From Nitrospirales bacterium LBB_01 (GTDB lineage Bacteria; Nitrospirota; Thermodesulfovibrionia; Thermodesulfovibrionales; Magnetobacteriaceae), in the NCBI GenBank assembly GCA_004376055.2, contig CP049016.1:1612001-1676000 (forward strand): a stretch of 64,000 nucleotides of DNA, given 5' to 3'. Below the pieces are notes generated by a model, which was not told the origin of the DNA, did not search any database, and saw only the letters and a program-made list of their open reading frames with translations. A program made the position numbers and the translations under genes. Each line of letters begins with the position of its first letter. Position 1 is the stretch's first letter. Positions 1 through 64,000 of this stretch are shown here, piece after piece.

Positions 1-428
1 TTTTTACTCCCAGCACAAAAGCAGAGCATGGTCACGACATTAATATATCGTTTGACGAAGCGTCTGGTATAGTTGGCAAAAGCCAAATGGAAAAACTTAA
101 AGAACTTAGTGTAAATATTTACAAAAAAGCCTCAGAGTATGCACTGTCAAAGGGAATAATAATTGCGGATACTAAATTTGAGTTTGGTTTGCTTAATGGA
201 GAGATTATTTTGATAGATGAGGTTCTGACTCCTGATTCTTCAAGATTCTGGCCAAAGGCAAAATATATAAGCGGCGTACCTCAGGAAAGTTTTGATAAGC
301 AAATAGTGAGAGACTATCTGCTGACTCTCAGTTGGGATAAGACCTACCCAGGCCCCTCGCTTCCACCTGAGGTGATAGAAAAAACAACTCAGAAATATAA
401 AGAGATACTTAGCATTTTAACAGGATAA
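1..428 (+). CDS. purC: Phosphoribosylaminoimidazole-succinocarboxamide synthase, C-terminal part
   Basis: SAICAR synthetase of purine biosynthesis, which joins aspartate to CAIR using ATP. The reading frame is open from base 3, so the gene begins left of the window and only about 141 C-terminal residues are seen. They include the family segments FTPSTKAEHGHD, ADTKFEFG and DEVLTPDSSRFWP, which contribute to the nucleotide and substrate site. It ends with TAA sharing one base with the ATG of the next gene (TAATG), suggesting translational coupling. The family match is confident; the N-terminus cannot be judged. Confidence 0.95.
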   Translation, partial: FTPSTKAEHGHDINISFDEASGIVGKSQMEKLKELSVNIYKKASEYALSKGIIIADTKFEFGLLNGEIILIDEVLTPDSSRFWPKAKYISGVPQESFDKQIVRDYLLTLSWDKTYPGPSLPPEVIEKTTQKYKEILSILTG

Positions 429-2161
429 TGTTAGATAATCAATTAAAAATGGTCTGCGGATGGTGCAAAAAAATCAGAGCAGACGACACCTCGTGGCAGA
501 CAATAGAGGAGTATTTTGCCGCTAAGGGGATGGGAGAGACCACTCACGGAATGTGCCCTGATTGTTCCGAGAAGATTTTTGAAAAAAGAGTGTATCTTGA
601 AAGCTATCAAAATATTTGTAAAGTCATAAGTTCAAGTATCACTTTAGAGGAGACTCTAAACCTTATAGTAACAAGCATTGTAAAGGTCATGAATGTAAAG
701 GCAAGTCTGCTAAGGCTTGTAAATAAAAAGTCCGGAACTCTTGACGTAGCGGCATACTATGGTTTAAGCCAGGAGTATGTCAATAAAGGGTCGGTTGAAA
801 TTGATAAAAGCATAGAGGATGCCCTCTCCGGTAAGCAAATCTCCGTTTATGATATAACCTTTGATGCAGATTCAAAGTACTATAAGGAGGCTAAAAAAGA
901 GGGAATCAGCAGCATTTTATCAATACCTCTGAGATTTAAAGATGAGATAATAGGGGTACTTAGGATGTACACGGCTGAGCCTCGTGATTATGTCGAAGAG
1001 GACAGGAAATTTCTACTGGCCATTGCCGAACAGGCTGCTATAGTCATAATGAATGCCAAAGAATATGAGACTTTGGTCACAAGAGAAAAGGAATATCTGA
1101 GGCTATTTAGAGAGATTTCAAAAGCGGTAAGCTCCTCTCTGAAACTTGAAGAGGTTCTGCAAAGTATAGTTAAAAAGATAGCCGATGCCTTTAGGGTTAA
1201 GGCAGTTACGATAAAACTGGTTGATGAGATGACAAGGAAATTCACAGTTGCTGCCTCATGTGGTTTAGGTGAAAAGTTTTTTGCAAATGCCCCGTTAAAA
1301 GATATGAACATATCTCAGGCATTGCGATACCTTTATCTTGAAAATCCAGCAATACCATTCCCTCACGAAAAGGATATAAGAATACTGCAAGAGCTTAATC
1401 TGTCCCCAGTTGCCATTTATGACGCCACAACGGACAGCCGTGTCCTTAATAGAAAGGATATCATAGAGGAGGGCATAAAGAGCATACTGACTGTGCCGAT
1501 TCAAGTTAGAAGCAAACTAATCGGTGTGCTTACCATATACACCGGATGGTATAAAAACTTCACACAAGAGGAAACCGATTTCTCGTCCTTTCTGGCAGAG
1601 CAGTGCGGTATTGCAATAGAAAATGCAAGGATGTACGAAAAGAAATACAAAGAGGTGACCTATTTAAAAACAATTCAGGAGCTTACAAAGCTGATGAGTA
1701 AGCATAAGGATCTCAACGAGATTTTAGACTTAATAGTGAAAAAGCTCCCAGAGGTAATGAACACAAAGGCTGCCACCATACGGCTTATTGATCCAGAGAC
1801 AAATAAACTAAAACTTATGGCGTCCTCTGGGTTGAGCAGTCAGTACCTTAGTCGCGGTGATGTTGAGGTTGAAGAGAACATAAAGGCGGCACTAAAGGGC
1901 GAACCTGTCGCTATTTACGATGTGGCTAAGGACTCACGGGTACTCTATCATAAAGAGGCCAAAGAAGAGGGCATAAAGAGCCTTCTGGCTGTCCCCCTGA
2001 TGTCATATAATAACACCACTATCGGAGTATTAAGGCTTTTAACCACACAGCACAGGGTCTTTACAAAAGATGAGATAGACTTTGCCATGGCACTTTGTGA
2101 AGAGGTCTCCATAGCATTAGAAAATGTCTTGCTGCTAAAACAGGTTTCTCAATCAAAATAG
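428..2161 (+). CDS. Triple GAF-domain protein with N-terminal zinc-binding motif
   Basis: A 577-residue soluble protein. Residues 10-46 carry a CxxC...CxxC pair (C10, C13, C43, C46), likely a structural metal site. Three GAF domains follow at about 60-205, 220-400 and 410-570, each ending with a similar GIKSILxVPL-type strand, so they look like internal duplications. No kinase, GGDEF, HD or DNA-binding output domain is present, so it is probably a ligand sensor acting through a partner protein. The ATG overlaps the purC stop by one base. The GAF assignment is firm; ligand and partner are unknown. Confidence 0.85.
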   Translation: MLDNQLKMVCGWCKKIRADDTSWQTIEEYFAAKGMGETTHGMCPDCSEKIFEKRVYLESYQNICKVISSSITLEETLNLIVTSIVKVMNVKASLLRLVNKKSGTLDVAAYYGLSQEYVNKGSVEIDKSIEDALSGKQISVYDITFDADSKYYKEAKKEGISSILSIPLRFKDEIIGVLRMYTAEPRDYVEEDRKFLLAIAEQAAIVIMNAKEYETLVTREKEYLRLFREISKAVSSSLKLEEVLQSIVKKIADAFRVKAVTIKLVDEMTRKFTVAASCGLGEKFFANAPLKDMNISQALRYLYLENPAIPFPHEKDIRILQELNLSPVAIYDATTDSRVLNRKDIIEEGIKSILTVPIQVRSKLIGVLTIYTGWYKNFTQEETDFSSFLAEQCGIAIENARMYEKKYKEVTYLKTIQELTKLMSKHKDLNEILDLIVKKLPEVMNTKAATIRLIDPETNKLKLMASSGLSSQYLSRGDVEVEENIKAALKGEPVAIYDVAKDSRVLYHKEAKEEGIKSLLAVPLMSYNNTTIGVLRLLTTQHRVFTKDEIDFAMALCEEVSIALENVLLLKQVSQSK

Positions 2162-2171
2162 TACCGGCAAA

Positions 2172-3038
2172 ATGCACACCTTAAAGCGTACCGGACTTTA
2201 CCTGAGTATGATAAAGTTCTCGCACTCGGTTTTTGCACTTCCTTTTGCATTTACCTCAGGAGTTCTAGCTAGCGGCGGAATCCCTTCAGGCAGGCAAATT
2301 CTCTGGATAACTGTGGCTATGATAAGTGCCCGTTCGGCAGCTATGGGATTAAACAGGATAGCTGACAGAAAAATTGATGCACTAAACCCTCGCACCAAAA
2401 ACCGTGAAATACCGGCAGGGGTTGTCAAATTGACAGAAGCCACAGTCTTTACCGCCTTGTTTTCGGCGTTGTTTGTACTTTCTGCCTACATGCTGAATCC
2501 GCTTTGCTTTAAACTTTCGCCGCTTGTCTTAGCGGTGTTGTTTTTTTATTCATACACAAAACGTTTTACGTGGAGCTCCCATCTGTTTTTGGGGATTGCT
2601 ATCTCTGGCGCACCACTTGGAGCGTGGATTGCAATACGAGGAGACGTCTCCATATCAATTTTGCCGCTGGTTTTTGCCGTAGTGTTTTGGCTTGCTGGTT
2701 TTGACATTCTCTATGCTCTTCAGGATGTCAACTTTGATAAAACTCATGGGCTTTACTCAATTCCTCAGAGATTTGGAATCAAAAAAGCAATCACACTGTC
2801 AAGGGTTTTTCATCTCTTTACATTTATTTTGCTTGCGCTGACGGGAGTATTTTTTAATATGGGAATTTTCTACTTCATTGGGATTGCCGTGGTTGCGGTA
2901 CTTTTAATATATGAACACTTGCTGGTAAAGCCCGATGATCTCAGTAAACTTGATATGGCTTTTTTTAATATTAACGGCTACATTAGTGTTACAGTGTTTG
3001 TGTTTGTGCTGATAGAAAATACTTTATTTAAACAATAG
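2172..3038 (+). CDS. mqnP: UbiA-family menaquinone prenyltransferase MqnP
   Basis: Integral membrane prenyltransferase of 288 residues, predicted to attach the polyprenyl tail to the naphthoate intermediate of the futalosine menaquinone pathway. It shows both aspartate-rich motifs of the UbiA superfamily: NRIADRKID (N61, D65, D69) and DVNFDKTHG (D185, D189), which bind Mg-diphosphate, and about eight hydrophobic helices. The MqnP rather than UbiA label rests on overall resemblance and on mqnA being in the same window (33051). It lies 10 nt after the GAF gene and directly abuts scpA. Confidence 0.85.
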   Translation: MHTLKRTGLYLSMIKFSHSVFALPFAFTSGVLASGGIPSGRQILWITVAMISARSAAMGLNRIADRKIDALNPRTKNREIPAGVVKLTEATVFTALFSALFVLSAYMLNPLCFKLSPLVLAVLFFYSYTKRFTWSSHLFLGIAISGAPLGAWIAIRGDVSISILPLVFAVVFWLAGFDILYALQDVNFDKTHGLYSIPQRFGIKKAITLSRVFHLFTFILLALTGVFFNMGIFYFIGIAVVAVLLIYEHLLVKPDDLSKLDMAFFNINGYISVTVFVFVLIENTLFKQ

Positions 3039-3758
3039 ATGGAACAGGAACTTAAAGTAAAACTTCCAGTGTTTGAGGGGCCTCTTGATCTCCTTCTCTC
3101 TCTGATTCAAAAAAACAAGATTGACATCTATGATATTCCGATAGCGTTTATTACCAGACAATATCTTGAGTACCTTGCGGCATGGACTAAGGAGCTGAAC
3201 GTTGACGTAGCAAGTGAGTTTCTCGTGATGGCGGCAACACTGATACATATAAAGTCACGGATGCTGCTTCCGGTTGAGAGTCAGGACGCATTGGATGAGG
3301 ATGAGGATCCGCGTCTTGAGCTTGTAGGTCGGCTGCTAGCATATCAGTCGTTTAAAGAGGCGGCTCTGGCGCTTAAAGAAAAGGAAACGTTTGGAGAAAC
3401 CTACTTTTTCAGAGACCCACAGTGGGTTGACGAGGCGGATGCAGTTAATACGGAACAGACGTTGTTTAGTGTTGATCTCTATGTGCTGCTGCGGGCTTTT
3501 TCCTCTTTAATGGATAAAAAACCAATTGAGGCCAGGCGCATTACCAGAGAGAGTTTGACGTTAAAGGACAAAATTGCCGTCATCATGGAGAGGCTTGACA
3601 TAGAAAAGGAAATAATCTTTTATGACCTGTTTGGAGAGACCGACGACAGAGTGGATATGATAGTGTCGTTTTTAGCGCTGCTTGAGATACTCAGACTCAG
3701 CCTTGCTTATGTTTTTCAGGAGCAGTATTTTGGCAAGATTAAAATTGTTAAACGATGA
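3039..3758 (+). CDS. scpA: Segregation and condensation protein A
   Basis: ScpA (239 residues), the kleisin subunit that bridges SMC heads in bacterial chromosome condensation. It begins with the typical segment LPVFEGPLDLLLSLIQKNKIDI and has the conserved FLVMAATLIHIKSRMLLP helix. The winged-helix C-terminus ends with the usual aromatic-rich segment. Length is normal for the family. The ATG follows the mqnP stop without a gap, so the two are probably co-translated. scpB is not in the window. Confidence 0.93.
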   Translation: MEQELKVKLPVFEGPLDLLLSLIQKNKIDIYDIPIAFITRQYLEYLAAWTKELNVDVASEFLVMAATLIHIKSRMLLPVESQDALDEDEDPRLELVGRLLAYQSFKEAALALKEKETFGETYFFRDPQWVDEADAVNTEQTLFSVDLYVLLRAFSSLMDKKPIEARRITRESLTLKDKIAVIMERLDIEKEIIFYDLFGETDDRVDMIVSFLALLEILRLSLAYVFQEQYFGKIKIVKR

Positions 3759-3835
3759 TGGGGTTAAAAAGAAAATGCTTACAAAGTTAACTCCAGTAGA
3801 ATGTTTTCTGTCACCTAATGATAGAGTAAAATGGA
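3759..3835. other. Intergenic region before dispersed repeat
   Basis: Together with the repeat at 3836-3935 and the stretch to the IS end at 4041, this forms a gap of about 280 bases after scpA with no coding potential beyond frames running through the repeat. Confidence 0.5.
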
Positions 3836-3935
3836 CTGGATTCCCGCTCGTAGGCGGGAATGACAAAGGAGGGGGGGCTTCTTTCTCTTTGTCTTTCTTT
3901 TTTTCTTTGTCATTCCTGCGGAGGCAGGAATCCAG
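3836..3935. repeat. Dispersed double-hairpin repeat, copy 1
   Basis: Starts CTGGATTCCCGC and ends GCAGGAATCCAG. Each end is a small hairpin (GATTCCCGC/GCGGGAATG and CATTCCTGC/GCAGGAATC) and the two ends are complementary to each other, giving a long inverted repeat around a pyrimidine-rich centre. Similar copies lie at 27572, 41416, 45125 and 59262. It has no coding content. The form resembles non-autonomous (MITE/REP-like) elements. Confidence 0.85.
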
Positions 3936-4107
3936 TCTTTTATTAGCGGAGTTACATGCAATTTAATGTTATGCCGCAAGTGGCGGGGAGTAATACCCAA
4001 GTGATTTAACTTCAACGGTAGTCCGCACGAATTGGAAAAGTATAGTGGATCCCAAATATGAGACAATCAGTTAAGATAGAGCTGGTTGTAATGAATGGGA
4101 GGATAAA

Positions 4108-4401
4108 ATGAAAAACAGACGGAAGTTTGGCAAAGAGTACAAAGCAAAAGTAGCAATAGAAGCGCTCAAAGGTCAGAGGACAGCCAATGAGATAGCGCAG
4201 GAATTTGATATTCATGTGAACCAGGTGAATGAATGGAAAAAGCATTTAGTAGAAGGGGCGTCAACGTTATTTAATGGAGTGCAAGAAAATTCTCAGGCGG
4301 CATATGAATCAGAGCGAGAGCGGTTATATAGTCAAATAGGGAAGTTGCAAGTAGAAGTGGACTGGCTAAAAAAAAAGAGCCTGTTACTTGCGCAACGGTA
4401 A
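4108..4401 (+). CDS. IS3-family transposase OrfA (helix-turn-helix)
   Basis: A 97-residue DNA-binding subunit with the IS3 OrfA pattern: KFGKEYKAKVAIEALKGQRT, then a helix-turn-helix (ANEIAQEFDIHVNQVNEWKK) and a leucine-zipper-like region (LYSQIGKLQVEVDWLKKK). A run of nine A followed by G (4368-4377) lies near its end. Slipping back one base there joins it to the downstream frame, giving the OrfAB transposase. Alone, OrfA is usually a regulator or inhibitor of transposition. Confidence 0.9.
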   Translation: MKNRRKFGKEYKAKVAIEALKGQRTANEIAQEFDIHVNQVNEWKKHLVEGASTLFNGVQENSQAAYESERERLYSQIGKLQVEVDWLKKKSLLLAQR

Positions 4402-4415
4402 GTGAGAAACGAGCG

Positions 4416-5243
4416 ATGATAGAGCCAGCAAATAAGGAATTGAGTATTCGTCAGCAGTGTAACCTGCTAAGCCTTCCACGCTCCAGTTATTATCGTCAGG
4501 CAGTACCGGAGAGCGAGGAGAATTTGAAGGTGATGAGGGCAATAGATGAGCAGTACACAATGCATCCATGGTATGGAAGCCGCACAATGGTTTACATTCT
4601 TTTCCGAGCAGGATATAAAGTAAATCGCAAGCGAGTAAAGCGTTTGATGATGTTGATGGGTCTTGTATCTATAGCACCCAGAAAAAGAACGACAGTACGG
4701 AATAAGCAACATAAAGTTTACCCTTATCTACTGCGATTATTAGATATTACTATCATCAACCAAGTCTGGTGCAGTGATATAACGTATATTCGAATGAGAC
4801 ATGGCTTTGTGTATCTGACAGCAGTAATGGACTGGTATAGCCGCTATGTGCTGTCATGGGAGGTGTCAGTGACAATGGATGATGGTTTTTGCGTAAGTAG
4901 CCTTGAGCGAGCCCTTAGGCTCTATGGCAGTCCTGAGATATTCAACACAGATCAAGGCAGCCAGTATACAGGGGCAGCGTTTATCAATGTGCTTCAGAGC
5001 AATGGGATTCGGATAAGTATGGATGGCAGAGGACGGGCTATGGATAATATCATGATTGAGCGGCTGTGGCGCAGTGTCAAGTATGAGGAGGTTTATATAA
5101 AAGATTATGAAACTGTTGATGAGTTGATTAAAGCGCTAAGGAGCTATTTTGATTTTTATAACAATGAGCGTCCGCATTCTACGCTTAGAGGCAAAACACC
5201 TGCCGAGGTTTATAAAAGCTCTGATTTTGCGATGGCGGCGTAA
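4416..5243 (+). CDS. IS3-family transposase OrfB (DDE integrase core)
   Basis: A 275-residue catalytic part with an rve-type fold. DDE residues are in WCSDITYI, FNTDQGSQYT and IMIERLWRSVKYEE. The frame is -1 relative to orfA and is open back through the A-run at 4368-4376 with no stop, so the functional protein is most likely the OrfAB fusion made by programmed -1 frameshifting; the ATG at 4416 may be used only weakly. Nothing suggests decay. Confidence 0.9.
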   Translation: MIEPANKELSIRQQCNLLSLPRSSYYRQAVPESEENLKVMRAIDEQYTMHPWYGSRTMVYILFRAGYKVNRKRVKRLMMLMGLVSIAPRKRTTVRNKQHKVYPYLLRLLDITIINQVWCSDITYIRMRHGFVYLTAVMDWYSRYVLSWEVSVTMDDGFCVSSLERALRLYGSPEIFNTDQGSQYTGAAFINVLQSNGIRISMDGRGRAMDNIMIERLWRSVKYEEVYIKDYETVDELIKALRSYFDFYNNERPHSTLRGKTPAEVYKSSDFAMAA

Positions 5244-5351
5244 GGATGCATTACCCTATCCCTTACCCTTATACTAACAGACTAAATACCCTCTTAGAGG
5301 GCTATACCTTAAGTCCACTAAAAAGTGGTCTTGACAATGGGGTCCACTATA

Positions 5352-5496
5352 GAATACATCAAAGAATTTTTTGATTTTTCAACATGGTGCAATATCGTCT
5401 GACAAACATATCAATGATGTAAACGGTTGGTTACTCATTCAATATAACTTAGACACGATTGGTTAAAAGAGGTTGAACTATACGCTTTTTTGGTTT
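5352..5496. other. Intergenic region right of the IS
   Basis: AT-rich DNA with no ORF, RNA gene or convincing promoter. It is the first part of a roughly 600-base gene-free stretch (5244-5853) that also holds the repeats at 5497 and 5668. Confidence 0.5.
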
Positions 5497-5631
5497 GGCG
5501 AGATTGCCACACCCCCTTACGGGGGTTCGCAATGACAGGACAGGGCTTTTTGCCATCCACCCAGCATTACATATACAAACAATACAACAGTGTGTCATTG
5601 CGAGGAGCGTTAGCGACGTGGCAATCTCGCC
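5497..5631. repeat. Inverted repeat with GGCGAGATTGCCAC ends
   Basis: GGCGAGATTGCCAC at 5497-5510 is the exact reverse complement of GTGGCAATCTCGCC at 5618-5631. Inner arms CGCAATGAC and GTCATTGCG also pair. The loop has no gene. It is a different family from the ATTCCCGC repeats and occurs once here. The sequence style (GTCATTGCGAGGAGC) is a common intergenic repeat in many environmental genomes. Confidence 0.75.
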
Positions 5632-5667
5632 CAGCGCACCAGCGTTAGACCCAAAGCAACCAACAGC

Positions 5668-5743
5668 AATCCATTCCTTTATCAGATACCTTGCCCACAT
5701 AGGCATTTTCATTAATGTAAATATCAAAACAAATTAAGGGAGG
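5668..5743 (+). repeat. Orphan copy of a 76-nt gene leader
   Basis: Nearly identical (five differences by eye in 76 positions) to 27704-27779, which lies directly upstream of the secreted S74-domain gene and ends in its Shine-Dalgarno GGGAGG. Here the same GGGAGG is followed by non-coding sequence with no start codon, so this looks like a leader whose gene was lost. Confidence 0.75.
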
Positions 5744-5853
5744 TGATTTAGCTCAGTTAGAATTTGAACAATTGTTACTACAGTTAAATTGCTAAAAAAT
5801 ACCTCCTCATGCTACAGTATATACCAAAAGTGCGGCTTCGGAGGTAACAGAGT

Positions 5854-6579
5854 TTGGATAGACTTAAAATTGCAGCAGTCATACTGACAGTAATGTCAGC
5901 CTTGTTATTTTCCTGCGCAACTACTCAAAGCGATTCGCCAAATAAGAACAAACTCCTCGTTTCACACTACAAGATGGGAATGTCTAAGATAAACGAACAG
6001 GATTTTCAGGCGGCTCAGGTTGAGTTTAAAAAGGCGCTTGAGATAGACCCTAACGATAAGGAGACACTCAATGCACTTGGTCTCACCTGTCTTCATTTTC
6101 AGGATAATAAATGCGCTATAGATACTTTCAAGAAAGCTATACACTCGGACTCAAATTACTCTGAGGCTCATAACAACCTTGGTATAACATACGCAAGATT
6201 GGGACAGTGGGAGGATTCCATTCAATGCTTCAAAAAAGCTCTTGAAAACCAGTTTTATGAAAAACCGGATCGCGCATACAACAACCTCGGCTATTCATTC
6301 TACCGCGTTGGTAAGCTGCGTGAAGCCCTGAACGCATTTAATGAATCCTTAAAGAGAAATGTTAAAAGTAGCAGCTCCTACATGGGTATGGCCCTTGTCT
6401 TAAACGCCATGGGACGCTACGGTGAGGCCTCCGAAAGGCTTATGCAAGCACTGGGAACGGATTCTTACTTCAGAGGCGATGTTGCTAAGGCCAGAGAGGA
6501 ATTTGAAAAAAGAAAGCGCACAGGCAATGATTACGAAAGACGAGATAACTCAGACCTGCTTGACATACTAAACTACTGA
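5854..6579 (+). CDS. TPR-repeat lipoprotein (PilF-like)
   Basis: A 241-residue lipoprotein: residues 1-21 form a signal peptide ending in the lipobox LLFSC, with C21 the lipidated cysteine. Four or five TPR units follow (about 36-200), e.g. AAQVEFKKALEIDPNDKETL and EAHNNLGITYARLGQWEDS. The start is TTG, supported by the Shine-Dalgarno GGAGGT 8 nt upstream. Architecture matches PilF/PilW pilotins that help type IV pilus secretin assembly, but no pilus gene is nearby, so the role is inferred. miaB follows after 13 nt. Confidence 0.8.
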   Translation: MDRLKIAAVILTVMSALLFSCATTQSDSPNKNKLLVSHYKMGMSKINEQDFQAAQVEFKKALEIDPNDKETLNALGLTCLHFQDNKCAIDTFKKAIHSDSNYSEAHNNLGITYARLGQWEDSIQCFKKALENQFYEKPDRAYNNLGYSFYRVGKLREALNAFNESLKRNVKSSSSYMGMALVLNAMGRYGEASERLMQALGTDSYFRGDVAKAREEFEKRKRTGNDYERRDNSDLLDILNY

Positions 6580-6592
6580 GGAACAATACAGA

Positions 6593-7903
6593 GTGACAAG
6601 AGATAAATTGACCGCTTACATTCACACATGGGGCTGTCAGATGAATGTTCGTGATTCGGAACACATAAAGGGGATTTTGAAAGGGGAGGGCTACGATATT
6701 TCAGATACCCCCGACGGTGCCTCCTTGGTGGTTCTTAACACATGCAGCATCAGAGAAAAGGCGGAACAGAAATTCCTAAGCGAGCTTGGCAGATTAAGCC
6801 TTCAGAAAAAGAAGCACCCGGAGTTAAAAATAGCCGTCTCAGGCTGTATTGCACAACAGCAGGGTAGGGCGCTTTTGAAATCACATCCATCGGTGGATTT
6901 CTCCTTTGGCCCTCAAAACATATTCAACCTTAAAGAGTTTCTTTATGATGAAAAACGAACTGCCTTTACTAAGGAAAACACAGGGGAAACTGAGGAGATA
7001 CATCACACCCAATTGTCAGCCCACAGAGATAACGATTTGCGCGCATGGGTTAATATTATGTATGGATGCAACAACTACTGCAGCTACTGTGTCGTGCCAT
7101 ACACAAGGGGTAGAGAGCGCTCAAGGTCTTATGAAAACATAATCGCAGAGGTCAGAGATCTTGCCGATAAGGGTTATAAGGAAATCTCGCTGCTTGGACA
7201 AAATGTGAATTCATATAGCGGCGGCTGTACCTTTCCAGAGCTTTTAACTATGATATGCGGTATTGGAGGGATTTTGAGAATTCGCTTTATCACCTCTCAT
7301 CCTAAAGACCTGACTGCTGAACTTGCAATTACTATGGGGAAATCCGCAAAAATCTGTAATCACATTCACCTTCCTGTTCAATCCGGCTCCACTAATGTGC
7401 TTAATCGTATGAATAGAAAGTACACGTTTGAGGAGTATTTTGATAAAATATTAATCTTGCGCAAGCATGTACCTGATATTGCAATTACTACGGATATAAT
7501 CGCTGGGTTTCCAGCAGAGACCGACTCAGACCATTATGAGACTGTAAGAGCGCTGAAAGAGATAGAGTTTGACGGCATATTTGCGTTTAAATACTCCCAA
7601 AGACCGCATACAAAAGCAGCCGATATGGAACACCAACTCAGTGAGTCAATAAAATCTCAAAGACTTGCTGAAATTCTTACCGTGTCAGATATGATTACTG
7701 AAAGAAAAAACAAAGTTCTTGAGGGCAAGTGCTTTGAGGTTTTAACAGAGGGTATCAATGCGGATAACAGGTGGTTTGGACGAACTACTACAAATAAAAT
7801 TGTGAATTTTTCTCCAGATGAACACACTGAAAGAGGGAGAGTCGTTATGGTAAAGGTTATTGAGGGCTTTAAACACTCCCTTGAAGGTCAGCTCGTTGTT
7901 TAA
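6593..7903 (+). CDS. miaB: tRNA (A37) methylthiotransferase MiaB
   Basis: Radical-SAM methylthiotransferase (436 residues) that converts i6A37 to ms2i6A37 in tRNAs. The N-terminal UPF0004 domain has the three cluster cysteines C15 (TWGCQMN), C51 (LNTCSIRE) and C85 (VSGCIAQ). The radical-SAM motif CNNYCSYC lies near residue 160, followed by VVPYTRGRERSR, and a C-terminal TRAM domain binds RNA. GTG start. Its stop overlaps the ATG of mtaB (TAATG), so the two tRNA thiolation enzymes are probably co-translated. Confidence 0.96.
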   Translation: MTRDKLTAYIHTWGCQMNVRDSEHIKGILKGEGYDISDTPDGASLVVLNTCSIREKAEQKFLSELGRLSLQKKKHPELKIAVSGCIAQQQGRALLKSHPSVDFSFGPQNIFNLKEFLYDEKRTAFTKENTGETEEIHHTQLSAHRDNDLRAWVNIMYGCNNYCSYCVVPYTRGRERSRSYENIIAEVRDLADKGYKEISLLGQNVNSYSGGCTFPELLTMICGIGGILRIRFITSHPKDLTAELAITMGKSAKICNHIHLPVQSGSTNVLNRMNRKYTFEEYFDKILILRKHVPDIAITTDIIAGFPAETDSDHYETVRALKEIEFDGIFAFKYSQRPHTKAADMEHQLSESIKSQRLAEILTVSDMITERKNKVLEGKCFEVLTEGINADNRWFGRTTTNKIVNFSPDEHTERGRVVMVKVIEGFKHSLEGQLVV

Positions 7904-9156
7904 TGAAGTTTTCAATAATTACTTTAGGATGTAAGACAAACCAATCGGAGACGGCAGCGTTAGAAAGGATTTTTCAGGAGAATTCCCATAAAGCGGTAGA
8001 GTTGGAGGACCATCCTGATGTGTGTATCATAAACACGTGCACGGTTACGGCAAAGAGCGATTATCAGTCAAGACAGCTTATTAGAAAGGCGCTCAAATTA
8101 TCAGGACAGGTGTTTGTAACCGGATGTTATTCAGAGCTTAACGAAGCTGAAGTATTACAGATAGATTCTAATCTTAAGATATTAAAAAACAAAGATAAAA
8201 TTTATTTTTTCAAGGGGTCAGCAACCTCCGGCGTAAAGAGCTTATCACCCCCTGAAACATCGTCAACCCGAAGCCGCGCTTTTTTAAAAATTCAGGACGG
8301 CTGTAACTGGAAATGTTCATACTGCATAATAAACAAGGCACGAGGAGCATCTATAAGCAGATTAATGTCTGATATAGCTGCTGAGGCATCGGCAGCCGAA
8401 TCAGACGGCTTTAACGAGGCAGTGCTGACAGGTATTCACATTGGTCATTATGGGCTTGACCTAAAACCTAAAGTAACACTTTCACTATTGATTGAACATA
8501 TTCTGAGTAAAACAAAAAAAATCAGACTACGGATAAGCTCATTAGAAGCAAACGAAATAGATGAGCGTTTAATTGAGCTACTGAAAGAGGACAGAGTGTG
8601 CAACCACATTCACATACCTGTTCAAAGCGGTGACGATGAGATACTTTCACTAATGATGAGACCCCATAACACAGAGAAGTTTAAGGAAACGATTGAACAG
8701 TTAAGCCGTGACATTGAGAATATATCAATAGGTACGGATGTTATCGTTGGATTTCCCGGAGAGACTGATGCTCACTTTGAAAACACTTACAGATTTCTTT
8801 CATCAATACCACTGACATATCTGCATGTGTTTCCTTATTCAATGAGAAAAGACACAGCAGCATTCACAATGCCAAACCAAATAGCAAAAAACATAAAGAA
8901 AGAAAGAGCCTCAAGGCTAAGAGTATTGTCGGAGGATTTTAAGGATTCGTATATGAAAAAACAACTTGGACGGACGCTTAAAGCTATCGTAGAGAGCAGT
9001 AATGGAGCACTGGTTTTAGCTACAACCGATAATTACCTTAAAGTAATCTTACAAAATGACGCAAACATCCTGATAAAGCAGAAATCCCTTATAAATCTGA
9101 TAGTTACAGCCTATACTAACAACTCACTAACCGGCAACCCAATAAATATAATCTAA
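7903..9156 (+). CDS. mtaB: tRNA t6A37 methylthiotransferase MtaB
   Basis: A second methylthiotransferase (417 residues), predicted to make ms2t6A37. The N-terminal cysteines are C10 (LGCKTNQSE), C46 (NTCTVTAKSD) and C75 (VTGCYSE). The radical-SAM motif CNWKCSYC is followed by IINKARG. LGCKTNQxE and the CTVT motif are typical of the MtaB clade rather than MiaB or RimO. The TRAM region at the C-terminus is present but short. Confidence 0.92.
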   Translation: MKFSIITLGCKTNQSETAALERIFQENSHKAVELEDHPDVCIINTCTVTAKSDYQSRQLIRKALKLSGQVFVTGCYSELNEAEVLQIDSNLKILKNKDKIYFFKGSATSGVKSLSPPETSSTRSRAFLKIQDGCNWKCSYCIINKARGASISRLMSDIAAEASAAESDGFNEAVLTGIHIGHYGLDLKPKVTLSLLIEHILSKTKKIRLRISSLEANEIDERLIELLKEDRVCNHIHIPVQSGDDEILSLMMRPHNTEKFKETIEQLSRDIENISIGTDVIVGFPGETDAHFENTYRFLSSIPLTYLHVFPYSMRKDTAAFTMPNQIAKNIKKERASRLRVLSEDFKDSYMKKQLGRTLKAIVESSNGALVLATTDNYLKVILQNDANILIKQKSLINLIVTAYTNNSLTGNPINII

Positions 9157-9528
9157 CGTGCTATTAAATAAAGATTAATATTTTGCCTAATATTTATACA
9201 AATCTGGTAAACCGACAAAGCAACGGCAATCTCATAGGGTTTTATGGCAAAACCAAACAACTTATCAACACCATGTGTTCACAAACAATGTCCGATAAGT
9301 AATATTATGTAAAACATTTAATCTACCCATAGGTATCAGCCTGTTATTTTGAGGATGTTTTACTTAGTGCTTTTGTTTATAAACTTAGGCAATATTAAAG
9401 CGTTTTGTTAATAAGTCATTTAAGTGTTTGAGATAATGAAATAAAATCGGTGTACAAAATATTAGTAACTTGTAAGACAAAAAAATATTTGCATTTGATG
9501 GTAAAGAAATTGTAAACTTATGGCGTTT
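9157..9528. other. Non-coding region before tRNA-Gly
   Basis: About 370 bases of AT-rich sequence with no ORF that looks coding on either strand and no terminator or riboswitch that I can recognise. It presumably contains the tRNA promoter. Confidence 0.5.
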
Positions 9529-9600
9529 GCGGGCGTAACTCAGTGGTAGAGTGAAAGCTTCCCAAGCTTTTGGCCGCGGGTTCGAATCCCGTCGCCCGCT
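9529..9600 (+). tRNA. tRNA-Gly (anticodon CCC)
   Basis: 72-nt cloverleaf: acceptor GCGGGCG/CGCCCGC, D-stem ACTC/GAGT, anticodon stem AAAGC/GCTTT enclosing TTCCCAA, T-stem GCGGG/CCCGT with loop TTCGAAT, discriminator T. CCA is not encoded. Confidence 0.95.
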
Positions 9601-9720
9601 CTTGCATTCCTTCTCCACCTACCCTAAGGGTGTAGTTTTCTTTAGCTTGAACGCTGTTGTCAAATTGTGTTACAGTTATGGGTGTTGTCACAACTGAGGG
9701 GTTTAAAGAGAAGATACGTA

Positions 9721-11094
9721 ATGAAGAAATGGACTTTTAACACAATTACTTATAATCTATTCACAATGTCGCTGCTTTTTAGCATTGTTCTGACCACTGC
9801 CGCTTATGCCCATGAGTATTCACTCAATGAGCTGTATGAAATAGCGCTGAAAAATTCTGAGAGAATTAAAATCTCAGAAGAGGAACTTTATATATCTGAG
9901 ACTGGCAAAAAAAAGGCTGTGGCTGCTTTTTTACCAAATGTTACAGCCTATGGACAGTATTACAGATACAGCACCGATAAGTATAATGGGTTTAATTACC
10001 TGATCCAGCCTGAGCGAACTCTGCTTGGCGGCGTTAAACTTGAGGAGACCATCTCGCTTGGCGGCGCTCAGTTTAGCCGCCTTGATATTTCAAAACGAAT
10101 GATTGAAAAATCAGGCTTTGAGCTGTATTCAACAAAGGAAACCTTCTTGTTTGATGTAGCCTCATGGTACTTTAATGTTCTTAAAGCTAAAACGGCGGTT
10201 ACACTTGCAGAGAATAGCGCTGAGAGATTAAGAAGCTATAAAAACTCCGCTGAGACTAAACTTAAAGCCGGTGAAATTACAAAAACAGCCCTGTATAGGG
10301 CTAAGGCTGAACTATCCGGCGCTATGGCCGAACTCCTTAAAGCTCAAAACGACCTCAGCGTTAAAACCTCAGCCCTTGCCAGAAATATCGGCATAAGCGG
10401 CGAATTTGCCCTTGCCGACTACGCTGTTGCACGTAAAATTAATGAAGCCGAAATAGAAACAATTCTCTCTGCCTGTAAAACAACTGAAACCGCTTGTCTT
10501 GTTGATGCCGCTATGGCAGAGCGTGCAGAGGTAAAGGCTGCGATGTCCGCACTGGAGATGACCAAAAAACAAATTAGTTATGCTAAAAGCGCCTTTTTGC
10601 CGTCTCTAACCCTTGAGGGCCTGTATCAAAAAAGAGACGACTCTCCTCCCACCACAGACAACATGCCGCCTGAGACTATATACGGGGCAGTTAAACTGTC
10701 TTTCCCTGTCTTTGAAGGCGGTCTGAGATATGCAGAAGTCTCTGAGGCAGTGCACAAGAAAAACCAAAGTGAATTAGCCCTCCTTGATTTAAAAAAATCT
10801 CTTGAAAATGATGTTGAGGCATCATACTATACGTTCCTAACGCTTAAAAAAACATTTACCTACATTAGAGATCAACTGGACTATGCCAGCGAAAATTACA
10901 TTGCTGTATCAAGACAATTTAACGAGGGTCTTGCCACAAGCCTTGACGTCATTGACGCCAATAATCTTTTAACGCTTTCTGAAAAACAGTACTTTGATGC
11001 TTACTACGATCTCTCCCTATCCACTCTTAAACTTAAACGCTCAGTGGGCTTATTCTTAAAATCTATTTCAACTAAGAAGGAAAAAAATGGTTAA
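9721..11094 (+). CDS. TolC-family outer membrane efflux protein
   Basis: Outer membrane factor (458 residues from this start) forming the trimeric exit duct of the RND pump encoded downstream. Signal peptide at residues 1-31 (MKKWTFNT...AAYA), then two OEP repeats with long coiled coils. Characteristic motifs include EEDLxxxSETGKKKAVAAFLP-like and GLATSLDVIDANNLL near the C-terminus. The ATG at 9721 was chosen over an upstream in-frame ATG because it begins the signal peptide and follows AAAGAGAAG. It overlaps the adaptor gene by 8 nt. Confidence 0.93.
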   Translation: MKKWTFNTITYNLFTMSLLFSIVLTTAAYAHEYSLNELYEIALKNSERIKISEEELYISETGKKKAVAAFLPNVTAYGQYYRYSTDKYNGFNYLIQPERTLLGGVKLEETISLGGAQFSRLDISKRMIEKSGFELYSTKETFLFDVASWYFNVLKAKTAVTLAENSAERLRSYKNSAETKLKAGEITKTALYRAKAELSGAMAELLKAQNDLSVKTSALARNIGISGEFALADYAVARKINEAEIETILSACKTTETACLVDAAMAERAEVKAAMSALEMTKKQISYAKSAFLPSLTLEGLYQKRDDSPPTTDNMPPETIYGAVKLSFPVFEGGLRYAEVSEAVHKKNQSELALLDLKKSLENDVEASYYTFLTLKKTFTYIRDQLDYASENYIAVSRQFNEGLATSLDVIDANNLLTLSEKQYFDAYYDLSLSTLKLKRSVGLFLKSISTKKEKNG

Positions 11095-12181
11095 AATACA
11101 AACAACTTTACTAATCCTCCTTGTTCTAATCGCCGCATACGGCTGCAATGAAAAAGAAACCACAACTAAGGATGAAAAAGCAATAAAAGTACAGGTTGCT
11201 GCGGTTAAAACGGTATTTCTAAAACCTTTTATTGAAGCAACCGGCACTCTTGAGCCTTTTGAGCGGATAACGATAAGCAGCGAGGCAGATGGTCTCATTA
11301 AAAAGCTCTATGTTAGCGAGGGTGAAGCGGTTAAAAAAGGCGACCCCCTTGTCCTTATTGATACCAAAGATTACTCACTTGAGCTTTCACGCACGCAACA
11401 AGCATATAAACAAGCACAGGCCACACTCTCTAACACAAAATTGGAGTTTGAACGAAAGAAAGCGCTCCTTGATGAGGAATTGGTTACAAAGCAGCAGTTT
11501 GACGATGTTACAACCAGAAAAGCAATCGCCGAGGCTGAGCTAGAAAGAATGGCAGCAGCGTCTGATTTAGCAAAAATAAAACTTACCAAAACTAAACCCG
11601 CAAGTCCGATTACCGGCGCTGTTGAGCTGAAAAAGGTATCAGCCGGTGATTTTGTAAGATACGGCTCCCCTATGTTTAGTATTATTCAAACATCTAAACT
11701 TAAACTCTACTTTAATGTTGCCGAAAGAAACTCGGCAACAATAAAACCTGGAAACGATGTGGAATTCTCGGTTGATGCGGTACCATCCAAAAAGTTTACA
11801 GCAAAAATAACTATGGTCTATCCGGCTCTTGACGATAAAACCAGAATGCTTAAACTTGAGGCTGTTGTTGATAACTCAGATGGTACTCTAAAGGCAGGGT
11901 ATTTTGCAAAAGTCACATTATATGCAGCAAGCTCCAGCGATGTGCTGGCAGTCCCCTCAACATCGCTAATCCATGAGGGTGAAAAGTCAAAGGTGTTCGT
12001 AATTGAGGGAAACACGGCAAAACAGCGGCAAGTTTCAACTGGTCAGAGTTTTAACCTTGAGGGAGTTGATCTCACTGTGGTCTATGACGGTATAAAAGCC
12101 GGCGAGCAGGTTGTTACGGTTGGTCAGCAAGCCCTATTTGACGGCGCTCAGGTTAAAGTTGTAGTTGAGAACATAAAGTGA
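11087..12181 (+). CDS. RND efflux periplasmic adaptor (membrane fusion lipoprotein)
   Basis: A 364-residue HlyD/AcrA-type adaptor linking the inner membrane pump to the outer membrane duct. Lipobox AAYGC puts C20 as the lipid anchor. Domains in order: biotinyl-lipoyl (GLIKKLYVSEGEAVKKGDPL), alpha-helical hairpin (about 95-165), beta-barrel and membrane-proximal domain. The last codons overlap the pump gene by 4 nt (GTGA), showing coupled translation. Substrate cannot be read from sequence. Confidence 0.95.
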   Translation: MVKIQTTLLILLVLIAAYGCNEKETTTKDEKAIKVQVAAVKTVFLKPFIEATGTLEPFERITISSEADGLIKKLYVSEGEAVKKGDPLVLIDTKDYSLELSRTQQAYKQAQATLSNTKLEFERKKALLDEELVTKQQFDDVTTRKAIAEAELERMAAASDLAKIKLTKTKPASPITGAVELKKVSAGDFVRYGSPMFSIIQTSKLKLYFNVAERNSATIKPGNDVEFSVDAVPSKKFTAKITMVYPALDDKTRMLKLEAVVDNSDGTLKAGYFAKVTLYAASSSDVLAVPSTSLIHEGEKSKVFVIEGNTAKQRQVSTGQSFNLEGVDLTVVYDGIKAGEQVVTVGQQALFDGAQVKVVVENIK

Positions 12182-15100
12182 AACTACCTGATATTTCAAT
12201 AAAACGTCCTGTTTTTGCCACTATGATTATTCTTTCCCTCGTACTTTTGGGTGCAGTCAGCTATCCATCAATTGGAGTGGATTTATTTCCAAAAGTTGAT
12301 TTCCCCATAATTAGTTTAACCACAAGGCTGCCTGGAGCAAGTCCTGAGGTCATGGACATAGACATAACGGACAAAATTGAGGAAAGCATAAACACGATAA
12401 ACGGCGTTAAGTCTATCACATCTATCAGCACTGAGGGAGTTTCTACAATCATAGTGGAATTTGTACTGGATAGAAACATAGAGCTTGCAGCACAAGACGT
12501 AAGAGAGAAAGTTTCGGCAATTCGGGCAGCACTGCCAAAAGATATTTATGAGCCGGTTGTTGCTAAGGTTGATATGGATAGCTTTCCGGTACTGTGGTTA
12601 GCACTTACAGGCAAAAAATCGGTGCGTGAGATTTCAACCTATGCCGATGAAACACTTAAAGAGGCGCTGCAAAAAATTCAGGGTGTGGGTGCAATTCAAA
12701 CTACAGGGTTGCGGCTGAGGCAGGTACGGATATGGCTTGACAAAGAGAGGCTCAGGGCTTATAGCATAACCGGCGCCGACATCGTTAACGCTCTTAGAGC
12801 AGGAAACATAGAGCTTCCCGGCGGTAGAATTGAAAGCGCCACTAAGGAATTCACGGTTAAGATAAAGGGCGAGTTTAAATCACCGGAGGAGTTTAATAAC
12901 CTTATCATCACCTACAAAGACGGTAAGGCAGTGCGTTTGAAAGATGTTGGTAAGGCGCTGGATGATATGGCAGAGAGCCGTTCAATAGCCAGATTTAACG
13001 GCGAGACTGCCGTCGGACTTGGCATTCAAAAACAGTCAGGAACCAACACGGCAGATGTCGTTGACAAGGTAAAGAAGGAACTTGAAACCATTAAAAAGAC
13101 GCTTCCTCCCGGGCTAACGATTGGAATCAGCTTTGACCAATCCATATTTATAAAACGCTCCATAAACGAGGTTATGCACCATTTGGTTTACGGAGGAATT
13201 TTTGCATCCATTGCCGTGCTGATTTTTCTTGGCAGTTTGCGTGTCACTCTGATTAGTGCCCTTGCCATTCCCACAAGCATAGTGTCAACTTTTGCGATGA
13301 TGCACTTTCTGGATTTCACGTTTAACAATATGAGTATGCTTGCGCTGTCGCTTTCAATAGGAATTTTAGTGGATGACGCTATAATAGTGATAGAAAATAT
13401 CCACAGGCATATGAAATTAGGGATGTCTGCAAGGGAGGCAGCGTCACATGGCACCGATGAGATTGGGCTTGCCGTCATGGCAACAACGTTTGCAATTGTT
13501 GCAATATTTTTGCCTGTGGCTTTTATGAAAGGGCTTGTCGGACGATTCTTTAACCAGTTTGCTCTGACTGTTGTCTTTGCCGTATTAATGTCTATGTTTG
13601 TCTCCTTAACGCTAACTCCTATGCTTGCATCAAGATACCTTAAAGAGCATGATGACGCCGATTGCAGCGAAAACCCAACCATCTTTAGGCTTTTATACTG
13701 CTGGTTTAACACTCATTACATGAAACTTGAGGGGATTTACAGAGGGGTACTAAAATATTCGCTTGAACACCGGTTGAAAGTCCTTGCGTTTGGTTTTGTT
13801 ATATTTATGTTTAGCATATTTATGGTGAAATTTATTGGAAAAGAGATGCTTCCCCCTGAAGACCAGGCGCGTTTTGTTGTTAGGCTTCAGGCTCCTGTGG
13901 ATTATTCAGTAAGCTCAGTTGACAACATGTTTAAAAAGGCAGAGGATATAATCCGTGCACAATATGGAGTTCAGACGGTGTTTTACGCACACGGTTTTGG
14001 GCAAAGCGGAGAGATAAATAAGGCCACTGTGTTTATCACGTTAACAAACAAGAGGGAGCGTACAAAATCTCAGGAAAAGATAAAGTCGGAGGTCAGGAAA
14101 CTTCTACAGTCTCAGGTGCCGGGGCTTAAGGCAACGGTAGAAGACGTATCAATTTTGGGCGGTGGTCAGAGAAACGCTCTGATTCAATACAATATCCGAG
14201 GCCCAGATCTATCCGCACTTGAGAGTTTTTCCAGGGTAATCATGGACAAATTTTCTAAAGTTCCGGGAATTGTGGATGTTGACAGTTCAACAGAGTTTGG
14301 AAAGCCTGAGGTGCGGGTTTATGTTGACAGAGACCGTGCCGCAGATTTGGGTGTTGATATAGCGACTATTGCTGAGGCAATCAATCTGCTTATTGGCGGC
14401 GAGGTGGATGTGTCAAAGTATAAGGATGAGTCTAAGGGGCGGCGTTACGATGTCCGGGTGAGGCTTAATCTTGAAGATAGGACTAAATCTGGCGACATCG
14501 GCGGGATTTATGTAAGGGCAAAGGATGGGCGGTTGATTGAGCTGTCAAGCGTGGTAAAGACAGTTGAGGCCGGTGGCCCATCGGTTATAAACCGTGTGGA
14601 CAGGCAGCGGGCAGTGCTGATATTTGCAAACCTTGAGAAGAAACCTCTTGGAGAGGCTGTCGAGGATCTTCGCAGCATATCGGAGGGGATTTTGCCTCAA
14701 GGGTATTCTGGAATTTTTAAGGGGATGGCAGATACGATGGGGGAGTCGTTTTATTATCTGACATTTGCAATATTTCTGGGCATTTTTATGGCCTATATGA
14801 TATTAGCGGCGCAGTTTGAGAGTTTTATTCATCCTATTACGGTGCTGCTTGCTATGCCGTTTTCATTTATTGGAGCGTTTGGGGCGCTTCTAATTACCGG
14901 CATGACGCTGAACATATTTAGTTTTATAGGGTTAATCCTTTTAATGGGGCTTGTTAAGAAAAATTCAATCTTGCTTGTTAACTACACAAACACTCTAAGA
15001 GAGCGTGGAATGAGCTGCAGAGAGGCGCTGATTGAGGCAGGCCCCGTGAGACTTCGCCCGATACTTATGACAACCCTTGCGATGATTTTTGGCATGACCC

Positions 15101-15264
15101 CGATAGCATTAGCGCTTGGCGATGGCTCAGAAACACGCGCCCCAATGGCAGTAGCTACAATTGGCGGCCTTATCACATCTTTGTTTCTAACACTTTTGGT
15201 CGTACCCTCTGCCTATGACCTCTTTGACGAACTCCAAATGAAAATAATGGGGAAATTGAGATGA
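12178..15264 (+). CDS. RND-family efflux transporter permease (AcrB/HAE1-like)
   Basis: A 1028-residue inner membrane proton antiporter, full length for the family. Begins PDISIKRPVFATMIILSLVL and has two large periplasmic loops and 12 helices. The proton-relay segment ALSLSIGILVDDAIIVIENI in TM4 carries the paired aspartates, and the GMTPIALALGDGSE motif is near the end. GTG start overlapping the adaptor stop. Forms a three-gene pump with 9721 and 11087; drug or metabolite export is likely, substrate unknown. Confidence 0.97.
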   Translation: MKLPDISIKRPVFATMIILSLVLLGAVSYPSIGVDLFPKVDFPIISLTTRLPGASPEVMDIDITDKIEESINTINGVKSITSISTEGVSTIIVEFVLDRNIELAAQDVREKVSAIRAALPKDIYEPVVAKVDMDSFPVLWLALTGKKSVREISTYADETLKEALQKIQGVGAIQTTGLRLRQVRIWLDKERLRAYSITGADIVNALRAGNIELPGGRIESATKEFTVKIKGEFKSPEEFNNLIITYKDGKAVRLKDVGKALDDMAESRSIARFNGETAVGLGIQKQSGTNTADVVDKVKKELETIKKTLPPGLTIGISFDQSIFIKRSINEVMHHLVYGGIFASIAVLIFLGSLRVTLISALAIPTSIVSTFAMMHFLDFTFNNMSMLALSLSIGILVDDAIIVIENIHRHMKLGMSAREAASHGTDEIGLAVMATTFAIVAIFLPVAFMKGLVGRFFNQFALTVVFAVLMSMFVSLTLTPMLASRYLKEHDDADCSENPTIFRLLYCWFNTHYMKLEGIYRGVLKYSLEHRLKVLAFGFVIFMFSIFMVKFIGKEMLPPEDQARFVVRLQAPVDYSVSSVDNMFKKAEDIIRAQYGVQTVFYAHGFGQSGEINKATVFITLTNKRERTKSQEKIKSEVRKLLQSQVPGLKATVEDVSILGGGQRNALIQYNIRGPDLSALESFSRVIMDKFSKVPGIVDVDSSTEFGKPEVRVYVDRDRAADLGVDIATIAEAINLLIGGEVDVSKYKDESKGRRYDVRVRLNLEDRTKSGDIGGIYVRAKDGRLIELSSVVKTVEAGGPSVINRVDRQRAVLIFANLEKKPLGEAVEDLRSISEGILPQGYSGIFKGMADTMGESFYYLTFAIFLGIFMAYMILAAQFESFIHPITVLLAMPFSFIGAFGALLITGMTLNIFSFIGLILLMGLVKKNSILLVNYTNTLRERGMSCREALIEAGPVRLRPILMTTLAMIFGMTPIALALGDGSETRAPMAVATIGGLITSLFLTLLVVPSAYDLFDELQMKIMGKLR

Positions 15265-15328
15265 CAAAAAAGTAAGAGAGCATTTATAATGGCAGTAAGT
15301 ATCACATGTACTTATAAAGGAGGACACT

Positions 15329-15475
15329 GTGGACGTACAGGGTTCTAAAGCAAATATCCATTACTTTTTGAAGGTCTTTCAGAAAAAGATACTATCTCTT
15401 TATATAACATCGGTAAGCTTATGAAAGTTAAATAAGGGGATGTATTAATAAAAGAGGGAGATGATGATAAAACTT
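15329..15475 (+). pseudogene. Remnant of a cyclic-nucleotide-binding domain gene
   Basis: A good Shine-Dalgarno (AAAGGAGG, 15317-15324) precedes GTG at 15329, but the frame soon breaks. In another frame the peptide FEGLSEKDTISLYNIGKLM, then KVK-stop-GDVLIKEGDDDKT, matches the start of a cNMP-binding (Crp/PKA regulatory-like) domain. An in-frame TAA sits where a lysine is expected and the frame is lost again after DDKT. The piece covers only the first third of the domain. It fills most of the 296-base gap after the RND operon. Confidence 0.6.
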
Positions 15476-15560
15476 AAAGATACTGTCATCTCACATGACA
15501 AGATGGTTGAATGATTAATAAATCAGACACTATGTATAAACAGTAAAAACATTAAGAAGT

Positions 15561-16208
15561 ATGACGTATAACGAGTACATAAAATCGACAGAGTGGCAAA
15601 AGATAAAAAATGAAGCTCTCAAGATGGCTGATTATAAATGTCAAAGGTGTTCCTCAGCCATGAATTTAAATGGACATCATATATCATACCCAGATAACTT
15701 TGAGGACGATAACGTTGATAATATAGTTATCTTGTGTAAAAACTGCCATGAGATAATTCATGAAAAAAATATTCAATATAAGACAAACAAAAAATATAAG
15801 TATCATGCAAATGCACAAATAAAAACTAACAGAAAATTTGACAATAGCAGTACTTCAAAAGAGGCTGAGGCATACTTTAATAGTGGGTTTTTGCACTATA
15901 AAAATGGGGACCACGAGCAAGCTATTACTGATTATACAAAAGGTATAGAGTTAGACCCGAATTCTGCATCGGCGTATAATAATCTGGGAAGTTCATATAA
16001 TAATAAAGGGGAATATGACAGAGCTATTGCAGATTATAATAGAGCAATAGAGTTAAACCCTCACTTGACTGAGGCATACAATAACCGTGGAAACTCATAT
16101 AAAAACAAAGGAGATTATTACAACGCAATTGATGACTATAGTACAGCAGCTCGGCTCGGTTATATTGACGCACAATCTTTTTTACAATCCCAAGGCATCA
16201 AGTGGTAG
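15561..16208 (+). CDS. HNH nuclease-like domain fused to TPR repeats
   Basis: A 215-residue protein. Residues 1-70 form an HNH-type zinc module: C27-x2-C30, H39-H40, then C59-x2-C62 and H63/H67 in ILCKNCHEIIHE. Three TPR units fill 105-205 (e.g. AITDYTKGIELDPNSASAYN). HNH domains of this short type cut or bind DNA; TPRs mediate protein contacts. The fusion is unusual and its biological role is unknown. It could be a restriction or defence protein, or a non-catalytic zinc module. Weak ribosome site (AAGAAG). Confidence 0.7.
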   Translation: MTYNEYIKSTEWQKIKNEALKMADYKCQRCSSAMNLNGHHISYPDNFEDDNVDNIVILCKNCHEIIHEKNIQYKTNKKYKYHANAQIKTNRKFDNSSTSKEAEAYFNSGFLHYKNGDHEQAITDYTKGIELDPNSASAYNNLGSSYNNKGEYDRAIADYNRAIELNPHLTEAYNNRGNSYKNKGDYYNAIDDYSTAARLGYIDAQSFLQSQGIKW

Positions 16209-16228
16209 GGTGAAAAGAACTTGCAGAA

Positions 16229-16459
16229 CTACTTAAGAAGCCCTAACAGCCTGAGCATAACAGCCATTAAGCTGGCCTGTGCAACGAGCATAGCTGCTAC
16301 CCACTTGATGATGTCAGATTTAGCGCTCTCAATGTCAGCTTTAGTGGCTAAGTCCTTGCGAGAATTTGCCTCAGCTTCATTAATGACTCTAACAAGAGCC
16401 TCTGCGCCATCATCTCCAAGCTTTTTCCTTAAAACTTCTGGTATCGTTATCACGCTCAT
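16229..16459 (-). CDS. Small coiled-coil membrane protein (DUF1640-like)
   Basis: 76 residues: an N-terminal amphipathic part (ITIPEVLRKKLGDDGAEALV), a charged coiled-coil (about 22-48) and a C-terminal transmembrane helix (WVAAMLVAQASLMAVMLRLLGLL). Similar small proteins are annotated DUF1640 or coiled-coil/TM proteins of unknown function, often near mobile or toxin-type genes. A promoter at 16466-16494 ends 6 nt before the ATG and no ribosome site fits between, which points to a leaderless mRNA. Confidence 0.7.
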   Translation of the reverse strand: MSVITIPEVLRKKLGDDGAEALVRVINEAEANSRKDLATKADIESAKSDIIKWVAAMLVAQASLMAVMLRLLGLLK

Positions 16460-16465
16460 ATCTTC

Positions 16466-16494
16466 AGTATATCAAAACAAAAACTTTTCTTCAA
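16466..16494 (-). promoter_or_regulatory. Sigma70-type promoter for 16459 gene
   Basis: On the minus strand TTGAAG (16489-16494), 17-nt spacer, TATACT (16466-16471). The -10 box ends 6 nt before the ATG, so transcription should begin at or next to the start codon. Confidence 0.6.
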
Positions 16495-16501
16495 CATTTA
16501 T

Positions 16502-16599
16502 TGGCGAGAGCGTGTGGGAATCGAACCCACCCTTCCCACTTTTGGCAGGAAACACCGGATTTGAAGTCCGGGGGGGACACCAGAGCCCCATACACTCCC
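16502..16599 (-). tRNA. selC: tRNA-Sec (selenocysteine, anticodon TCA)
   Basis: 98 nt including encoded CCA. Features of SelC: 8-bp acceptor (GGGAGTGT with ACGCTCTC, including G-U pairs), anticodon arm CCGGACTTCAAATCCGG with TCA, a long variable arm, T-arm GTGGG-TTCGATT-CCCAC, discriminator G. It implies that the organism inserts selenocysteine at some UGA codons. No selenoprotein, selA, selB or selD lies in this window. Confidence 0.95.
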
Positions 16600-16643
16600 A
16601 TCTGTGATTTGTTAAAGTCATACTTTAATAGCCTATGGGTTTC

Positions 16644-18437
16644 TTAACCCTCGTCTCTTGCATTAAACTCAAGTTTCCATCTGTTTTTGCCATCGGTTGA
16701 TTCACAAAAGATTGAAAGCGTGCCGACCTCTGTCAAATACGCATGAAGCGTTACCGGTATCAAAGCTCCGACATTTTCCTCAACCGGCAATTCGGCCTCA
16801 ATTGGCGCTAGCTCCTCTATCTCATCGCTTAACCACTCATCAAGCAAATCCCCTACAGCATCATCTTTTCTCACTGTAGAGCTGAAAAATCTGAATTTTA
16901 CCTGCTCTCCAACTACAAGTCCAAATTCCTGACCGGGCACACTGACATCTGTCCCCTCCTCCATTCCTATCGGACACACACACAGCGCTTTAACCGGAAG
17001 CTCCATCCCCGGCACCGCAGGCATCGCAGCCTCTATGCCGATGTAATACGACCGCCCTGCCCCACCCCTTACTCTAATCCCGCTGCCGCGTTTTGTATAG
17101 CCATAACATGCGGCTCCCTGAGAAACGGCAAGCTCCGGGTCTGTTCCCACAAGTGTTGTAAGCGCTGCACCATCCGATGAGTCCAGCCAACCTGTAATTA
17201 CATCGGTTAGTCTGTCTCTTAGTGCAGAGGCCCTGGTAACTCCTCCGTTAAATAGAATCTTAGTTGGTCTGATAAATCCTGTGCCGCCTGTGGAGTGATG
17301 ACTGAGAAACTTAGCCAAATGCTTTGTCACAGCAGAATCTGTTGCATAATTAAGCCCTAACTCTTTAAATCCAATGGAGCGTTTCTCTGCAGGCATTTCA
17401 TCTATTTTGGTAAATGGGAAAAAACCATCTAAAATAGCTTTCTCTATATCCTCTCTGCTGACCTCGGTCTCTATAGTGCCGCCTACAACTGAGCGGCCGC
17501 GCCCAAGCACCGCTATCTTATAACTTTCAACAGCGGCATCGTTAATCATACTTTCCTTAGCCTCTCGCGCTCCATGAATTAATCCCAACATCTGATAGCC
17601 ATCAAGACTAACTCCGCTGTCGGAAAATTTCTTCTTTAGTATATAAGCCAGCATAAGGTCCATGTTATCGCCGCCAAGCAAAATATGTTCCCCAACTGCT
17701 ATCCTGTGAAGAGAAAGCTCCCCTACCTCATCACGTACCTCAATTAAAGTAAAATCCGTTGTACCGCCTCCAATGTCACAGACAAGCACAATGTCGCCCA
17801 GTTTCAGAGTTTTGCGCCAACTTTCTGAATGAGCGTTAAGCCAAAAGTAAAATGCAGACAGGGGTTCCTCTATAAGGGTTACGTTTTTAAGTCCTGCAAT
17901 CTCCGCTGCTTTTACCGTTAGTTCCCTTGATGCGGCATCAAATGAGGCCGGCACTGTCAGATAAATATCCTGTGTGCTTAACTGACTGGTCTTTCCAAAA
18001 TTAGCGTCCCATGCGGTTTTTATGTGTGACAGATATCTTGATGAGGCGTGAAGCGGCGACAGTTTTTGAACGTCCTCCGGTGAGTTCCACGGCAATATCG
18101 GTGAGGTTCTATCAACACTGGCATGACAAAGCCACGACTTAGCTGAGGAAATGAGGCGCTGAGGGAGCTGCGCTCCTCTCTTTCTGGCATACACTCCGGC
18201 TACGGCATCTGATGGGCTGCCCCAGGGTAATGCAAAACTGGTCTCTGGTTTTTCAGTTTCCGTTGGAACATAGAGAAATGACGGCAGCATCGTTAATTTC
18301 TCCACCACGCCTATGTCTGTTATCTGCGTAATCTCAAACACTGTCGGGGTTGGATTGTCTGACTCCGTATCAATGTATGCAACTACAGTGTTAGTTGTTC
18401 CTAAATCTATACCTACTATATATCTGGCGTCTGTCAT
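16644..18437 (-). CDS. Hsp70-family chaperone-like protein
   Basis: 597 residues with the actin-like ATPase fold of DnaK: phosphate-1 loop GIDLGTTNTVVAY, DIYLTVPASFD, phosphate-2 VCDIGGGTTDFTLIEV, and FNGGVTRASALRDRL. The C-terminal third does not look like the usual substrate-binding domain and lacks a DnaK lid, so it is a divergent Hsp70. The next gene downstream on the same strand (in the order of transcription it lies upstream, 18504-19148) encodes a DUF2760 protein, a known neighbour of this Hsp70 type. Ribosome site GAGGTGGCAGG precedes the ATG. Confidence 0.9.
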   Translation of the reverse strand: MTDARYIVGIDLGTTNTVVAYIDTESDNPTPTVFEITQITDIGVVEKLTMLPSFLYVPTETEKPETSFALPWGSPSDAVAGVYARKRGAQLPQRLISSAKSWLCHASVDRTSPILPWNSPEDVQKLSPLHASSRYLSHIKTAWDANFGKTSQLSTQDIYLTVPASFDAASRELTVKAAEIAGLKNVTLIEEPLSAFYFWLNAHSESWRKTLKLGDIVLVCDIGGGTTDFTLIEVRDEVGELSLHRIAVGEHILLGGDNMDLMLAYILKKKFSDSGVSLDGYQMLGLIHGAREAKESMINDAAVESYKIAVLGRGRSVVGGTIETEVSREDIEKAILDGFFPFTKIDEMPAEKRSIGFKELGLNYATDSAVTKHLAKFLSHHSTGGTGFIRPTKILFNGGVTRASALRDRLTDVITGWLDSSDGAALTTLVGTDPELAVSQGAACYGYTKRGSGIRVRGGAGRSYYIGIEAAMPAVPGMELPVKALCVCPIGMEEGTDVSVPGQEFGLVVGEQVKFRFFSSTVRKDDAVGDLLDEWLSDEIEELAPIEAELPVEENVGALIPVTLHAYLTEVGTLSIFCESTDGKNRWKLEFNARDEG

Positions 18438-18503
18438 AATAACCTGCCACCTCGCTTAAATTTAGTACATTAGTTGAAAAGATACGGCTAATCAAAGCAG
18501 GTT

Positions 18504-19148
18504 CTATGAAATCTCAACTTCAGCCGGCTCTATGATAAATACATTTCTCCCCTGTTGGAGCTCAGGCAATTTGTTTTCACTAAGCCGCCACCCGGAGTGT
18601 ATTACCCTGCCGGTAAAAGGCGGATTTGCTCCGACATTTCCGGTTAAGGTGACAGATGATGGATCAAAGCCCGCTGAGATCGTTACCCTCTGTCCCTCCA
18701 TCTGCTCCATCACAGGTTCCACTGTGAGATACTCAACGAGAGCCTGTTTACAGCCGCGATGAATGCTCCGCACTGCTTGTCCGATTTGTGAGTCCGTAAA
18801 ATCGCTGATATCCTCTTGCAGAAAATCTATAAGCCGTCCCTTTTTCTGTAACACTGAAAGCACCTGTGCAACCTTTGCATCATATAGGGCTTTAGAGTTG
18901 ATATCAGGTTGCTTTGGCTTCTTATCCTCTACAGAGTCCGAAGCTTTTCCTTTGTTTAGTAAGAAAACCACTACCCCGTATATGACAGAGGATATCAACA
19001 CTCCAAATAATGCAAACAGTATAACAATAATTTTAGTGCTAACCATGCTTATACCTGTGACAATCAACGCCGCAGAAACCATACTCGCAGTGATAATAAT
19101 AGTTATTAATACAAACAGCTGTTTTTTATCTATTAACTGGTTTCCCAT
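18504..19148 (-). CDS. DUF2760-domain membrane protein, Hsp70 partner
   Basis: 214 residues from this start: two hydrophobic helices (about 10-60), a basic linker and a DUF2760 domain (about 75-214) with SVLQKKGRLIDFLQEDI. The ATG at 19148 is preferred to the ATG at 19190 because AAAGGAGA stands about 10 nt upstream. It is transcribed before the Hsp70 gene with about 66 nt between them. The conserved pairing suggests that it recruits or regulates the Hsp70 at the membrane; the mechanism is unknown. Confidence 0.8.
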   Translation of the reverse strand: MGNQLIDKKQLFVLITIIITASMVSAALIVTGISMVSTKIIVILFALFGVLISSVIYGVVVFLLNKGKASDSVEDKKPKQPDINSKALYDAKVAQVLSVLQKKGRLIDFLQEDISDFTDSQIGQAVRSIHRGCKQALVEYLTVEPVMEQMEGQRVTISAGFDPSSVTLTGNVGANPPFTGRVIHSGWRLSENKLPELQQGRNVFIIEPAEVEIS

Positions 19149-19335
19149 AAGTAGAAATCTCCTTTTACAACACAAATTCATATCCAGCAACCGGTTAACT
19201 ATGCTAAATGAAAGATAGCACCTTTGTCAATGTTGAGTTTATCCAGCTCTATATATGAGTTTTCTTTTAAAACAACTTTAATATATTATATGAACATATA
19301 TGAATGTTCTTATAATAGTTGAAAAGAGGTAGTGC

Positions 19336-20424
19336 ATGAGAATAGTTTTAGTAGCAGGAGCAAGGCCGAATTTCATGAAAATAGCGCCTCTTATTCATGA
19401 GATGAACAAACTTGATTTTTGTGACTACATACTGGTTCACACCGGACAGCATTATGATTATCAGATGTCGCGTGTGTTTTTTGAGGAGTTTAAAATACCT
19501 GAGCCTAATTATTTTTTGAATGTGGGGTCTGGCAGCCATGCCGTTCAGACGGCTAAAATCATGATGGAATTTGAGCGCGTCTGTATCAGTGAGCTTCCCG
19601 AGATGGTAGTGGTCGTTGGAGACGTTAACTCCACTTTGGCCTGTGCTCTTACTGCAAAGAAACTCAATCTGAAAGCCGCACACGTAGAGGCCGGGCTTAG
19701 AAGCGGCGATATGACTATGCCAGAGGAGATAAACAGGATTGTTACCGACTCAATCTCAGACTATCTGTTTGCGTCGGAAAAAAGCGGCATTACCAATCTT
19801 AAAAAAGAGGGAAAATCTGACGAGCAGATATTTTTCGTAGGCAATGTTATGATTGATACCTTGTTTCTTCAACTTGAGGCTCTCAAGAATTCAGAAATAA
19901 ATGATACATGGCATTTAGAGAAAAAAAGATATGGCGTAGTAACTTTGCACCGTCCCTCTAACGTTGATACCAAAGAGGTTTGTAGTGGCATAGTGGATTC
20001 CCTGATTGAAATCTCAACAGATATGGAACTAATATTTCCGGTTCATCCGCGGACAAGAAAGAATTTTGAGGATTTTGGACTCATTGGCAAAATTGAAAAG
20101 TCACGGATACGCTTAAAACAGCCTCTTTCTTACAGTGAATTTCTAAGATATTGGAAAGACGCTGCAATTGTGCTTACCGATAGTGGAGGACTTCAGGAGG
20201 AGACCACAGTTTTGGGCATACCGTGTTTTACGTTAAGAGACAACACAGAGCGCCCAATAACCGCTGAAATTGGCACAAATATAATTGTTGGCAATAAAAA
20301 GGATTCCATAATGCGCGCTTATGGCGATTTCAAAGCTGGTATTTTAAAAACCGGCACAGTACCTGACCTCTGGGACGGCAAAGCTGCACAGAGGATTGTA
20401 AATATCTTAATAGACAAGTTATAA
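19336..20424 (+). CDS. wecB: UDP-N-acetylglucosamine 2-epimerase (non-hydrolysing)
   Basis: 362 residues. Interconverts UDP-GlcNAc and UDP-ManNAc for surface polysaccharides. Family segments: GARPNFMKIAPLIHEM at the N-terminus, LVHTGQHYDYQMS, VVGDVNSTLA, AHVEAGLRSGD, PEEINRIVTD, VTLHRPSNVD and LTDSGGLQEE, with the catalytic Asp, Glu and His positions kept. Ribosome site GAGGT. First gene of the polysaccharide block ending at 26299. Confidence 0.95.
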   Translation: MRIVLVAGARPNFMKIAPLIHEMNKLDFCDYILVHTGQHYDYQMSRVFFEEFKIPEPNYFLNVGSGSHAVQTAKIMMEFERVCISELPEMVVVVGDVNSTLACALTAKKLNLKAAHVEAGLRSGDMTMPEEINRIVTDSISDYLFASEKSGITNLKKEGKSDEQIFFVGNVMIDTLFLQLEALKNSEINDTWHLEKKRYGVVTLHRPSNVDTKEVCSGIVDSLIEISTDMELIFPVHPRTRKNFEDFGLIGKIEKSRIRLKQPLSYSEFLRYWKDAAIVLTDSGGLQEETTVLGIPCFTLRDNTERPITAEIGTNIIVGNKKDSIMRAYGDFKAGILKTGTVPDLWDGKAAQRIVNILIDKL

Positions 20425-20530
20425 TACACGTAAGTAGTTGTGGTGTGAGTTGATGCGCTTGTGAAAACGTAACCGCCGGTTGCGTAGCTATTGAAAGTTG
20501 TCTTGACCTTGTTGGTTCGGGGGGTGTAGA

Positions 20531-22216
20531 GTGTTTTTACGTAATCGGAAAAATATTTTGATTGATTTTCCAGGCGTTTTGACTGTTATTTTCACACTGC
20601 GTTATCTTAAACCAGTTCAGATTTACGGTCGTGCCTTATATGCCTTAAAACGTCAGTTCTATCGCGTCAATGGGCTTACTGTGCTGCGGAAAAAAGCTGT
20701 AGAACTTAAACCAACACTAAAGCCGCCTCAGGAAACCAATATTACATTTGATTTTTTAAATGTAAAAGAGACCTACCCTGTTGATTCCATCAAGTGGGTT
20801 GACAACACGAAGGAAAAACTCTGGCGATATAACCTGCATTACTTTGATTTCCTTCTTAAAAATAACAATACAAAGGACATTGAAAAACTGTATGTGGTTT
20901 TGGACTGGATAGAAAACAATGCTGATGACACCACTGAGGCATGGGAGCCGTTTGTCATCTCTAAGAGAATAGTTAACTGGACAAAGTGGCTTAAAGAATT
21001 AAAGTATAACTTTAGCAATGATGATAAAATCAGGCAGATTATATATGAATCCATCAGTTTGCAGTGCAGGCGGCTGTATCACGACATAGAGTACCACATT
21101 CAGGCAAACCATCTTTTTGAAAATCTGAAGGCTCTTTTTCTTACTGCAGAGTTTTTAATAGAAAAAGACTATAAGGTAAACCACTTTTTAAATCAGTTGA
21201 TTTTTAGCGCCAAAGAGCTGACAATAGAGATTAATGAACAGATTCTTGATGACGGCGGTCACTACGAACTGACCCCCATGTACCATGAGCAAATTCTGTC
21301 CGGTATGATGGAAATAGAACAGGCCGCTGCCGATGCGCTTGAGATTGAGAATTTAAATTTAAATCAAACGGCAGCGCTTGATGAGCTGTATTGCCTGTGC
21401 AGCGTTAAGATTGAAAAGATGAAACGCTGGCTTTCTTTTATGGTGCACCCAGACGGCAAATTTTCCTTATTTAACGACACATCTCTTATAAAACCTATAG
21501 AACTGGATGAGGAACATGAACTAATAAAATATACGGATGGTTTTGGGTTTTTTGAAAATTCCGGTTATTTTATAAGACACTGGGGAGGAGGGTTTTATTT
21601 TATCATAGACTCCGGCAATCCCTCACCGGAGTTTCAACCAGGGCACTCACACTGTGACTCAATGTCATATGAAGTATCGCTTGGCGGTCAAAGGGTGATA
21701 GTGGATACGGGGGTTGGGTCGTATCAGGATCAGTCTATCAGGCACTATTGCAGACGCACCGCAGCTCACAATGTGCCGATGATAGAGGGTGTTGAACAGT
21801 CAGAGATATGGGCTGCATTTAGAATGGGGCGGCGCTCTGGAGTCATAGAAAGAGGCTACAATGTCAGCGCCGACACGTTTTTTTGCTCAATGGCAGACTA
21901 TAACGGAAATATTTTTGTAAGAAAGGTCGTGTTTGAAAAATACTCCTTAACGGTCACCGATGTCCTCAGAAAACGCATATCTGCCGGCGGGTTTAAATCT
22001 CTGATACATATACATCCTGATGTTTTGGTAAAACTTGAAGGCAAAAATAAGGTTTCTCTTTCAACCCCAAAGACTGTGTTTAATATTCTTTCAGACAACG
22101 CTCTCAGCGTCGCTGAGTCAAAGTATTATCCTGAGTTTGGAAGGGAATTAAGTAACAATGTTATCATAGCAGAGCAAAATAGCGGCAGCACGATAAGTTA
22201 TCGGATTAATTTTTAG
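20531..22216 (+). CDS. Heparinase II/III-family protein
   Basis: 561 residues: an N-terminal alpha/alpha toroid (about 60-330, with LWRYNLHYFDFL and QANHLFENLKAL) and a C-terminal heparinase II/III beta-sandwich domain (about 350-550, with FQPGHSHCDSMSYEVSLGG and RRTAAHNVPM). Such proteins sit in exopolysaccharide clusters, where they act as lyases trimming or releasing the polymer. Start GTG after GGGGGGTG. No signal peptide is obvious, so localisation is uncertain. Substrate unknown. Confidence 0.88.
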   Translation: MFLRNRKNILIDFPGVLTVIFTLRYLKPVQIYGRALYALKRQFYRVNGLTVLRKKAVELKPTLKPPQETNITFDFLNVKETYPVDSIKWVDNTKEKLWRYNLHYFDFLLKNNNTKDIEKLYVVLDWIENNADDTTEAWEPFVISKRIVNWTKWLKELKYNFSNDDKIRQIIYESISLQCRRLYHDIEYHIQANHLFENLKALFLTAEFLIEKDYKVNHFLNQLIFSAKELTIEINEQILDDGGHYELTPMYHEQILSGMMEIEQAAADALEIENLNLNQTAALDELYCLCSVKIEKMKRWLSFMVHPDGKFSLFNDTSLIKPIELDEEHELIKYTDGFGFFENSGYFIRHWGGGFYFIIDSGNPSPEFQPGHSHCDSMSYEVSLGGQRVIVDTGVGSYQDQSIRHYCRRTAAHNVPMIEGVEQSEIWAAFRMGRRSGVIERGYNVSADTFFCSMADYNGNIFVRKVVFEKYSLTVTDVLRKRISAGGFKSLIHIHPDVLVKLEGKNKVSLSTPKTVFNILSDNALSVAESKYYPEFGRELSNNVIIAEQNSGSTISYRINF

Positions 22217-22428
22217 AAAATGGTTTTATACCGCTATCCATTCCTTTTTACATAATATGGCATATTTACATAAATACTGTCAAAGTATATGTAATAGCTA
22301 CTCTTTTTATGTCAAAGACAACATTCACTTTTTCAGTCCCTCAATTTGACAAATAAGCAATAAATTATTATATTATTAATGCAAGATTTGTGAAAAGCTT
22401 AGAGTCAGCAGAGAAATGAAAGAAACAA
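22217..22428. other. Intergenic region
   Basis: About 210 AT-rich bases between the heparinase-like gene and the small gene pair. No ORF, hairpin terminator or clear promoter recognised. Confidence 0.4.
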
Positions 22429-22743
22429 ATGATATGGCTTGATGATGTGCTCAAAAGGAAAATACGCCTTACCGATGAGCGTTTAAAGCATATTGAGGCC
22501 GTTCACCCTGAAATGTTTCAGCAGTTTGATAAAATAAAAGATACCTTGGCAGAACCTGACATAGTTGTCAGATCAATATCAGATTCGCATGTAGAATTGT
22601 TTTACCGATATTACATGTTTACTCCGGTAGGTGTAAAATATATGTGCGTTGTGGTAAAACAAGGAGAGAACGATTTTTTTGTTATAACATCCTATTTTAC
22701 AGATACCATTAAGAGAGGGGTGATATTGTGGGAGAAGAAATAA
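22429..22743 (+). CDS. Small BECR-fold nuclease-like protein (PBECR-type)
   Basis: 104 residues: RLTDERLKHIEAVHPEM, then DTLAEPDIVVRS, ELFYRYYMF, KYMCVVVKQGENDFFVITSYFTD and a C-terminal IKRGVILWEK. This order of helix and strands with conserved His and Tyr resembles small barnase/EndoU/RelE-like (PBECR) nuclease families. It overlaps the next gene by 16 nt, an arrangement seen in toxin-antitoxin pairs. Toxicity is inference. Confidence 0.55.
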   Translation: MIWLDDVLKRKIRLTDERLKHIEAVHPEMFQQFDKIKDTLAEPDIVVRSISDSHVELFYRYYMFTPVGVKYMCVVVKQGENDFFVITSYFTDTIKRGVILWEKK

Positions 22744-22943
22744 AAGTATGGTATGACAAAGAGGGCGATTATCTTGAGGTCGTCTTTAAGCAGGAGCCTG
22801 GTTATTTCAAAGAGACAGACAATGATGCCGTAATGGAAAAAGTTAATAGTGAAGGAAACATTATTGGATTTTCCATAATGAAAGTTAGTACATTAAACGA
22901 TGAAAAACCGCTGTCAATAGGATTAAAGGCGCGTATTGCTTAG
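22728..22943 (+). CDS. DUF2283-family small protein
   Basis: 71 residues matching the DUF2283 pattern: KVWYDKEGDYLEVVF, a short hairpin, then VNSEGNIIGFSIM. GTG start inside the end of the preceding gene. DUF2283 proteins are frequent second members of small two-gene modules with putative nucleases or DUF4258 proteins; an antitoxin role has been proposed from context only. Confidence 0.7.
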   Translation: MGEEIKVWYDKEGDYLEVVFKQEPGYFKETDNDAVMEKVNSEGNIIGFSIMKVSTLNDEKPLSIGLKARIA

Positions 22944-23019
22944 GCTTTGTTGATATTTTTAAGCGCTTTGTTTCTTGTAAACCCACTTTACAACCCTAAA
23001 TTCACCCTGCATTTTCACC

Positions 23020-23049
23020 TTGACGCTATTTATTGTCAATCTGTACAAT
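23020..23049 (+). promoter_or_regulatory. Sigma70-type promoter for GT4 gene
   Basis: TTGACG (23020-23025), 18-nt spacer, TACAAT (23044-23049). The ATG at 23048 lies inside the -10 box, so the ATG at 23057, 7 nt beyond it, is the likely start. Confidence 0.55.
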
Positions 23050-23056
23050 GAATAAA

Positions 23057-24301
23057 ATGAAGAAGATAAAAATACTGTTTTTTTCGGAGAATTTTCCACC
23101 TGAAGTAAATGCCGCCTCTACACGGGTGTATGAGCGGGCATGTTATTGGGTTAAGTGGGGACATGACGTCACGGTGATAACCTGTGCTCCCAACTTTCCT
23201 CAGGGACGGCTCTACCCGGGGTACAAAAACAAGTGGCATCAGGTTGAGCATATGGACGGAATTCGTGTAGTACGAGTTAAAACCTTTATTAGCAAAAACG
23301 AGGGTGTTGCGCTACGAACTCTGGATTTCCTCTCTTACAACGTAACTGCTGTTGCAGCCGCCCTTTTTGAAAAGAAACCTGATGTCGCAATTTCAACGTC
23401 TCCGCAGTTTTTTGCGGCAGTTGCCGGATGGATGGTGTCTGAGGCACGCGGGGTGCCGTTTATCTTTGAGCTTGGTGATTTGTGGCCTGCCTCAATTGCC
23501 GCAGTTGGAGTCATGAAGCGTGGAAATGTCCTTTTAAAAATGGTTGAAAAAATGGAGCTTTACCTATATGATAGAGCGGCTCATGTGGTCTCCCTTACAA
23601 ACTCATTTAAAGATGATTTAGTAAGGAGAGGTGTTCCAGAGGAAAAAATAACTGTGGTAATTAACGGCGTGGATTTGCCGCGCTATGCTCCCATACCTAA
23701 AGACCCTGAGCTAATGAACGCCCTTGCCCTTGATGGCAAATTCGTGGTTGGTTATATTGGCACTCAAGGCGCTGCTCACGGTCTTGAAAATGTTATTGAG
23801 GCGGCTAAAATACTAAAAGACCGCAATGAGAACGAAATCTGTTTTCTTTTTGTTGGAACAGGCTCGGAACATGAAAAACTTAAAGCAAAAGTTGAACATT
23901 TTAATCTTACAAATGTGCTTTTTGTACCGGCAAAACCTAAAGCTGAGATGCCGCGATATTGGAGTCTTTGCAATGTTGCACTGGTTCACTTAAAAGACTC
24001 ACCGGTGTTTAAAACCGTGATACCCTCTAAGATGTTTGAGGCTATGGGAATGGGACTGCCCCTTATGGTCGTATCTCCTGACGGTGAGGCCAGTGCAATT
24101 GTAGAAAAAGAAAATTGCGGACTTTGGTGTCCTGCAGGAAACCCTCAGATATTGTGCGACAAGGTCTTGTTTCTAAAAGAAAACCCTGCTGAGCTCAAAG
24201 TTTTTTCTACTAAGAGTTTCGATGCTTCTCAAAGATATACGAGAGAGATACAGGCTGAAAAAATGATAGCAGTGATAGAAGAGATTCTTTTAAGACTATA
24301 A
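23057..24301 (+). CDS. Glycosyltransferase family 4 (WbuB-like)
   Basis: 414 residues from MKKIKILFFSENFPPEVNAAS, the usual N-terminus of WbuB-type GT4 enzymes. Two Rossmann domains: acceptor side (to about 190) and a nucleotide-sugar side with VVGYIGTQGAAHGLENVIEA and the EX7E-like region IPSKMFEAMGMGLPLMV. No membrane helix is obvious apart from a hydrophobic N-terminal strand. It probably adds a sugar during surface-glycan repeat synthesis together with the epimerase and initiating transferase that follow. Donor sugar not determinable. Confidence 0.9.
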   Translation: MKKIKILFFSENFPPEVNAASTRVYERACYWVKWGHDVTVITCAPNFPQGRLYPGYKNKWHQVEHMDGIRVVRVKTFISKNEGVALRTLDFLSYNVTAVAAALFEKKPDVAISTSPQFFAAVAGWMVSEARGVPFIFELGDLWPASIAAVGVMKRGNVLLKMVEKMELYLYDRAAHVVSLTNSFKDDLVRRGVPEEKITVVINGVDLPRYAPIPKDPELMNALALDGKFVVGYIGTQGAAHGLENVIEAAKILKDRNENEICFLFVGTGSEHEKLKAKVEHFNLTNVLFVPAKPKAEMPRYWSLCNVALVHLKDSPVFKTVIPSKMFEAMGMGLPLMVVSPDGEASAIVEKENCGLWCPAGNPQILCDKVLFLKENPAELKVFSTKSFDASQRYTREIQAEKMIAVIEEILLRL

Positions 24302-24343
24302 CATTTAAAATAACATTCCCTTTAATTTGTGGAGGTTAAACAG

Positions 24344-25327
24344 GTGAGACTGAGCAGGGTCTTAGTGACAGGAGCAAACGGTTTTATTGGGCGCGCTGTG
24401 TGCCCGTTTTTGGAAAACGCTGGATTTAACGTAAGGGCCGCCGTGAGAAATCTTAATGACAGTGTCAGAGAAATTCTGCCTGATGTCAAGGACTTCTGCG
24501 AAATAAAAGACATCGGCCCGGATGCCGTCTTTGGGGATGCCTTAAACGGCGTTGATGCTGTAGTACACCTTGCAGCAAGAGTTCATGTAATGAAAGAGTC
24601 GGCAATTGACCCGCTTGTTGAGTTTAGAAAAGTAAACACCATTGGAACAAAACGTCTGTATGAAGAGGCAATGGCTAATGGAGTAAAAAAATTTATTTTC
24701 ATAAGTACAGTTAAAGTTAATGGTGAGAAAACAAATGGTAACCCATTTACAGAACACGATATGCCATATCCACAGGACTCCTATTCCTCATCAAAACTTG
24801 AAGCTGAGGAAATTCTCACTGAACTTGCAGCGCATGACTCGCCAACAGCAGTAACCATATTGCGCATCCCTCTTGTCTATGGGCCGTTTGTTAAAGGGAA
24901 TTTTTTAAGGCTTCTCAAAATTGCCTCTAAAAACATTCCTCTCCCTCTTGGAGGCATTAACAACCGCAGGAGCATGTTGTATGTTGGTAATCTTGCAAGC
25001 GCCATAGAGGCCTCTATACATGATTTAGGCGAGGGAGTTAAAACTTTCATGGTTAGTGATGATGTGGACGTCTCAACACCTGAGCTTATCACGATGATTT
25101 CAAAGGAGATGGGCAAGTCCCCCATATTGTTGCCCTTCCCTACCCCGCTATTGCGGCTTGTTGGTGCATTAACCGGATTTAGCGATGAGCTTGACAGGCT
25201 GCTTGGCTCTCTCACTGTCTCCACATACAGGATAAAACTTGACCTAAACTGGAGTCCTCCTTATGAGGTTTCTTACGGCATACGAGACATGGTTCAGTGG
25301 TTTACCGGCATGGCTAGCACGGATTAA
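24344..25327 (+). CDS. NAD-dependent epimerase/dehydratase (extended SDR)
   Basis: 327 residues of the UDP-glucose 4-epimerase-like SDR family. Nucleotide-binding VLVTGANGFIGRAV (GxxGxxG), VVHLAARVHVM, ISTVKVNG and the active-site YSSSK (YxxxK) are present. Start GTG at 24344 was chosen because GGAGG stands 7 nt upstream, and because the fold begins there. It sits between a GT4 enzyme and a polyprenyl-phosphate sugar transferase, an arrangement typical of O-antigen/exopolysaccharide loci. The sugar substrate is unknown. Confidence 0.9.
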   Translation: MRLSRVLVTGANGFIGRAVCPFLENAGFNVRAAVRNLNDSVREILPDVKDFCEIKDIGPDAVFGDALNGVDAVVHLAARVHVMKESAIDPLVEFRKVNTIGTKRLYEEAMANGVKKFIFISTVKVNGEKTNGNPFTEHDMPYPQDSYSSSKLEAEEILTELAAHDSPTAVTILRIPLVYGPFVKGNFLRLLKIASKNIPLPLGGINNRRSMLYVGNLASAIEASIHDLGEGVKTFMVSDDVDVSTPELITMISKEMGKSPILLPFPTPLLRLVGALTGFSDELDRLLGSLTVSTYRIKLDLNWSPPYEVSYGIRDMVQWFTGMASTD

Positions 25328-25336
25328 GCTAAGACG

Positions 25337-26299
25337 ATGTTATTTTTCTCATCTGCTGCAATAGCATTTTTGTTTGCCTTTCTGATATGGAAACAAGGAT
25401 TTAGATTTTCACTTGTTGACATACCAAACGCAAGAAGTTCACATGCGCACCCTACCCCAAGAGGCGGCGGGCTTGGAATAGCAGTTTCAGTTTTAATCTA
25501 TGGATTAATGTTAGTAAATAACAACTGGTTGGCGCTGATAATATTTGCAATGGGTGTGCTTGGATTTTTAGAGGATATATTTAGTTTATCCACGATGTTA
25601 CGGCTAATAATTCAATTAACACTTTCGATTCTTATGGTTTATATCACACTTGGCGCTCCGCACACACCAGTTGAAATTCTACTTTTTATTTTCTGGTGTA
25701 TTTTTTTAACTGCCACTGCAAACTTTTACAATTTCATGGACGGAATAAACGGGATAGCAGGTGTCACCGGAGTGCTAAGTTTTCTCTTTATGGCGTTTTA
25801 TGCGTTTTTAGGCGCTATGCAATACGATTGTGCTCTCCTTGCTGTGATACTTTGTGGGGCTTGTGCCGGGTTTTTACCGCTTAATTTTCCTAAAGGAAAG
25901 GTATTTATGGGTGATGTTGGAAGCCTCCTTCTTGGTTTTGCTTTTGCCTTTATGGTCATGAAAATGTCAACATCTGTTGGCACATTTATGTGTCTGTCAA
26001 TGTTTCTTTGCACTTTTTATGCCGACAGTTTTGTGACGATTTATTATCGTTTTAGTTTAGGAGAGAGTTTGACACAGGCTCACAGACGCCACCTGTATCA
26101 GTACATGAGTAACGAGCTTGCCATGCCGCATTGGAAAGTCACGCTCCTCTATGGAGTGGTACAAATCATTGTGGGCTTTATCGCTTTGTATTTGATACGC
26201 GATACATTAGCATGGCAAGTCGCCCTCTTCACAGGATTTTCCATACTCTTTATAGCCACATATTATCTGATAAAAAGGATTCCAAAAAAAATTTCTTGA
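25337..26299 (+). CDS. Undecaprenyl-phosphate N-acetylaminosugar-1-phosphate transferase (WecA/MraY superfamily)
   Basis: 320 residues with about ten membrane helices. Conserved cytoplasmic motifs: PNARSSHAHPTPRGGG, GFLEDI, NFYNFMDGINGIAG, VFMGDVGSLLLGF and the HRRHLYQ loop. It would transfer a sugar-1-phosphate to undecaprenyl phosphate, starting glycan repeat assembly. The WbpL-like subgroup is suggested by the companion GT4 and epimerase. It ends next to a promoter-like element. Confidence 0.93.
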   Translation: MLFFSSAAIAFLFAFLIWKQGFRFSLVDIPNARSSHAHPTPRGGGLGIAVSVLIYGLMLVNNNWLALIIFAMGVLGFLEDIFSLSTMLRLIIQLTLSILMVYITLGAPHTPVEILLFIFWCIFLTATANFYNFMDGINGIAGVTGVLSFLFMAFYAFLGAMQYDCALLAVILCGACAGFLPLNFPKGKVFMGDVGSLLLGFAFAFMVMKMSTSVGTFMCLSMFLCTFYADSFVTIYYRFSLGESLTQAHRRHLYQYMSNELAMPHWKVTLLYGVVQIIVGFIALYLIRDTLAWQVALFTGFSILFIATYYLIKRIPKKIS

Positions 26300-26355
26300 C
26301 AAATTTTTTTACATTATATCAAAGTCATTTCCATCACATGCAGTGAGGGGGTCCT
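26296..26355 (+). promoter_or_regulatory. Promoter-leader element, copy A
   Basis: TTGACAAATTTTTT at 26296 followed by an AT-rich -10 region (TATATC/TATCAA near 26315-26322) and the tract CATCACATGCAGTGAGGGGG. It is similar in order and sequence to 27256-27320, on the other side of the toxin-antitoxin genes. The -35 matches consensus exactly; spacing to the -10 is short here (13-15 nt), so activity of this copy is doubtful. Confidence 0.5.
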
Positions 26356-26538
26356 AATTTTACTATTCTTTTCGTTATAATTCTGACCAACCCACGTGCA
26401 CTTGACCTTATTGCTAAGCTCTTAGACCTCGCTAAGTAAACCTGACACAAACAACGACTGATTATATTCTGTGTGGCGTGTTGAACAATACAATTAATGG
26501 TATAATAAACAATCACACATGAAAGGGAGGTTTCAGAT

Positions 26539-26790
26539 ATGACCACAACGATTAAAGCCCGAATATCACACGGAGTGATAGAGCCTCTGGAGGAAATGGA
26601 TTTTCCGGAGGGGAAAGAAGTGTTTATTACCATTACTGAAATTCCCGCCAATAATGAAGTTGCTGATTTAAACAAAGCTGATATTTGGGAAAATGACCCT
26701 TTATTCACACTGGCTGGGATATTTGATAGTGGATTAGGGGATCTGGCAGAAGAACATGATAAGTATCTTTATTGTCAAAAAGATAAGTAG
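26539..26790 (+). CDS. DUF104 (AF2212-like) antitoxin
   Basis: 83 residues starting TTTIKARISHGVIEPLEEMDFPEGKEVFI, the classic DUF104 swapped-hairpin barrel. These proteins pair with VapC-type PIN toxins. Ribosome site GGGAGG 8 nt before the ATG, with TATAAT at about 26502 suggesting its own promoter. The toxin gene follows after 6 nt. Confidence 0.88.
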   Translation: MTTTIKARISHGVIEPLEEMDFPEGKEVFITITEIPANNEVADLNKADIWENDPLFTLAGIFDSGLGDLAEEHDKYLYCQKDK

Positions 26791-26796
26791 TAGGAT

Positions 26797-27216
26797 ATGC
26801 GTGTCGTTTTTGTTGATACCAGTGCGTTAGTGGCGTTTTTCGATAAAGCTGACCAGCATCATCCAGCAGCCGTAGAGAAAATGGAAAACATTAAACGTAC
26901 GCAATTAACGCTTCTCCTGACAGATTTTGTATTTGACGAGACTATTACCGCTGTTGTGAAAAAAATTAATCAAAAAACAGCAGTTAAAATGGGAGAGTTT
27001 CTTTTAAGTAGTAATATCATAGAGTTTGTATGGCTTACGGAAACGCTTAAAGAGAGAGCTTGGGAGTACTTCAAAAAATATACAGACAAGATTTATTCTT
27101 TTACAGATTGTACAAGTTTTGTATTGATGGAAGACAGAGGGTTACAGCATTACTTCTCTTTTGACGAGGATTTTAAAAGAGCTGGGTTTATTGAGTTTAC
27201 CCACGAGGTTATATAA
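26797..27216 (+). CDS. vapC: PIN-domain ribonuclease toxin (VapC family)
   Basis: 139 residues with the PIN acidic residues: D7 in FVDTSALVAF, E48 in FVFDETIT, D104 in YSFTDCTSFVLM and D123/D125 in FDEDF. VapC toxins cut tRNA or rRNA in a Mg-dependent way and are held inactive by the cognate antitoxin, here the upstream DUF104 protein. Length and gene order are normal; nothing indicates decay. Confidence 0.9.
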   Translation: MRVVFVDTSALVAFFDKADQHHPAAVEKMENIKRTQLTLLLTDFVFDETITAVVKKINQKTAVKMGEFLLSSNIIEFVWLTETLKERAWEYFKKYTDKIYSFTDCTSFVLMEDRGLQHYFSFDEDFKRAGFIEFTHEVI

Positions 27217-27255
27217 GAAACCAAATAAATTCTCTTGCTCCTAATATTTTTTCCC

Positions 27256-27320
27256 TTGACAAACTTTTTCAACGTGTGATATATTTTCCTCATCACAGGC
27301 AGTGGAGGGGGGTGCTAAAG
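27256..27320 (+). promoter_or_regulatory. Promoter-leader element, copy B
   Basis: TTGACA (27256-27261), 18-nt spacer, TATATT (27280-27285), then CATCACAGGCAGTGGAGGGG. A near-consensus sigma70 promoter; its leader resembles copy A at 26296. If active, its transcript would run through the (TCTA)n tract and a dispersed repeat for about 490 nt before the S74 gene. Confidence 0.6.
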
Positions 27321-27369
27321 CGTTTATGTTTTATAGTTCTCTAAAAAATATGCAATTAATCGTGGTATC

Positions 27370-27408
<39 letters not shown>

Positions 27409-27571
27409 GGCCGCGAAACCTGTCATCTGTCTCAAGAAACAAAACACACCTTAACAACCCACACTGTAACAGAACCCAATTCACACAAAGCTTTGCCATT
27501 TTGGGCTGATGGTGGACTTTTGTCCTGTTTAACCTGTGACAACACATTCTTTAAAATGGAAGGAAAAAAGA
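27409..27571. other. Non-coding stretch between microsatellite and repeat
   Basis: About 160 bases with no coding signal. With the elements at 27256, 27370, 27572 and 27704 it forms a 569-base gene-free region upstream of the S74 gene. Confidence 0.5.
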
Positions 27572-27690
27572 CTGGATTCCCGATCGGGGTCGGGAATGAC
27601 AAAGGAGGGCGTCATTCCTGCTACAGGGGAATCCCCATTGGGGAGGTCATTCCTTTTCCTTTCTTGTCATTCCTGCGCAGGCAGGAATCC
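27572..27690. repeat. Dispersed double-hairpin repeat, copy 2
   Basis: CTGGATTCCCG...CGGGAATGAC at the left and GTCATTCCTGC...GCAGGAATCC at the right, as in the copy at 3836. The centre holds an extra partial unit (CATTCCTGCTACAGGGGAATCC), making this the longest copy. Confidence 0.85.
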
Positions 27691-27703
27691 ATTCCTTTAC
27701 AAA

Positions 27704-27779
27704 AATCCACTCCTTCATCAGATACCTTACCCACAAAGGCATTTTTATTAATGTAAATATCAAAACAAATTAAGGGAGG
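27704..27779 (+). repeat. 76-nt leader of the S74 gene (second copy of 5668-5743)
   Basis: Ends in TAAGGGAGG, which is the Shine-Dalgarno of the gene starting at 27786. Nearly identical to 5668-5743, where no gene follows. Conservation over the full 76 nt suggests a mobile or duplicated expression leader. Confidence 0.75.
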
Positions 27780-27785
27780 CATGTC

Positions 27786-28652
27786 ATGAAAAGTTTTATT
27801 GGAAAGAAGTCGTTTAAGTATGGTGCATTAGTGGTTTTATTGGTTTTGGTTTTGGCTGTGGTTGCATACGCTGCAACAGTTCCTTACACCTTTAGCTCCG
27901 GCACAACTGCTAAATCCAGCGAAGTTAACAGTAACTTCACCTATCTTGCCAACAGAAGTTGGGAACTGAGCAGTAGTAATTTGTATTACAGCAATGGGAA
28001 TGTTGGGATTGGGGAATCAAGTCCAATGGGACTTCTACAGGTTGGAGGAACTTCCAGCGGTTCACTGGGGAAGATTTATTTTGGCAATACAAATAGTAGT
28101 TATGGTGCTATTGGATTTGTATCGATTTATAGATGGTTTCAGATAGTGTCACAAGTATCAAATGGAAGCATGGATTTTATAATAAATGGAGGAACTTGGA
28201 CTTGGCAGGATTCTGGAGGAACTGAATACATGAGATTGATGGATGAAGAATCTGGTAGCACTAAAAAAGGATATTTAGGCATAGGCACATCTGTCCCAAC
28301 CTACCCTCTCCACATGGCAAGCGGCGCCTACGTAACAACCGGTGGAGTTTGGACAAATGCCTCAAGCAGAGCGTATAAGGAGCACATAAAAGAGTTATCG
28401 TCTGAAACAGCGCTGGAGGCTTTTGAGCAGCTCAAACCAGTTACATTTAATTATAAAACTGATAAGTCTGATAAGCACATTGGTTTTATTGCAGAAGATG
28501 TCCCTGAGATTATAGCAACCAAGGACAGAAAGGGTTTAAGCTCAATGGATGTTGTAGCTCTGCTTACAAAGGTTGTTCAGGAACAGCAAAAGACTATAGC
28601 GACATTATCAGAAAAAGTTGAGAGGCTTGAAAATAAAAGTGAGGCAAGGTAA
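27786..28652 (+). CDS. Secreted protein with C-terminal peptidase S74 (tail-spike chaperone) domain
   Basis: 288 residues. Signal peptide at about 1-29 (basic MKSFIGKKSFKYG, hydrophobic core, VAYA). The middle has short repeated beta segments like phage tail-fibre or adhesin stalks. Residues about 190-288 are an intramolecular chaperone domain: SRAYKEHIKEL, LEAFEQLKPVTFNY, DKHIGFIAEDVPEI, then a C-terminal coiled coil (VVQEQQKTIATLSEKVERLEN). Such domains trimerise beta-helical fibres and often self-cleave. Probably a surface fibre; not in a prophage context. Confidence 0.85.
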   Translation: MKSFIGKKSFKYGALVVLLVLVLAVVAYAATVPYTFSSGTTAKSSEVNSNFTYLANRSWELSSSNLYYSNGNVGIGESSPMGLLQVGGTSSGSLGKIYFGNTNSSYGAIGFVSIYRWFQIVSQVSNGSMDFIINGGTWTWQDSGGTEYMRLMDEESGSTKKGYLGIGTSVPTYPLHMASGAYVTTGGVWTNASSRAYKEHIKELSSETALEAFEQLKPVTFNYKTDKSDKHIGFIAEDVPEIIATKDRKGLSSMDVVALLTKVVQEQQKTIATLSEKVERLENKSEAR

Positions 28653-28665
28653 TGTTAACTATAAA

Positions 28666-28752
28666 TATAACAAGGACAAGCGACGCAGGCGTACTTTTAG
28701 TACGTTGAGGAGCTTTTGACGCATGCCAACAAAGTTAGGCGATAGAATGCGG
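28666..28752 (+). repeat. Dispersed repeat with AGTACGTTGAGGAGCTTTTGA core, copy 1
   Basis: Runs from TATAACAAGG through GGCGTACTTTTAGTACGTTG to GTTAGGCGATAGAATG. The same sequence, in reverse orientation, lies at 57328-57426. Contains a small palindrome around GTACTTTTAGTAC. It lies just before the start of the next secreted gene, so the upstream in-frame ATGs there are inside the repeat. Confidence 0.8.
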
Positions 28753-28773
28753 CTTGGTATCAGGAGAAATCTT

Positions 28774-29436
28774 ATGAAAAAGAACATACTACTACAGTTG
28801 TTGTTTTTGGTGTTACTGCCCTCAATTGTAGTTGCAGCCAGTAGTTTTTGGGACAGCTTAGTGTGGGACACAGATAAATGGGATTCGTCCGATAACTCAA
28901 CAACTACAACCACAGCAATTGGCGGCACAACCACTACGAAAGTCTCAACAACTACAACGACAGTAAACATTGACAACATAACGGGTTCAGCCAAATCAAA
29001 GGTCATCTATTCGCTGCCGTATTTCCATACAGAACCAAGCGCCGTTACCTACTGCATATTATCAAATCAGTCATCGGATAACACAAGCGCTGTGACATTT
29101 GCAGTAAAAGCTAATTCGGCAAGTAACGCAGCAGGTACGGTAAATACATTCCCATCAGCACCGCTTTACGCAAAAATGACGCAGATGCTCACCTTTAGCG
29201 GTTATTCGGTAACATGTGGAAACAGTGCGATAGATTTAACATCTGAACTCAGTGGCGCTACATCTTATGGCGGTGTGTTATCAATTTATTCAACAGGGAC
29301 AGCGTTAAACTGTACCAATATAACGATAAGCTGCTTTCAGGGGACAACAACACCAAGAAGAAATTTAGCCGGTTATCTTTGTCAGGATAACAGCACGGCT
29401 GGTTCTGCTGGAAAAAGTATTGTGGTTGGATACTAA
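28774..29436 (+). CDS. Secreted protein of unknown family, Thr-rich linker (paralogue 1)
   Basis: 220 residues from MKKNILLQLLFLVLLP, chosen over upstream ATGs because AGGAGA lies 7 nt before it and a signal peptide begins here (cleavage near VVAA). Then a short Trp/Asp-rich segment (FWDSLVWDTDKWDSSD), a Thr-rich linker (about residues 44-68), and a beta-rich domain similar to the whole of the next gene product: SLPYFHTEPSAVTYCILSN and CFQGTTTPRRNLAGYLCQDN near the C-terminus. No known family recognised. Likely exported; disulfides plausible. Confidence 0.7.
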   Translation: MKKNILLQLLFLVLLPSIVVAASSFWDSLVWDTDKWDSSDNSTTTTTAIGGTTTTKVSTTTTTVNIDNITGSAKSKVIYSLPYFHTEPSAVTYCILSNQSSDNTSAVTFAVKANSASNAAGTVNTFPSAPLYAKMTQMLTFSGYSVTCGNSAIDLTSELSGATSYGGVLSIYSTGTALNCTNITISCFQGTTTPRRNLAGYLCQDNSTAGSAGKSIVVGY

Positions 29437-29461
29437 ACTAAAAAAAACGGAGGAAAATGAA

Positions 29462-29989
29462 ATGAGAAAACTTACAGCGATATTGTTAACGGTTATTTTG
29501 GCATTAGTAACAACAGTTATTTTTAGTGAGGCAGCAAGCACAGTCTATTATTATTTACCGTATATGCATACTAACGCCAGCGGCGTAACTTATTGTATCG
29601 TGTCAAACTTGTCGTCTGAGACCCTGAACACAACATTTACAGTAGGCTCAAATACAACAGGTGTGACCACCGGCACAGCAAATAATTTATCAACGATAGC
29701 TGCAAACACAACTAAACAGATGACATTTTATCAGCAGACAGTCAGTTTTGGTTCAACAACAGTCACAATAGCGTCAGATGCAGCTGATACTTCAACATCA
29801 TACGCAGGAACATTGACTTTTACATCAACAGCAGAATTTGCTACAACCGGCACCAAAGCCTCATGTCTAAGCGTTGTGATGGCATGTTTTCAGGGAACAA
29901 CGACTCCAAGACGTAATCTGATAGGCTATGCTTGTAAAGATAACGGCACAGACGGCCCCGGCGGAAATAATAATGTGATCGGATATTAA
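29462..29989 (+). CDS. Secreted protein of unknown family (paralogue 2)
   Basis: 175 residues. ATG at 29462 after CGGAGGAAA; signal peptide about 1-25 ending FSEAAS. The mature part is one beta-rich domain paralogous to the C-terminal domain of the previous gene: YLPYMHTNASGVTYCIVSNLS, Thr/Ser-rich strands, and CFQGTTTPRRNLIGYACKDN, ending in IGY. It lacks the Thr-rich linker. Four cysteines are shared between paralogues. Function unknown. Confidence 0.7.
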   Translation: MRKLTAILLTVILALVTTVIFSEAASTVYYYLPYMHTNASGVTYCIVSNLSSETLNTTFTVGSNTTGVTTGTANNLSTIAANTTKQMTFYQQTVSFGSTTVTIASDAADTSTSYAGTLTFTSTAEFATTGTKASCLSVVMACFQGTTTPRRNLIGYACKDNGTDGPGGNNNVIGY

Positions 29990-30009
29990 TATCTAACGTC
30001 TTTGGCATA

Positions 30010-30037
30010 GTAGGGGCGAATAATTATTCGCCCCTAC
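30010..30037. repeat. 28-nt perfect palindrome
   Basis: GTAGGGGCGAATAA followed by its exact reverse complement TTATTCGCCCCTAC. It lies 20 nt after the second secreted gene and could act as a transcription end, though no T-run follows. The sequence style recurs as an intergenic palindrome in many genomes. Confidence 0.8.
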
Positions 30038-30130
30038 AAAGTACACCTGCTTCACTTAGTATAAAGCTCAAGCCAAAAACAACCGATAAGTAAGTGAAGG
30101 TTATAAACATTGAGCCAAGGAGGTGCTGCA

Positions 30131-30304
30131 ATGGAATACACAGTGGAGTTTGTGTCAACGATGCCTGAGCTAAGGGATGCTCTCTCAAGTGAAACTAAAG
30201 ACAGGTCATTTAAAAAGGCAAATAAGCCCCTAAAGAAAAAATTGGAAAAACAAGAGACTGTGGAGAGAAAATCTGAGGAGCATTGGATAGATATTCTTGT
30301 TTGA
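30131..30304 (+). CDS. Small basic hypothetical protein (57 aa)
   Basis: ATG at 30131 sits 6 nt after a full AAGGAGGTG ribosome site, the strongest reason to believe it. The protein is lysine-rich (KKANKPLKKKLEKQETVERK) with an acidic-hydrophobic N-terminus (MEYTVEFVSTMPELRDALS). No signal peptide, helix-turn-helix or known family recognised. Confidence 0.55.
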   Translation: MEYTVEFVSTMPELRDALSSETKDRSFKKANKPLKKKLEKQETVERKSEEHWIDILV

Positions 30305-30330
30305 TTTATGAAATACAGACAGTTTGGTAT

Positions 30331-31065
30331 TTAAACATTAAATAACAAGAAATCTAAAAGGTTATCTTCAAGAACAAGGCGAAAGCCTATGTGGAAATCC
30401 TTGAAGTGTGGGTCGTTAAGGCTTCTATAGGAGGAACGTTCAAATTTTGGAAAAGTTCGCCAAGATCCTCCGCGCATCACACGGTTGTCGCCGCCTTCTG
30501 TACAAACAGGACTTTTGACAGAGTGTTTGGTGTAAGCATTCTCATCATACACATCCTCCACCCACTCCCATACGTTACCGCTCATATCGTTTAACCCTAA
30601 GCCGTTAGGCCTCTTTTGTCCTACAGGATGTGGCATCATGCCTGAGTTACCATCATGCCAGGCATAATCTCCTACGCTGTCCTCATCACTTGTCCCACCC
30701 CACTTCTCATCCTTTCCGCCGCTCCTACAGGCATATTCCCACTCTGCCTCAGTCGGTAAACGATACTTCTTTCGTGTTTGCATATTTAACTTATTAATAA
30801 ACTCCTGAACATCATACCAGCTTACCTGTTCAACAGGATAATGTAAACCTGTTGATAAAGATGGATTACGCCCCATTACTTCTATCCATTCTTTCTGAGT
30901 TACGGGATATTTACCTATATAGAAATCATCAAGACAAACCTTATGAACCGGTCTTTCCTCAGGCTCTCCGTCACCAAACACATCTCCCATCTGATAGCAG
31001 CCGCCCTTTACAAATACAAACACCATACCGGTTATCGGACATGTATAATCCTTTTGATGACTCAT
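30331..31065 (-). CDS. SUMF1/EgtB-type formylglycine-generating enzyme-like protein
   Basis: 244 residues from MSHQKDYTCPITGMVFVFVKGG. FGE-sulfatase fold: GCYQMGD, ERPVHKVCLDDFYIGKYPVTQKEW, YRLPTEAEWEYACR, NGLGLNDMSGNVWEWVED and GGSWRTFPKFERSSYRS. The region that holds the copper-binding cysteines of true formylglycine enzymes reads ERSSYRSLN and has none, so it probably does something else (e.g. PvdO-like or a structural role). ATG at 31065 chosen because TATAAT (31072-31077) ends 6 nt before it; an upstream ATG at 31119 would lie upstream of that promoter. Confidence 0.85.
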   Translation of the reverse strand: MSHQKDYTCPITGMVFVFVKGGCYQMGDVFGDGEPEERPVHKVCLDDFYIGKYPVTQKEWIEVMGRNPSLSTGLHYPVEQVSWYDVQEFINKLNMQTRKKYRLPTEAEWEYACRSGGKDEKWGGTSDEDSVGDYAWHDGNSGMMPHPVGQKRPNGLGLNDMSGNVWEWVEDVYDENAYTKHSVKSPVCTEGGDNRVMRGGSWRTFPKFERSSYRSLNDPHFKDFHIGFRLVLEDNLLDFLLFNV

Positions 31066-31071
31066 TAGTTG

Positions 31072-31100
31072 ATTATACACTATAATATATAAATTTTTAA
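31072..31100 (-). promoter_or_regulatory. Possible promoter for SUMF-like gene
   Basis: Minus strand: consensus TATAAT at 31072-31077, 17-nt AT-rich spacer, weak -35 TTAAAA (31095-31100). The -10 ends 6 nt before the ATG, again implying little or no leader. Confidence 0.4.
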
Positions 31101-31165
31101 ATCTAAAGCAATTGTTCATATTTTCTTAGTTGACTCAACTGTTACTAAAGCGTTAATTTAAATGT

Positions 31166-31582
31166 ATGGAGGGAGTGGAAATCCTTGACGTATCAGGAGA
31201 CATCGGCCTAAGGGTGACATCCGCCACAATGGAGGAGTTATTTGTGAAAGCGGCATGTGCACTGTTTTCGCTTATTACGGATTTTGAAAAAATCAGCGCT
31301 CTTGAGAGCAGAGAGATTGCTCTTGCTGCGGATTCCTTAGATGACCTCATTGTTGCGTGGTTTAATGAGCTCATATATAATTTTGATGCTTTTGGGTTTC
31401 TATGTAAAGATGTATCCATAAATGAGCTGTCCCAAAGACACATCAAGGCTGCCGTAAAAGGAGAGATTTTTGATGGGACAAGACATAACAGCGGTTTTAT
31501 GATAAAAGCTGCCACGTATCATAATCTGAAGTTAGTGTGTGAGCCGTCTTTTTCATCTTTGGAGATAATTCTTGATATATGA
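31166..31582 (+). CDS. Archease (RtcB cofactor)
   Basis: 138 residues: DVSGDIGLRVTSATMEELFVKAA, then LDDLIVAWFNELIYNFDAFGF, and VKGEIFDGTRHN, the conserved archease core with the metal-binding Asp residues. Archease speeds guanylylation and turnover of the RtcB RNA ligase, whose gene follows after 19 nt. ATG at 31166; a GTG three codons in is also possible. Confidence 0.9.
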   Translation: MEGVEILDVSGDIGLRVTSATMEELFVKAACALFSLITDFEKISALESREIALAADSLDDLIVAWFNELIYNFDAFGFLCKDVSINELSQRHIKAAVKGEIFDGTRHNSGFMIKAATYHNLKLVCEPSFSSLEIILDI

Positions 31583-31601
31583 GCGTGGAGGATAGAAAAT
31601 T

Positions 31602-33044
31602 ATGACAGAACAATTAATACGAAAAGATGAGAACACGATAGAGGTACCGATAGGTTACAAGCCGGGAATGCGGGTGCCGGGGCTGATTTATCTAAATGCG
31701 CAACTGGAGAAATTTCTTGAGCCGCAGGCTATAGCACAGGTTGCCAATGTAGCCACACTGCCGGGCATCGTGGGTTATTCCCTTGCAATGCCGGACATTC
31801 ACACAGGCTACGGGTTTCCGATTGGCGGCGTGGCGGCGTTTGATTTAAATGATGGGATAATATCGCCGGGCGGAGTTGGTTATGATATAAACTGCGGAGT
31901 CAGACTTTTGAGAAGTAATCTCACTAAACAACAGGTGCTTCCGCACATTAAAGACCTTGTTGCTGCCATATACGCTAATGTGCCCTCTGGGGTTGGCTCT
32001 AAGGGTAAGATTAAACTAACCTCGGACGAGCAGAAACGTGTCGCATTAAAGGGTGCTCTCTGGGCAATTGAGCAGGGTATGGGCATCGGCTCTGATTTGG
32101 AAAAAACCGAGTCAGAGGGTATGATGTCAGGTGTGGATGCGTCATCAATAAGTGAAAAAGCCTATGAACGCGGCAGAAACCAGATGGGAACACTGGGCTC
32201 AGGGAATCATTTTATAGAAATTCAATATGTCAGCGAAATATTTAACGAAAAAGCCGCTCAGGCATTTGGACTTTTTGAGGGGCAGGTCACAGTTATGATT
32301 CACACGGGATCTCGCGGGCTTGGGCATCAGGTGTGCACCGACTTTCTGCCGCTTATGGAACGCGCCTCTAAAAAGTATGGTATTGAGCTGCATGACAGGG
32401 AGTTGGCCTGTGCTCCGTTTAATTCACAGGAGGCAGAGGATTACTTTTCAGCTATGAAGGGTGCTGCCAATTATGCATGGGCAAATCGTCAGTGTATTAT
32501 GCACCTTGTGTCGGAGTCTTTCGTTACGGCAATGAGAGGATCCCCGTCAAGTGTCGGGCTAACTCTCATCTATGACATTGCACACAACATTGCAAAGGAG
32601 GAAACCCACAGAGTTGGAGGGCGTGACGTCAGGCTGATAGTGCATAGAAAGGGAGCTACAAGAGCGTTTCCGGCTGGTCACCCAGAGCTTCCAGATATTT
32701 ATAAGGACGTAGGACAGCCGGTCTTGATTCCCGGCGATATGGGGCGCGCCTCTTTTGTGCTTATTGGCACTCAGGAGGCTATGACAGATACTTATGGCTC
32801 AACCTGTCACGGCGCTGGCAGACTGCTTTCTCGCCACGGCGCCATAAAGGCCGCTAAAGGCAGGCAAATCTGGAAAGAGCTGCTTGATGCCGGCATCACA
32901 GTTACAAGTGCCGGAGGCGGCACACTTGCAGAGGAAATGCCGGAGGCTTATAAGAATATCAATAATGTTATCAGCGTTGTTGACAGCGCCAGGATTTCTC
33001 AGAAAGTCGCGATGCTCAAACCAATCGGCGTTGTAAAAGGATAA
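31602..33044 (+). CDS. rtcB: RNA-splicing ligase RtcB
   Basis: 480 residues. Joins 2',3'-cyclic phosphate or 3'-phosphate RNA ends to 5'-OH ends using GTP and Mn2+. Motifs: MPDIHTGYGFPIGGVAAFD, SPGGVGYDINCGVRLLRS (Mn-binding Asp and Cys), GTLGSGNHFIEIQ, MIHTGSRGLGHQV, and near the end CHGAGRLLSR with the His that becomes guanylylated. Full length. Operon with archease; probably tRNA or stress RNA repair. Confidence 0.96.
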   Translation: MTEQLIRKDENTIEVPIGYKPGMRVPGLIYLNAQLEKFLEPQAIAQVANVATLPGIVGYSLAMPDIHTGYGFPIGGVAAFDLNDGIISPGGVGYDINCGVRLLRSNLTKQQVLPHIKDLVAAIYANVPSGVGSKGKIKLTSDEQKRVALKGALWAIEQGMGIGSDLEKTESEGMMSGVDASSISEKAYERGRNQMGTLGSGNHFIEIQYVSEIFNEKAAQAFGLFEGQVTVMIHTGSRGLGHQVCTDFLPLMERASKKYGIELHDRELACAPFNSQEAEDYFSAMKGAANYAWANRQCIMHLVSESFVTAMRGSPSSVGLTLIYDIAHNIAKEETHRVGGRDVRLIVHRKGATRAFPAGHPELPDIYKDVGQPVLIPGDMGRASFVLIGTQEAMTDTYGSTCHGAGRLLSRHGAIKAAKGRQIWKELLDAGITVTSAGGGTLAEEMPEAYKNINNVISVVDSARISQKVAMLKPIGVVKG

Positions 33045-33050
33045 TTCGGA

Positions 33051-33824
33051 ATGCTGAAAATCGGGAAAATTAACTTTGCCAATTTGTTTCCAATTTTTCA
33101 TTGTCTTGAAAAAGAGCATCTGTACGAAATAATCTCAGGAGTGCCCTCAGAGCTTAACTCACTAATAAGAGAGGGGAAAATTGACGTAAGCCCGTCGTCT
33201 TCTATTGAGTATCTGAGACATCCAGAGCTTTATAATCTTATTGAAGAGCACTCGGTAAGCTCCTTTGGCGCTATAAAAAGTATTTTACTTTTTAGTGCAT
33301 ACGATATTAGCTCCCTTGACGGCAAGACCGTTTTGGTCTCTTTTCAATCGGAGACGTCGGTAGCGCTTCTTAAAGTTATCTGCTATGAATTTTATGGAAT
33401 AACTGTCAACGTGGAAATATCGGACACTCCTCTTATCGAGGGACTTACCACACACCCCGCCTACTTGCTAATTGGTGATAACGCTCTTTTTGAAAGCCGC
33501 CGCTCTGTTGTCATTGGCAGAAAACTCTACACCTACGACCTTGGACAGCTTTGGTATGAGCACACCGGATTGCCGTTTGTCTTCGCACTTTGGATAGCAA
33601 GAAAGGACTGTAACCCAAAACTGCTGTCTGAGTTTAAAATTTCACTGATGCAAGCAAAAAAACGAGCGTTAAACACCCTTTCAGAAATCGCCTTACTCTC
33701 CCCCTACCCTGTTGCAATACTTTCCAAAGACATGCTCGTCTCATACTGGGAAAATATCTCATACGACCTTACTGAAAAACACATGCAAGGTCTAAAACTA
33801 TTTGAAAGTTATCTAAAAAAATAA
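33051..33824 (+). CDS. mqnA: Chorismate dehydratase MqnA
   Basis: 257 residues of the MqnA/MqnD periplasmic-binding-like fold. It makes 3-enolpyruvylbenzoate from chorismate, the first step of futalosine-dependent menaquinone synthesis. Diagnostic segments: KIGKINFANLFPIF, IDVSPSSSIEYLRHPE, SFGAIKSILLFS, YLLIGDNAL and YDLGQLWYEHTGLPFVFALW. Begins 6 nt after rtcB. With mqnP at 2172 it marks the pathway; mqnB-E are outside the window. Confidence 0.92.
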   Translation: MLKIGKINFANLFPIFHCLEKEHLYEIISGVPSELNSLIREGKIDVSPSSSIEYLRHPELYNLIEEHSVSSFGAIKSILLFSAYDISSLDGKTVLVSFQSETSVALLKVICYEFYGITVNVEISDTPLIEGLTTHPAYLLIGDNALFESRRSVVIGRKLYTYDLGQLWYEHTGLPFVFALWIARKDCNPKLLSEFKISLMQAKKRALNTLSEIALLSPYPVAILSKDMLVSYWENISYDLTEKHMQGLKLFESYLKK

Positions 33825-33838
33825 GGAGGTCTGACAAG

Positions 33839-34453
33839 ATGAAAAGTAAAGAGCACTGGGACAGAGTTTATACATGTAAGCAGACCACAGAGGTCAGTTG
33901 GTTTGAGGCACATCCTGAGATGTCTCTCCGGATGATAAAATCCACTGGGGTGCAAGTTGACGGGGCCATAATAGATGTCGGCGGCGGCGCATCAACTCTT
34001 TCGGATGTGCTTATTGCTGATGGTTATCAAAAAATCACCGTGCTGGACATTTCAGCCGCAGCGTTACAGAAATCAAAAGAACGGCTCGGTGAACTTGCAC
34101 ATAGGGTTAAGTGGCTTGATGCAGACATTACTGAGACCAAACTCCCCGACAATTACGACATATGGCACGACCGCGCTGTATTTCACTTTCTTACCGATGC
34201 CGATGACCGCAAAAAATATGTTGATACGCTAAGAGAATCCTTAAACTCAGGCGGATACGTCATCATATCAACATTTTCCATAGAGGGGCCAATGAAATGC
34301 AGCGGTCTGGATGTGGTAAGATATAGCCCTGAGACACTTCATCGTGAGTTGGGAGATGATTTTACACTTGAGGAATCTGTCAATGTTGAACATGTTACTC
34401 CGGCAAAAGGTGTGCAGAAGTTTATTTGCTGCTGCTTTAAAAGAGAGTCCTGA
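33839..34453 (+). CDS. Class I SAM-dependent methyltransferase
   Basis: 204 residues: SKEHWDRVYTCKQTTEVSWFE at the start, SAM-binding IIDVGGGASTLSDVLI (motif I), VTVLDIS-type acidic strand end (ITVLDISAAAL) and WHDRAVFHFLTD. This type is commonly annotated methyltransferase type 12 or thiopurine-methyltransferase-like; substrate unknown. Strong AAGGAGG ribosome site. Confidence 0.88.
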   Translation: MKSKEHWDRVYTCKQTTEVSWFEAHPEMSLRMIKSTGVQVDGAIIDVGGGASTLSDVLIADGYQKITVLDISAAALQKSKERLGELAHRVKWLDADITETKLPDNYDIWHDRAVFHFLTDADDRKKYVDTLRESLNSGGYVIISTFSIEGPMKCSGLDVVRYSPETLHRELGDDFTLEESVNVEHVTPAKGVQKFICCCFKRES

Positions 34454-34487
34454 ACACTGTCCTGAAAAAGGATTTTTTTCCGCAAAT

Positions 34488-34539
34488 TGCACAGATTTTC
34501 ACAGATTTATATCTGCGTCCATCTGCGTCATCTGCGGAT
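34488..34539. repeat. CACAGATTTTCACAGAT/CATCTGCGTCATCTGCGGAT intergenic repeat
   Basis: Direct CACAGATTT repeats followed by overlapping ATCTGCGTC units. A short related piece in the opposite orientation occurs at 59236-59253 (ATCCGCAGATGGCGCAGAT). It belongs to a repeat type common in intergenic DNA of many bacteria. Confidence 0.6.
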
Positions 34540-34573
34540 TAATCTTTTTTTAAGTCCCTTTCCCTTTAGTAAG

Positions 34574-36061
34574 TTACTGTTTATTTGAAATCGTAACGTA
34601 TATAAATGAGCCGCCGCGATTAATGAGCAAAAGCAAATCGTCGTCCTTTTTCAGACTATTTAAAACGTGCTCGTAGTCTTTTATACTGTTTATGCGTTTT
34701 CTGTTTATCTCCTGAATGACATCCCCCTGTTTCAAAACAGAGGCTGCAGGGCTTTCCTCGGAGACATTTGTAACGATAACGCCGGTGACTTTTGCAGGTA
34801 TATTGAATCTCTCCTTTATAGACTGGGTCAAATCCTGAACGCTTAAGCCTTTTAGCCTGCTTTGTTGGGATTGCTCAGAGGGTTCCGTCTTTGCAATCTG
34901 TTTTTCATCTGGCAGCTCGCCAATAGTCATCTTTACAGTCATCTCTTTACTGTCACGCACAATTACAAGGGAAACTGAAGTGCCGGGTTTGGTAGCAGCT
35001 ACCATATTTCTCAGCATCCTTGTTGATTCGGCGTCTTTACCCTCAAAGGAGATTATAACGTCTCCGCGCTTAAGTCCTGCCTTTTCAGCCGGACCGCCAT
35101 CCATCACATCGGCTACCAGAACTCCCTTCTGTAATTTCGTACCAAATGACTTTGCAAGCTCGGGAGTCAACGGTTGTATATTTACTCCTAACCAGCCCCT
35201 AACCACTTTGCCGCTTTTCATTAGGCTTTCCATGACAGATTTGACCATGTTAGAAGGTATGGCAAACCCTATTCCCTGATAGCCGCCGCTTGTTGAAAAT
35301 ATCGCCGTATTAACTCCCACAAGCTCGGCATGGCTGTTAACCAGAGCACCGCCTGAATTGCCGGGATTGATTGCTGCATCTATCTGGATGAAATCCTCAT
35401 AATCGGCTATTCCGACATCTGATCTGCCAACAGCACTGACTATCCCCATTGTAACTGTCTGGCTAAGACCATACGGGTTACCTATAGCCAGCACCACATC
35501 GCCAACGCGAAGTTTATCGGAGTCGGCAATTTTAAGCACTGGCAAGTTTTTAGCCTCTATTTTGACAACTGCAAGGTCTGTTTTAGGGTCAGCGCCTATC
35601 ACCTTGCCCTTATATTCGGTTTTGTCCGAAAGTTTCACCATTATCTCATCCACGTCTTTAACTACGTGGCTGTTGGTAAGAATATACCCATCCTCACGCA
35701 CTATTACACCTGAGCCAAGCGCTTTGGATTCATGTTTCTTGTTAGGTTGAGAGTGAAAGGGAGATTCGTCCCCGAAAAACCTCTTAAACATGGGGTCGTC
35801 AAAGAAGTTTCCAAAGGAGTTTTGCACGGAAACTTTCTTAGTGATAGATATATTAACCACAGAAGGCTTTGCAGCATCTGAGACCTCAGTAAGAGCCGTA
35901 CTGAGCTGATCAAGTATGGACTTGCTCTGCAGTGACACTTCTTTACTCTGAGCTATTGATTGGTTATGGATGTTAAGGCTTGACGACAGCACTAACCCAG
36001 CAATTATTCCGCTTAGTAACAATAACACTCCAAGAAGAGTTTTCCTCTTTGCAGACGACAT
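34574..36061 (-). CDS. DegP/HtrA-family periplasmic serine protease
   Basis: 495 residues. N-terminal membrane anchor or signal (about 8-29), trypsin-like domain with catalytic H132 (TNSHVV), D162 (KTDLAVV) and S236 (NPGNSGGAL), then two PDZ domains (about 280-385 and 400-490). It handles protein quality control in the envelope. Length and triad are normal. Good GGAGGG ribosome site. Divergent from the WD40 gene at 36194. Confidence 0.95.
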   Translation of the reverse strand: MSSAKRKTLLGVLLLLSGIIAGLVLSSSLNIHNQSIAQSKEVSLQSKSILDQLSTALTEVSDAAKPSVVNISITKKVSVQNSFGNFFDDPMFKRFFGDESPFHSQPNKKHESKALGSGVIVREDGYILTNSHVVKDVDEIMVKLSDKTEYKGKVIGADPKTDLAVVKIEAKNLPVLKIADSDKLRVGDVVLAIGNPYGLSQTVTMGIVSAVGRSDVGIADYEDFIQIDAAINPGNSGGALVNSHAELVGVNTAIFSTSGGYQGIGFAIPSNMVKSVMESLMKSGKVVRGWLGVNIQPLTPELAKSFGTKLQKGVLVADVMDGGPAEKAGLKRGDVIISFEGKDAESTRMLRNMVAATKPGTSVSLVIVRDSKEMTVKMTIGELPDEKQIAKTEPSEQSQQSRLKGLSVQDLTQSIKERFNIPAKVTGVIVTNVSEESPAASVLKQGDVIQEINRKRINSIKDYEHVLNSLKKDDDLLLLINRGGSFIYVTISNKQ

Positions 36062-36157
36062 CGTTTCCCTCCGTTATTTTTATATTTTCTCTAATAACGA
36101 TTATCCCAAAACGCCGACTTGCCTGTCAACCAAAAGTTTGTGCGGCAGTACAAAGTC

Positions 36158-36185
36158 TTGAAAAAAAACCATTAACTGGTATAAT
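36158..36185 (+). promoter_or_regulatory. Sigma70-type promoter for WD40 gene
   Basis: TTGAAA (36158-36163), 16-nt spacer, TATAAT (36180-36185). The -10 ends 8 nt before the ATG at 36194; no ribosome site between. Confidence 0.65.
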
Positions 36186-36193
36186 ATAATGAT

Positions 36194-37729
36194 ATGGAAA
36201 TTCTGAATACTTTAGCGATAATTATAATACTTGGCGGAATTTTGGCCATCGTTTATCAGGTGTTTATATTTATGGAGCATAAGTCAAACCTGACAATAAC
36301 GTGTGACCATCTGGACTCTGAGGTCTATGTGGATGGGCTGCTTGTGGGTGAGCCTCCGGTTGAAACGAGAGTATCTCCAGGTTCTCACAACATTTTAATA
36401 AAGAAAGTGCTTGACGATGGCAGCTATTATATGTACGATGGCGTAGTTAACTTAGGCAAAGGAGCAGTAAAGAATCTGGACTATGTGCTTCAACAGAAAT
36501 TCACAGAGAAATACTTTTGGCAGAAAGCCACGATGTCTGATGAAATAGCTGATTTCAAGGACTATATAGACCGTTATCCTGAGGGCGCATATGCTGAGGA
36601 GGCGGCTGAGAGGATTGAAGAACTTATATACGAAAAAGCAGATGACTTAAAGACCTGCGAAGAGTATCTAAAACTCTATCACTCAGGAAAACATTCAGTA
36701 GAGATAAGAGCTAAAATGGAGGAGATAGCTTATACTCTCTGTGACACAATCAAAGGGTGCAAACTGTACATAGAAAAATACCCCAAAGGAATATACATAA
36801 ATGACCCACAGGTAAAGCGTGTCAAAAAACTTCTCTTATCGGTGCACTATTCATCGGCAAAAACACTTGAAGGACATCACGGGCCTGTTAACTGTATCGG
36901 GATTTCGGAACAGAGGGCCTTCTCCGGCTCAGACGACAAATCCATAAAGATGTGGGATATTCCTACCGGCACAATGATATATACTTACGAGGGGCACTCA
37001 GACGGAGTTTCTTCAATAGCAATATCGGGTAAAACAATGGCCTCAGCCTCAGAAGACAGAACCATAATAATTTGGAATCTTGAAGAAAACAGCATTTTAC
37101 GCAGAATCACCGGTCATGAGGGCTGGATTACCACAGTGGCCATCTCTGGAGGTTTTGTAGTGTCTGGGTCAGAAGACAAAACCATAAAGATATGGAATAT
37201 GGAAAGCGGAGCTCTTATAAAATCCATCCCCGCCCATACCGGTACTATATGGAAAGTGGCAGTGTCCGGAGAGAAGATTATTTCCAGCTCTGAGGATAAA
37301 ACCGTAAAGGTCTGGAACATGCAATCCGGTGAGTTAATAAAGAAATTTGAAGGGCACGCCGATAACGTGTGGTCTTTTGATGTGGCAGGAGACAGGATAA
37401 TTTCTGTGTCGTGGGACGATACGATAAGAGCATGGGATTTAAAAACCGGTACGGCTTTATACACGGTAAAAGCAAACTCAGGAAGGATTTATGCAGTTTG
37501 CGTGCACAATAATAAGATATTTACCGGCTCATGGGATAGAAAGATTCGTGTCTGGGACCTTAATAGCGGAGACCATCTGATGACATTGGAGGGACACCAG
37601 GAGAGCGTATATGCAATAGTGCCCATGGGAGAGAAAATAATCTCTGCCTCTTACGACAAATCTCTTATCGTATGGGAGGTAGAATCTGAGGAAAAAGAGG
37701 ATAACTCCAGCGATCAGGCGTTTATGTAG
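36194..37729 (+). CDS. Membrane-anchored PEGA and seven-blade WD40 protein
   Basis: 511 residues. One N-terminal membrane helix (about 4-27), a PEGA-like beta domain (about 34-95, YVDGLLVGEPPVETRVSPGSH), a helical region with the repeat FKDYIDRYPEGAYAEEA, then seven WD40 repeats (about 218-500) with GH...WD/WN pairs, closing one propeller. WD40 propellers are scaffolds; the anchor suggests that it faces the periplasm or cell surface. Partners unknown. Starts leaderless from the promoter at 36158. Confidence 0.85.
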   Translation: MEILNTLAIIIILGGILAIVYQVFIFMEHKSNLTITCDHLDSEVYVDGLLVGEPPVETRVSPGSHNILIKKVLDDGSYYMYDGVVNLGKGAVKNLDYVLQQKFTEKYFWQKATMSDEIADFKDYIDRYPEGAYAEEAAERIEELIYEKADDLKTCEEYLKLYHSGKHSVEIRAKMEEIAYTLCDTIKGCKLYIEKYPKGIYINDPQVKRVKKLLLSVHYSSAKTLEGHHGPVNCIGISEQRAFSGSDDKSIKMWDIPTGTMIYTYEGHSDGVSSIAISGKTMASASEDRTIIIWNLEENSILRRITGHEGWITTVAISGGFVVSGSEDKTIKIWNMESGALIKSIPAHTGTIWKVAVSGEKIISSSEDKTVKVWNMQSGELIKKFEGHADNVWSFDVAGDRIISVSWDDTIRAWDLKTGTALYTVKANSGRIYAVCVHNNKIFTGSWDRKIRVWDLNSGDHLMTLEGHQESVYAIVPMGEKIISASYDKSLIVWEVESEEKEDNSSDQAFM

Positions 37730-37744
37730 TTCAGTACCAAAATT

Positions 37745-38521
37745 ATGACGCCCATAGAAATTTATAAAGAGTTGCCTAAGACCAATTGCGGGCAATGTGC
37801 TGAGAAAACCTGCATGGCGCTTGCAATCCTTATTTCAAAAGGTTCTAAAACTATTGATGCCTGCCCATATCTTTCCAAAGAAACCGTGGAGCGTCTGTCC
37901 GGTTCTATAAAAACCGTTGATGTAACCGAAACAATCCTTGAAAATCTCAGAGTGGAGACTGAGAAAATCAATCTTGAAGCAGCGGCTGCCGCTATCGGCG
38001 CTCAAATTGTTGAAAATGGAATTAAAATCCGCTGTATGGGAGCCGATTATATTATTGAAAAAACCGGCTCTATAAAAACCAATGCCCCTGTAAATGTCTG
38101 GATAAATATCCTGCTTTTAATTTATGTAAAAATGGGAAGCGGACTAAAAGACCACCAATTAAGTGACGCTCCTATTAGATGGGTCTCTTTTGATGAGCTA
38201 AAATCAGGCAGCATGAAAACCAATTCGTATAAAAAAGAGTCGGAAATCCCGCTGACTACGATGTTTGAAAACGATTACACCCTTACGGTTGATGCGCTTA
38301 TGCGCATTGGAGCAGAGCGCTATTCTGACCAACCCTCAGACGACGCATGGATAGTATATCTCCTGCCTAAAATCCCCGTTTTAATCCTCTACTGGAAAGG
38401 CGACGGTGAATTCCCAGCAGCTGTAAAAGTTCTGTTCCCTCATGATACCGATACTTTCATGGACGTTGAGTCAATAATATTTTTGATGCGTGAGACTGTA
38501 ATTGCCTTGAAAGAGCTATGA
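37745..38521 (+). CDS. Fe-S cluster and DUF3786 protein
   Basis: 258 residues. The N-terminus has C15-x2-C18-x4-C23...C40 (NCGQCAEKTC, DACPYL), the 4Fe-4S motif of CO dehydrogenase/acetyl-CoA synthase gamma-like domains. The rest (about 75-258) matches DUF3786, with WISFDELK-like and FPHDTDTFMDVES segments. Often found in anaerobes and possibly linked to corrinoid or redox proteins; function not established. Its stop overlaps the kinase ATG by 4 nt. Confidence 0.8.
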   Translation: MTPIEIYKELPKTNCGQCAEKTCMALAILISKGSKTIDACPYLSKETVERLSGSIKTVDVTETILENLRVETEKINLEAAAAAIGAQIVENGIKIRCMGADYIIEKTGSIKTNAPVNVWINILLLIYVKMGSGLKDHQLSDAPIRWVSFDELKSGSMKTNSYKKESEIPLTTMFENDYTLTVDALMRIGAERYSDQPSDDAWIVYLLPKIPVLILYWKGDGEFPAAVKVLFPHDTDTFMDVESIIFLMRETVIALKEL

Positions 38522-40170
38522 GGACACCCGGGTTCTTAGATAAGAGGAAATTCGCTCAGCCTGGCGCTATCTTATCGGCAATTGTTGACACCGTTATAAG
38601 CGGCATCGTTATGATTGACGCAAGCGGCACTGTGGAGCTTTTTAATCCTGCTGCGGAAAAATTTTTTGGATATGCCTCCTCAGAGGTAATTGGAAATAAT
38701 GTGAAAATGCTGATGCCTGAGCCTTATCACAGCGAGCACGACGGCTATCTTAATAACTATGTAACTACCGGTAAGAAAAAAATTATAGGAATCGGCAGGG
38801 AGGTTAGAGGCAGACGAAAGGACGGCACTACTTTTCCCATGGAGCTTGCAGTTAGTGAAATCCTTGACGCCGATACCAAAAGATTTGTCGGTGTTATAAT
38901 GGATATAAGCGACCGCAAAGAAAAAGAACAACAGTTGTCCGAGCAGTTAAACCTTGCAAAGTTCAGAGCTGAGGTTGGAGTCATTTTAGCTTCTCATGAA
39001 TCGCTTCAAACTATGCTTCAAAAAACTACTGAGGTCATAGTCAACTATCTAAAAGTGTCTTTTGCCCGCATCTGGACTATTGAGGAAAATATGCTTGAGT
39101 TACAGGCAAGCGCTGGGCTCTACACACACATTGACGGAGGCCATGCAAGAATTCCGGTTGGAAAATTTAAAATCGGGAAGATTGCTAAAGAAGGTAAAGC
39201 GCATCTAACCAATAGTGTGCAGACGGATCCCTTAATCGGCAACCCCGAGTGGGCAAAACGTGAGGGGATGACAGCCTTTGTGGGATACCCGCTGATTGCC
39301 GATGACACAGTTATTGGTGTTGTTGTAGCGTTTTCAAAAAATACTCTGACCCAATATGCAATTGACTCAATGGCTGCCATTGCATACAACATTGCTATAG
39401 CCATTAAAAACAAACAAGCTGAGGAAAAATTAGTCAAAGCAAAAGAGGAGGCTGAGGAGGCTAACAGACTTAAGTCTGAATTTCTGGACGTGATGAGCCA
39501 CGAGCTTCGTACTCCGCTTACCGTTATGCTTGGAAATATTCCACTGCTAAAAGACGTTGAAACTCTCCCTGAGCCTGAGGAGATTGCTGAGATTGCAGTG
39601 GACATTGAGGACTCCGGCAAACATCTGCTTGCCTTAATAAATGATTTACTTGATTTTTCCAAGCTTGAGGCGGAAAAAATGAATTTATACCGTGAGGCCG
39701 TGTCTGTCTCTGATGTGATTAACGAGGTGGTGACGTCTCTTAATAAAATGGCAGCCGGTAAATCCATACCTATCGAGGCTGACACTGAAGATATGGAAAT
39801 ATATGGCGATAGGATACGTATTAAGCAAATATTGTATAATCTACTTGGTAATGCTCTTAAATTTACCGATAGCGGTAAAATTACTGTATCAGTTAAAGCT
39901 GAAAACGATTTAGCATACGTTTCTGTTGCCGATACCGGTATAGGGATGAAAGAGAAAGACCTTGAGGTTATTTTTGATAAGTTTAGGCAAGTTGATGGAA
40001 GCGTAACAAGGGCAGCCGGAGGAACCGGTTTGGGCTTAGCTATTACCAAGAAATTGGTAGAAATGCACGGCGGCACTATAGAGGTTAAAAGCGAGTATCA
40101 AAAGGGGAGCGTGTTTATATTTACAGTACCGTTATACAGGGGGAGCGATGGCAAGAATACTAATAGTTGA
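38518..40170 (+). CDS. PAS-GAF sensor histidine kinase
   Basis: 550 residues, no membrane helix, so a cytosolic sensor. PAS domain about 22-135 (DTVISGIVMIDASGTVELFN, FVGVIMDISDR), GAF about 155-300, a coiled coil, HisKA with H328 in VMSHELRTPL, and HATPase_c with N-box LLGNALKFTD, DTGIGM and GTGLGLAI. The reading frame extends 23 nt into the next gene, a receiver protein, which is therefore the likely partner. Confidence 0.94.
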   Translation: MRTPGFLDKRKFAQPGAILSAIVDTVISGIVMIDASGTVELFNPAAEKFFGYASSEVIGNNVKMLMPEPYHSEHDGYLNNYVTTGKKKIIGIGREVRGRRKDGTTFPMELAVSEILDADTKRFVGVIMDISDRKEKEQQLSEQLNLAKFRAEVGVILASHESLQTMLQKTTEVIVNYLKVSFARIWTIEENMLELQASAGLYTHIDGGHARIPVGKFKIGKIAKEGKAHLTNSVQTDPLIGNPEWAKREGMTAFVGYPLIADDTVIGVVVAFSKNTLTQYAIDSMAAIAYNIAIAIKNKQAEEKLVKAKEEAEEANRLKSEFLDVMSHELRTPLTVMLGNIPLLKDVETLPEPEEIAEIAVDIEDSGKHLLALINDLLDFSKLEAEKMNLYREAVSVSDVINEVVTSLNKMAAGKSIPIEADTEDMEIYGDRIRIKQILYNLLGNALKFTDSGKITVSVKAENDLAYVSVADTGIGMKEKDLEVIFDKFRQVDGSVTRAAGGTGLGLAITKKLVEMHGGTIEVKSEYQKGSVFIFTVPLYRGSDGKNTNS

Positions 40171-40513
40171 CGATAGTGTCAGTATATCAAGAATGCTACA
40201 ACGGAGGCTTAAAAAGTCTGGACATGAGGTTTACACAGCGGAAAATGGTAAGATTGGAGTTGAAATGGCGCTTTCATTCAACCCTGACCTGACGCTGATG
40301 GATATGCACATGCCTGTGCTAAACGGTTATGAAGCAACTGCGTATTTAAGAAATCAAGGCTACGAAGGGAAAATCTATGCGCTTACCGCCTCAGCTATGG
40401 CACATGAGGCAAATAAATCTATTGAGTCAGGATGCGATGGTTTCCTTTCTAAACCTGTGTTAGAAGATTTTGAAAAAACTCTGATTTCAATATTGGAGAA
40501 AAAACGTGGCTGA
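40148..40513 (+). CDS. Single-domain response regulator
   Basis: 121 residues, receiver only: acidic pair D8-D9 (LIVDDS), phospho-acceptor D52 (LMDMHMPVLNG), T80 and K102 (LSKPV). No output domain, so it passes phosphate or acts by binding. Overlaps the kinase gene by 23 nt and the GGDEF gene by 8 nt. Confidence 0.93.
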   Translation: MARILIVDDSVSISRMLQRRLKKSGHEVYTAENGKIGVEMALSFNPDLTLMDMHMPVLNGYEATAYLRNQGYEGKIYALTASAMAHEANKSIESGCDGFLSKPVLEDFEKTLISILEKKRG

Positions 40514-41381
40514 TAAAATACTGATAGTTGACGACAACGAAAAGATACGGAATATGGTGAGGCGTCATTTATCCAAAGACGGATACCAAATACTTGAAGC
40601 ACAGTCGGGACAAGAGGCGCTTGATGTGATTAAACAAAATACCGATATTCCGGATGTTATACTTTTAGATGTAATGATGCCCGGTATGACTGGGTTTGAG
40701 ACGTGCACGGAACTGCGTAAATTAACTGGGGGCGAACTGTTATACATAATTATGCTGACAGCGGTTACTGAAATCAACAAAAAGGTGGAGGGGTTGGACA
40801 GAGGGGCAGATGATTACGTTACAAAGCCGTTTGATATGGATGAGCTTATGGCACGGGTGCGTACAGGGCTAAGAACCGCCAAAGGCAGGCGGGATGCAGT
40901 AACTGATTCGCTCACTGAAATATATAATAGGAGTTTCTTTAACACCATTTTATCATCTGAGGCAGCCCTAAGTATAAGACACAAGCGTAGTCTGTGTCTG
41001 GTGTTTCTTGATATTGATCATTTTAAGCGAATAAATGACACATATGGGCACGGCGGAGGTGATGCTGTGTTAAAATCAATTGGAACAATTTTAAAAAGTT
41101 TGTGCAGAAAGAGCGACATACCTGTGCGTTGGGGCGGGGAGGAGTTTGCCGTGCTCCTTCCTGAGACAGATATTGGAGGCGGTGAAAAATTTGCAGAAAA
41201 CATCAGAAAAACCGTTGAGGCACATGATTTTGAAGGAGTTGGCAGAGTGACGGCAAGCCTTGGGGTTTCAATATTGACCACAAACGAGCAGGATATGATT
41301 AAGGCGGCTGACACAGCGCTTTATTCCGCTAAAAACGGCGGCAGAAATAAAGTGGTATGTTTTGAACACAATATGCTATAA
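40506..41381 (+). CDS. Response regulator diguanylate cyclase (REC-GGDEF)
   Basis: 291 residues. Receiver with D55 (LLDVMMPG) and K107 (VTKPFD), then a GGDEF domain with the active GGEEF at 210-214. An inhibitory I-site RKSD (201-204) lies exactly five residues ahead, so product inhibition is expected. Makes c-di-GMP when phosphorylated, as in PleD/WspR-type proteins. GTG start overlapping the preceding receiver gene. Ends the kinase-receiver-cyclase operon. Confidence 0.95.
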   Translation: MADKILIVDDNEKIRNMVRRHLSKDGYQILEAQSGQEALDVIKQNTDIPDVILLDVMMPGMTGFETCTELRKLTGGELLYIIMLTAVTEINKKVEGLDRGADDYVTKPFDMDELMARVRTGLRTAKGRRDAVTDSLTEIYNRSFFNTILSSEAALSIRHKRSLCLVFLDIDHFKRINDTYGHGGGDAVLKSIGTILKSLCRKSDIPVRWGGEEFAVLLPETDIGGGEKFAENIRKTVEAHDFEGVGRVTASLGVSILTTNEQDMIKAADTALYSAKNGGRNKVVCFEHNML

Positions 41382-41415
41382 ATTGTTTATGCCATTAGCT
41401 CCGCAAAGAAAAAAA

Positions 41416-41514
41416 CTGGATTCCTGCCTTCGCAGGAATGACAGAAAAAGAAAAGGAATGACAGAAAAAGAAAATCCCACCCTCTGTCATTCCCGCCTCC
41501 GAGCGGGAATCCAG
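41416..41514. repeat. Dispersed double-hairpin repeat, copy 3
   Basis: CTGGATTCCTGC-cttc-GCAGGAATGACAG at the left and CTGTCATTCCCGC...GCGGGAATCCAG at the right. Relative to copy 1 the CCTGC and CCCGC ends are swapped, so it is inserted in the opposite orientation. It fills the gap between the cyclase and the ammonium transporter. Confidence 0.85.
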
Positions 41515-41642
41515 TCCTTTTTTATGTATCTTTAGCTGACATAAAACTATGTACCTGAGTTAAGTATATAAGCATTTTCGATAAGATTATGATATAATCT
41601 TCCGTTATAAATAAAAAAAGTGAGAAAAAGGAGATACAGATA

Positions 41643-42944
41643 ATGATGAGGATTGCTCTGACAGTTTGTTTCACTCTGATAATGACCGCAACAGCCTTTG
41701 CGGCAGAAGGAGGCTCTCAGATTGACAAAGCCGATACGGCATGGATACTGGTTTCTGCCGCTATGGTGCTTCTCATGACACACGGGTTGGCTATGTTTTA
41801 TGGCGGCATGGTTAGAAAGAAAAATGTATTGGGCACAATTATGCACAGTTTTATAGCCATTGCTATTGTAAGCGTTCAGTGGGTAGTGATAGGGTACAGT
41901 TTGGCTTTTGGGCCTGATATTAAAGGAATTATCGGAGGGCTTGATTGGGCATTTTTAAGAAACGTTGGGCTTGAACCTAATCCAGACTACGCAGGTACTG
42001 TCCCTCATCTTGCATTTATGATCTATCAGGCGATGTTTGCCGTAATAACACCGGCTCTAATCAGCGGAGCTCTGGCTGAGAGGATAAAATTTTCATCCTT
42101 TATTTTATTTACTGTTTTATGGTCAACTGTTATTTATGCCCCGGTTGCCCACTGGGTATGGGGTAAAGGCGGATGGCTTGGCAGCTTAGGAGTGCTTGAT
42201 TTCGCTGGCGGAATAGTCGTGCACGTTACATCAGGGCTTTCTGCGCTTGCTGCTGCGCTTTATGTCGGCAAACGAAAAGGCTACCCACATGAAATAACCC
42301 CTCCTCATAACCTTCCACTTACTGTAATAGGGACGGGGATATTGTGGTTCGGGTGGTTTGGTTTTAACGGCGGGAGTGCTCTGACCTCCGGCGCACTTAG
42401 CACTGTAGCATTTGTGACCTCACACATAGCAGCAGTGGCAGCGGTAGTTACATGGGTAACCATAGAATGGCTGCAACATGGTAAACCAACAGTGTTTGGT
42501 GCTGCTACGGCCTCAGTGGCGGGGCTTGCCACAATCACACCCGCTGCAGGGTATGTCTCTCCGATGTCTGCTCTGATTATAGGGATTTTGGCTGGATCTG
42601 TCTGCTACACAGCGCTTAACTTAAAACCCCGCCTTGGGTATGACGACTCACTTGACGCCTTTGGAGTTCACGGCGTTGGCGGCTTTATCGGAACCGTCTG
42701 TGTTGGGATATTTGCCTCGTTAGCTTTTAACGAACACGGCGCTAATGGATTAATCAATGGCAACACAAAACAGTTTTTTATACAGACTGCGGCTGCGGCA
42801 GGTGTCGGAATATTTTCATTTGTTGTAACTCTAATACTCCTAAAGGTAGTGGATATTGTCACTAATGGAATAAGAGTCAATCATGAAAATGAAACCGAAG
42901 GTCTTGATGTTACACAACACGGAGAAAGCGGGTATTATTTCTAA
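41643..42944 (+). CDS. amt: Ammonium transporter (Amt family)
   Basis: 433 residues. Signal-like N-terminus (about 1-22, TATAFA) followed by 11 membrane helices. Amt signatures: DTAWILVSAAMVLLMTHGLA, FYGGMVRKKNVL, AHWVWGKGGWL, GGIVVHVTSGLSALAAAL, WFGWFGFNGGSA, and DDSLDAFGVHGVGGFIGT with the twin-His pore. Ribosome site AAAGGAGA. A glnK gene, usual neighbour, is not present. Confidence 0.95.
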   Translation: MMRIALTVCFTLIMTATAFAAEGGSQIDKADTAWILVSAAMVLLMTHGLAMFYGGMVRKKNVLGTIMHSFIAIAIVSVQWVVIGYSLAFGPDIKGIIGGLDWAFLRNVGLEPNPDYAGTVPHLAFMIYQAMFAVITPALISGALAERIKFSSFILFTVLWSTVIYAPVAHWVWGKGGWLGSLGVLDFAGGIVVHVTSGLSALAAALYVGKRKGYPHEITPPHNLPLTVIGTGILWFGWFGFNGGSALTSGALSTVAFVTSHIAAVAAVVTWVTIEWLQHGKPTVFGAATASVAGLATITPAAGYVSPMSALIIGILAGSVCYTALNLKPRLGYDDSLDAFGVHGVGGFIGTVCVGIFASLAFNEHGANGLINGNTKQFFIQTAAAAGVGIFSFVVTLILLKVVDIVTNGIRVNHENETEGLDVTQHGESGYYF

Positions 42945-43018
42945 TTGCAAAAGTGTTTAAATTATTCACATAGATATGTTAAGATAGCGGTCGTGATGGA
43001 GAAATAATAATACTCGGA

Positions 43019-43095
43019 GCGCCTGTAGCTCAGTAGGATAGAGCAATTGCCTTCTAAGCAATGGGCCAGGGGTTCGAATCCCTTCAGGCGCACCA
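43019..43095 (+). tRNA. tRNA-Arg (anticodon TCT)
   Basis: Acceptor GCGCCTG/CAGGCGC, D-stem GCTC/GAGC, anticodon arm ATTGC-CTTCTAA-GCAAT, T-arm AGGGG-TTCGAAT-CCCTT, discriminator A, CCA encoded (43093-43095). 77 nt. Confidence 0.95.
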
Positions 43096-43135
43096 AAAAA
43101 AAATTAAGGGGTTTTAATGCAGCTCAAAACCCCTT
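43095..43135 (-). terminator. Rho-independent terminator of zinc-ribbon gene
   Basis: Stem AAGGGGTTTT/AAAACCCCTT (43106-43115 with 43126-43135), 10-nt loop. Read on the minus strand it is followed by a run of nine T, so it ends transcription of the 43175-43351 gene; on the plus strand it may also stop the tRNA transcript. Confidence 0.75.
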
Positions 43136-43174
43136 TCACTTTCTATGACTTATTTAATCAAAACAGTTGTCAAA

Positions 43175-43351
43175 TTAATGTGCGCAACCGCAGCCGCAGC
43201 CTCCACCGCCCATTACTTCTTTGGTCTCGCCCACTAACTTAATATTTCCACTCTTGCAGCTTGGACACACCTTTGGTTTTTCCTCTATGTATGTTGCTAT
43301 AAAAGTCTCACCACAACCCATACAATCAAATGTCCCTCTTATTATCTGCAT
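43175..43351 (-). CDS. Zinc-ribbon microprotein with Cys/Gly tail
   Basis: 58 residues. CxxC pairs C10/C13 (DCMGC) and C29/C32 (VCPSC) form a zinc ribbon, and the C-terminus GGGGCGCGCAH adds three cysteines and a histidine, a likely second metal site. Ribosome site GGGAGGTG before the ATG; a good terminator follows. Resembles small FmdB-like or rubredoxin-like zinc proteins; function unknown. Confidence 0.75.
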   Translation of the reverse strand: MQIIRGTFDCMGCGETFIATYIEEKPKVCPSCKSGNIKLVGETKEVMGGGGCGCGCAH

Positions 43352-43452
43352 TGTACACCTCCCATAATTTTAGTTAAATCTCTATCTAATTCTAATTTTA
43401 TAATAGCTTGTTTTAGTTCGTCAACACAAGTGTGTACAGATTTTGCGCTTAA

Positions 43453-45003
43453 TCAGACTTTTTTGTTTGAGGATTTATGATGTTTAGCCGGCTGTTTTGA
43501 TGGCAGTTTATCCTTAGCTGTCTCATTTTTTACAACCTTAACGACATTACGCTGTTTAGAAGAGCCAGTTTTAACTTTGGTTGACACTACTTTGGCTTCG
43601 TTATTAGACTTTTTAGCTGCTTTGACGGCTTCTCTGTGCTTACCAGCTTCTGATTTGGCAGAAGTTGACCTAACACCAGATCGCTTTGCAACTCTCACGG
43701 CTCCTCGCGTCTCTTTTCTGTGAGCTGACCTTTTCTTGTGCTTTACTGTTGTGGTTTCCCTATCAGCAAATTTTTGAATATCTGTTGAGGGTGGAAGATA
43801 AACAGTAGTGTTTTTAGCTAATCTTTCAGTTATATCATACGAGTTTATATCTGACAAAACATCTGCTGGAACTCTAAAGCGCTTTGCTATATTCCTAAGT
43901 GTATCTTGTTTCTTTGTTTGATAGGGCCTAAGCATAGCCCTTTGCAACTCAGGCGTGTTGTCATATACAGCTAAAAAAGCATCTTTTGTGCCATAAGGTA
44001 TGCGAAGTTTGTACTTAGACACTTTAGGAGGTATACACCACTGTTTTAATTCCGGGTTCAGAGACAATATTTTATCAACAGTAGTACCGGCCGCTTCAGC
44101 TATAAAGCTGATTGCTGCAGGGGGAGTTATATAAACAACATCATAATCTATAGGTTCTGCGTTTTCAAACTCATCAAAACCATACTTTGCGGGCTCTGCG
44201 GCTATTTCTTTAGCGGCAAGAAACTTTGGTACGTACTGCTTGGTTTCCTTTGCTATGTGGTTTGTCTCGGCAAGTGACCAGAAACTGTCGGTATTGGCAC
44301 GTTTCATTGCCTTATCTATACGCCCCTCACCAGCATTATAGGCAGCCAGCGCAAGATTCCATGAGCCATACCGGTCATACAGGAATTTAAGATAATCCGA
44401 GGCGGCATGAGTTGACTTCACAGGGTCACGTCTCTCATCAACCCAGCGATTTATTTTCAAATTATATTTTCTTGCCGTCTGTTCCATAAACTGCCACGGC
44501 CCTACAGCATTAGCCGGTGACAGCGCATACACATTGTAACCACTCTCTATAAGAGGCACATAAACCAGCTCCTCTGGCAGATTATTTTCGGCAAGTATTT
44601 TTCTCATCATGGGCAGATACTTTGAGCCGCGGTTAATCCACCGTGTGAAACTTGATTTCATCTTCTCAGAGAAAAACGACAAAAACATGGAAACTGATTC
44701 TGTTTCCTTTTCATTCCCGCTGTTTAGACTAAGACTTGTAACGGTGTAGGGAATTGAGTCATCTTTTTCTCCAAAGACTGAATTCTCAGGCATAATACGC
44801 ACAGCATACTCACTCATACCATTAGAGTTGAGGTTTAAGGTAGTCGTTTGATCATCAACAACCTTGTGAGGAATTCTGAATGATATATTTTGATCATTGG
44901 TGGCAGGAGAACAGCTTTTTTCGTTGGAATAATACAAGGCATCTGCCAAAACCGGACTTAAAACAAGCGTTAAAATCATCCCTATTTTTAGTATATATCT
45001 CAC
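43453..45003 (-). CDS. Membrane-bound lytic transglycosylase with LysM (MltD-like)
   Basis: 516 residues from GTG at 45003. Signal peptide VRYILKIGMILTLVLSPVLA, an SLT domain (about 125-260) with the catalytic Glu in PLIESGYNVYALSPANAVG and NAGEGRIDKA, and a LysM-type region around QDTLRNIAKRFRVPADVL. The last 100 residues are very rich in Lys, Arg and Ser, unusual and probably wall- or DNA-binding by charge. The upstream in-frame TTG lies inside the promoter at 45013-45041, so it is excluded as a start. Confidence 0.9.
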   Translation of the reverse strand: MRYILKIGMILTLVLSPVLADALYYSNEKSCSPATNDQNISFRIPHKVVDDQTTTLNLNSNGMSEYAVRIMPENSVFGEKDDSIPYTVTSLSLNSGNEKETESVSMFLSFFSEKMKSSFTRWINRGSKYLPMMRKILAENNLPEELVYVPLIESGYNVYALSPANAVGPWQFMEQTARKYNLKINRWVDERRDPVKSTHAASDYLKFLYDRYGSWNLALAAYNAGEGRIDKAMKRANTDSFWSLAETNHIAKETKQYVPKFLAAKEIAAEPAKYGFDEFENAEPIDYDVVYITPPAAISFIAEAAGTTVDKILSLNPELKQWCIPPKVSKYKLRIPYGTKDAFLAVYDNTPELQRAMLRPYQTKKQDTLRNIAKRFRVPADVLSDINSYDITERLAKNTTVYLPPSTDIQKFADRETTTVKHKKRSAHRKETRGAVRVAKRSGVRSTSAKSEAGKHREAVKAAKKSNNEAKVVSTKVKTGSSKQRNVVKVVKNETAKDKLPSKQPAKHHKSSNKKV

Positions 45004-45012
45004 GGCTGAGTC

Positions 45013-45041
45013 ATTATACAACTTTTATTTAAGCTTGTCAA
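45013..45041 (-). promoter_or_regulatory. Consensus sigma70 promoter for lytic transglycosylase
   Basis: Minus strand TTGACA (45036-45041), 17-nt spacer, TATAAT (45013-45018): both boxes perfect. The expected start site is within about 3 nt of the GTG codon. Confidence 0.85.
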
Positions 45042-45124
45042 GATATTTTTTTACTTTTTTTAATTTTGATAGTGGTTACGAAGCAGATATTTTTTAGTCA
45101 GCCAAGTTTATTCAATAAAAAGAA

Positions 45125-45223
45125 CTGGATTCCCGCTCGGAGGCGGGAATGACAAGGAGGAGATGCTTTTCTCTTTTTGTCATTCCGTTCTTTTTTGTCA
45201 TTCCTGCGAAAGCAGGAATCCAG
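45125..45223. repeat. Dispersed double-hairpin repeat, copy 4
   Basis: CTGGATTCCCGC...GCGGGAATGACAAGG left, TTGTCATTCCTGC...GCAGGAATCCAG right, same orientation as copy 1. Ends 11 nt after the lspA stop, so it may form the 3' end of that transcript. Confidence 0.85.
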
Positions 45224-45234
45224 AATTTCTGTTA

Positions 45235-45690
45235 TTAATGCCTTTTAACTAACACAAACTGATTTAAAATTATATAAAAGATTCCTATAGTTAATGCTGA
45301 ATCGGCTATATTAAACGCCGGCCAGTGGTAGCTGCCGATGTGGAAGTCCAAAAAATCAACGACACTGCCGCGCACTATTCTGTCAAAAAGATTCCCTGCC
45401 GCACCTCCCAAAAGCAGTGAATACGAAAGAGCTTCACGCTTGTCCGACTTAATCATCAGTACTATAATCACGACAAGAGCTATTAGTGTTATGGTTATAA
45501 AGATTGGATTACCAAGACTTTGAAAAGTGCTGAAGGCTGAGCCCAAATTCCTAGCGCTTACTATATTAAAAAACGAGGTGATAGGAACCACATCGTAAAG
45601 GGTGAGTTTAAATGTGATGAGATATTTTGTAACCTGATCCAGTACAAAAACAGCAAGGGAAACAGTGAAATACTTAGTTAATCGCATCAT
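45235..45690 (-). CDS. lspA: Lipoprotein signal peptidase (signal peptidase II)
   Basis: 151 residues, four membrane helices. Removes signal peptides from prolipoproteins such as the adaptor and TPR lipoproteins here. Active aspartates are in NLFDRIVRGSVVDFLDF and AFNIADSAL; early VLDQVTKYLI is also typical. ATG at 45690 was chosen because the longer frame runs through ileS. The start lies inside the last codons of ileS (17-nt overlap), so translation is coupled. Confidence 0.94.
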   Translation of the reverse strand: MMRLTKYFTVSLAVFVLDQVTKYLITFKLTLYDVVPITSFFNIVSARNLGSAFSTFQSLGNPIFITITLIALVVIIVLMIKSDKREALSYSLLLGGAAGNLFDRIVRGSVVDFLDFHIGSYHWPAFNIADSALTIGIFYIILNQFVLVKRH

Positions 45691-48469
45691 GACAGCGGGA
45701 GCAAACCTCAGGTATGTCGGCAAAGGTTCCCACGGTTTCACTGTAATTCCAACATCTTTGGCATTTCTGTCCGTCGGCTTTAAGGACTTTCACTGCAAGT
45801 CCCTTTATATCATCATTTATAAAGCAATTGTCGTCTTTGTCATCATAATTGAATAAAGATGCTTGGGAAACTATAAACAGTGTCGGCAGAAAATTCTCAT
45901 ATTCTCTTAACAATGAATACAAGGTGTTATCGGCATAAACATGAAGTTTTGCTTCAAGGGCGTTGCCTATAAATTTCTCTTGCCGTTTTAGTTCCAACGC
46001 TTTATTGGCTGCATTCCGTACTGAGATTAATTGCGCCCAACGCGCTTCAAGCTCTTCATTCATAAAGCCGTTATCAACCACAGGAAACGACGTTAGAAAC
46101 ACGCTTTCCTCAAGATTCAGCGAGGCTGCGGCTTTTGATTTTCTAAGCGACTGCCAAACCTCCTCCGCAGTGAATGAAAGAATCGGCGCCATAAGGCGTG
46201 CCATCACAGACACCATTTGAAACATGACCCACTGTGCCGAGCGTCTCTCCACAGAGTCCTTTTTAAACGTATAAACCCGGTCTTTCATAATATCAAGATA
46301 GAATGAACTCATATCCACTATACAGAAATTATGCAAAGCATGGTAAACCATGTGAAACTCAAATTCCTTATATGAAGCTGTTACTGACTTTACCAACTGA
46401 TGAGTACGTGACATCGCCCACTTATCTATCTCTTGCAGATAAGCGCTCATATCAGCGCCGTCAAAGTCTGAAATGTTGCCAAGCAGAAATCTTGCCGTGT
46501 TGCGGATTTTTCTGTACGCTTCGGTAAGACGAGCCATTATCTCGTTTGAAATCCGCACATCGTTTCTGTAGTCCTCAGCCGAGGTCCAAAGCCTTAGAAT
46601 CTCGGCTCCGCTTTTATTAATTACCTCATCGGGAGCGACAACATTACCCAGCGATTTGGACATTTTTTTACCCTTGCCGTCAACAACAAATCCATGAGTC
46701 AACACGGTGCGAAACGGCGCCTTGCCTCTTGTTGCAGTTGCGGCAATCAGCGAGCTTTGAAACCATCCCCGATGCTGGTCGCTCCCCTCAAGATACATAT
46801 CGGCAGGCCACGTCAGCCCCCCTACCCTTTCCAGCACCGCAGCATGGCTGACTCCCGAATCAAACCATACATCCAAGATGTCGGTCTCTTTTTTAAATGT
46901 ACCATGCCCGCACTTTTTGCAGACGTAACCGTTAGGGAGGAACTCTTCAGGCTTTATATCAAACCACACGTCAGAGCTGTGCTCTTTAAAGGCGCTTGTA
47001 ATGCGCTCAAGGATTTCCGGCTCAGTTACAGGCTCCGTACACTCCTTACATAAAAACACGGCAATAGGAACGCCCCACGCACGCTGTCTGGAAATACACC
47101 AATCTGGGCGGTTTTTCATAGTGCCCACTATCCGGTCTTTTCCCCAGCCCGGCACCCAAGTAACATTATCTATTTCGTTAAGACAGCGCTCTTTAAGGTC
47201 TCCCGCACTCATAGATATAAACCACTGCTCGGTAGCCCGAAATATGACAGGCTTTTTACATCTCCAGCAGTGCGGGTATGAATGGGTTAACTGAGAGGCG
47301 TAAATTAAAGAGCCGTTTTGTTTAAGATGTTCAATGATTTCCTCATTAGCGGCAAACACGAATTTGCCGTGCAAAAATCCGGCGTCTTTTGTGAATTTAC
47401 CGTTGTCGTCAACCGGCACGTATATATCAAGACCGTTCTTTAATCCTGCACGATAGTCGTCCTCGCCGTGTCCCGGCGCTATGTGGACAATTCCTGTGCC
47501 ATCGGTAACGGTTACAAAATCTCCGGTTATCACAGGTGAAAGTCTCTCTATAAATGGATGATGAGCACGCAGACCTTCTAATTGAGCGCCGGTTATTGTC
47601 TTTTCTGTCACCCCTGTAAAACCAGTCTCTGCAGTAATTTTTTCAATCAGTTCCTGAGCCGCGATAAAATATTGATTTTCGGAATTTATGACAGCATATT
47701 TGACGTCAGGGTTTACGGCAAGAGCAAGATTAGCCGGAAGCGTCCACGGAGTGGTTGTCCAGATTACAATATAGACGTCTTTATCTTTAAACCCTATTTT
47801 TGCGGCGTCTTCTGCCGTTAGTTTAAACTTGACGTATATTGAGGGCGAAAGTTTGTCGGCATACTCCACCTCAGCCTCGGCAAGCGCCGTTACGCAGGAC
47901 GAGCACCAGTGAACCGGTTTTCTCCCTCTATAGACATAGCCGCTTTTTAGAACCTTGTAAAACTCCCCAACTATTGCAGCCTCGTAATCGTAAGTCATAG
48001 TAATATAGGGGTTAAACCAATCGCCAAATCCGCCAAGACGCATAAACTCATCCCGTTGGATGTTTATAAATTTATCGGCATATTCGCGACAGAGTTTTCG
48101 TTTTTGCTGTATTGTGACCTCGTGCTTTTTGCTCCCGAGGTTTTTATCTACTTGAAGCTCAATAGGAAGACCATGACAGTCCCATCCCGGCACATAAGGG
48201 CTAAAGCGTCCGCTTAAAGCATTAAACTTAACGATTATATCTTTAAGGATTTTATTTAAGGCGTGCCCTATATGGATGTGCCCGTTAGCGTAAGGGGGCC
48301 CGTCATGAAGAACATATGGCGGATTTCCTGAGTTTCTCTCAAGCATTTTTTGATAGACATCCATTTCTTTCCAAAAGGCCAAAAACTCAAGCTCTCGCTT
48401 TGAAAGGTTGGCTTTCATAGGAAAGTCTGTCTCAGGCAGATTCAATGTATCTTTAAAGTCATTAGCCAC
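45674..48469 (-). CDS. ileS: Isoleucyl-tRNA synthetase
   Basis: 931 residues, class I synthetase. Motifs: HIGH as YANGHIHIGHALNK, editing domain WTTTPWTLPANLA, GSDQHRGWFQSSL, KMSKS as GKKMSKSLGNV, and C-terminal zinc site CQRCWNYSE...CSRCH. Type with zinc finger, as in most Gram-negatives. GTG start only 8 nt after the -10 box of a promoter at 48478-48507. No T-box leader fits in this space. Confidence 0.97.
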   Translation of the reverse strand: MANDFKDTLNLPETDFPMKANLSKRELEFLAFWKEMDVYQKMLERNSGNPPYVLHDGPPYANGHIHIGHALNKILKDIIVKFNALSGRFSPYVPGWDCHGLPIELQVDKNLGSKKHEVTIQQKRKLCREYADKFINIQRDEFMRLGGFGDWFNPYITMTYDYEAAIVGEFYKVLKSGYVYRGRKPVHWCSSCVTALAEAEVEYADKLSPSIYVKFKLTAEDAAKIGFKDKDVYIVIWTTTPWTLPANLALAVNPDVKYAVINSENQYFIAAQELIEKITAETGFTGVTEKTITGAQLEGLRAHHPFIERLSPVITGDFVTVTDGTGIVHIAPGHGEDDYRAGLKNGLDIYVPVDDNGKFTKDAGFLHGKFVFAANEEIIEHLKQNGSLIYASQLTHSYPHCWRCKKPVIFRATEQWFISMSAGDLKERCLNEIDNVTWVPGWGKDRIVGTMKNRPDWCISRQRAWGVPIAVFLCKECTEPVTEPEILERITSAFKEHSSDVWFDIKPEEFLPNGYVCKKCGHGTFKKETDILDVWFDSGVSHAAVLERVGGLTWPADMYLEGSDQHRGWFQSSLIAATATRGKAPFRTVLTHGFVVDGKGKKMSKSLGNVVAPDEVINKSGAEILRLWTSAEDYRNDVRISNEIMARLTEAYRKIRNTARFLLGNISDFDGADMSAYLQEIDKWAMSRTHQLVKSVTASYKEFEFHMVYHALHNFCIVDMSSFYLDIMKDRVYTFKKDSVERRSAQWVMFQMVSVMARLMAPILSFTAEEVWQSLRKSKAAASLNLEESVFLTSFPVVDNGFMNEELEARWAQLISVRNAANKALELKRQEKFIGNALEAKLHVYADNTLYSLLREYENFLPTLFIVSQASLFNYDDKDDNCFINDDIKGLAVKVLKADGQKCQRCWNYSETVGTFADIPEVCSRCHDAIN

Positions 48470-48477
48470 AGCACTGG

Positions 48478-48507
48478 ATACTAACGCACTTACCGATTTT
48501 ATGTCAA
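48478..48507 (-). promoter_or_regulatory. Sigma70-type promoter for ileS-lspA
   Basis: Minus strand TTGACA (48502-48507), 18-nt spacer, TAGTAT (48478-48483), followed 8 nt later by the GTG start codon. Confidence 0.65.
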
Positions 48508-48648
48508 GTCTTGACAGTTACATCGCTTAACTGGTAAATTAACCTTACTATATGTCATAATTACCTCAATATCTACTCCTTACGCTCAGATACCGCTGAA
48601 GCAACAAGGCGATAAAAAAATGTTTCACAACAACAGGGAGGTAACACA

Positions 48649-50188
48649 ATGAGTAAACGCATAATAGTCAAAGGCAGTGAGCGTGTGCCGCTTCACGGGG
48701 CAGTAGCAACGGCTCCAATTTCAGATGATGAGCGTTTTGAGGTCACTGTCGTGGTACGCCCAAAAACTCCTCTTAAGGATTTAGAGACAGAATGCCCTCA
48801 ATACCTGACACAAGGCACTTATGAAGGCGCCGATTCAAAAGACATAGCGTTAGAAATTTGCTGAAGACTACGGTCTTATAGTGGTTGAAACCAGCACAAT
48901 CAAACGCAGCGTATATGTCTCAGGTACGGCTGCCAAATTCTCAAAAGCATTTGAAACAAAGATTGAACAATATGAACACGAAGAAGGCACTTACCGCGAC
49001 CGCACCGGCCCGCTAACCGTGCCAGCTGAATTGGCTGACATCGTTGAGGGCGTATTTGGGATAGACAACCGTCCTATGGTCAGGCAGCGTTACCAGTACT
49101 CTCAACAGACCCCAGTCGTTGATTTTAAACCTCGCGGCCTTAGCCCATTTACCCCGCCGCAGCTGGCAAATCTGTACAACTTCCCAACCGGTTTGGACGG
49201 CACAGGGCAGTGTATCGGAATCATCGCACACACCGGCGGCTTCAAAATGAGTGATATTAATACCTATTTTAGCAACCTCGGCTTGCCTGTTCCCTCTATT
49301 AAGGTAGCCAGTGGAATAAACAATACCTCAAGTTTAAATGTTCCAGAGTTAACGCTTGACATAGAGATAGCGGCTGCAATAGCACCCAAGGCAAAAATTG
49401 TCGTCTATATTGCCGACAACGGCTTCGCAGCAGATTTCCTGAATATCATTCAGAAAGCAATTCACGACACTGTCAATAATCCGTCTATAATCTCTATAAG
49501 CTGGGCTGGCGCTGAGTCAGGTTGGTCAGACCAGCTGAAGACCTCGTGCAACACCGAATTTAAGATAGCTGCCCATTTAGGAAAAACAGTGCTTTGCGCA
49601 GCAGGCGATAAAGGCTCAAGGGCAGGACAGATCGATGGAAAGTCACATGCCTGCTTCCCTGCATCAAGCCCGTATGTGACCGCCTGCGGGGGCACAACGT
49701 TATCTGTAAACAACAACACAATAACCAACGAGGTAGTTTGGAATAATAATCTCTTTACTGAAGCAACCGGAGGCGGTGTCAGTGATTTTTTCCCAGTGCC
49801 AACATATCAAAACAGCATAAAGATTCCATCAGTAAACCCCAACCTCCCTTACGACTCCCCACACTACGGCCGCTGTATTCCTGATGTTGCCGCAGATGCA
49901 GACCCAAATCCTGGTTATTCCGTGTATATTGACGGACAGAATAAAAATATTGGCGGAACAAGCGCAGTGGCGCCTTTGTGGGCAGGGTTGATTGCTCTGA
50001 TTAATCAGGGCTTAGGAAAAAATGTGGGATTCCTGAATCCAAAAATCTATAGCCCTTCTCTCCATCCCGGCTGTTTCCGTGACATAACCGTTGGTGACAA
50101 CGGTGGCTATATAGCTAAACAGGGTTGGGATGCTTGTACGGGCTGGGGCTCGCCAAACGGAGCAAAACTTCTTGCCGCTCTAAAATAG
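48649..50188 (+). pseudogene. S53 (sedolisin/kumamolisin) peptidase, frameshifted in propeptide
   Basis: Strong ribosome site GGGAGG and ATG at 48649, then 71 residues ending in TGA at 48862. Homology to the tandem copy at 50477 continues in a different frame (from about 48857, FAEDYGLIVVE) to 50188. Comparison of the two suggests a 5-base deletion near 48854. Past the break the catalytic residues are intact: Glu/Asp in PELTLDIE, Asp in AAGDKGS, Ser in GGTSAVAP, and the Ca-site RDIT...GWD. Either inactivated, or a sequencing error, or restarted at the GTG 48881 without a full propeptide. Confidence 0.8.
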
Positions 50189-50206
50189 AGTAGTAAGATA
50201 TTAGCG

Positions 50207-50240
50207 TTGGAGCAGTCTAAAAGACTGCTCCAAAACGTTT
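50207..50240 (+). terminator. Hairpin after first S53 gene
   Basis: TTGGAGCAGTC/GACTGCTCCAA, 11 bp perfect, loop TAAAA (50207-50233), followed by AACGTTT. A stable stem with a weak T-run, 19 nt after the stop. Confidence 0.6.
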
Positions 50241-50476
50241 GGAATTACAACAATACAGCCATTTTAAATTACAATAACGCAAGCCAAAAGAGGAAACACT
50301 AACGGTTATCAATTAATTCACAAAAACCCTTCCAGAACATTTTTTATGAAATATATGTACAATTAACATTACTATATGTTTTAATATCCTCACTATAACG
50401 CCGTATGCTCAGGATTCCTGACAGTACGGTAAAGCGCTTAAAAAAAATTATTTCACTCACTTAGGGAGGTAACACC

Positions 50477-52012
50477 ATGAGTAAACGCACAAAAGTCAAA
50501 GGCAGTGAGCGGGTTGTACTTCACGGGGCGTTAGCGACAGCTCCAATTTCAGATGACGAACGTTTTGAAGTCACTGTACGGGTACGGCGTAAAACACCTA
50601 TTGCTGAGAATTTGGAGACAGACGGCTTGCAATATCTGACCCATGAAACTTACGATGGCGCCGATTCAAAAGACATCGAGTTAGTCAAAGCATTTGCACA
50701 AGAGCATGGCCTTGTAGTGGTTGAAGCCAGCACGGCCAGACGCAGTGTTTTTCTGTCAGGTACGGCGGCTAATTTTTCAAAAGCATTTGAAACAAAAATT
50801 GAACACTATGAACACGAAGGGGGCACATACCGTGGACGCATCGGCCATTTAACCGTGCCAGCTGAATTGGCAGACATCATTGAGGGCGTATTTGGGATAG
50901 ACAACCGCCCTGCAGCCAAACCCCATTTCCAACACTATAAGCCGGCACCCAGTTTTGGCATTACGCCTCATGGCGCTAACACTTCGTACACCCCGCCTCA
51001 GCTGGCAAAAATATATGATTTCCCAACAAATGTAAACGGTACCGGGCAGTGCATTGCTATTATTGAACTCGGCGGCGGTTTCCGTACCACTGATATCACG
51101 GCCTACTTTAACAAACTCGGTTTGCCTGTCCCAAATGTCAAAGCTATCAGTGTTGATGGTGCAACGAACAATCCCTCTACTGCAAGTAGTGCCGATGGCG
51201 AGGTAATGCTTGACATAGAGGTAGCGGCTGCAATTGCGCCAAAAGCGCTTATTGCCGTATATTTTGCACCTAACACCACTAAAGGTTTTTTAGACGCCAT
51301 TACTATGGCAATACACGACACTGCCAATAAGCCCTCTGTTATCTCAATAAGTTGGGGGGCTGCGGAAATGTATTGGACATCGCAGGCTTTAAACTCATAC
51401 ACTCAGGCATTTCAAACAGCCGCTGCTCTTGGAATATCAGTGTTTTGTTCAGCAGGTGATAACGGTTCCGGAGATGGAGTGAATGATGGAAAAGCGCATG
51501 TGGACTTTCCGGCATCCAGCCCTTATGTGACCGCTTGCGGGGGGACAAAGCTGATTTCAAACGGAACCACAATAACCAGCGAGGTAGTTTGGGATGAAAA
51601 TTCTAACAGTAGCGCAACCGGAGGCGGCGTGAGCGACTTCTTTCCTGTACCGGCATATCAAAACAGTATAAAAGTACCCTCAGCAAACAACCCCTCACAC
51701 TATGGACGCTGCATTCCGGATGTGGCCGGGGATGCGGACCCATATACGGGGTATTTTGTGCGTGTTGACGGGCAGGAATTAGTTATCGGAGGCACAAGTG
51801 CGGTAGCGCCTTTATGGGCTGGTTTGACTGCACTGTTTAATCAAAGTTTAGGGAAACATGTGGGATTTTTGAATACTAAAATCTATGGCACTCTGCGCAG
51901 CGGCTGTTTCCATGACATAACAAGCGGCACGGAGCCTATCAGGCTAAGCCTGGTTGGGACGCTTGCACCGGATGGGGTTCGCCAGACGGAGCAAAACTTC
52001 TTGCTGCTCTAA
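50477..52012 (+). CDS. S53-family serine-carboxyl peptidase, C-terminal frameshift
   Basis: 511 residues. Pro-kumamolisin propeptide (about 1-145), then the subtilisin-like catalytic domain with E242 and D246 (EVMLDIE), D328 (SAGDNGS) and S441 (GGTSAVAP). The final 25 residues are out of frame: near 51930 one base appears lost, and the alternative frame reads GYQAKPGWDACTGWGSPDG as in copy 1. This removes the GxGWD half of the structural calcium site while D480-I481 remain, so folding may fail. Such enzymes are acid endopeptidases, usually secreted; no signal peptide is visible. Confidence 0.85.
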   Translation: MSKRTKVKGSERVVLHGALATAPISDDERFEVTVRVRRKTPIAENLETDGLQYLTHETYDGADSKDIELVKAFAQEHGLVVVEASTARRSVFLSGTAANFSKAFETKIEHYEHEGGTYRGRIGHLTVPAELADIIEGVFGIDNRPAAKPHFQHYKPAPSFGITPHGANTSYTPPQLAKIYDFPTNVNGTGQCIAIIELGGGFRTTDITAYFNKLGLPVPNVKAISVDGATNNPSTASSADGEVMLDIEVAAAIAPKALIAVYFAPNTTKGFLDAITMAIHDTANKPSVISISWGAAEMYWTSQALNSYTQAFQTAAALGISVFCSAGDNGSGDGVNDGKAHVDFPASSPYVTACGGTKLISNGTTITSEVVWDENSNSSATGGGVSDFFPVPAYQNSIKVPSANNPSHYGRCIPDVAGDADPYTGYFVRVDGQELVIGGTSAVAPLWAGLTALFNQSLGKHVGFLNTKIYGTLRSGCFHDITSGTEPIRLSLVGTLAPDGVRQTEQNFLLL

Positions 52013-52029
52013 AATAGGGAGAATAAGTG

Positions 52030-52070
52030 AGGGCACTGCCCAATATGTCGGGGGTGCCCTACCCCTTTTT
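52030..52070 (+). terminator. Terminator after second S53 gene
   Basis: Stem AGGGCAC/GTGCCCT (52030-52036 with 52054-52060) followed by ACCCCTTTTT. It separates the peptidase from the biotin genes. Confidence 0.6.
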
Positions 52071-52109
52071 CAAACTGCAATTATGCGGTCATTGCTTAGT
52101 GCGTAGATT

Positions 52110-52138
52110 TTCACTTTGTCATCAGAAATTGTTATACT
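52110..52138 (+). promoter_or_regulatory. Possible promoter for bioB operon
   Basis: TTCACT (52110-52115), 17-nt spacer, TATACT (52133-52138), 38 nt before the bioB ATG. No BirA operator-like palindrome recognised. Confidence 0.4.
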
Positions 52139-52176
52139 TAAAGCACTGTGGACTTCTTAGATTGCACTATGGACTT

Positions 52177-53139
52177 ATGATTACAAAGTTAACAAATAAA
52201 GTCCTTGAGGGTAAAATCCTTATAAAAAATGAGGCTCTTGATATATGCAGTCTCCCTAACAGCCGTCTTTATGAACTTATGGCGGCAGCCTCTGCTATCA
52301 GACAGCACTATCGCAGCGATTTCATTGACCTTTGCTCGATAGTTAACGCTAAATCCGGCGGCTGCTCTGAGGACTGCTCATTTTGTGCTCAGTCGTATGA
52401 GTCTAAGGCTGACATAGAGCGATATCCACTTAAAAGTTATAAAGAAATTGGTGCGGCTGCAATGAGCGCCAAAAAAAACGGCGCAAGACGTTTTTGTCTG
52501 GTTACAGGCGGTAAAAAAGTTCTGGACGGCGAATTAATAAAACTTTCCGACATGCTCAAACATATAAGTGCCGAAAGACTTTTACCTTGTGCCACCCTTG
52601 GGCTTCTTAACGAGGATTCCCTGAGATTATTAAAAGACTCCGGACTTAACCGCTACCACCACAACATTGAGACCTCGGAGCGGTTTTTTCCGCAGGTCTG
52701 CCACACTCATACGTTTAAGGATAAGGTCAAAACAATTGAGGCCGCTAAATCCACAGGGCTATCCCTGTGCTCAGGAGGCATATTTGGTTTGGGTGAAACT
52801 TGGGAGGATAGAGTTGAAATGGCTTTTTTTCTAAGGGATATTGAAGCGGACTCAATCCCGATAAATTTTCTCACTCCGGTTGCAGGCACCAAAATGGCAG
52901 ACGTTCCTCCGCTTGACCCAATTGTCGCACTAAAAATAATAAGCCTCTACAGATTTATTCTACCAGAGCGTGAAATTCGTATCTGCGGCGGCAGGATGCA
53001 GACTTTGGGAGAGTTTAATTCGTTTATTTACATGGCTGGCGCCGATGGACTGCTTATAGGTAATTATTTGACTACTACAGGGCGCTCTCCAGCTCTTGAC
53101 ACAAGGTTTATTGAGCAAACGGGGTTAAGGTACAAATGA
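52177..53139 (+). CDS. bioB: Biotin synthase
   Basis: 320 residues. Radical-SAM enzyme that inserts sulfur into dethiobiotin. Cluster cysteines C63, C67 and C70 (GGCSEDCSFCAQS), then YHHNIETSERFF, GGIFGLGETWEDR and PINFLTPVAGT. ATG at 52177 was chosen because the longer upstream frame runs through the terminator region and lacks homology. Length normal. Stop overlaps bioW ATG by 4 nt. Confidence 0.95.
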   Translation: MITKLTNKVLEGKILIKNEALDICSLPNSRLYELMAAASAIRQHYRSDFIDLCSIVNAKSGGCSEDCSFCAQSYESKADIERYPLKSYKEIGAAAMSAKKNGARRFCLVTGGKKVLDGELIKLSDMLKHISAERLLPCATLGLLNEDSLRLLKDSGLNRYHHNIETSERFFPQVCHTHTFKDKVKTIEAAKSTGLSLCSGGIFGLGETWEDRVEMAFFLRDIEADSIPINFLTPVAGTKMADVPPLDPIVALKIISLYRFILPEREIRICGGRMQTLGEFNSFIYMAGADGLLIGNYLTTTGRSPALDTRFIEQTGLRYK

Positions 53140-53927
53140 CACAACTCTATAGCATACGGATGAGGGCCGAGCAACAGGCTCTACACGTTTCCGGCGCTGA
53201 GGATATTGTATCGGCACAGGACATTCAGGCATCAGCCATTTCGTTTATCACTCGTGCATTAAACCACGCCCCTGAAAAAATTGTCATAACGATGGAAAAA
53301 CTTGACACAGAACCTATCCGGCTTCCGCTCCTTCCTCTTGTCACCTGCAATGTAAAGACTACAGAATCGGCTCACAGCGCTGTCAGAACGCTTCTAAGCT
53401 CTCTCAAAATCTGCGATGAGGCTGTTGACACTGCCTTTAGCTTAATTTTTAACGACAGAACCGTTGCCGGAGCTTATCTAATTGATGCCGATAGCGGACA
53501 GACACTCCGGTTAAGAAATTCTAAGGCGATTGTAAGAGTCTCCAGATTCGGGTTGCTTGATTCCATTGCTGAGGAACTTCAAGATACTCTCAATAAACAC
53601 GGGCTCACTCACCACAGGGTCAAAGAGGCGCTCACGCTGGCCTCTAAGGTGTGCTCCTCTGATGCTGTTGTTGCAGAGCTTTGCGTTTCTGATGACCCCA
53701 ATTACACTACCGGATATGTTGCGTCTAAAAAATTCGGCTATGTCAGATTACCTCACATCAAAAAACTTGGCAATCCTCAAGGCGGCAGAGTAGTTTTTCT
53801 TAAAAATAATGCATCTCTTAGCATAGTGATAAAATTTTTAGAAAAAACTCCTGTGTTGTTTGATACAATACCGGAGATGAAAGGAGTAATGGATTTAGAT
53901 GAAATCACGGGCTCTTGTAATAGTTAA
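53136..53927 (+). CDS. bioW: 6-carboxyhexanoate-CoA ligase (pimeloyl-CoA synthetase)
   Basis: 263 residues of the BioW family, which activates pimelate to pimeloyl-CoA for biotin synthesis. Recognisable segments: YSIRMRAEQQALHVSGAE at the start, ALNHAPEKIVITMEKL, and NYTTGYVASKKFGYVRLPHIKK with GGRVVFL near the end. Slightly longer C-terminus than needed overlaps the following kinase gene by 29 nt. bioF, bioA and bioD are not in the window. Confidence 0.9.
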   Translation: MTQLYSIRMRAEQQALHVSGAEDIVSAQDIQASAISFITRALNHAPEKIVITMEKLDTEPIRLPLLPLVTCNVKTTESAHSAVRTLLSSLKICDEAVDTAFSLIFNDRTVAGAYLIDADSGQTLRLRNSKAIVRVSRFGLLDSIAEELQDTLNKHGLTHHRVKEALTLASKVCSSDAVVAELCVSDDPNYTTGYVASKKFGYVRLPHIKKLGNPQGGRVVFLKNNASLSIVIKFLEKTPVLFDTIPEMKGVMDLDEITGSCNS

Positions 53928-54780
53928 CCCCATAGCGGGATCATATACAAAGGAAAAGTACAATAGTTTATGTACCGCACTGACAAATGGCGGCATGGAG
54001 TTTGACGTCTTTTTTACAGATAAAAAAGGAGACGCTGAAGCACAAACCCATACGGCAATAAAAGAACAAACCCACTCACTGATATTGGTGTGTGGAGGTG
54101 ACGGTACGGCAAATGAGGTGGTAAACGCAGCAGCATTTTCCGATATTCCGGTTGGCTTTTTACCCTTTGGACTAACCAATGTAATCTGCCGTGAAATAGG
54201 AACTCAAAAACCAATACCGGAGGCTGCCAAAATTATCCTTAACGGCACAGTTAAAAGCGCCGCACTTGGAAAAGTTACATCAATTGAGACCGAAAAACAC
54301 AGATATTTTATTTCTATGGCAGGTTTTGGTTTTGACGGCAAGGCGGTTTTTGGGCTTAACAGGCGGTTAAAAAAACGCTTTGGCATTTGGGCGTACATAT
54401 TCAGTGGTCTTCAGAGTTTTCTTAACTACGTACCTGTTGATATAGGATTAACTGTAGAGGATTTTGTGTATGAGGCAACAAGTGTAATAGTAAGTAATGG
54501 TTCCAGATATGGAGGTGATTTCAAAATTGCACCGAATGCCGATATTACAAATGACACCCTGTATGCCAGCATATTTAACGAACGAACTAGGATGGAGATA
54601 ATCAGGGATGTGATAAGTATAATCAGAGGGCAGTCTTGCCGATGCCGCCATATTAAACATATCCAATGTCAGCATGTTACAATAGATAACGGTGTGCATG
54701 CTCAAATTGACGGTGACTATCTTGGGAAAGGTTCGTGGACAGTGGAAACTGTGGGCAATGCCCTTCAGGTAATTTATTAA
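53899..54780 (+). CDS. Diacylglycerol kinase-family lipid kinase
   Basis: 293 residues of the YegS/BmrU/DgkB type. Nucleotide site VCGGDGTANEVVNA, PFGLTNVICREIG, SMAGFGFDGKAVFGL and C-terminal HAQIDGD. Phosphorylates diacylglycerol or a related lipid (possibly long-chain base). Followed by a GT2 and DUF2304, so a lipid-carrier role is possible. Confidence 0.9.
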   Translation: MKSRALVIVNPIAGSYTKEKYNSLCTALTNGGMEFDVFFTDKKGDAEAQTHTAIKEQTHSLILVCGGDGTANEVVNAAAFSDIPVGFLPFGLTNVICREIGTQKPIPEAAKIILNGTVKSAALGKVTSIETEKHRYFISMAGFGFDGKAVFGLNRRLKKRFGIWAYIFSGLQSFLNYVPVDIGLTVEDFVYEATSVIVSNGSRYGGDFKIAPNADITNDTLYASIFNERTRMEIIRDVISIIRGQSCRCRHIKHIQCQHVTIDNGVHAQIDGDYLGKGSWTVETVGNALQVIY

Positions 54781-54784
54781 GGCT

Positions 54785-55483
54785 GTGAAAAAAACACTAA
54801 TCATAATACCTGCCTATAACGAGGAAAAAAATATAGGTGCCGTGTTAGACAGCATAAGAGAGTTTCAGCCGGATGTTGATGTTGTTGTGGTAAATGACGG
54901 CTCAACAGATAAAACCGCAGATATAGCCCAAAGCCGTGGAGCAATGGTGCTAAACCACACATTTAATCTTGGCTACGGCGGGGCGCTGCAGACAGGTTTC
55001 AGGTTTGCACTCTCAAAGCACTACGAATACGTTGTAACTATGGATGGCGATGGTCAACACGATAGCGCTTCAATTAAAAATCTCCTTGAGGCGCAAACGG
55101 TAACTGGAGCAAACGTGGTCATAGGAACGAGATTTTTAACCGGTGACTATAAGATGGGACCGGCACGCAGCGTTGGAGTAGCCCTCTTTAGATACATAAC
55201 CCGCCTCTACACAGGTATAAAATTTACTGACCCGACAAGCGGTTTTCAACTTCTGGATAAATCCGTGTTTTCCTATCTCTCTAAGGGTGATAACTACCCG
55301 ATGGATTACCCCGATGCTAACACTATAATGCTGCTTCACAGAAAGAAGTTCAAAGTTGTGGAGGCACAGGTCAACATGTATCAGCGCCGTGAGGGCACAT
55401 CCATGCACAGCGGGTTAAAGCCTGTGGCATACGTCATGAAGATGATGCTTGCCATCATCATGGTAGTGCTGAGGAGGGATTAA
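54785..55483 (+). CDS. Glycosyltransferase family 2 (polyprenyl-phosphate sugar synthase-like)
   Basis: 232 residues: IIIPAYNEEKNIGAVLDSI, VVNDGSTDKTADIA, FNLGYGGALQTGFRFA, TMDGDGQHD (DxD-type) and TDPTSGFQLLDKSVF. Resembles dolichyl-phosphate mannose/glucose synthases without a membrane domain. GTG start 4 nt after the kinase gene. Adjacent DUF2304 protein is a usual companion of such enzymes. Confidence 0.92.
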   Translation: MKKTLIIIPAYNEEKNIGAVLDSIREFQPDVDVVVVNDGSTDKTADIAQSRGAMVLNHTFNLGYGGALQTGFRFALSKHYEYVVTMDGDGQHDSASIKNLLEAQTVTGANVVIGTRFLTGDYKMGPARSVGVALFRYITRLYTGIKFTDPTSGFQLLDKSVFSYLSKGDNYPMDYPDANTIMLLHRKKFKVVEAQVNMYQRREGTSMHSGLKPVAYVMKMMLAIIMVVLRRD

Positions 55484-55839
55484 TGTCAACAGGTTCAAGA
55501 GTATTGATTGTGGTACTGGGTGTTGTTCTATTTACCATAATATTTGAGCTGGTCAGACGGAGAAAATTCAGAGAGGAGCATTCGCTTCTGTGGTTTGTTG
55601 TCAGTGTCTGTATTATAAGCGGCGCTTTTTTGGACAACATTGTAAACCGCATGGCCACATTCCTTGGCGTTGGATATCCGCCCATTATAGTCCTTGTGAT
55701 TTTAACTGTTTTACTTATTCTGTCACTTATGTACTTTTCCATAATTATATCCGACCTAAAAGGTAAAATTAAAGAGTTAAACCAAAAAATCGCATTTCTT
55801 GAGTATGAAATAAAAAATCCGCATAAGGAAAGCAAATGA
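55483..55839 (+). CDS. DUF2304 membrane protein
   Basis: 118 residues with three membrane helices (about 7-25, 38-56, 65-88) and a C-terminal coiled coil (KGKIKELNQKIAFLEYEI). The segment RRKFREEHSLLWF is typical of DUF2304. TAATG overlap with the GT2 gene. Likely helps anchor or supply the GT2 enzyme. Confidence 0.88.
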   Translation: MSTGSRVLIVVLGVVLFTIIFELVRRRKFREEHSLLWFVVSVCIISGAFLDNIVNRMATFLGVGYPPIIVLVILTVLLILSLMYFSIIISDLKGKIKELNQKIAFLEYEIKNPHKESK

Positions 55840-55937
55840 GAAAATCACTACGGATTACTACAAAAAAGATTTTACTGGAATTTTTTGTGACAATGAATTA
55901 GAATTACACAGAGGCGGTTAATAAATAACAGATAGTT

Positions 55938-57320
55938 ATGAAAAAAGTGATGAAAACAGAAGTGCGGTTTGATTTGCCGGAGCATGACTCCAGGTATCAG
56001 GCAATATTTAATACAGTAAGCGATGCAATATTTGTTTATGACGCCGAGACCGATAAATTAACAGACGTTAACGACAGAGTTAAAGACCTCTTTGGCTACA
56101 GCTCAGAGGAGGCGATTAGTTTAAACCTTCAGGCGCTAAGTGTAGGTGAGCCTCCTTACGATTACCAAAGGTACGAGGAACTTAAAAAGCTGGCTGTGGA
56201 TGGCTCTCCACAGAAATTTCAGTGGATGTCGCATGACCGCTTTGGAACTAATTTTTGGGCTGAGATTAACCTTAAAGTTATAACCATAAACAAAAGGAAT
56301 TGCCTGATTGCAGTAGTCAAAGACATCTCACAAAGGCGCAGCCTTGAGGAAATGGGGAAACGTTACGAGTTTATCGTAAACACCTCCAAAGAGTTTATGA
56401 CTTTAATAAACACAGATTATGTTTATGATGTGATAAACACATCCTACGGCAGGGCACACGGGAAAACTCCTCAAAATGTTATAGGTAAAAGCGTACGTAA
56501 AGTTTGGGGCGCTGACGTGTTCAACAATGTAATAAAGAAGCACCTGGATAAGTGTTTTTCCGGCGAGGAGGTGAATTATCAGGCATGGTTTAATTTCCAC
56601 ACGCTTGGGCCCAGATTCCTTGACGTCACCTACTATCCCTACTATAACCTCAACGGCAAAGTAACTCACGCAGTTGTCGTAAGCAGAGACATAACAGCTC
56701 ATCAACAGGCTGAGGACATATTAGCGGAGGCGTCGGATAATCTGAAAAAAACCGTTAATGGAGCAATAAAGGCAATCTCACTTATGATAGAGATGCGTGA
56801 CCCCTACACTGCAGGACATCAACGCAGGGTATCTAATTTGGCAATGGAAATAGCGCGGGAGTTAAAGTTAAGCGATCATCAGGTAGAGGGAATCCGAATT
56901 ACCGGCTTTCTGCACGATATAGGGAAAATAGTAGTGCCTGCCGAAATCCTTTCAAAACCTACAAAATTGAATGACTACGAATTTAATATTATAAAAATGC
57001 ACTCGCAAGTAGGCGCTGATATTTTACAGGGAATAGAGTTTCCGTGGCCAGTAGCCAGAACCGTGCTCGAGCACCATGAGCGGCTTGACGGCTCAGGGTA
57101 TCCTATGGGATTAAGGGGAAACGATATCTGTCTTGAAGCTAAAATAGTGGCCGTAGCTGACGTTGTAGAATCCGTAGCCTCTCATAGACCTTACCGTGCG
57201 GCTCTTGGAATTATAAGAGCTCTTGATGAGATTTCAGCGGGCAGAGGTGTACTCTATGAGGCCAAAGTCGTCGATGTATGCACTAAGCTCTTTAGAAGCC
57301 ACCGTTTTAGATTTGACTGA
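55938..57320 (+). CDS. PAS-PAS-HD-GYP cyclic-di-GMP phosphodiesterase
   Basis: 460 residues, cytosolic. Two PAS domains (about 22-132 and 142-255) then an HD-GYP domain: HQRR at 294-297, H326-D327 (LHDIGK), HH at 379-380 and GSGYP at 385-389 followed by VADVVESVASHRPYR. HD-GYP enzymes break down c-di-GMP (or cGAMP) to linear products. The ligand motif is GSGYP, a usual variant of GYP. It counters the cyclase at 40506. Weak ribosome site. Confidence 0.93.
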   Translation: MKKVMKTEVRFDLPEHDSRYQAIFNTVSDAIFVYDAETDKLTDVNDRVKDLFGYSSEEAISLNLQALSVGEPPYDYQRYEELKKLAVDGSPQKFQWMSHDRFGTNFWAEINLKVITINKRNCLIAVVKDISQRRSLEEMGKRYEFIVNTSKEFMTLINTDYVYDVINTSYGRAHGKTPQNVIGKSVRKVWGADVFNNVIKKHLDKCFSGEEVNYQAWFNFHTLGPRFLDVTYYPYYNLNGKVTHAVVVSRDITAHQQAEDILAEASDNLKKTVNGAIKAISLMIEMRDPYTAGHQRRVSNLAMEIARELKLSDHQVEGIRITGFLHDIGKIVVPAEILSKPTKLNDYEFNIIKMHSQVGADILQGIEFPWPVARTVLEHHERLDGSGYPMGLRGNDICLEAKIVAVADVVESVASHRPYRAALGIIRALDEISAGRGVLYEAKVVDVCTKLFRSHRFRFD

Positions 57321-57327
57321 CCCCAAG

Positions 57328-57426
57328 CAACATTCTATCGTCTAACTTCGTTGACAACATCAAAAGCTCCTCAACGTACTTAAAAGTACGCCTCCGTCGC
57401 TTTCTCCTTGCCGCCTTGTTATACTT
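57328..57426 (-). repeat. Dispersed repeat with TACGTTGAGGAGCTTTTGA core, copy 2
   Basis: Reverse-orientation copy of 28666-28752: on the minus strand GTATAACAAGG, GGCGTACTTTTAAGTACG, TTGAGGAGCTTTTGATG and GTTAGACGATAGAATG. Lies between the convergent HD-GYP and chemoreceptor genes. Confidence 0.8.
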
Positions 57427-57464
57427 CTGACTGCTACTTGGTGTGACCTAAGTCGTCTAATTAA

Positions 57465-59099
57465 CTACAGTCTGAATCCTGAAATTGAATCTTTCAGGTG
57501 GTGAGCGACCTGAGCTAATTCATTTGCCTCATTGAGCACATCAGAGGAGGCGTTTTCAATTTCCTGTGCGATTATGGATGTTTTTTCAATATTGTTTGTT
57601 ACATCTTCGGAGGCGGCTGACTGCTCATCTATTGCAACGGCTATGTGGACTATCTCATCACTGCCTCTTTTAACAGCGTCCTCTATGGTGTTCAGGAATG
57701 CCCCTACCTGTTTAATGTATGTGATTGCCTCGTTTACCTTTTGTGAGGATTCCTCCATAGATCTGGCTGTTTCCCGTGCTTCGGTTTGCACGGCGCTTAT
57801 TCTGTCGGTTATTTCAACTGTGGCTTTTATGGTTCGCTCGGCAAGTTTTCGTACCTCATCGGCAACAACTGCAAATCCCCTGCCGTGCTCTCCGGCACGC
57901 GCTGCCTCTATTGCGGCATTTAGTGCAAGCAGGTTTGTCTGATCTGCTATCTCTTTAATCACTGTGACAATGTCGCCAATCTCTGATGACCGAGTGTTCA
58001 GTTTTTCCACCATCTCAGCTAAATCTTTTGTAGAGTTATATACCTGATCAACGGTCTCTATGGCTGCCCTTGATATTGTATTACCTTCGGCGGCTATTTT
58101 CATAGCCTCCTGAGTTGTCTGAGATGTCGCTGCCGCATTTCTTGAAATGTCAGATATAGTCTGACTCATTTCCTCAGCCGATGTCGCTATCTGGGCGGCT
58201 TGCAAAGATTGGCTTTTAGTCCCTTCTATCATCTTTTCCGCTATCTGCTTTACCGTCTCAACTGCCGATACAACATTGTTTGCCGAGTTTATCACTCCCC
58301 CAACTATTGTTCTTAACGACATGCCCATTTTGTTTACATCCAATGATAAACACCCTATTTCATCACTACAGTGCTGCATAGAATCATCAATAACAAGATT
58401 ACCATTAGCTATCTCTTCAACCGTACCTGTTATCGTAAAAAGTCTTCCGGTTATGTTTTTAATAATCTGCCAAAATACTACACCTATTATCATGGTAACT
58501 ATTACCAAGACTATTGTTAAGTCTCTGGCCTGAGACCAAAATTTCTCATTTATATCATCAATATAGACACCAGAGCCTATTATCCAGCCCCACGGCTCAA
58601 AACCCTTTACGTAGGAAATTTTTGGCGCCAACACTGTGGAATTTGGTTTAGCCCATATATATGGCACAAAACCTGACTTGTTCTTTTTAACTGTTTCAAC
58701 GAATTCGACAAAAAGCTTTTTTCCTTTGGGGTCTTTAAAATCCGAAAGGTCCTTGCCGTCAAGCTCCGGCTTGTATGGATGCATAATCATCTTTGGGTGC
58801 ATGTCATTTATCCAGAAATACTCTTTCTCCTCATATCTGAGGGCTTTGACTTGAGCCATTGCAGCCTTTTTGGCTTCATCATCAGTTATTTTGCCGTCTT
58901 TAGCCTGTTTATAGTAATAGTCCAACACACTGTAAGCTGTGTCAACCAGATGTCTTTGCTTGGTTTTTTTCTCATCCTCAAGTGAAACTCTAAGCACTCC
59001 CAACGACACCACGATTACTGAGATAATCCCCAATACGCACAACAACAGGGCAAGCATCAGCTTTGTTTTAACCCTAAGATTTCTTATAATCTCTAACAC
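57465..59099 (-). CDS. Methyl-accepting chemotaxis protein with single Cache domain
   Basis: 544 residues: membrane helix about 13-35, periplasmic sCache_2 domain (about 40-190, [20 protein letters not shown] and [18 protein letters not shown]), second helix about 193-213, HAMP, then the signalling domain with the hairpin tip [41 protein letters not shown]. Cache domains of this type bind small organic acids. GTG start after GGGGAGG. Probably feeds the CheR/CheW cluster at 62 kb. Confidence 0.95.
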
Positions 59100-59235
59100 C
59101 GCACTACCTCCCCTTTCTATCCTTTATTTATTTTAACTATCAAACCAAAACATATGCTGACTCTTAGTAAAAAGGTATCCTTAATGGTAGCAAATCCGTT
59201 TAAAATAATACAATATAGAAAAAAGAAAGAATTTT

Positions 59236-59253
59236 ATCCGCAGATGGCGCAGA
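59236..59253. repeat. Short fragment of ATCTGCG repeat
   Basis: ATCCGCAGATGGCGCAGAT, inverse of the units at 34488-34539, next to a double-hairpin element. Confidence 0.4.
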
Positions 59254-59261
59254 TAAAAAAA

Positions 59262-59340
59262 CTGGATTCCTGCCTTCGCAGGAATGACAAGAAAAATAAA
59301 TTACCCCTCCTTTGTCATTCCCGCCTCCGAGCGGGAATCC
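59262..59340. repeat. Dispersed double-hairpin repeat, copy 5
   Basis: CTGGATTCCTGC-cttc-GCAGGAATGACAAG left, TTTGTCATTCCCGC...GCGGGAATCC right; orientation as copy 3. The shortest copy (79 nt). It is the main content of the gap between the chemoreceptor and the methyltransferase. Confidence 0.85.
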
Positions 59341-59377
59341 ATTCCTTCTATCCTGCTGTTAAATCCCACTTAGAAAA

Positions 59378-60088
59378 TTAAATTTTCTCCACAGTCAGCA
59401 AAACAAGCGGTGTTTCGCACTTTGGGATGCTATCCACTGTAAAGCCGCAAGTCTTCAACATTTCCACCCATTTTTCAACTTTTAGCCTTGTCTTTGAAAT
59501 CCGAAAGAAGTCCACATTTAGACGCTTTTTAATATTGTCAGGCAGATATTTAATGAGTTTGATTATGATATCTTGATTATAAAATTTTATTTTAACGTTT
59601 TCAATCCGCCTTTCCAAATGCCTGTTATCGGGAACGGTTAGAACAAAGTATCCGCCTGGCTTTAAAGCACGAAATATTTCTTTAAAATAAACAACCGGCT
59701 CATCAATGTACTCAAACACGCTTGACGCTGTTACGGCATCAAAGGTTTTGTTATCATACGGCAGTGTCTGCGGGTGGCTCTTGTCAGCGCTGGTAAACAC
59801 GATGCCTCTTGAGCCGTATCTTTCCTGTGCCCTTTTTATCATTAACTCCGAAAGGTCATAACCCTGTATATTAAACCCAGCCTCCTTTAAAGAAACTGTC
59901 AAATCACCGCTCCCACAGCCAAAGTCAAGCACAAGCGCCCCCTCTGGCAATTTTTCAGTGAGTGCTTTGGAAAATCTCACAGTCCTTTCTGACATTATTC
60001 CGTCTGCATCGTAATTTTTCTCCCATGAGTTGGAATAATTGTTAAAGAAACTCTTTACTTTCTCAATGTGTTTGGTCTTATTTTCCAT
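59378..60088 (-). CDS. Class I SAM-dependent methyltransferase
   Basis: 236 residues. SAM motif VLDFGCGSGDLTVSL, GYDLSELMIKRA and FDAVTASSVFEYIDE with EIFRALKPGGYFVLTVP place it in the UbiE/Coq5-like methyltransferase-11 group. The C-terminal part (about 160-236) is variable, so substrate is unknown. TATAAG stands 10 nt before the ATG, and the gene is divergent from the HEAT protein. Confidence 0.88.
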   Translation of the reverse strand: MENKTKHIEKVKSFFNNYSNSWEKNYDADGIMSERTVRFSKALTEKLPEGALVLDFGCGSGDLTVSLKEAGFNIQGYDLSELMIKRAQERYGSRGIVFTSADKSHPQTLPYDNKTFDAVTASSVFEYIDEPVVYFKEIFRALKPGGYFVLTVPDNRHLERRIENVKIKFYNQDIIIKLIKYLPDNIKKRLNVDFFRISKTRLKVEKWVEMLKTCGFTVDSIPKCETPLVLLTVEKI

Positions 60089-60136
60089 TTGACGTACACT
60101 TATATTTCATTTCTAAACAAACCGAAAGTATCGCAA

Positions 60137-60166
60137 TTGATTTTAACACGTATGCAATTATATAAT
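60137..60166 (+). promoter_or_regulatory. Sigma70-type promoter for HEAT-che operon
   Basis: TTGATT (60137-60142), 18-nt spacer, TATAAT (60161-60166). An in-frame TTG lies 7 nt and the ATG 13 nt past the -10 box. Confidence 0.6.
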
Positions 60167-60179
60167 ACAGCGGTTGCAA

Positions 60180-62027
60180 ATGAACAAGGCAAGATTAGAA
60201 AAGTTAAAAGAGAGCCTGAACCATACTGATGTTTCAAGGCGAAGGCAGGCTGCCTCAATGCTTGGGGAGGGTGATGAGCGGGCAATCTATCCTTTAATAA
60301 CGGCGCTCTTTGACCAAAGCCTTGCCGTACAGGACTCTGCTGCACAGTCTTTGATTAAAATAGGCGGCGCGGCTGTTGCTTATATGACAATCCCTGTTTT
60401 AAGAAAAGAGGCTTCTCAAAGAAATGCAGCTCTCCTGATTCTTAAAGATCTTGGCGAGGTATCAGTACCTTTTCTGTATGACCTGCTAAAAGACAGAGAC
60501 GACGATATGCGGAAGTTTGCCGTTGACCTGCTTGGCGATATTGCAGTCGGAGTTAATTACGAATTGTTGATTCCTATGTTTAAGGATGAAAATGCAAACG
60601 TTAGAGCCGCAACGTGCCGGACATTTGGTCTTCTAAATGTCGAAGAGGGTGTGAGTCATCTCAAAGAGGCTCTCTCTGACTCTGAGGAATGGGTTGCTTT
60701 TGCCGCTTTGGAGGCTCTTGGTCTTATGGAATCTGAGGATGGCGTTACATCTATCACTGAACTCTGTTACGGTCCATCTCAGGTGCTAAAGTTTGCAGCC
60801 TTTGAAACTCTCGGTAACATTCCCTCTCAACAATCCAAAGATGCGCTGATAGAGTGTACTAAAACTACCGACTTCATTACAAAATCTGCTGCCATAAAAA
60901 GCCTGATTCGGCATGGTATAGAACCAGGTATGGCCTTTCTTGGTTCTGACCTCAGAGTTATGCTAAAAAACGATGATTGGGAAGATAAACTTACTGCAAT
61001 ATCAGGACTTTCTACAATAAAAGATAAAGATTCACTTTATAACCTCCTGGATTTAGCAGGTTCACTGGACGTCTCATATCCTGAAAATGAAGAACGTATT
61101 ATCATAATTAAGAACGCTGTTTTAAATATAGCCGACTGCTCATCGCTGCTTTCTCTCCTTGACGTCAATAACTTAAAATTCAGGGGCATGGCCATTTTGG
61201 TAGAAACGCTTGGAAAGCTGAAGTGTGTTGAGGCTATTGACCCTCTTGTAAAACTCCTCAGGAGTTCCCTCAGAGATATTCGCAGGGAGGCAGCACACGC
61301 ACTTGTTGAAATCGCTGATGAACGCTGCGTAGATTCACTGATTGAGGCACTCTCTGATGATGATGGTCACGTCAGAAAGCAGAGTATATATGCTCTAAGA
61401 AAGTTGAAATCAAAGAAGGCCTTTTTACCGATACTTGATCTTATAGGTAAAGACACTTACGAGGATGTTGTTGATGAGGGGGTTAAGGCACTACTTTCTA
61501 TGGACTCATCAAAGTTTCTTCATAAAGCCGACTCTTATCCTGAAAACTTTAAAATCTATATAGCTAAATATGCACAAGAGACAGAGTTGTTACTTGATCT
61601 ATCCAAAGACAACAGTAAAACTGTTAAAATGGCTGCAATTTCCCGGCTTGGTTCTTTAAACGAAGAAAGCGCTTACAACAGGCTTTCTGAACTTCTAAAG
61701 GACGCCGATTTGGAACTAAGACGCTCCTCTGCAATGGCTCTAAGCCAGTACTCTGTCTTTGTTGACGGACTTTTATCGGCTGTCAGAGACAGTGATATGT
61801 GGGTGAGGTTTTATGCGCTAAAAGCTATTGCCGCATCAAAGGGCGCTGACTACATTGGCCTCTTTGCAGAGGCGCTGAGAGACCGCGAAAACCTCGTAGT
61901 AATGGGGGCAATTGATGCCCTTTCAAATTTAGGCGGGCAGGATGCGTATGAGGCCCTTTATTCCATCAAGTATCATTCAGATGACGCTATAAGACAGCGC
62001 GTCGAAGAGGTCTTACAGACTTTATGA
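60180..62027 (+). CDS. HEAT-repeat protein of the chemotaxis operon
   Basis: 615 residues from ATG 60180 (an in-frame TTG six bases upstream is also possible). At least ten HEAT/PBS-lyase-type repeats, e.g. RRQAASMLGEGDERAIYPLI, DIRREAAHALVEIADERCVDSLIEAL and DGHVRKQSIYALRKLKSKKAF. Forms an alpha solenoid that binds proteins. It overlaps cheR by 4 nt and probably acts as a scaffold in the signalling system; no catalytic motif is seen. Confidence 0.88.
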   Translation: MNKARLEKLKESLNHTDVSRRRQAASMLGEGDERAIYPLITALFDQSLAVQDSAAQSLIKIGGAAVAYMTIPVLRKEASQRNAALLILKDLGEVSVPFLYDLLKDRDDDMRKFAVDLLGDIAVGVNYELLIPMFKDENANVRAATCRTFGLLNVEEGVSHLKEALSDSEEWVAFAALEALGLMESEDGVTSITELCYGPSQVLKFAAFETLGNIPSQQSKDALIECTKTTDFITKSAAIKSLIRHGIEPGMAFLGSDLRVMLKNDDWEDKLTAISGLSTIKDKDSLYNLLDLAGSLDVSYPENEERIIIIKNAVLNIADCSSLLSLLDVNNLKFRGMAILVETLGKLKCVEAIDPLVKLLRSSLRDIRREAAHALVEIADERCVDSLIEALSDDDGHVRKQSIYALRKLKSKKAFLPILDLIGKDTYEDVVDEGVKALLSMDSSKFLHKADSYPENFKIYIAKYAQETELLLDLSKDNSKTVKMAAISRLGSLNEESAYNRLSELLKDADLELRRSSAMALSQYSVFVDGLLSAVRDSDMWVRFYALKAIAASKGADYIGLFAEALRDRENLVVMGAIDALSNLGGQDAYEALYSIKYHSDDAIRQRVEEVLQTL

Positions 62028-62845
62028 TGGAACTTAAAGATGAAACATTTAGAAATTTCAGAGACTTCATATATGAAAAAAGCGGTATATATATACCGGA
62101 TACCAAAAAATATTTTATAGAAAACAGATTAGGCAAAAGAATAGAGGAAAATAAACTGGCAAGCTTTGACGATTACCTGTATATGTTGAAATATAATAAC
62201 AACAGCACAGAGCTGAATGTCCTGTTTGAAAGGATAACGACAAATGAGACGTTTTTTTTTCGTGAGCTGCAGCAATTAGAGGTTTTAGTGGGGCAAATTA
62301 TACCAAGGATAAAGGCTGAGTTAAAACCAGCAACTCTGAAAATCTGGTCATCAGCCAGCTCAACCGGAGAGGAGCCATACACAATCGCAATGATGCTTAT
62401 GGAAAACCCTAAAACCGCCGGTATCAAATTTGAGATACTTGCCTCAGACTTAAGCGAGGCGGTTTTACAAAAGGCAAGAGCTGCCTCATACGGTCAGTAC
62501 TCAATCAGAAACGTTCCTCAAAACTATCTGAAGAAGTATTTTAAACAGTTAGACGGCTCTAACTATGTCTTAAATACGGATGTTCGCTCAAAAGTGAAAT
62601 TTGTGCAGATTAACCTACTTGACGCCTCAAGGATGAGAGCCGTCAGGGACATGGACGTTGTGCTTTGCAGGAATGTGTTGATATATTTTGATAAAAAAGC
62701 AAAAATATCTGTGGTAACAAGTATTTATGAATCGCTGAAAAATGGCGGTCATTTTATAATAGGAATGGCTGAGTCACTGCACGATATAACTCGGGCGTTT
62801 AAACCTGCCGTAATAGATAAGACCGTGGTCTATCAAAAGGCATAG
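62024..62845 (+). CDS. cheR: Chemotaxis protein methyltransferase CheR
   Basis: 273 residues: N-terminal CheR helical domain (about 5-70, IPDTKKYFIENRLGKRIEEN), then the SAM domain with TNETFFFRELQQ, IWSSASSTGEEPYTIAMML, LASDLSEAVLQKA and DVVLCRNVLIYFDKKAK. Methylates glutamates of chemoreceptors. ATG overlaps the HEAT gene stop. Full length. Confidence 0.95.
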   Translation: MMELKDETFRNFRDFIYEKSGIYIPDTKKYFIENRLGKRIEENKLASFDDYLYMLKYNNNSTELNVLFERITTNETFFFRELQQLEVLVGQIIPRIKAELKPATLKIWSSASSTGEEPYTIAMMLMENPKTAGIKFEILASDLSEAVLQKARAASYGQYSIRNVPQNYLKKYFKQLDGSNYVLNTDVRSKVKFVQINLLDASRMRAVRDMDVVLCRNVLIYFDKKAKISVVTSIYESLKNGGHFIIGMAESLHDITRAFKPAVIDKTVVYQKA

Positions 62846-62869
62846 GCTTTATAGGATGGAGGAAACGGT

Positions 62870-63235
62870 ATGAAGATAATGGTAGTGGATGACGATAAGA
62901 CTACACGGAAAATACTCGGACTCTATCTAAAAGGCGGTGGTCATGAACCGGTGTTTGCAGAAAATGGTCTTGATGCTATAGAAAAACTCGCCGTCAACGA
63001 GGTTGACTTAATCCTGACTGATCTTAACATGCCCTTCATGGACGGCATAGAGTTAACCAGAACCCTTAAAACTGACCACTCCTTTAAGGATATTCCATTG
63101 GTGATGATAACAACAGAAAATGATGAGGCTGAAAGAAGCAAAGCTATGGCCGCAGGTGCAAACGGTTATTTGGTAAAACCAATATCAGCCGATACACTTA
63201 ATAAGAATGTTAAAAATTTTACTAAAAAAAATTAA
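62870..63235 (+). CDS. Single-domain response regulator
   Basis: 121 residues, receiver fold: D7-D8-D9 (VVDDDK), D51 (LTDLNMPFMDG), TTENDE and K at GYLVKPI. It differs from the CheY next door and may be an additional phosphate sink. Ribosome site GGAGG. Confidence 0.92.
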   Translation: MKIMVVDDDKTTRKILGLYLKGGGHEPVFAENGLDAIEKLAVNEVDLILTDLNMPFMDGIELTRTLKTDHSFKDIPLVMITTENDEAERSKAMAAGANGYLVKPISADTLNKNVKNFTKKN

Positions 63236-63253
63236 ACCCTGGAGGTAATTGTA

Positions 63254-63646
63254 ATGCTCTACGACAAGAACATGAAAATACTTGTGGTTGATGACTTTTC
63301 AACAATGAGAAGAATTATCAAAAACATCCTGAAACAGCTCGGATATGAGAAAATTGAAGAGGCTGAGGACGGTGAACAGGCGTTTACCAAACTCAAAAAT
63401 GGTGAGTTTGATTTTTTGATAACTGACTGGAATATGCCAAACGTTACTGGTCTTGAGTTATTGAAAAGAGTAAGGGCAGACGCTAAATTAAAAGCTCTTC
63501 CAGTGTTGCTGGTAACGGCGGAGGCTGAAAAGGAGCAGGTTATTGAGGCGGTTAAGGCCGGTGTTAATAATTATGTTATAAAACCTTTCACCGCAGATGT
63601 ACTTAGGGAAAAGCTGGATAAGATATTTGAGAAGCTGAAAAAATAA
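63254..63646 (+). CDS. cheY: Chemotaxis response regulator CheY
   Basis: 130 residues: [21 protein letters not shown], phospho-acceptor D58 in [22 protein letters not shown] and [14 protein letters not shown]. The DWNMP and FSTMRR sequences are the classic CheY ones. Ribosome site GGAGGT. It should carry the signal from CheA to the flagellar motor or type IV pilus; cheA lies outside the window. Confidence 0.94.
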
Positions 63647-63666
63647 CTCTGCGCTCGGAGGAAAGC

Positions 63667-64000
63667 ATGGGCCAGTATATAGGTTTTAACATCGGCAGGG
63701 AGGAATACGTTGTTCCCATACTGATTGTGCAAGAGATTATGAAGCCTGCTCAGACCACAGTTTTGCCGCATTCAAGAGATTTTGTGATGGGTATAATCAG
63801 TTTGCGCGGCAAGACGATTACAGTTATAGATTTAAAACAAAAACTGGGTCTATTTAATGCCAACTCACAAGGAGAGGGCAATGTCATAGTGGTTAATATG
63901 GGACGTATTACTTTTGGCGTAAAGGTGGATTCCATAACCGGAGTCATGAACATAGAGAATGATTCAATTGTAACCGAAGTCGGATTTGTCGGTTCAAATG
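63667..64000 (+). CDS. cheW: Chemotaxis adaptor CheW, N-terminal part
   Basis: 111 residues to the window edge. CheW SH3-like fold: QYIGFNIGREEYVVPILIVQEI, FVMGIISLRGKTITVIDL, VVNMGRITFGVKVDSITGVM. Couples receptors to CheA. ATG after CGGAGGAAA; the C-terminus is cut by the edge. Confidence 0.93.
   Translation, partial: MGQYIGFNIGREEYVVPILIVQEIMKPAQTTVLPHSRDFVMGIISLRGKTITVIDLKQKLGLFNANSQGEGNVIVVNMGRITFGVKVDSITGVMNIENDSIVTEVGFVGSN

Follow-up and report, generated by a model that had tools for sequence, protein, structure and literature searches.

The tandem genes and their neighbours

The stretch of DNA analysed here (the window, 64,000 nucleotides) belongs to a genome assembled as a single contig of 3.27 Mb. 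It contains two tandem genes, P0001 and P0002, each with a Shine-Dalgarno-like sequence and each encoding a protein with a Sec-type signal peptide (Table 1). A preliminary description of this DNA had reported two tandem exported proteins with common motifs, both ending in GY, and this was confirmed: both open reading frames are real and correctly placed, and their products, which are 45% identical, have in common LPYxHT...VTYCIxSN, CFQGTTTPRRNLxGYxCxDN, and a GY end. The common part is a C-terminal domain of about 150 aa with four conserved cysteines. The likeness is not due to chance, since P0002, used as a query against its own genome, retrieved P0001 at E 4.5e-27 and 17 other matches. The Trp/Asp-rich head and the Thr-rich linker that had been ascribed to one of the two proteins are present in P0001 and conserved in three further genomes of the same genus. 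The S74 gene had likewise been correctly placed in front of the pair, the Peptidase_S74 domain being found only in this neighbour (P0003) and not in P0001 or P0002 themselves.

Table 1. Features of the tandem genes and of the preceding S74 gene (window coordinates), and passengers found on other members of the family (loci).
Feature	Position or locus	Strand	Evidence or remark
P0003, S74 (chaperone of endosialidase) secreted protein	27786..28652	+	Peptidase_S74, PF13884, E 4.7e-14
P0001, cassette member A; 220 aa; signal peptide, Trp/Asp-rich head, Thr-rich linker, C-terminal domain	28774..29436	+	profile E 3e-62
P0001 predicted signal peptide, MKKNILLQLLFLVLLPSIVVA	28774..28836	+	by inspection
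P0001 Trp/Asp-rich head, SSFWDSLVWDTDKWDSSDN	28840..28896	+	occupies the passenger slot of other members; kept in L022/L051, L055, L094
P0001 Thr-rich linker	28897..28989	+	comparable linker in many passenger-bearing members
P0001 C-terminal domain, type A	28990..29433	+	
P0001 signature, CFQGTTTPRRNLAGYLCQDN	29332..29391	+	
P0001 C-terminal tripeptide VGY	29425..29433	+	hydrophobic-small-aromatic-COOH
P0002, cassette member B; 175 aa; signal peptide and stand-alone C-terminal domain	29462..29989	+	profile E 2e-61
P0002 predicted signal peptide, MRKLTAILLTVILALVTTVIFSEA	29462..29533	+	by inspection
P0002 stand-alone C-terminal domain, type B	29534..29986	+	
P0002 signature, CFQGTTTPRRNLIGYACKDN	29885..29944	+	
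P0002 C-terminal tripeptide IGY	29978..29986	+	
Passenger: trypsin-like protease	L016, L098		HC...D...GSSGSP visible in L016
Passenger: subtilase (subtilisin-like protease)	L086		
Passenger: PQQ propeller	L013		
Passenger: BNR propeller	L052, L099		
Passengers: SBBP and NHL propellers	L071, L072		
Passenger: Lcl_C	L076		
Passenger: InlB-B repeats	L014, L088		

Several other features were observed in the window. An interspersed repeat of about 92 bp, which includes CGTACTTTTAGTACG and has 34 matches in the genome, lies upstream of P0001 (28671..28762). Just downstream of the pair, an FGE-sulfatase (SUMF1-like) gene is found on the reverse strand (30331-31119), with a counterpart at L051:2828-3577, and is followed by an archease gene and then an RtcB RNA ligase gene in an operon-like arrangement (31166-33044) and by an MqnA-type menaquinone gene from 33051. 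An AF2212-like antitoxin and PIN-domain toxin pair is located at 26539-27216, and a tRNA-SeC gene with anticodon TCA, located at 16502-16599 on the reverse strand, points to selenoproteins in the genome.

A C-terminal domain carried by many exported proteins

The 19 matches of P0002 in the window genome correspond to about 14 genes, distributed over about ten loci. Other genomes of the same genus had 33-50 matches each, and those of other genera of the same bacterial family had 0-15. Ten of the 295 genomes sampled from the phylum had a match: nine belong to one Nitrospirota family, to which the strong domain matches are confined, and the tenth, from another family of the same order, gave a weak match (E 4.9e-8). 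A contig scan retrieved two contigs of one close relative, the closest named record being the Nitrospirae MAG JADFYB, and no relatives were found in viral contigs or in plasmids. Judging from the JADFYB sample code, the host family presumably includes magnetotactic bacteria and is Magnetobacteriaceae-like.

Whole open reading frames were gathered around the matches, yielding 137 distinct ORFs, fragments included. The domain is single and C-terminal in these ORFs, and in intact genes the match ends mostly 0-5 residues before the stop codon, and up to 57 residues before it in a subset. Among 125 intact domains, 63 begin at most 45 residues from the N-terminus of the protein, corresponding to a signal peptide and the domain, 18 are preceded by a short head, and 44 by a longer N-terminal part. 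The passengers (Table 1) are mutually unrelated across the domain-bearing proteins, and in a tree of the 125 domains, the N-terminal architecture switches at least 27 times, indicating that the domain is a shuffled C-terminal module. For instance, one clade with full support unites the Trp/Asp-head proteins from the window and from two other genomes with a protein of 680 aa whose N-terminus is different, and BNR, trypsin-like, and unclassified passengers are grouped in another clade. The preliminary description thus understated what is found here: the pair occupies one of about ten loci of this kind, and its common part is a C-terminal domain present on many different proteins. The family is large, unnamed, and defined by this one domain, attached to many unrelated exported proteins.

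At one locus (L099, G002:C11:62000-81900), seven passenger-bearing members, mostly with BNR-like repeats and one of them 1473 aa long, were found in tandem. The domain copies at L012 (G000:C1:1595769-1595879) and L093 are decayed or truncated, which suggests continuing birth and loss of family members.

Members of the family also form 33 multi-gene clusters, in about 20 of which a copy with a passenger (A) is paired with a stand-alone one (B). Across 17 A+B pairs, the similarity between A copies was correlated with that between B copies (r 0.88, Mantel; 0/5000 permutations), and in nearly all 17, A was closer to the A of other loci than to its own neighbour B. A and B co-diversify as cassettes, shared descent of the whole locus explaining part of this pattern, and the passenger switches while A and B remain paired. 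The window pair is such an A+B cassette, in which the passenger of A is reduced to the short Trp/Asp head.

The proposal that the S74 protein and the two paralogues build one surface structure is weakly supported. The S74-A-B trio is kept in 4/4 genomes of the genus (L051, L055, L094, and the window), and a local functional tie between the three genes is possible on this ground. However, this S74 gene is the only one in the genome, against about ten family loci, the other loci being without S74, and several alternative versions of A, of which the "head" form is one, occur within the same domain clade. A single fibre dedicated to these three proteins is thus very improbable. Within the genus, the S74 gene is a conserved neighbour, but it is not a general partner of the family; the general genomic partner is gspD, as described below.

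The four cysteines of the domain are invariant or nearly so, with exactly four in 67/73 members. The last residue of the protein is Tyr in 49, Phe in 16, His in 7, and Ile in 1 of 73 non-redundant members (Y/F/H in 72/73), and Y/F/H ends 10.6% of 615 neighbouring genes taken as a control, a comparison that rests on frequencies among members that are related to one another. Residue -2 is G, T, S, or A in 65/73 members, and residue -3 is mostly hydrophobic, whereas the tail behind the last cysteine varies among members from 4 to 66 residues in length. A fixed end residue despite such a variable tail length suggests a binding partner for the C-terminus, but the terminal aromatic residue could also simply belong to the last structural strand.

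Genes located behind gspD

In the window genome, a gspJ-K-L-M-x-D operon is followed by two family members located after gspD. The product of this gspD scored 392 bits with TIGR02517 (curated cut-off 351), and Pfam reported T2SSK, T2SSM_b, and Secretin in the operon, which identifies a type II secretion system (T2SS). When this gspD was used as a query, an orthologue was found in sixteen genomes of the bacterial family, 15 of which were testable, as one contig stops just past the gene. In 13 of these 15 genomes, from five genera (L122-L125, L127, L129-L136), the next gene on the strand of gspD encodes a family member, but these 13 loci are syntenic and are thus not independent events, and the linkage concerns paralogues and not the window pair. 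In G008 and G012, gspD is present and the next gene is not a family member. The members that follow gspD in the bacterial family are stand-alone copies, and G007, a 92% complete genome of the same bacterial family, has neither gspD nor the domain.

Distant homologues of the domain were also found outside the bacterial family (hhalign probability 96%, E 5e-9). They form the C-terminal part of exported proteins of about 490-530 aa, encoded at five loci (G300, G310 with two, G314, and G253) in two other families. At each of the five loci, the gene comes right after gspD and is read from the same strand, and these long gspD-linked proteins had no match among PDB sequences.

The order gspJ/K/L/M/x/D-then-substrate is that of the Aeromonas Sps-VapA cluster for S-layer secretion, in which the surface protein has 469 aa (PMC4413209), and in Pseudoalteromonas, a T2SS operon is directly followed by the gene encoding Slr4 (PMC7821379). 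By analogy, the stand-alone domain may be an S-layer or fibre subunit that polymerises into a T2SS-exported lattice or filament, the passenger copies being minor subunits, and both the 490-530-aa homologues linked to gspD outside the family and the stand-alone copies that follow it within the family would be compatible with this role. The likeness lies in the post-gspD gene of the T2SS operon, which here applies to paralogues and to the five distant homologues but not to the window pair. In contrast to the VapA and Slr4 systems, a small, cysteine-containing C-terminal domain, stand-alone in the family, has here multiplied and become attached to dozens of unrelated passengers. The 14-50 divergent copies per genome are unlike one major S-layer protein, and none of the solved S-layer proteins was matched by sequence. 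We consider such a subunit rather unlikely, although this explanation overlaps with the display function proposed below.

Other gene arrangements were observed around the distant relatives. In G009, three proteins of 550-1119 aa end in a distant "VPVLT" version of the domain (L118:7937-11149, L190:6315-7967, and L191:6374-9733), and two of the three adjoin TMTC-like genes instead of gspD. Large membrane proteins with C-terminal TPRs (L019:9333-13632, L192:6182-10535, L193:9344-13652, L117:8937-10544, L118:2801-5110, and L188:197-2134) adjoin family members or distant relatives, behind gspD at several loci, and we take them to be reminiscent of TMTC-type O-mannosyltransferases. The vicinity of these genes to family members, together with the Thr-rich nature of the linkers, suggests that the linkers may be glycosylated.

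Comparison with known families and proposed function

In agreement with the earlier view that no described family could be recognised, neither P0001 and P0002 nor any of 73 diverse domain sequences attained the cut-off of a Pfam or NCBIfam model, and the domain profile had no match among PDB sequences at E 10. Weak Pfam and NCBIfam hits to New_glue, Mucin, Lmo2079, PACE-CTERM, and KIS RiPP were rejected as low-complexity or sub-cut-off noise, and the match to DUF5719 (PF18986), found in 2/73 members with a best E of 5.8e-4, is far too weak to establish kinship. With regard to type IV pilins and pseudopilins, no N_methyl match was obtained in P0001 or P0002 at E 10, while the GspJ adjoining a paralogue does match.

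The AlphaFold model of the P0001 domain (pLDDT 34) showed no usable fold; the model of P0002 is all-beta and of moderate confidence (pLDDT 61), the alignments used for folding containing 5 rows. Its top structural neighbours were TM1070 and the Anabaena sensory rhodopsin transducer (ASRT), with Z 7.5 and 7.3, which is below the kinship level. VIA-align gave Z 7.5 and an rmsd of 3.0 over 99 residues between ASRT (PF07100) and this pLDDT 61 model, but homology to ASRT was unsupported by profile-profile comparison (hhalign probability 0.5%, E 0.11). The structural rows beyond ASRT and TM1070 were tied at Z 5-6, and Foldseek returned no match below E 0.07 with the P0002 model.

Galectin- and jelly-roll-like folds, to which the all-beta model bears a loose resemblance, are among these many tied hits, and degradative enzymes are found among the passengers, as might be the case if the domain were an accessory binding domain (e.g., for carbohydrate or mineral) that recurs in secreted proteins and plays no role in export or anchoring. 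However, this explanation is improbable, as restriction to the very C-terminus, a conserved final residue, and a tie to gspD across three families would all be unusual for a binding module.

We favour the view, with a probability of about 0.6, that the domain of about 150 aa serves the T2SS substrates of this lineage as a C-terminal module for export and surface display, because its ancestral copy adjoins gspD. The observations in its favour are the single C-terminal domain, the diversity of the passengers, the terminal aromatic motif, the position after gspD, the A+B cassettes, and the distant gspD-linked homologues. A substrate would enter the periplasm by Sec, fold there with disulfides, and cross the outer membrane through the GspD secretin. 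The C-terminal domain, whose terminal motif may be recognised, would then keep the substrate on the outer surface, and the stand-alone type B partner, encoded next door, would probably help to hold it through a contact between A and B. The displayed cargo would be the rest of the protein, namely a protease, a propeller, or a repeat and, in the window, the Trp/Asp head on its Thr-rich linker. Since nothing is attached to the stand-alone copies, the domain must in addition serve some function in its own right. More tentatively, the domain, perhaps with its hydrophobic-small-aromatic end, might be a transplantable T2SS signal of the whole substrate class, the stand-alone copy being a co-exported docking partner.

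A recurrent C-terminal element on many unrelated exported proteins per genome is also a trait of the GlyGly-CTERM/rhombosortase, PEP-CTERM/exosortase, and MYXO-CTERM systems, and GlyGly-CTERM and MYXO-CTERM are surface-sorting tags. The CTERM tags consist of a short motif, a membrane helix, and a basic tail, whereas the element described here is a folded domain with an aromatic end. A membrane helix with basic residues was not found in the C-terminal tails (e.g., GTDGPGGNNNVIGY), which have a hydrophobic-small-aromatic end instead, and no exosortase (PF09721) was matched in the window genome, whereas the control genome did match. The C-terminal domain of T9SS substrates in Bacteroidota is a folded beta domain, a transplantable signal that directs both the export and the attachment of varied cargo. 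The present domain is found in a different phylum, is linked to gspD and not to T9SS genes, and had no match to the Pfam families of this signal (Por_Secre_tail, CHU_C) among the 73 members at E 0.01; SprA (PF14349) gave no match in the window genome, but none in the control genome either. In Vibrio cholerae, the Ig-fold of VesB, an accessory domain of beta-sandwich type, contains information for secretion by the T2SS and is graftable (PMC12369372). In that case a single substrate is involved, together with the PDZ domain of EpsC, whereas here a whole substrate family would be concerned, and the GspC-like protein is too short for an obvious PDZ domain.

Taken together, the sequence comparisons indicate that the domain is a new C-terminal module that is linked to type II secretion and probably serves in surface display. 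As one detectable domain is found on repeat proteins as well as on proteases and propellers, and its simplest copy accompanies gspD, the list of T2SS cargo would become readable from sequence, and domain grafting would make the question of the T2SS signal testable. If the more tentative reading as a transplantable signal is true, the domain would be a T2SS address tag recognisable in sequence. The display function also predicts 14-50 surface proteins per genome in the poorly cultured Nitrospirota of this family, proteins that are now annotated as hypothetical.
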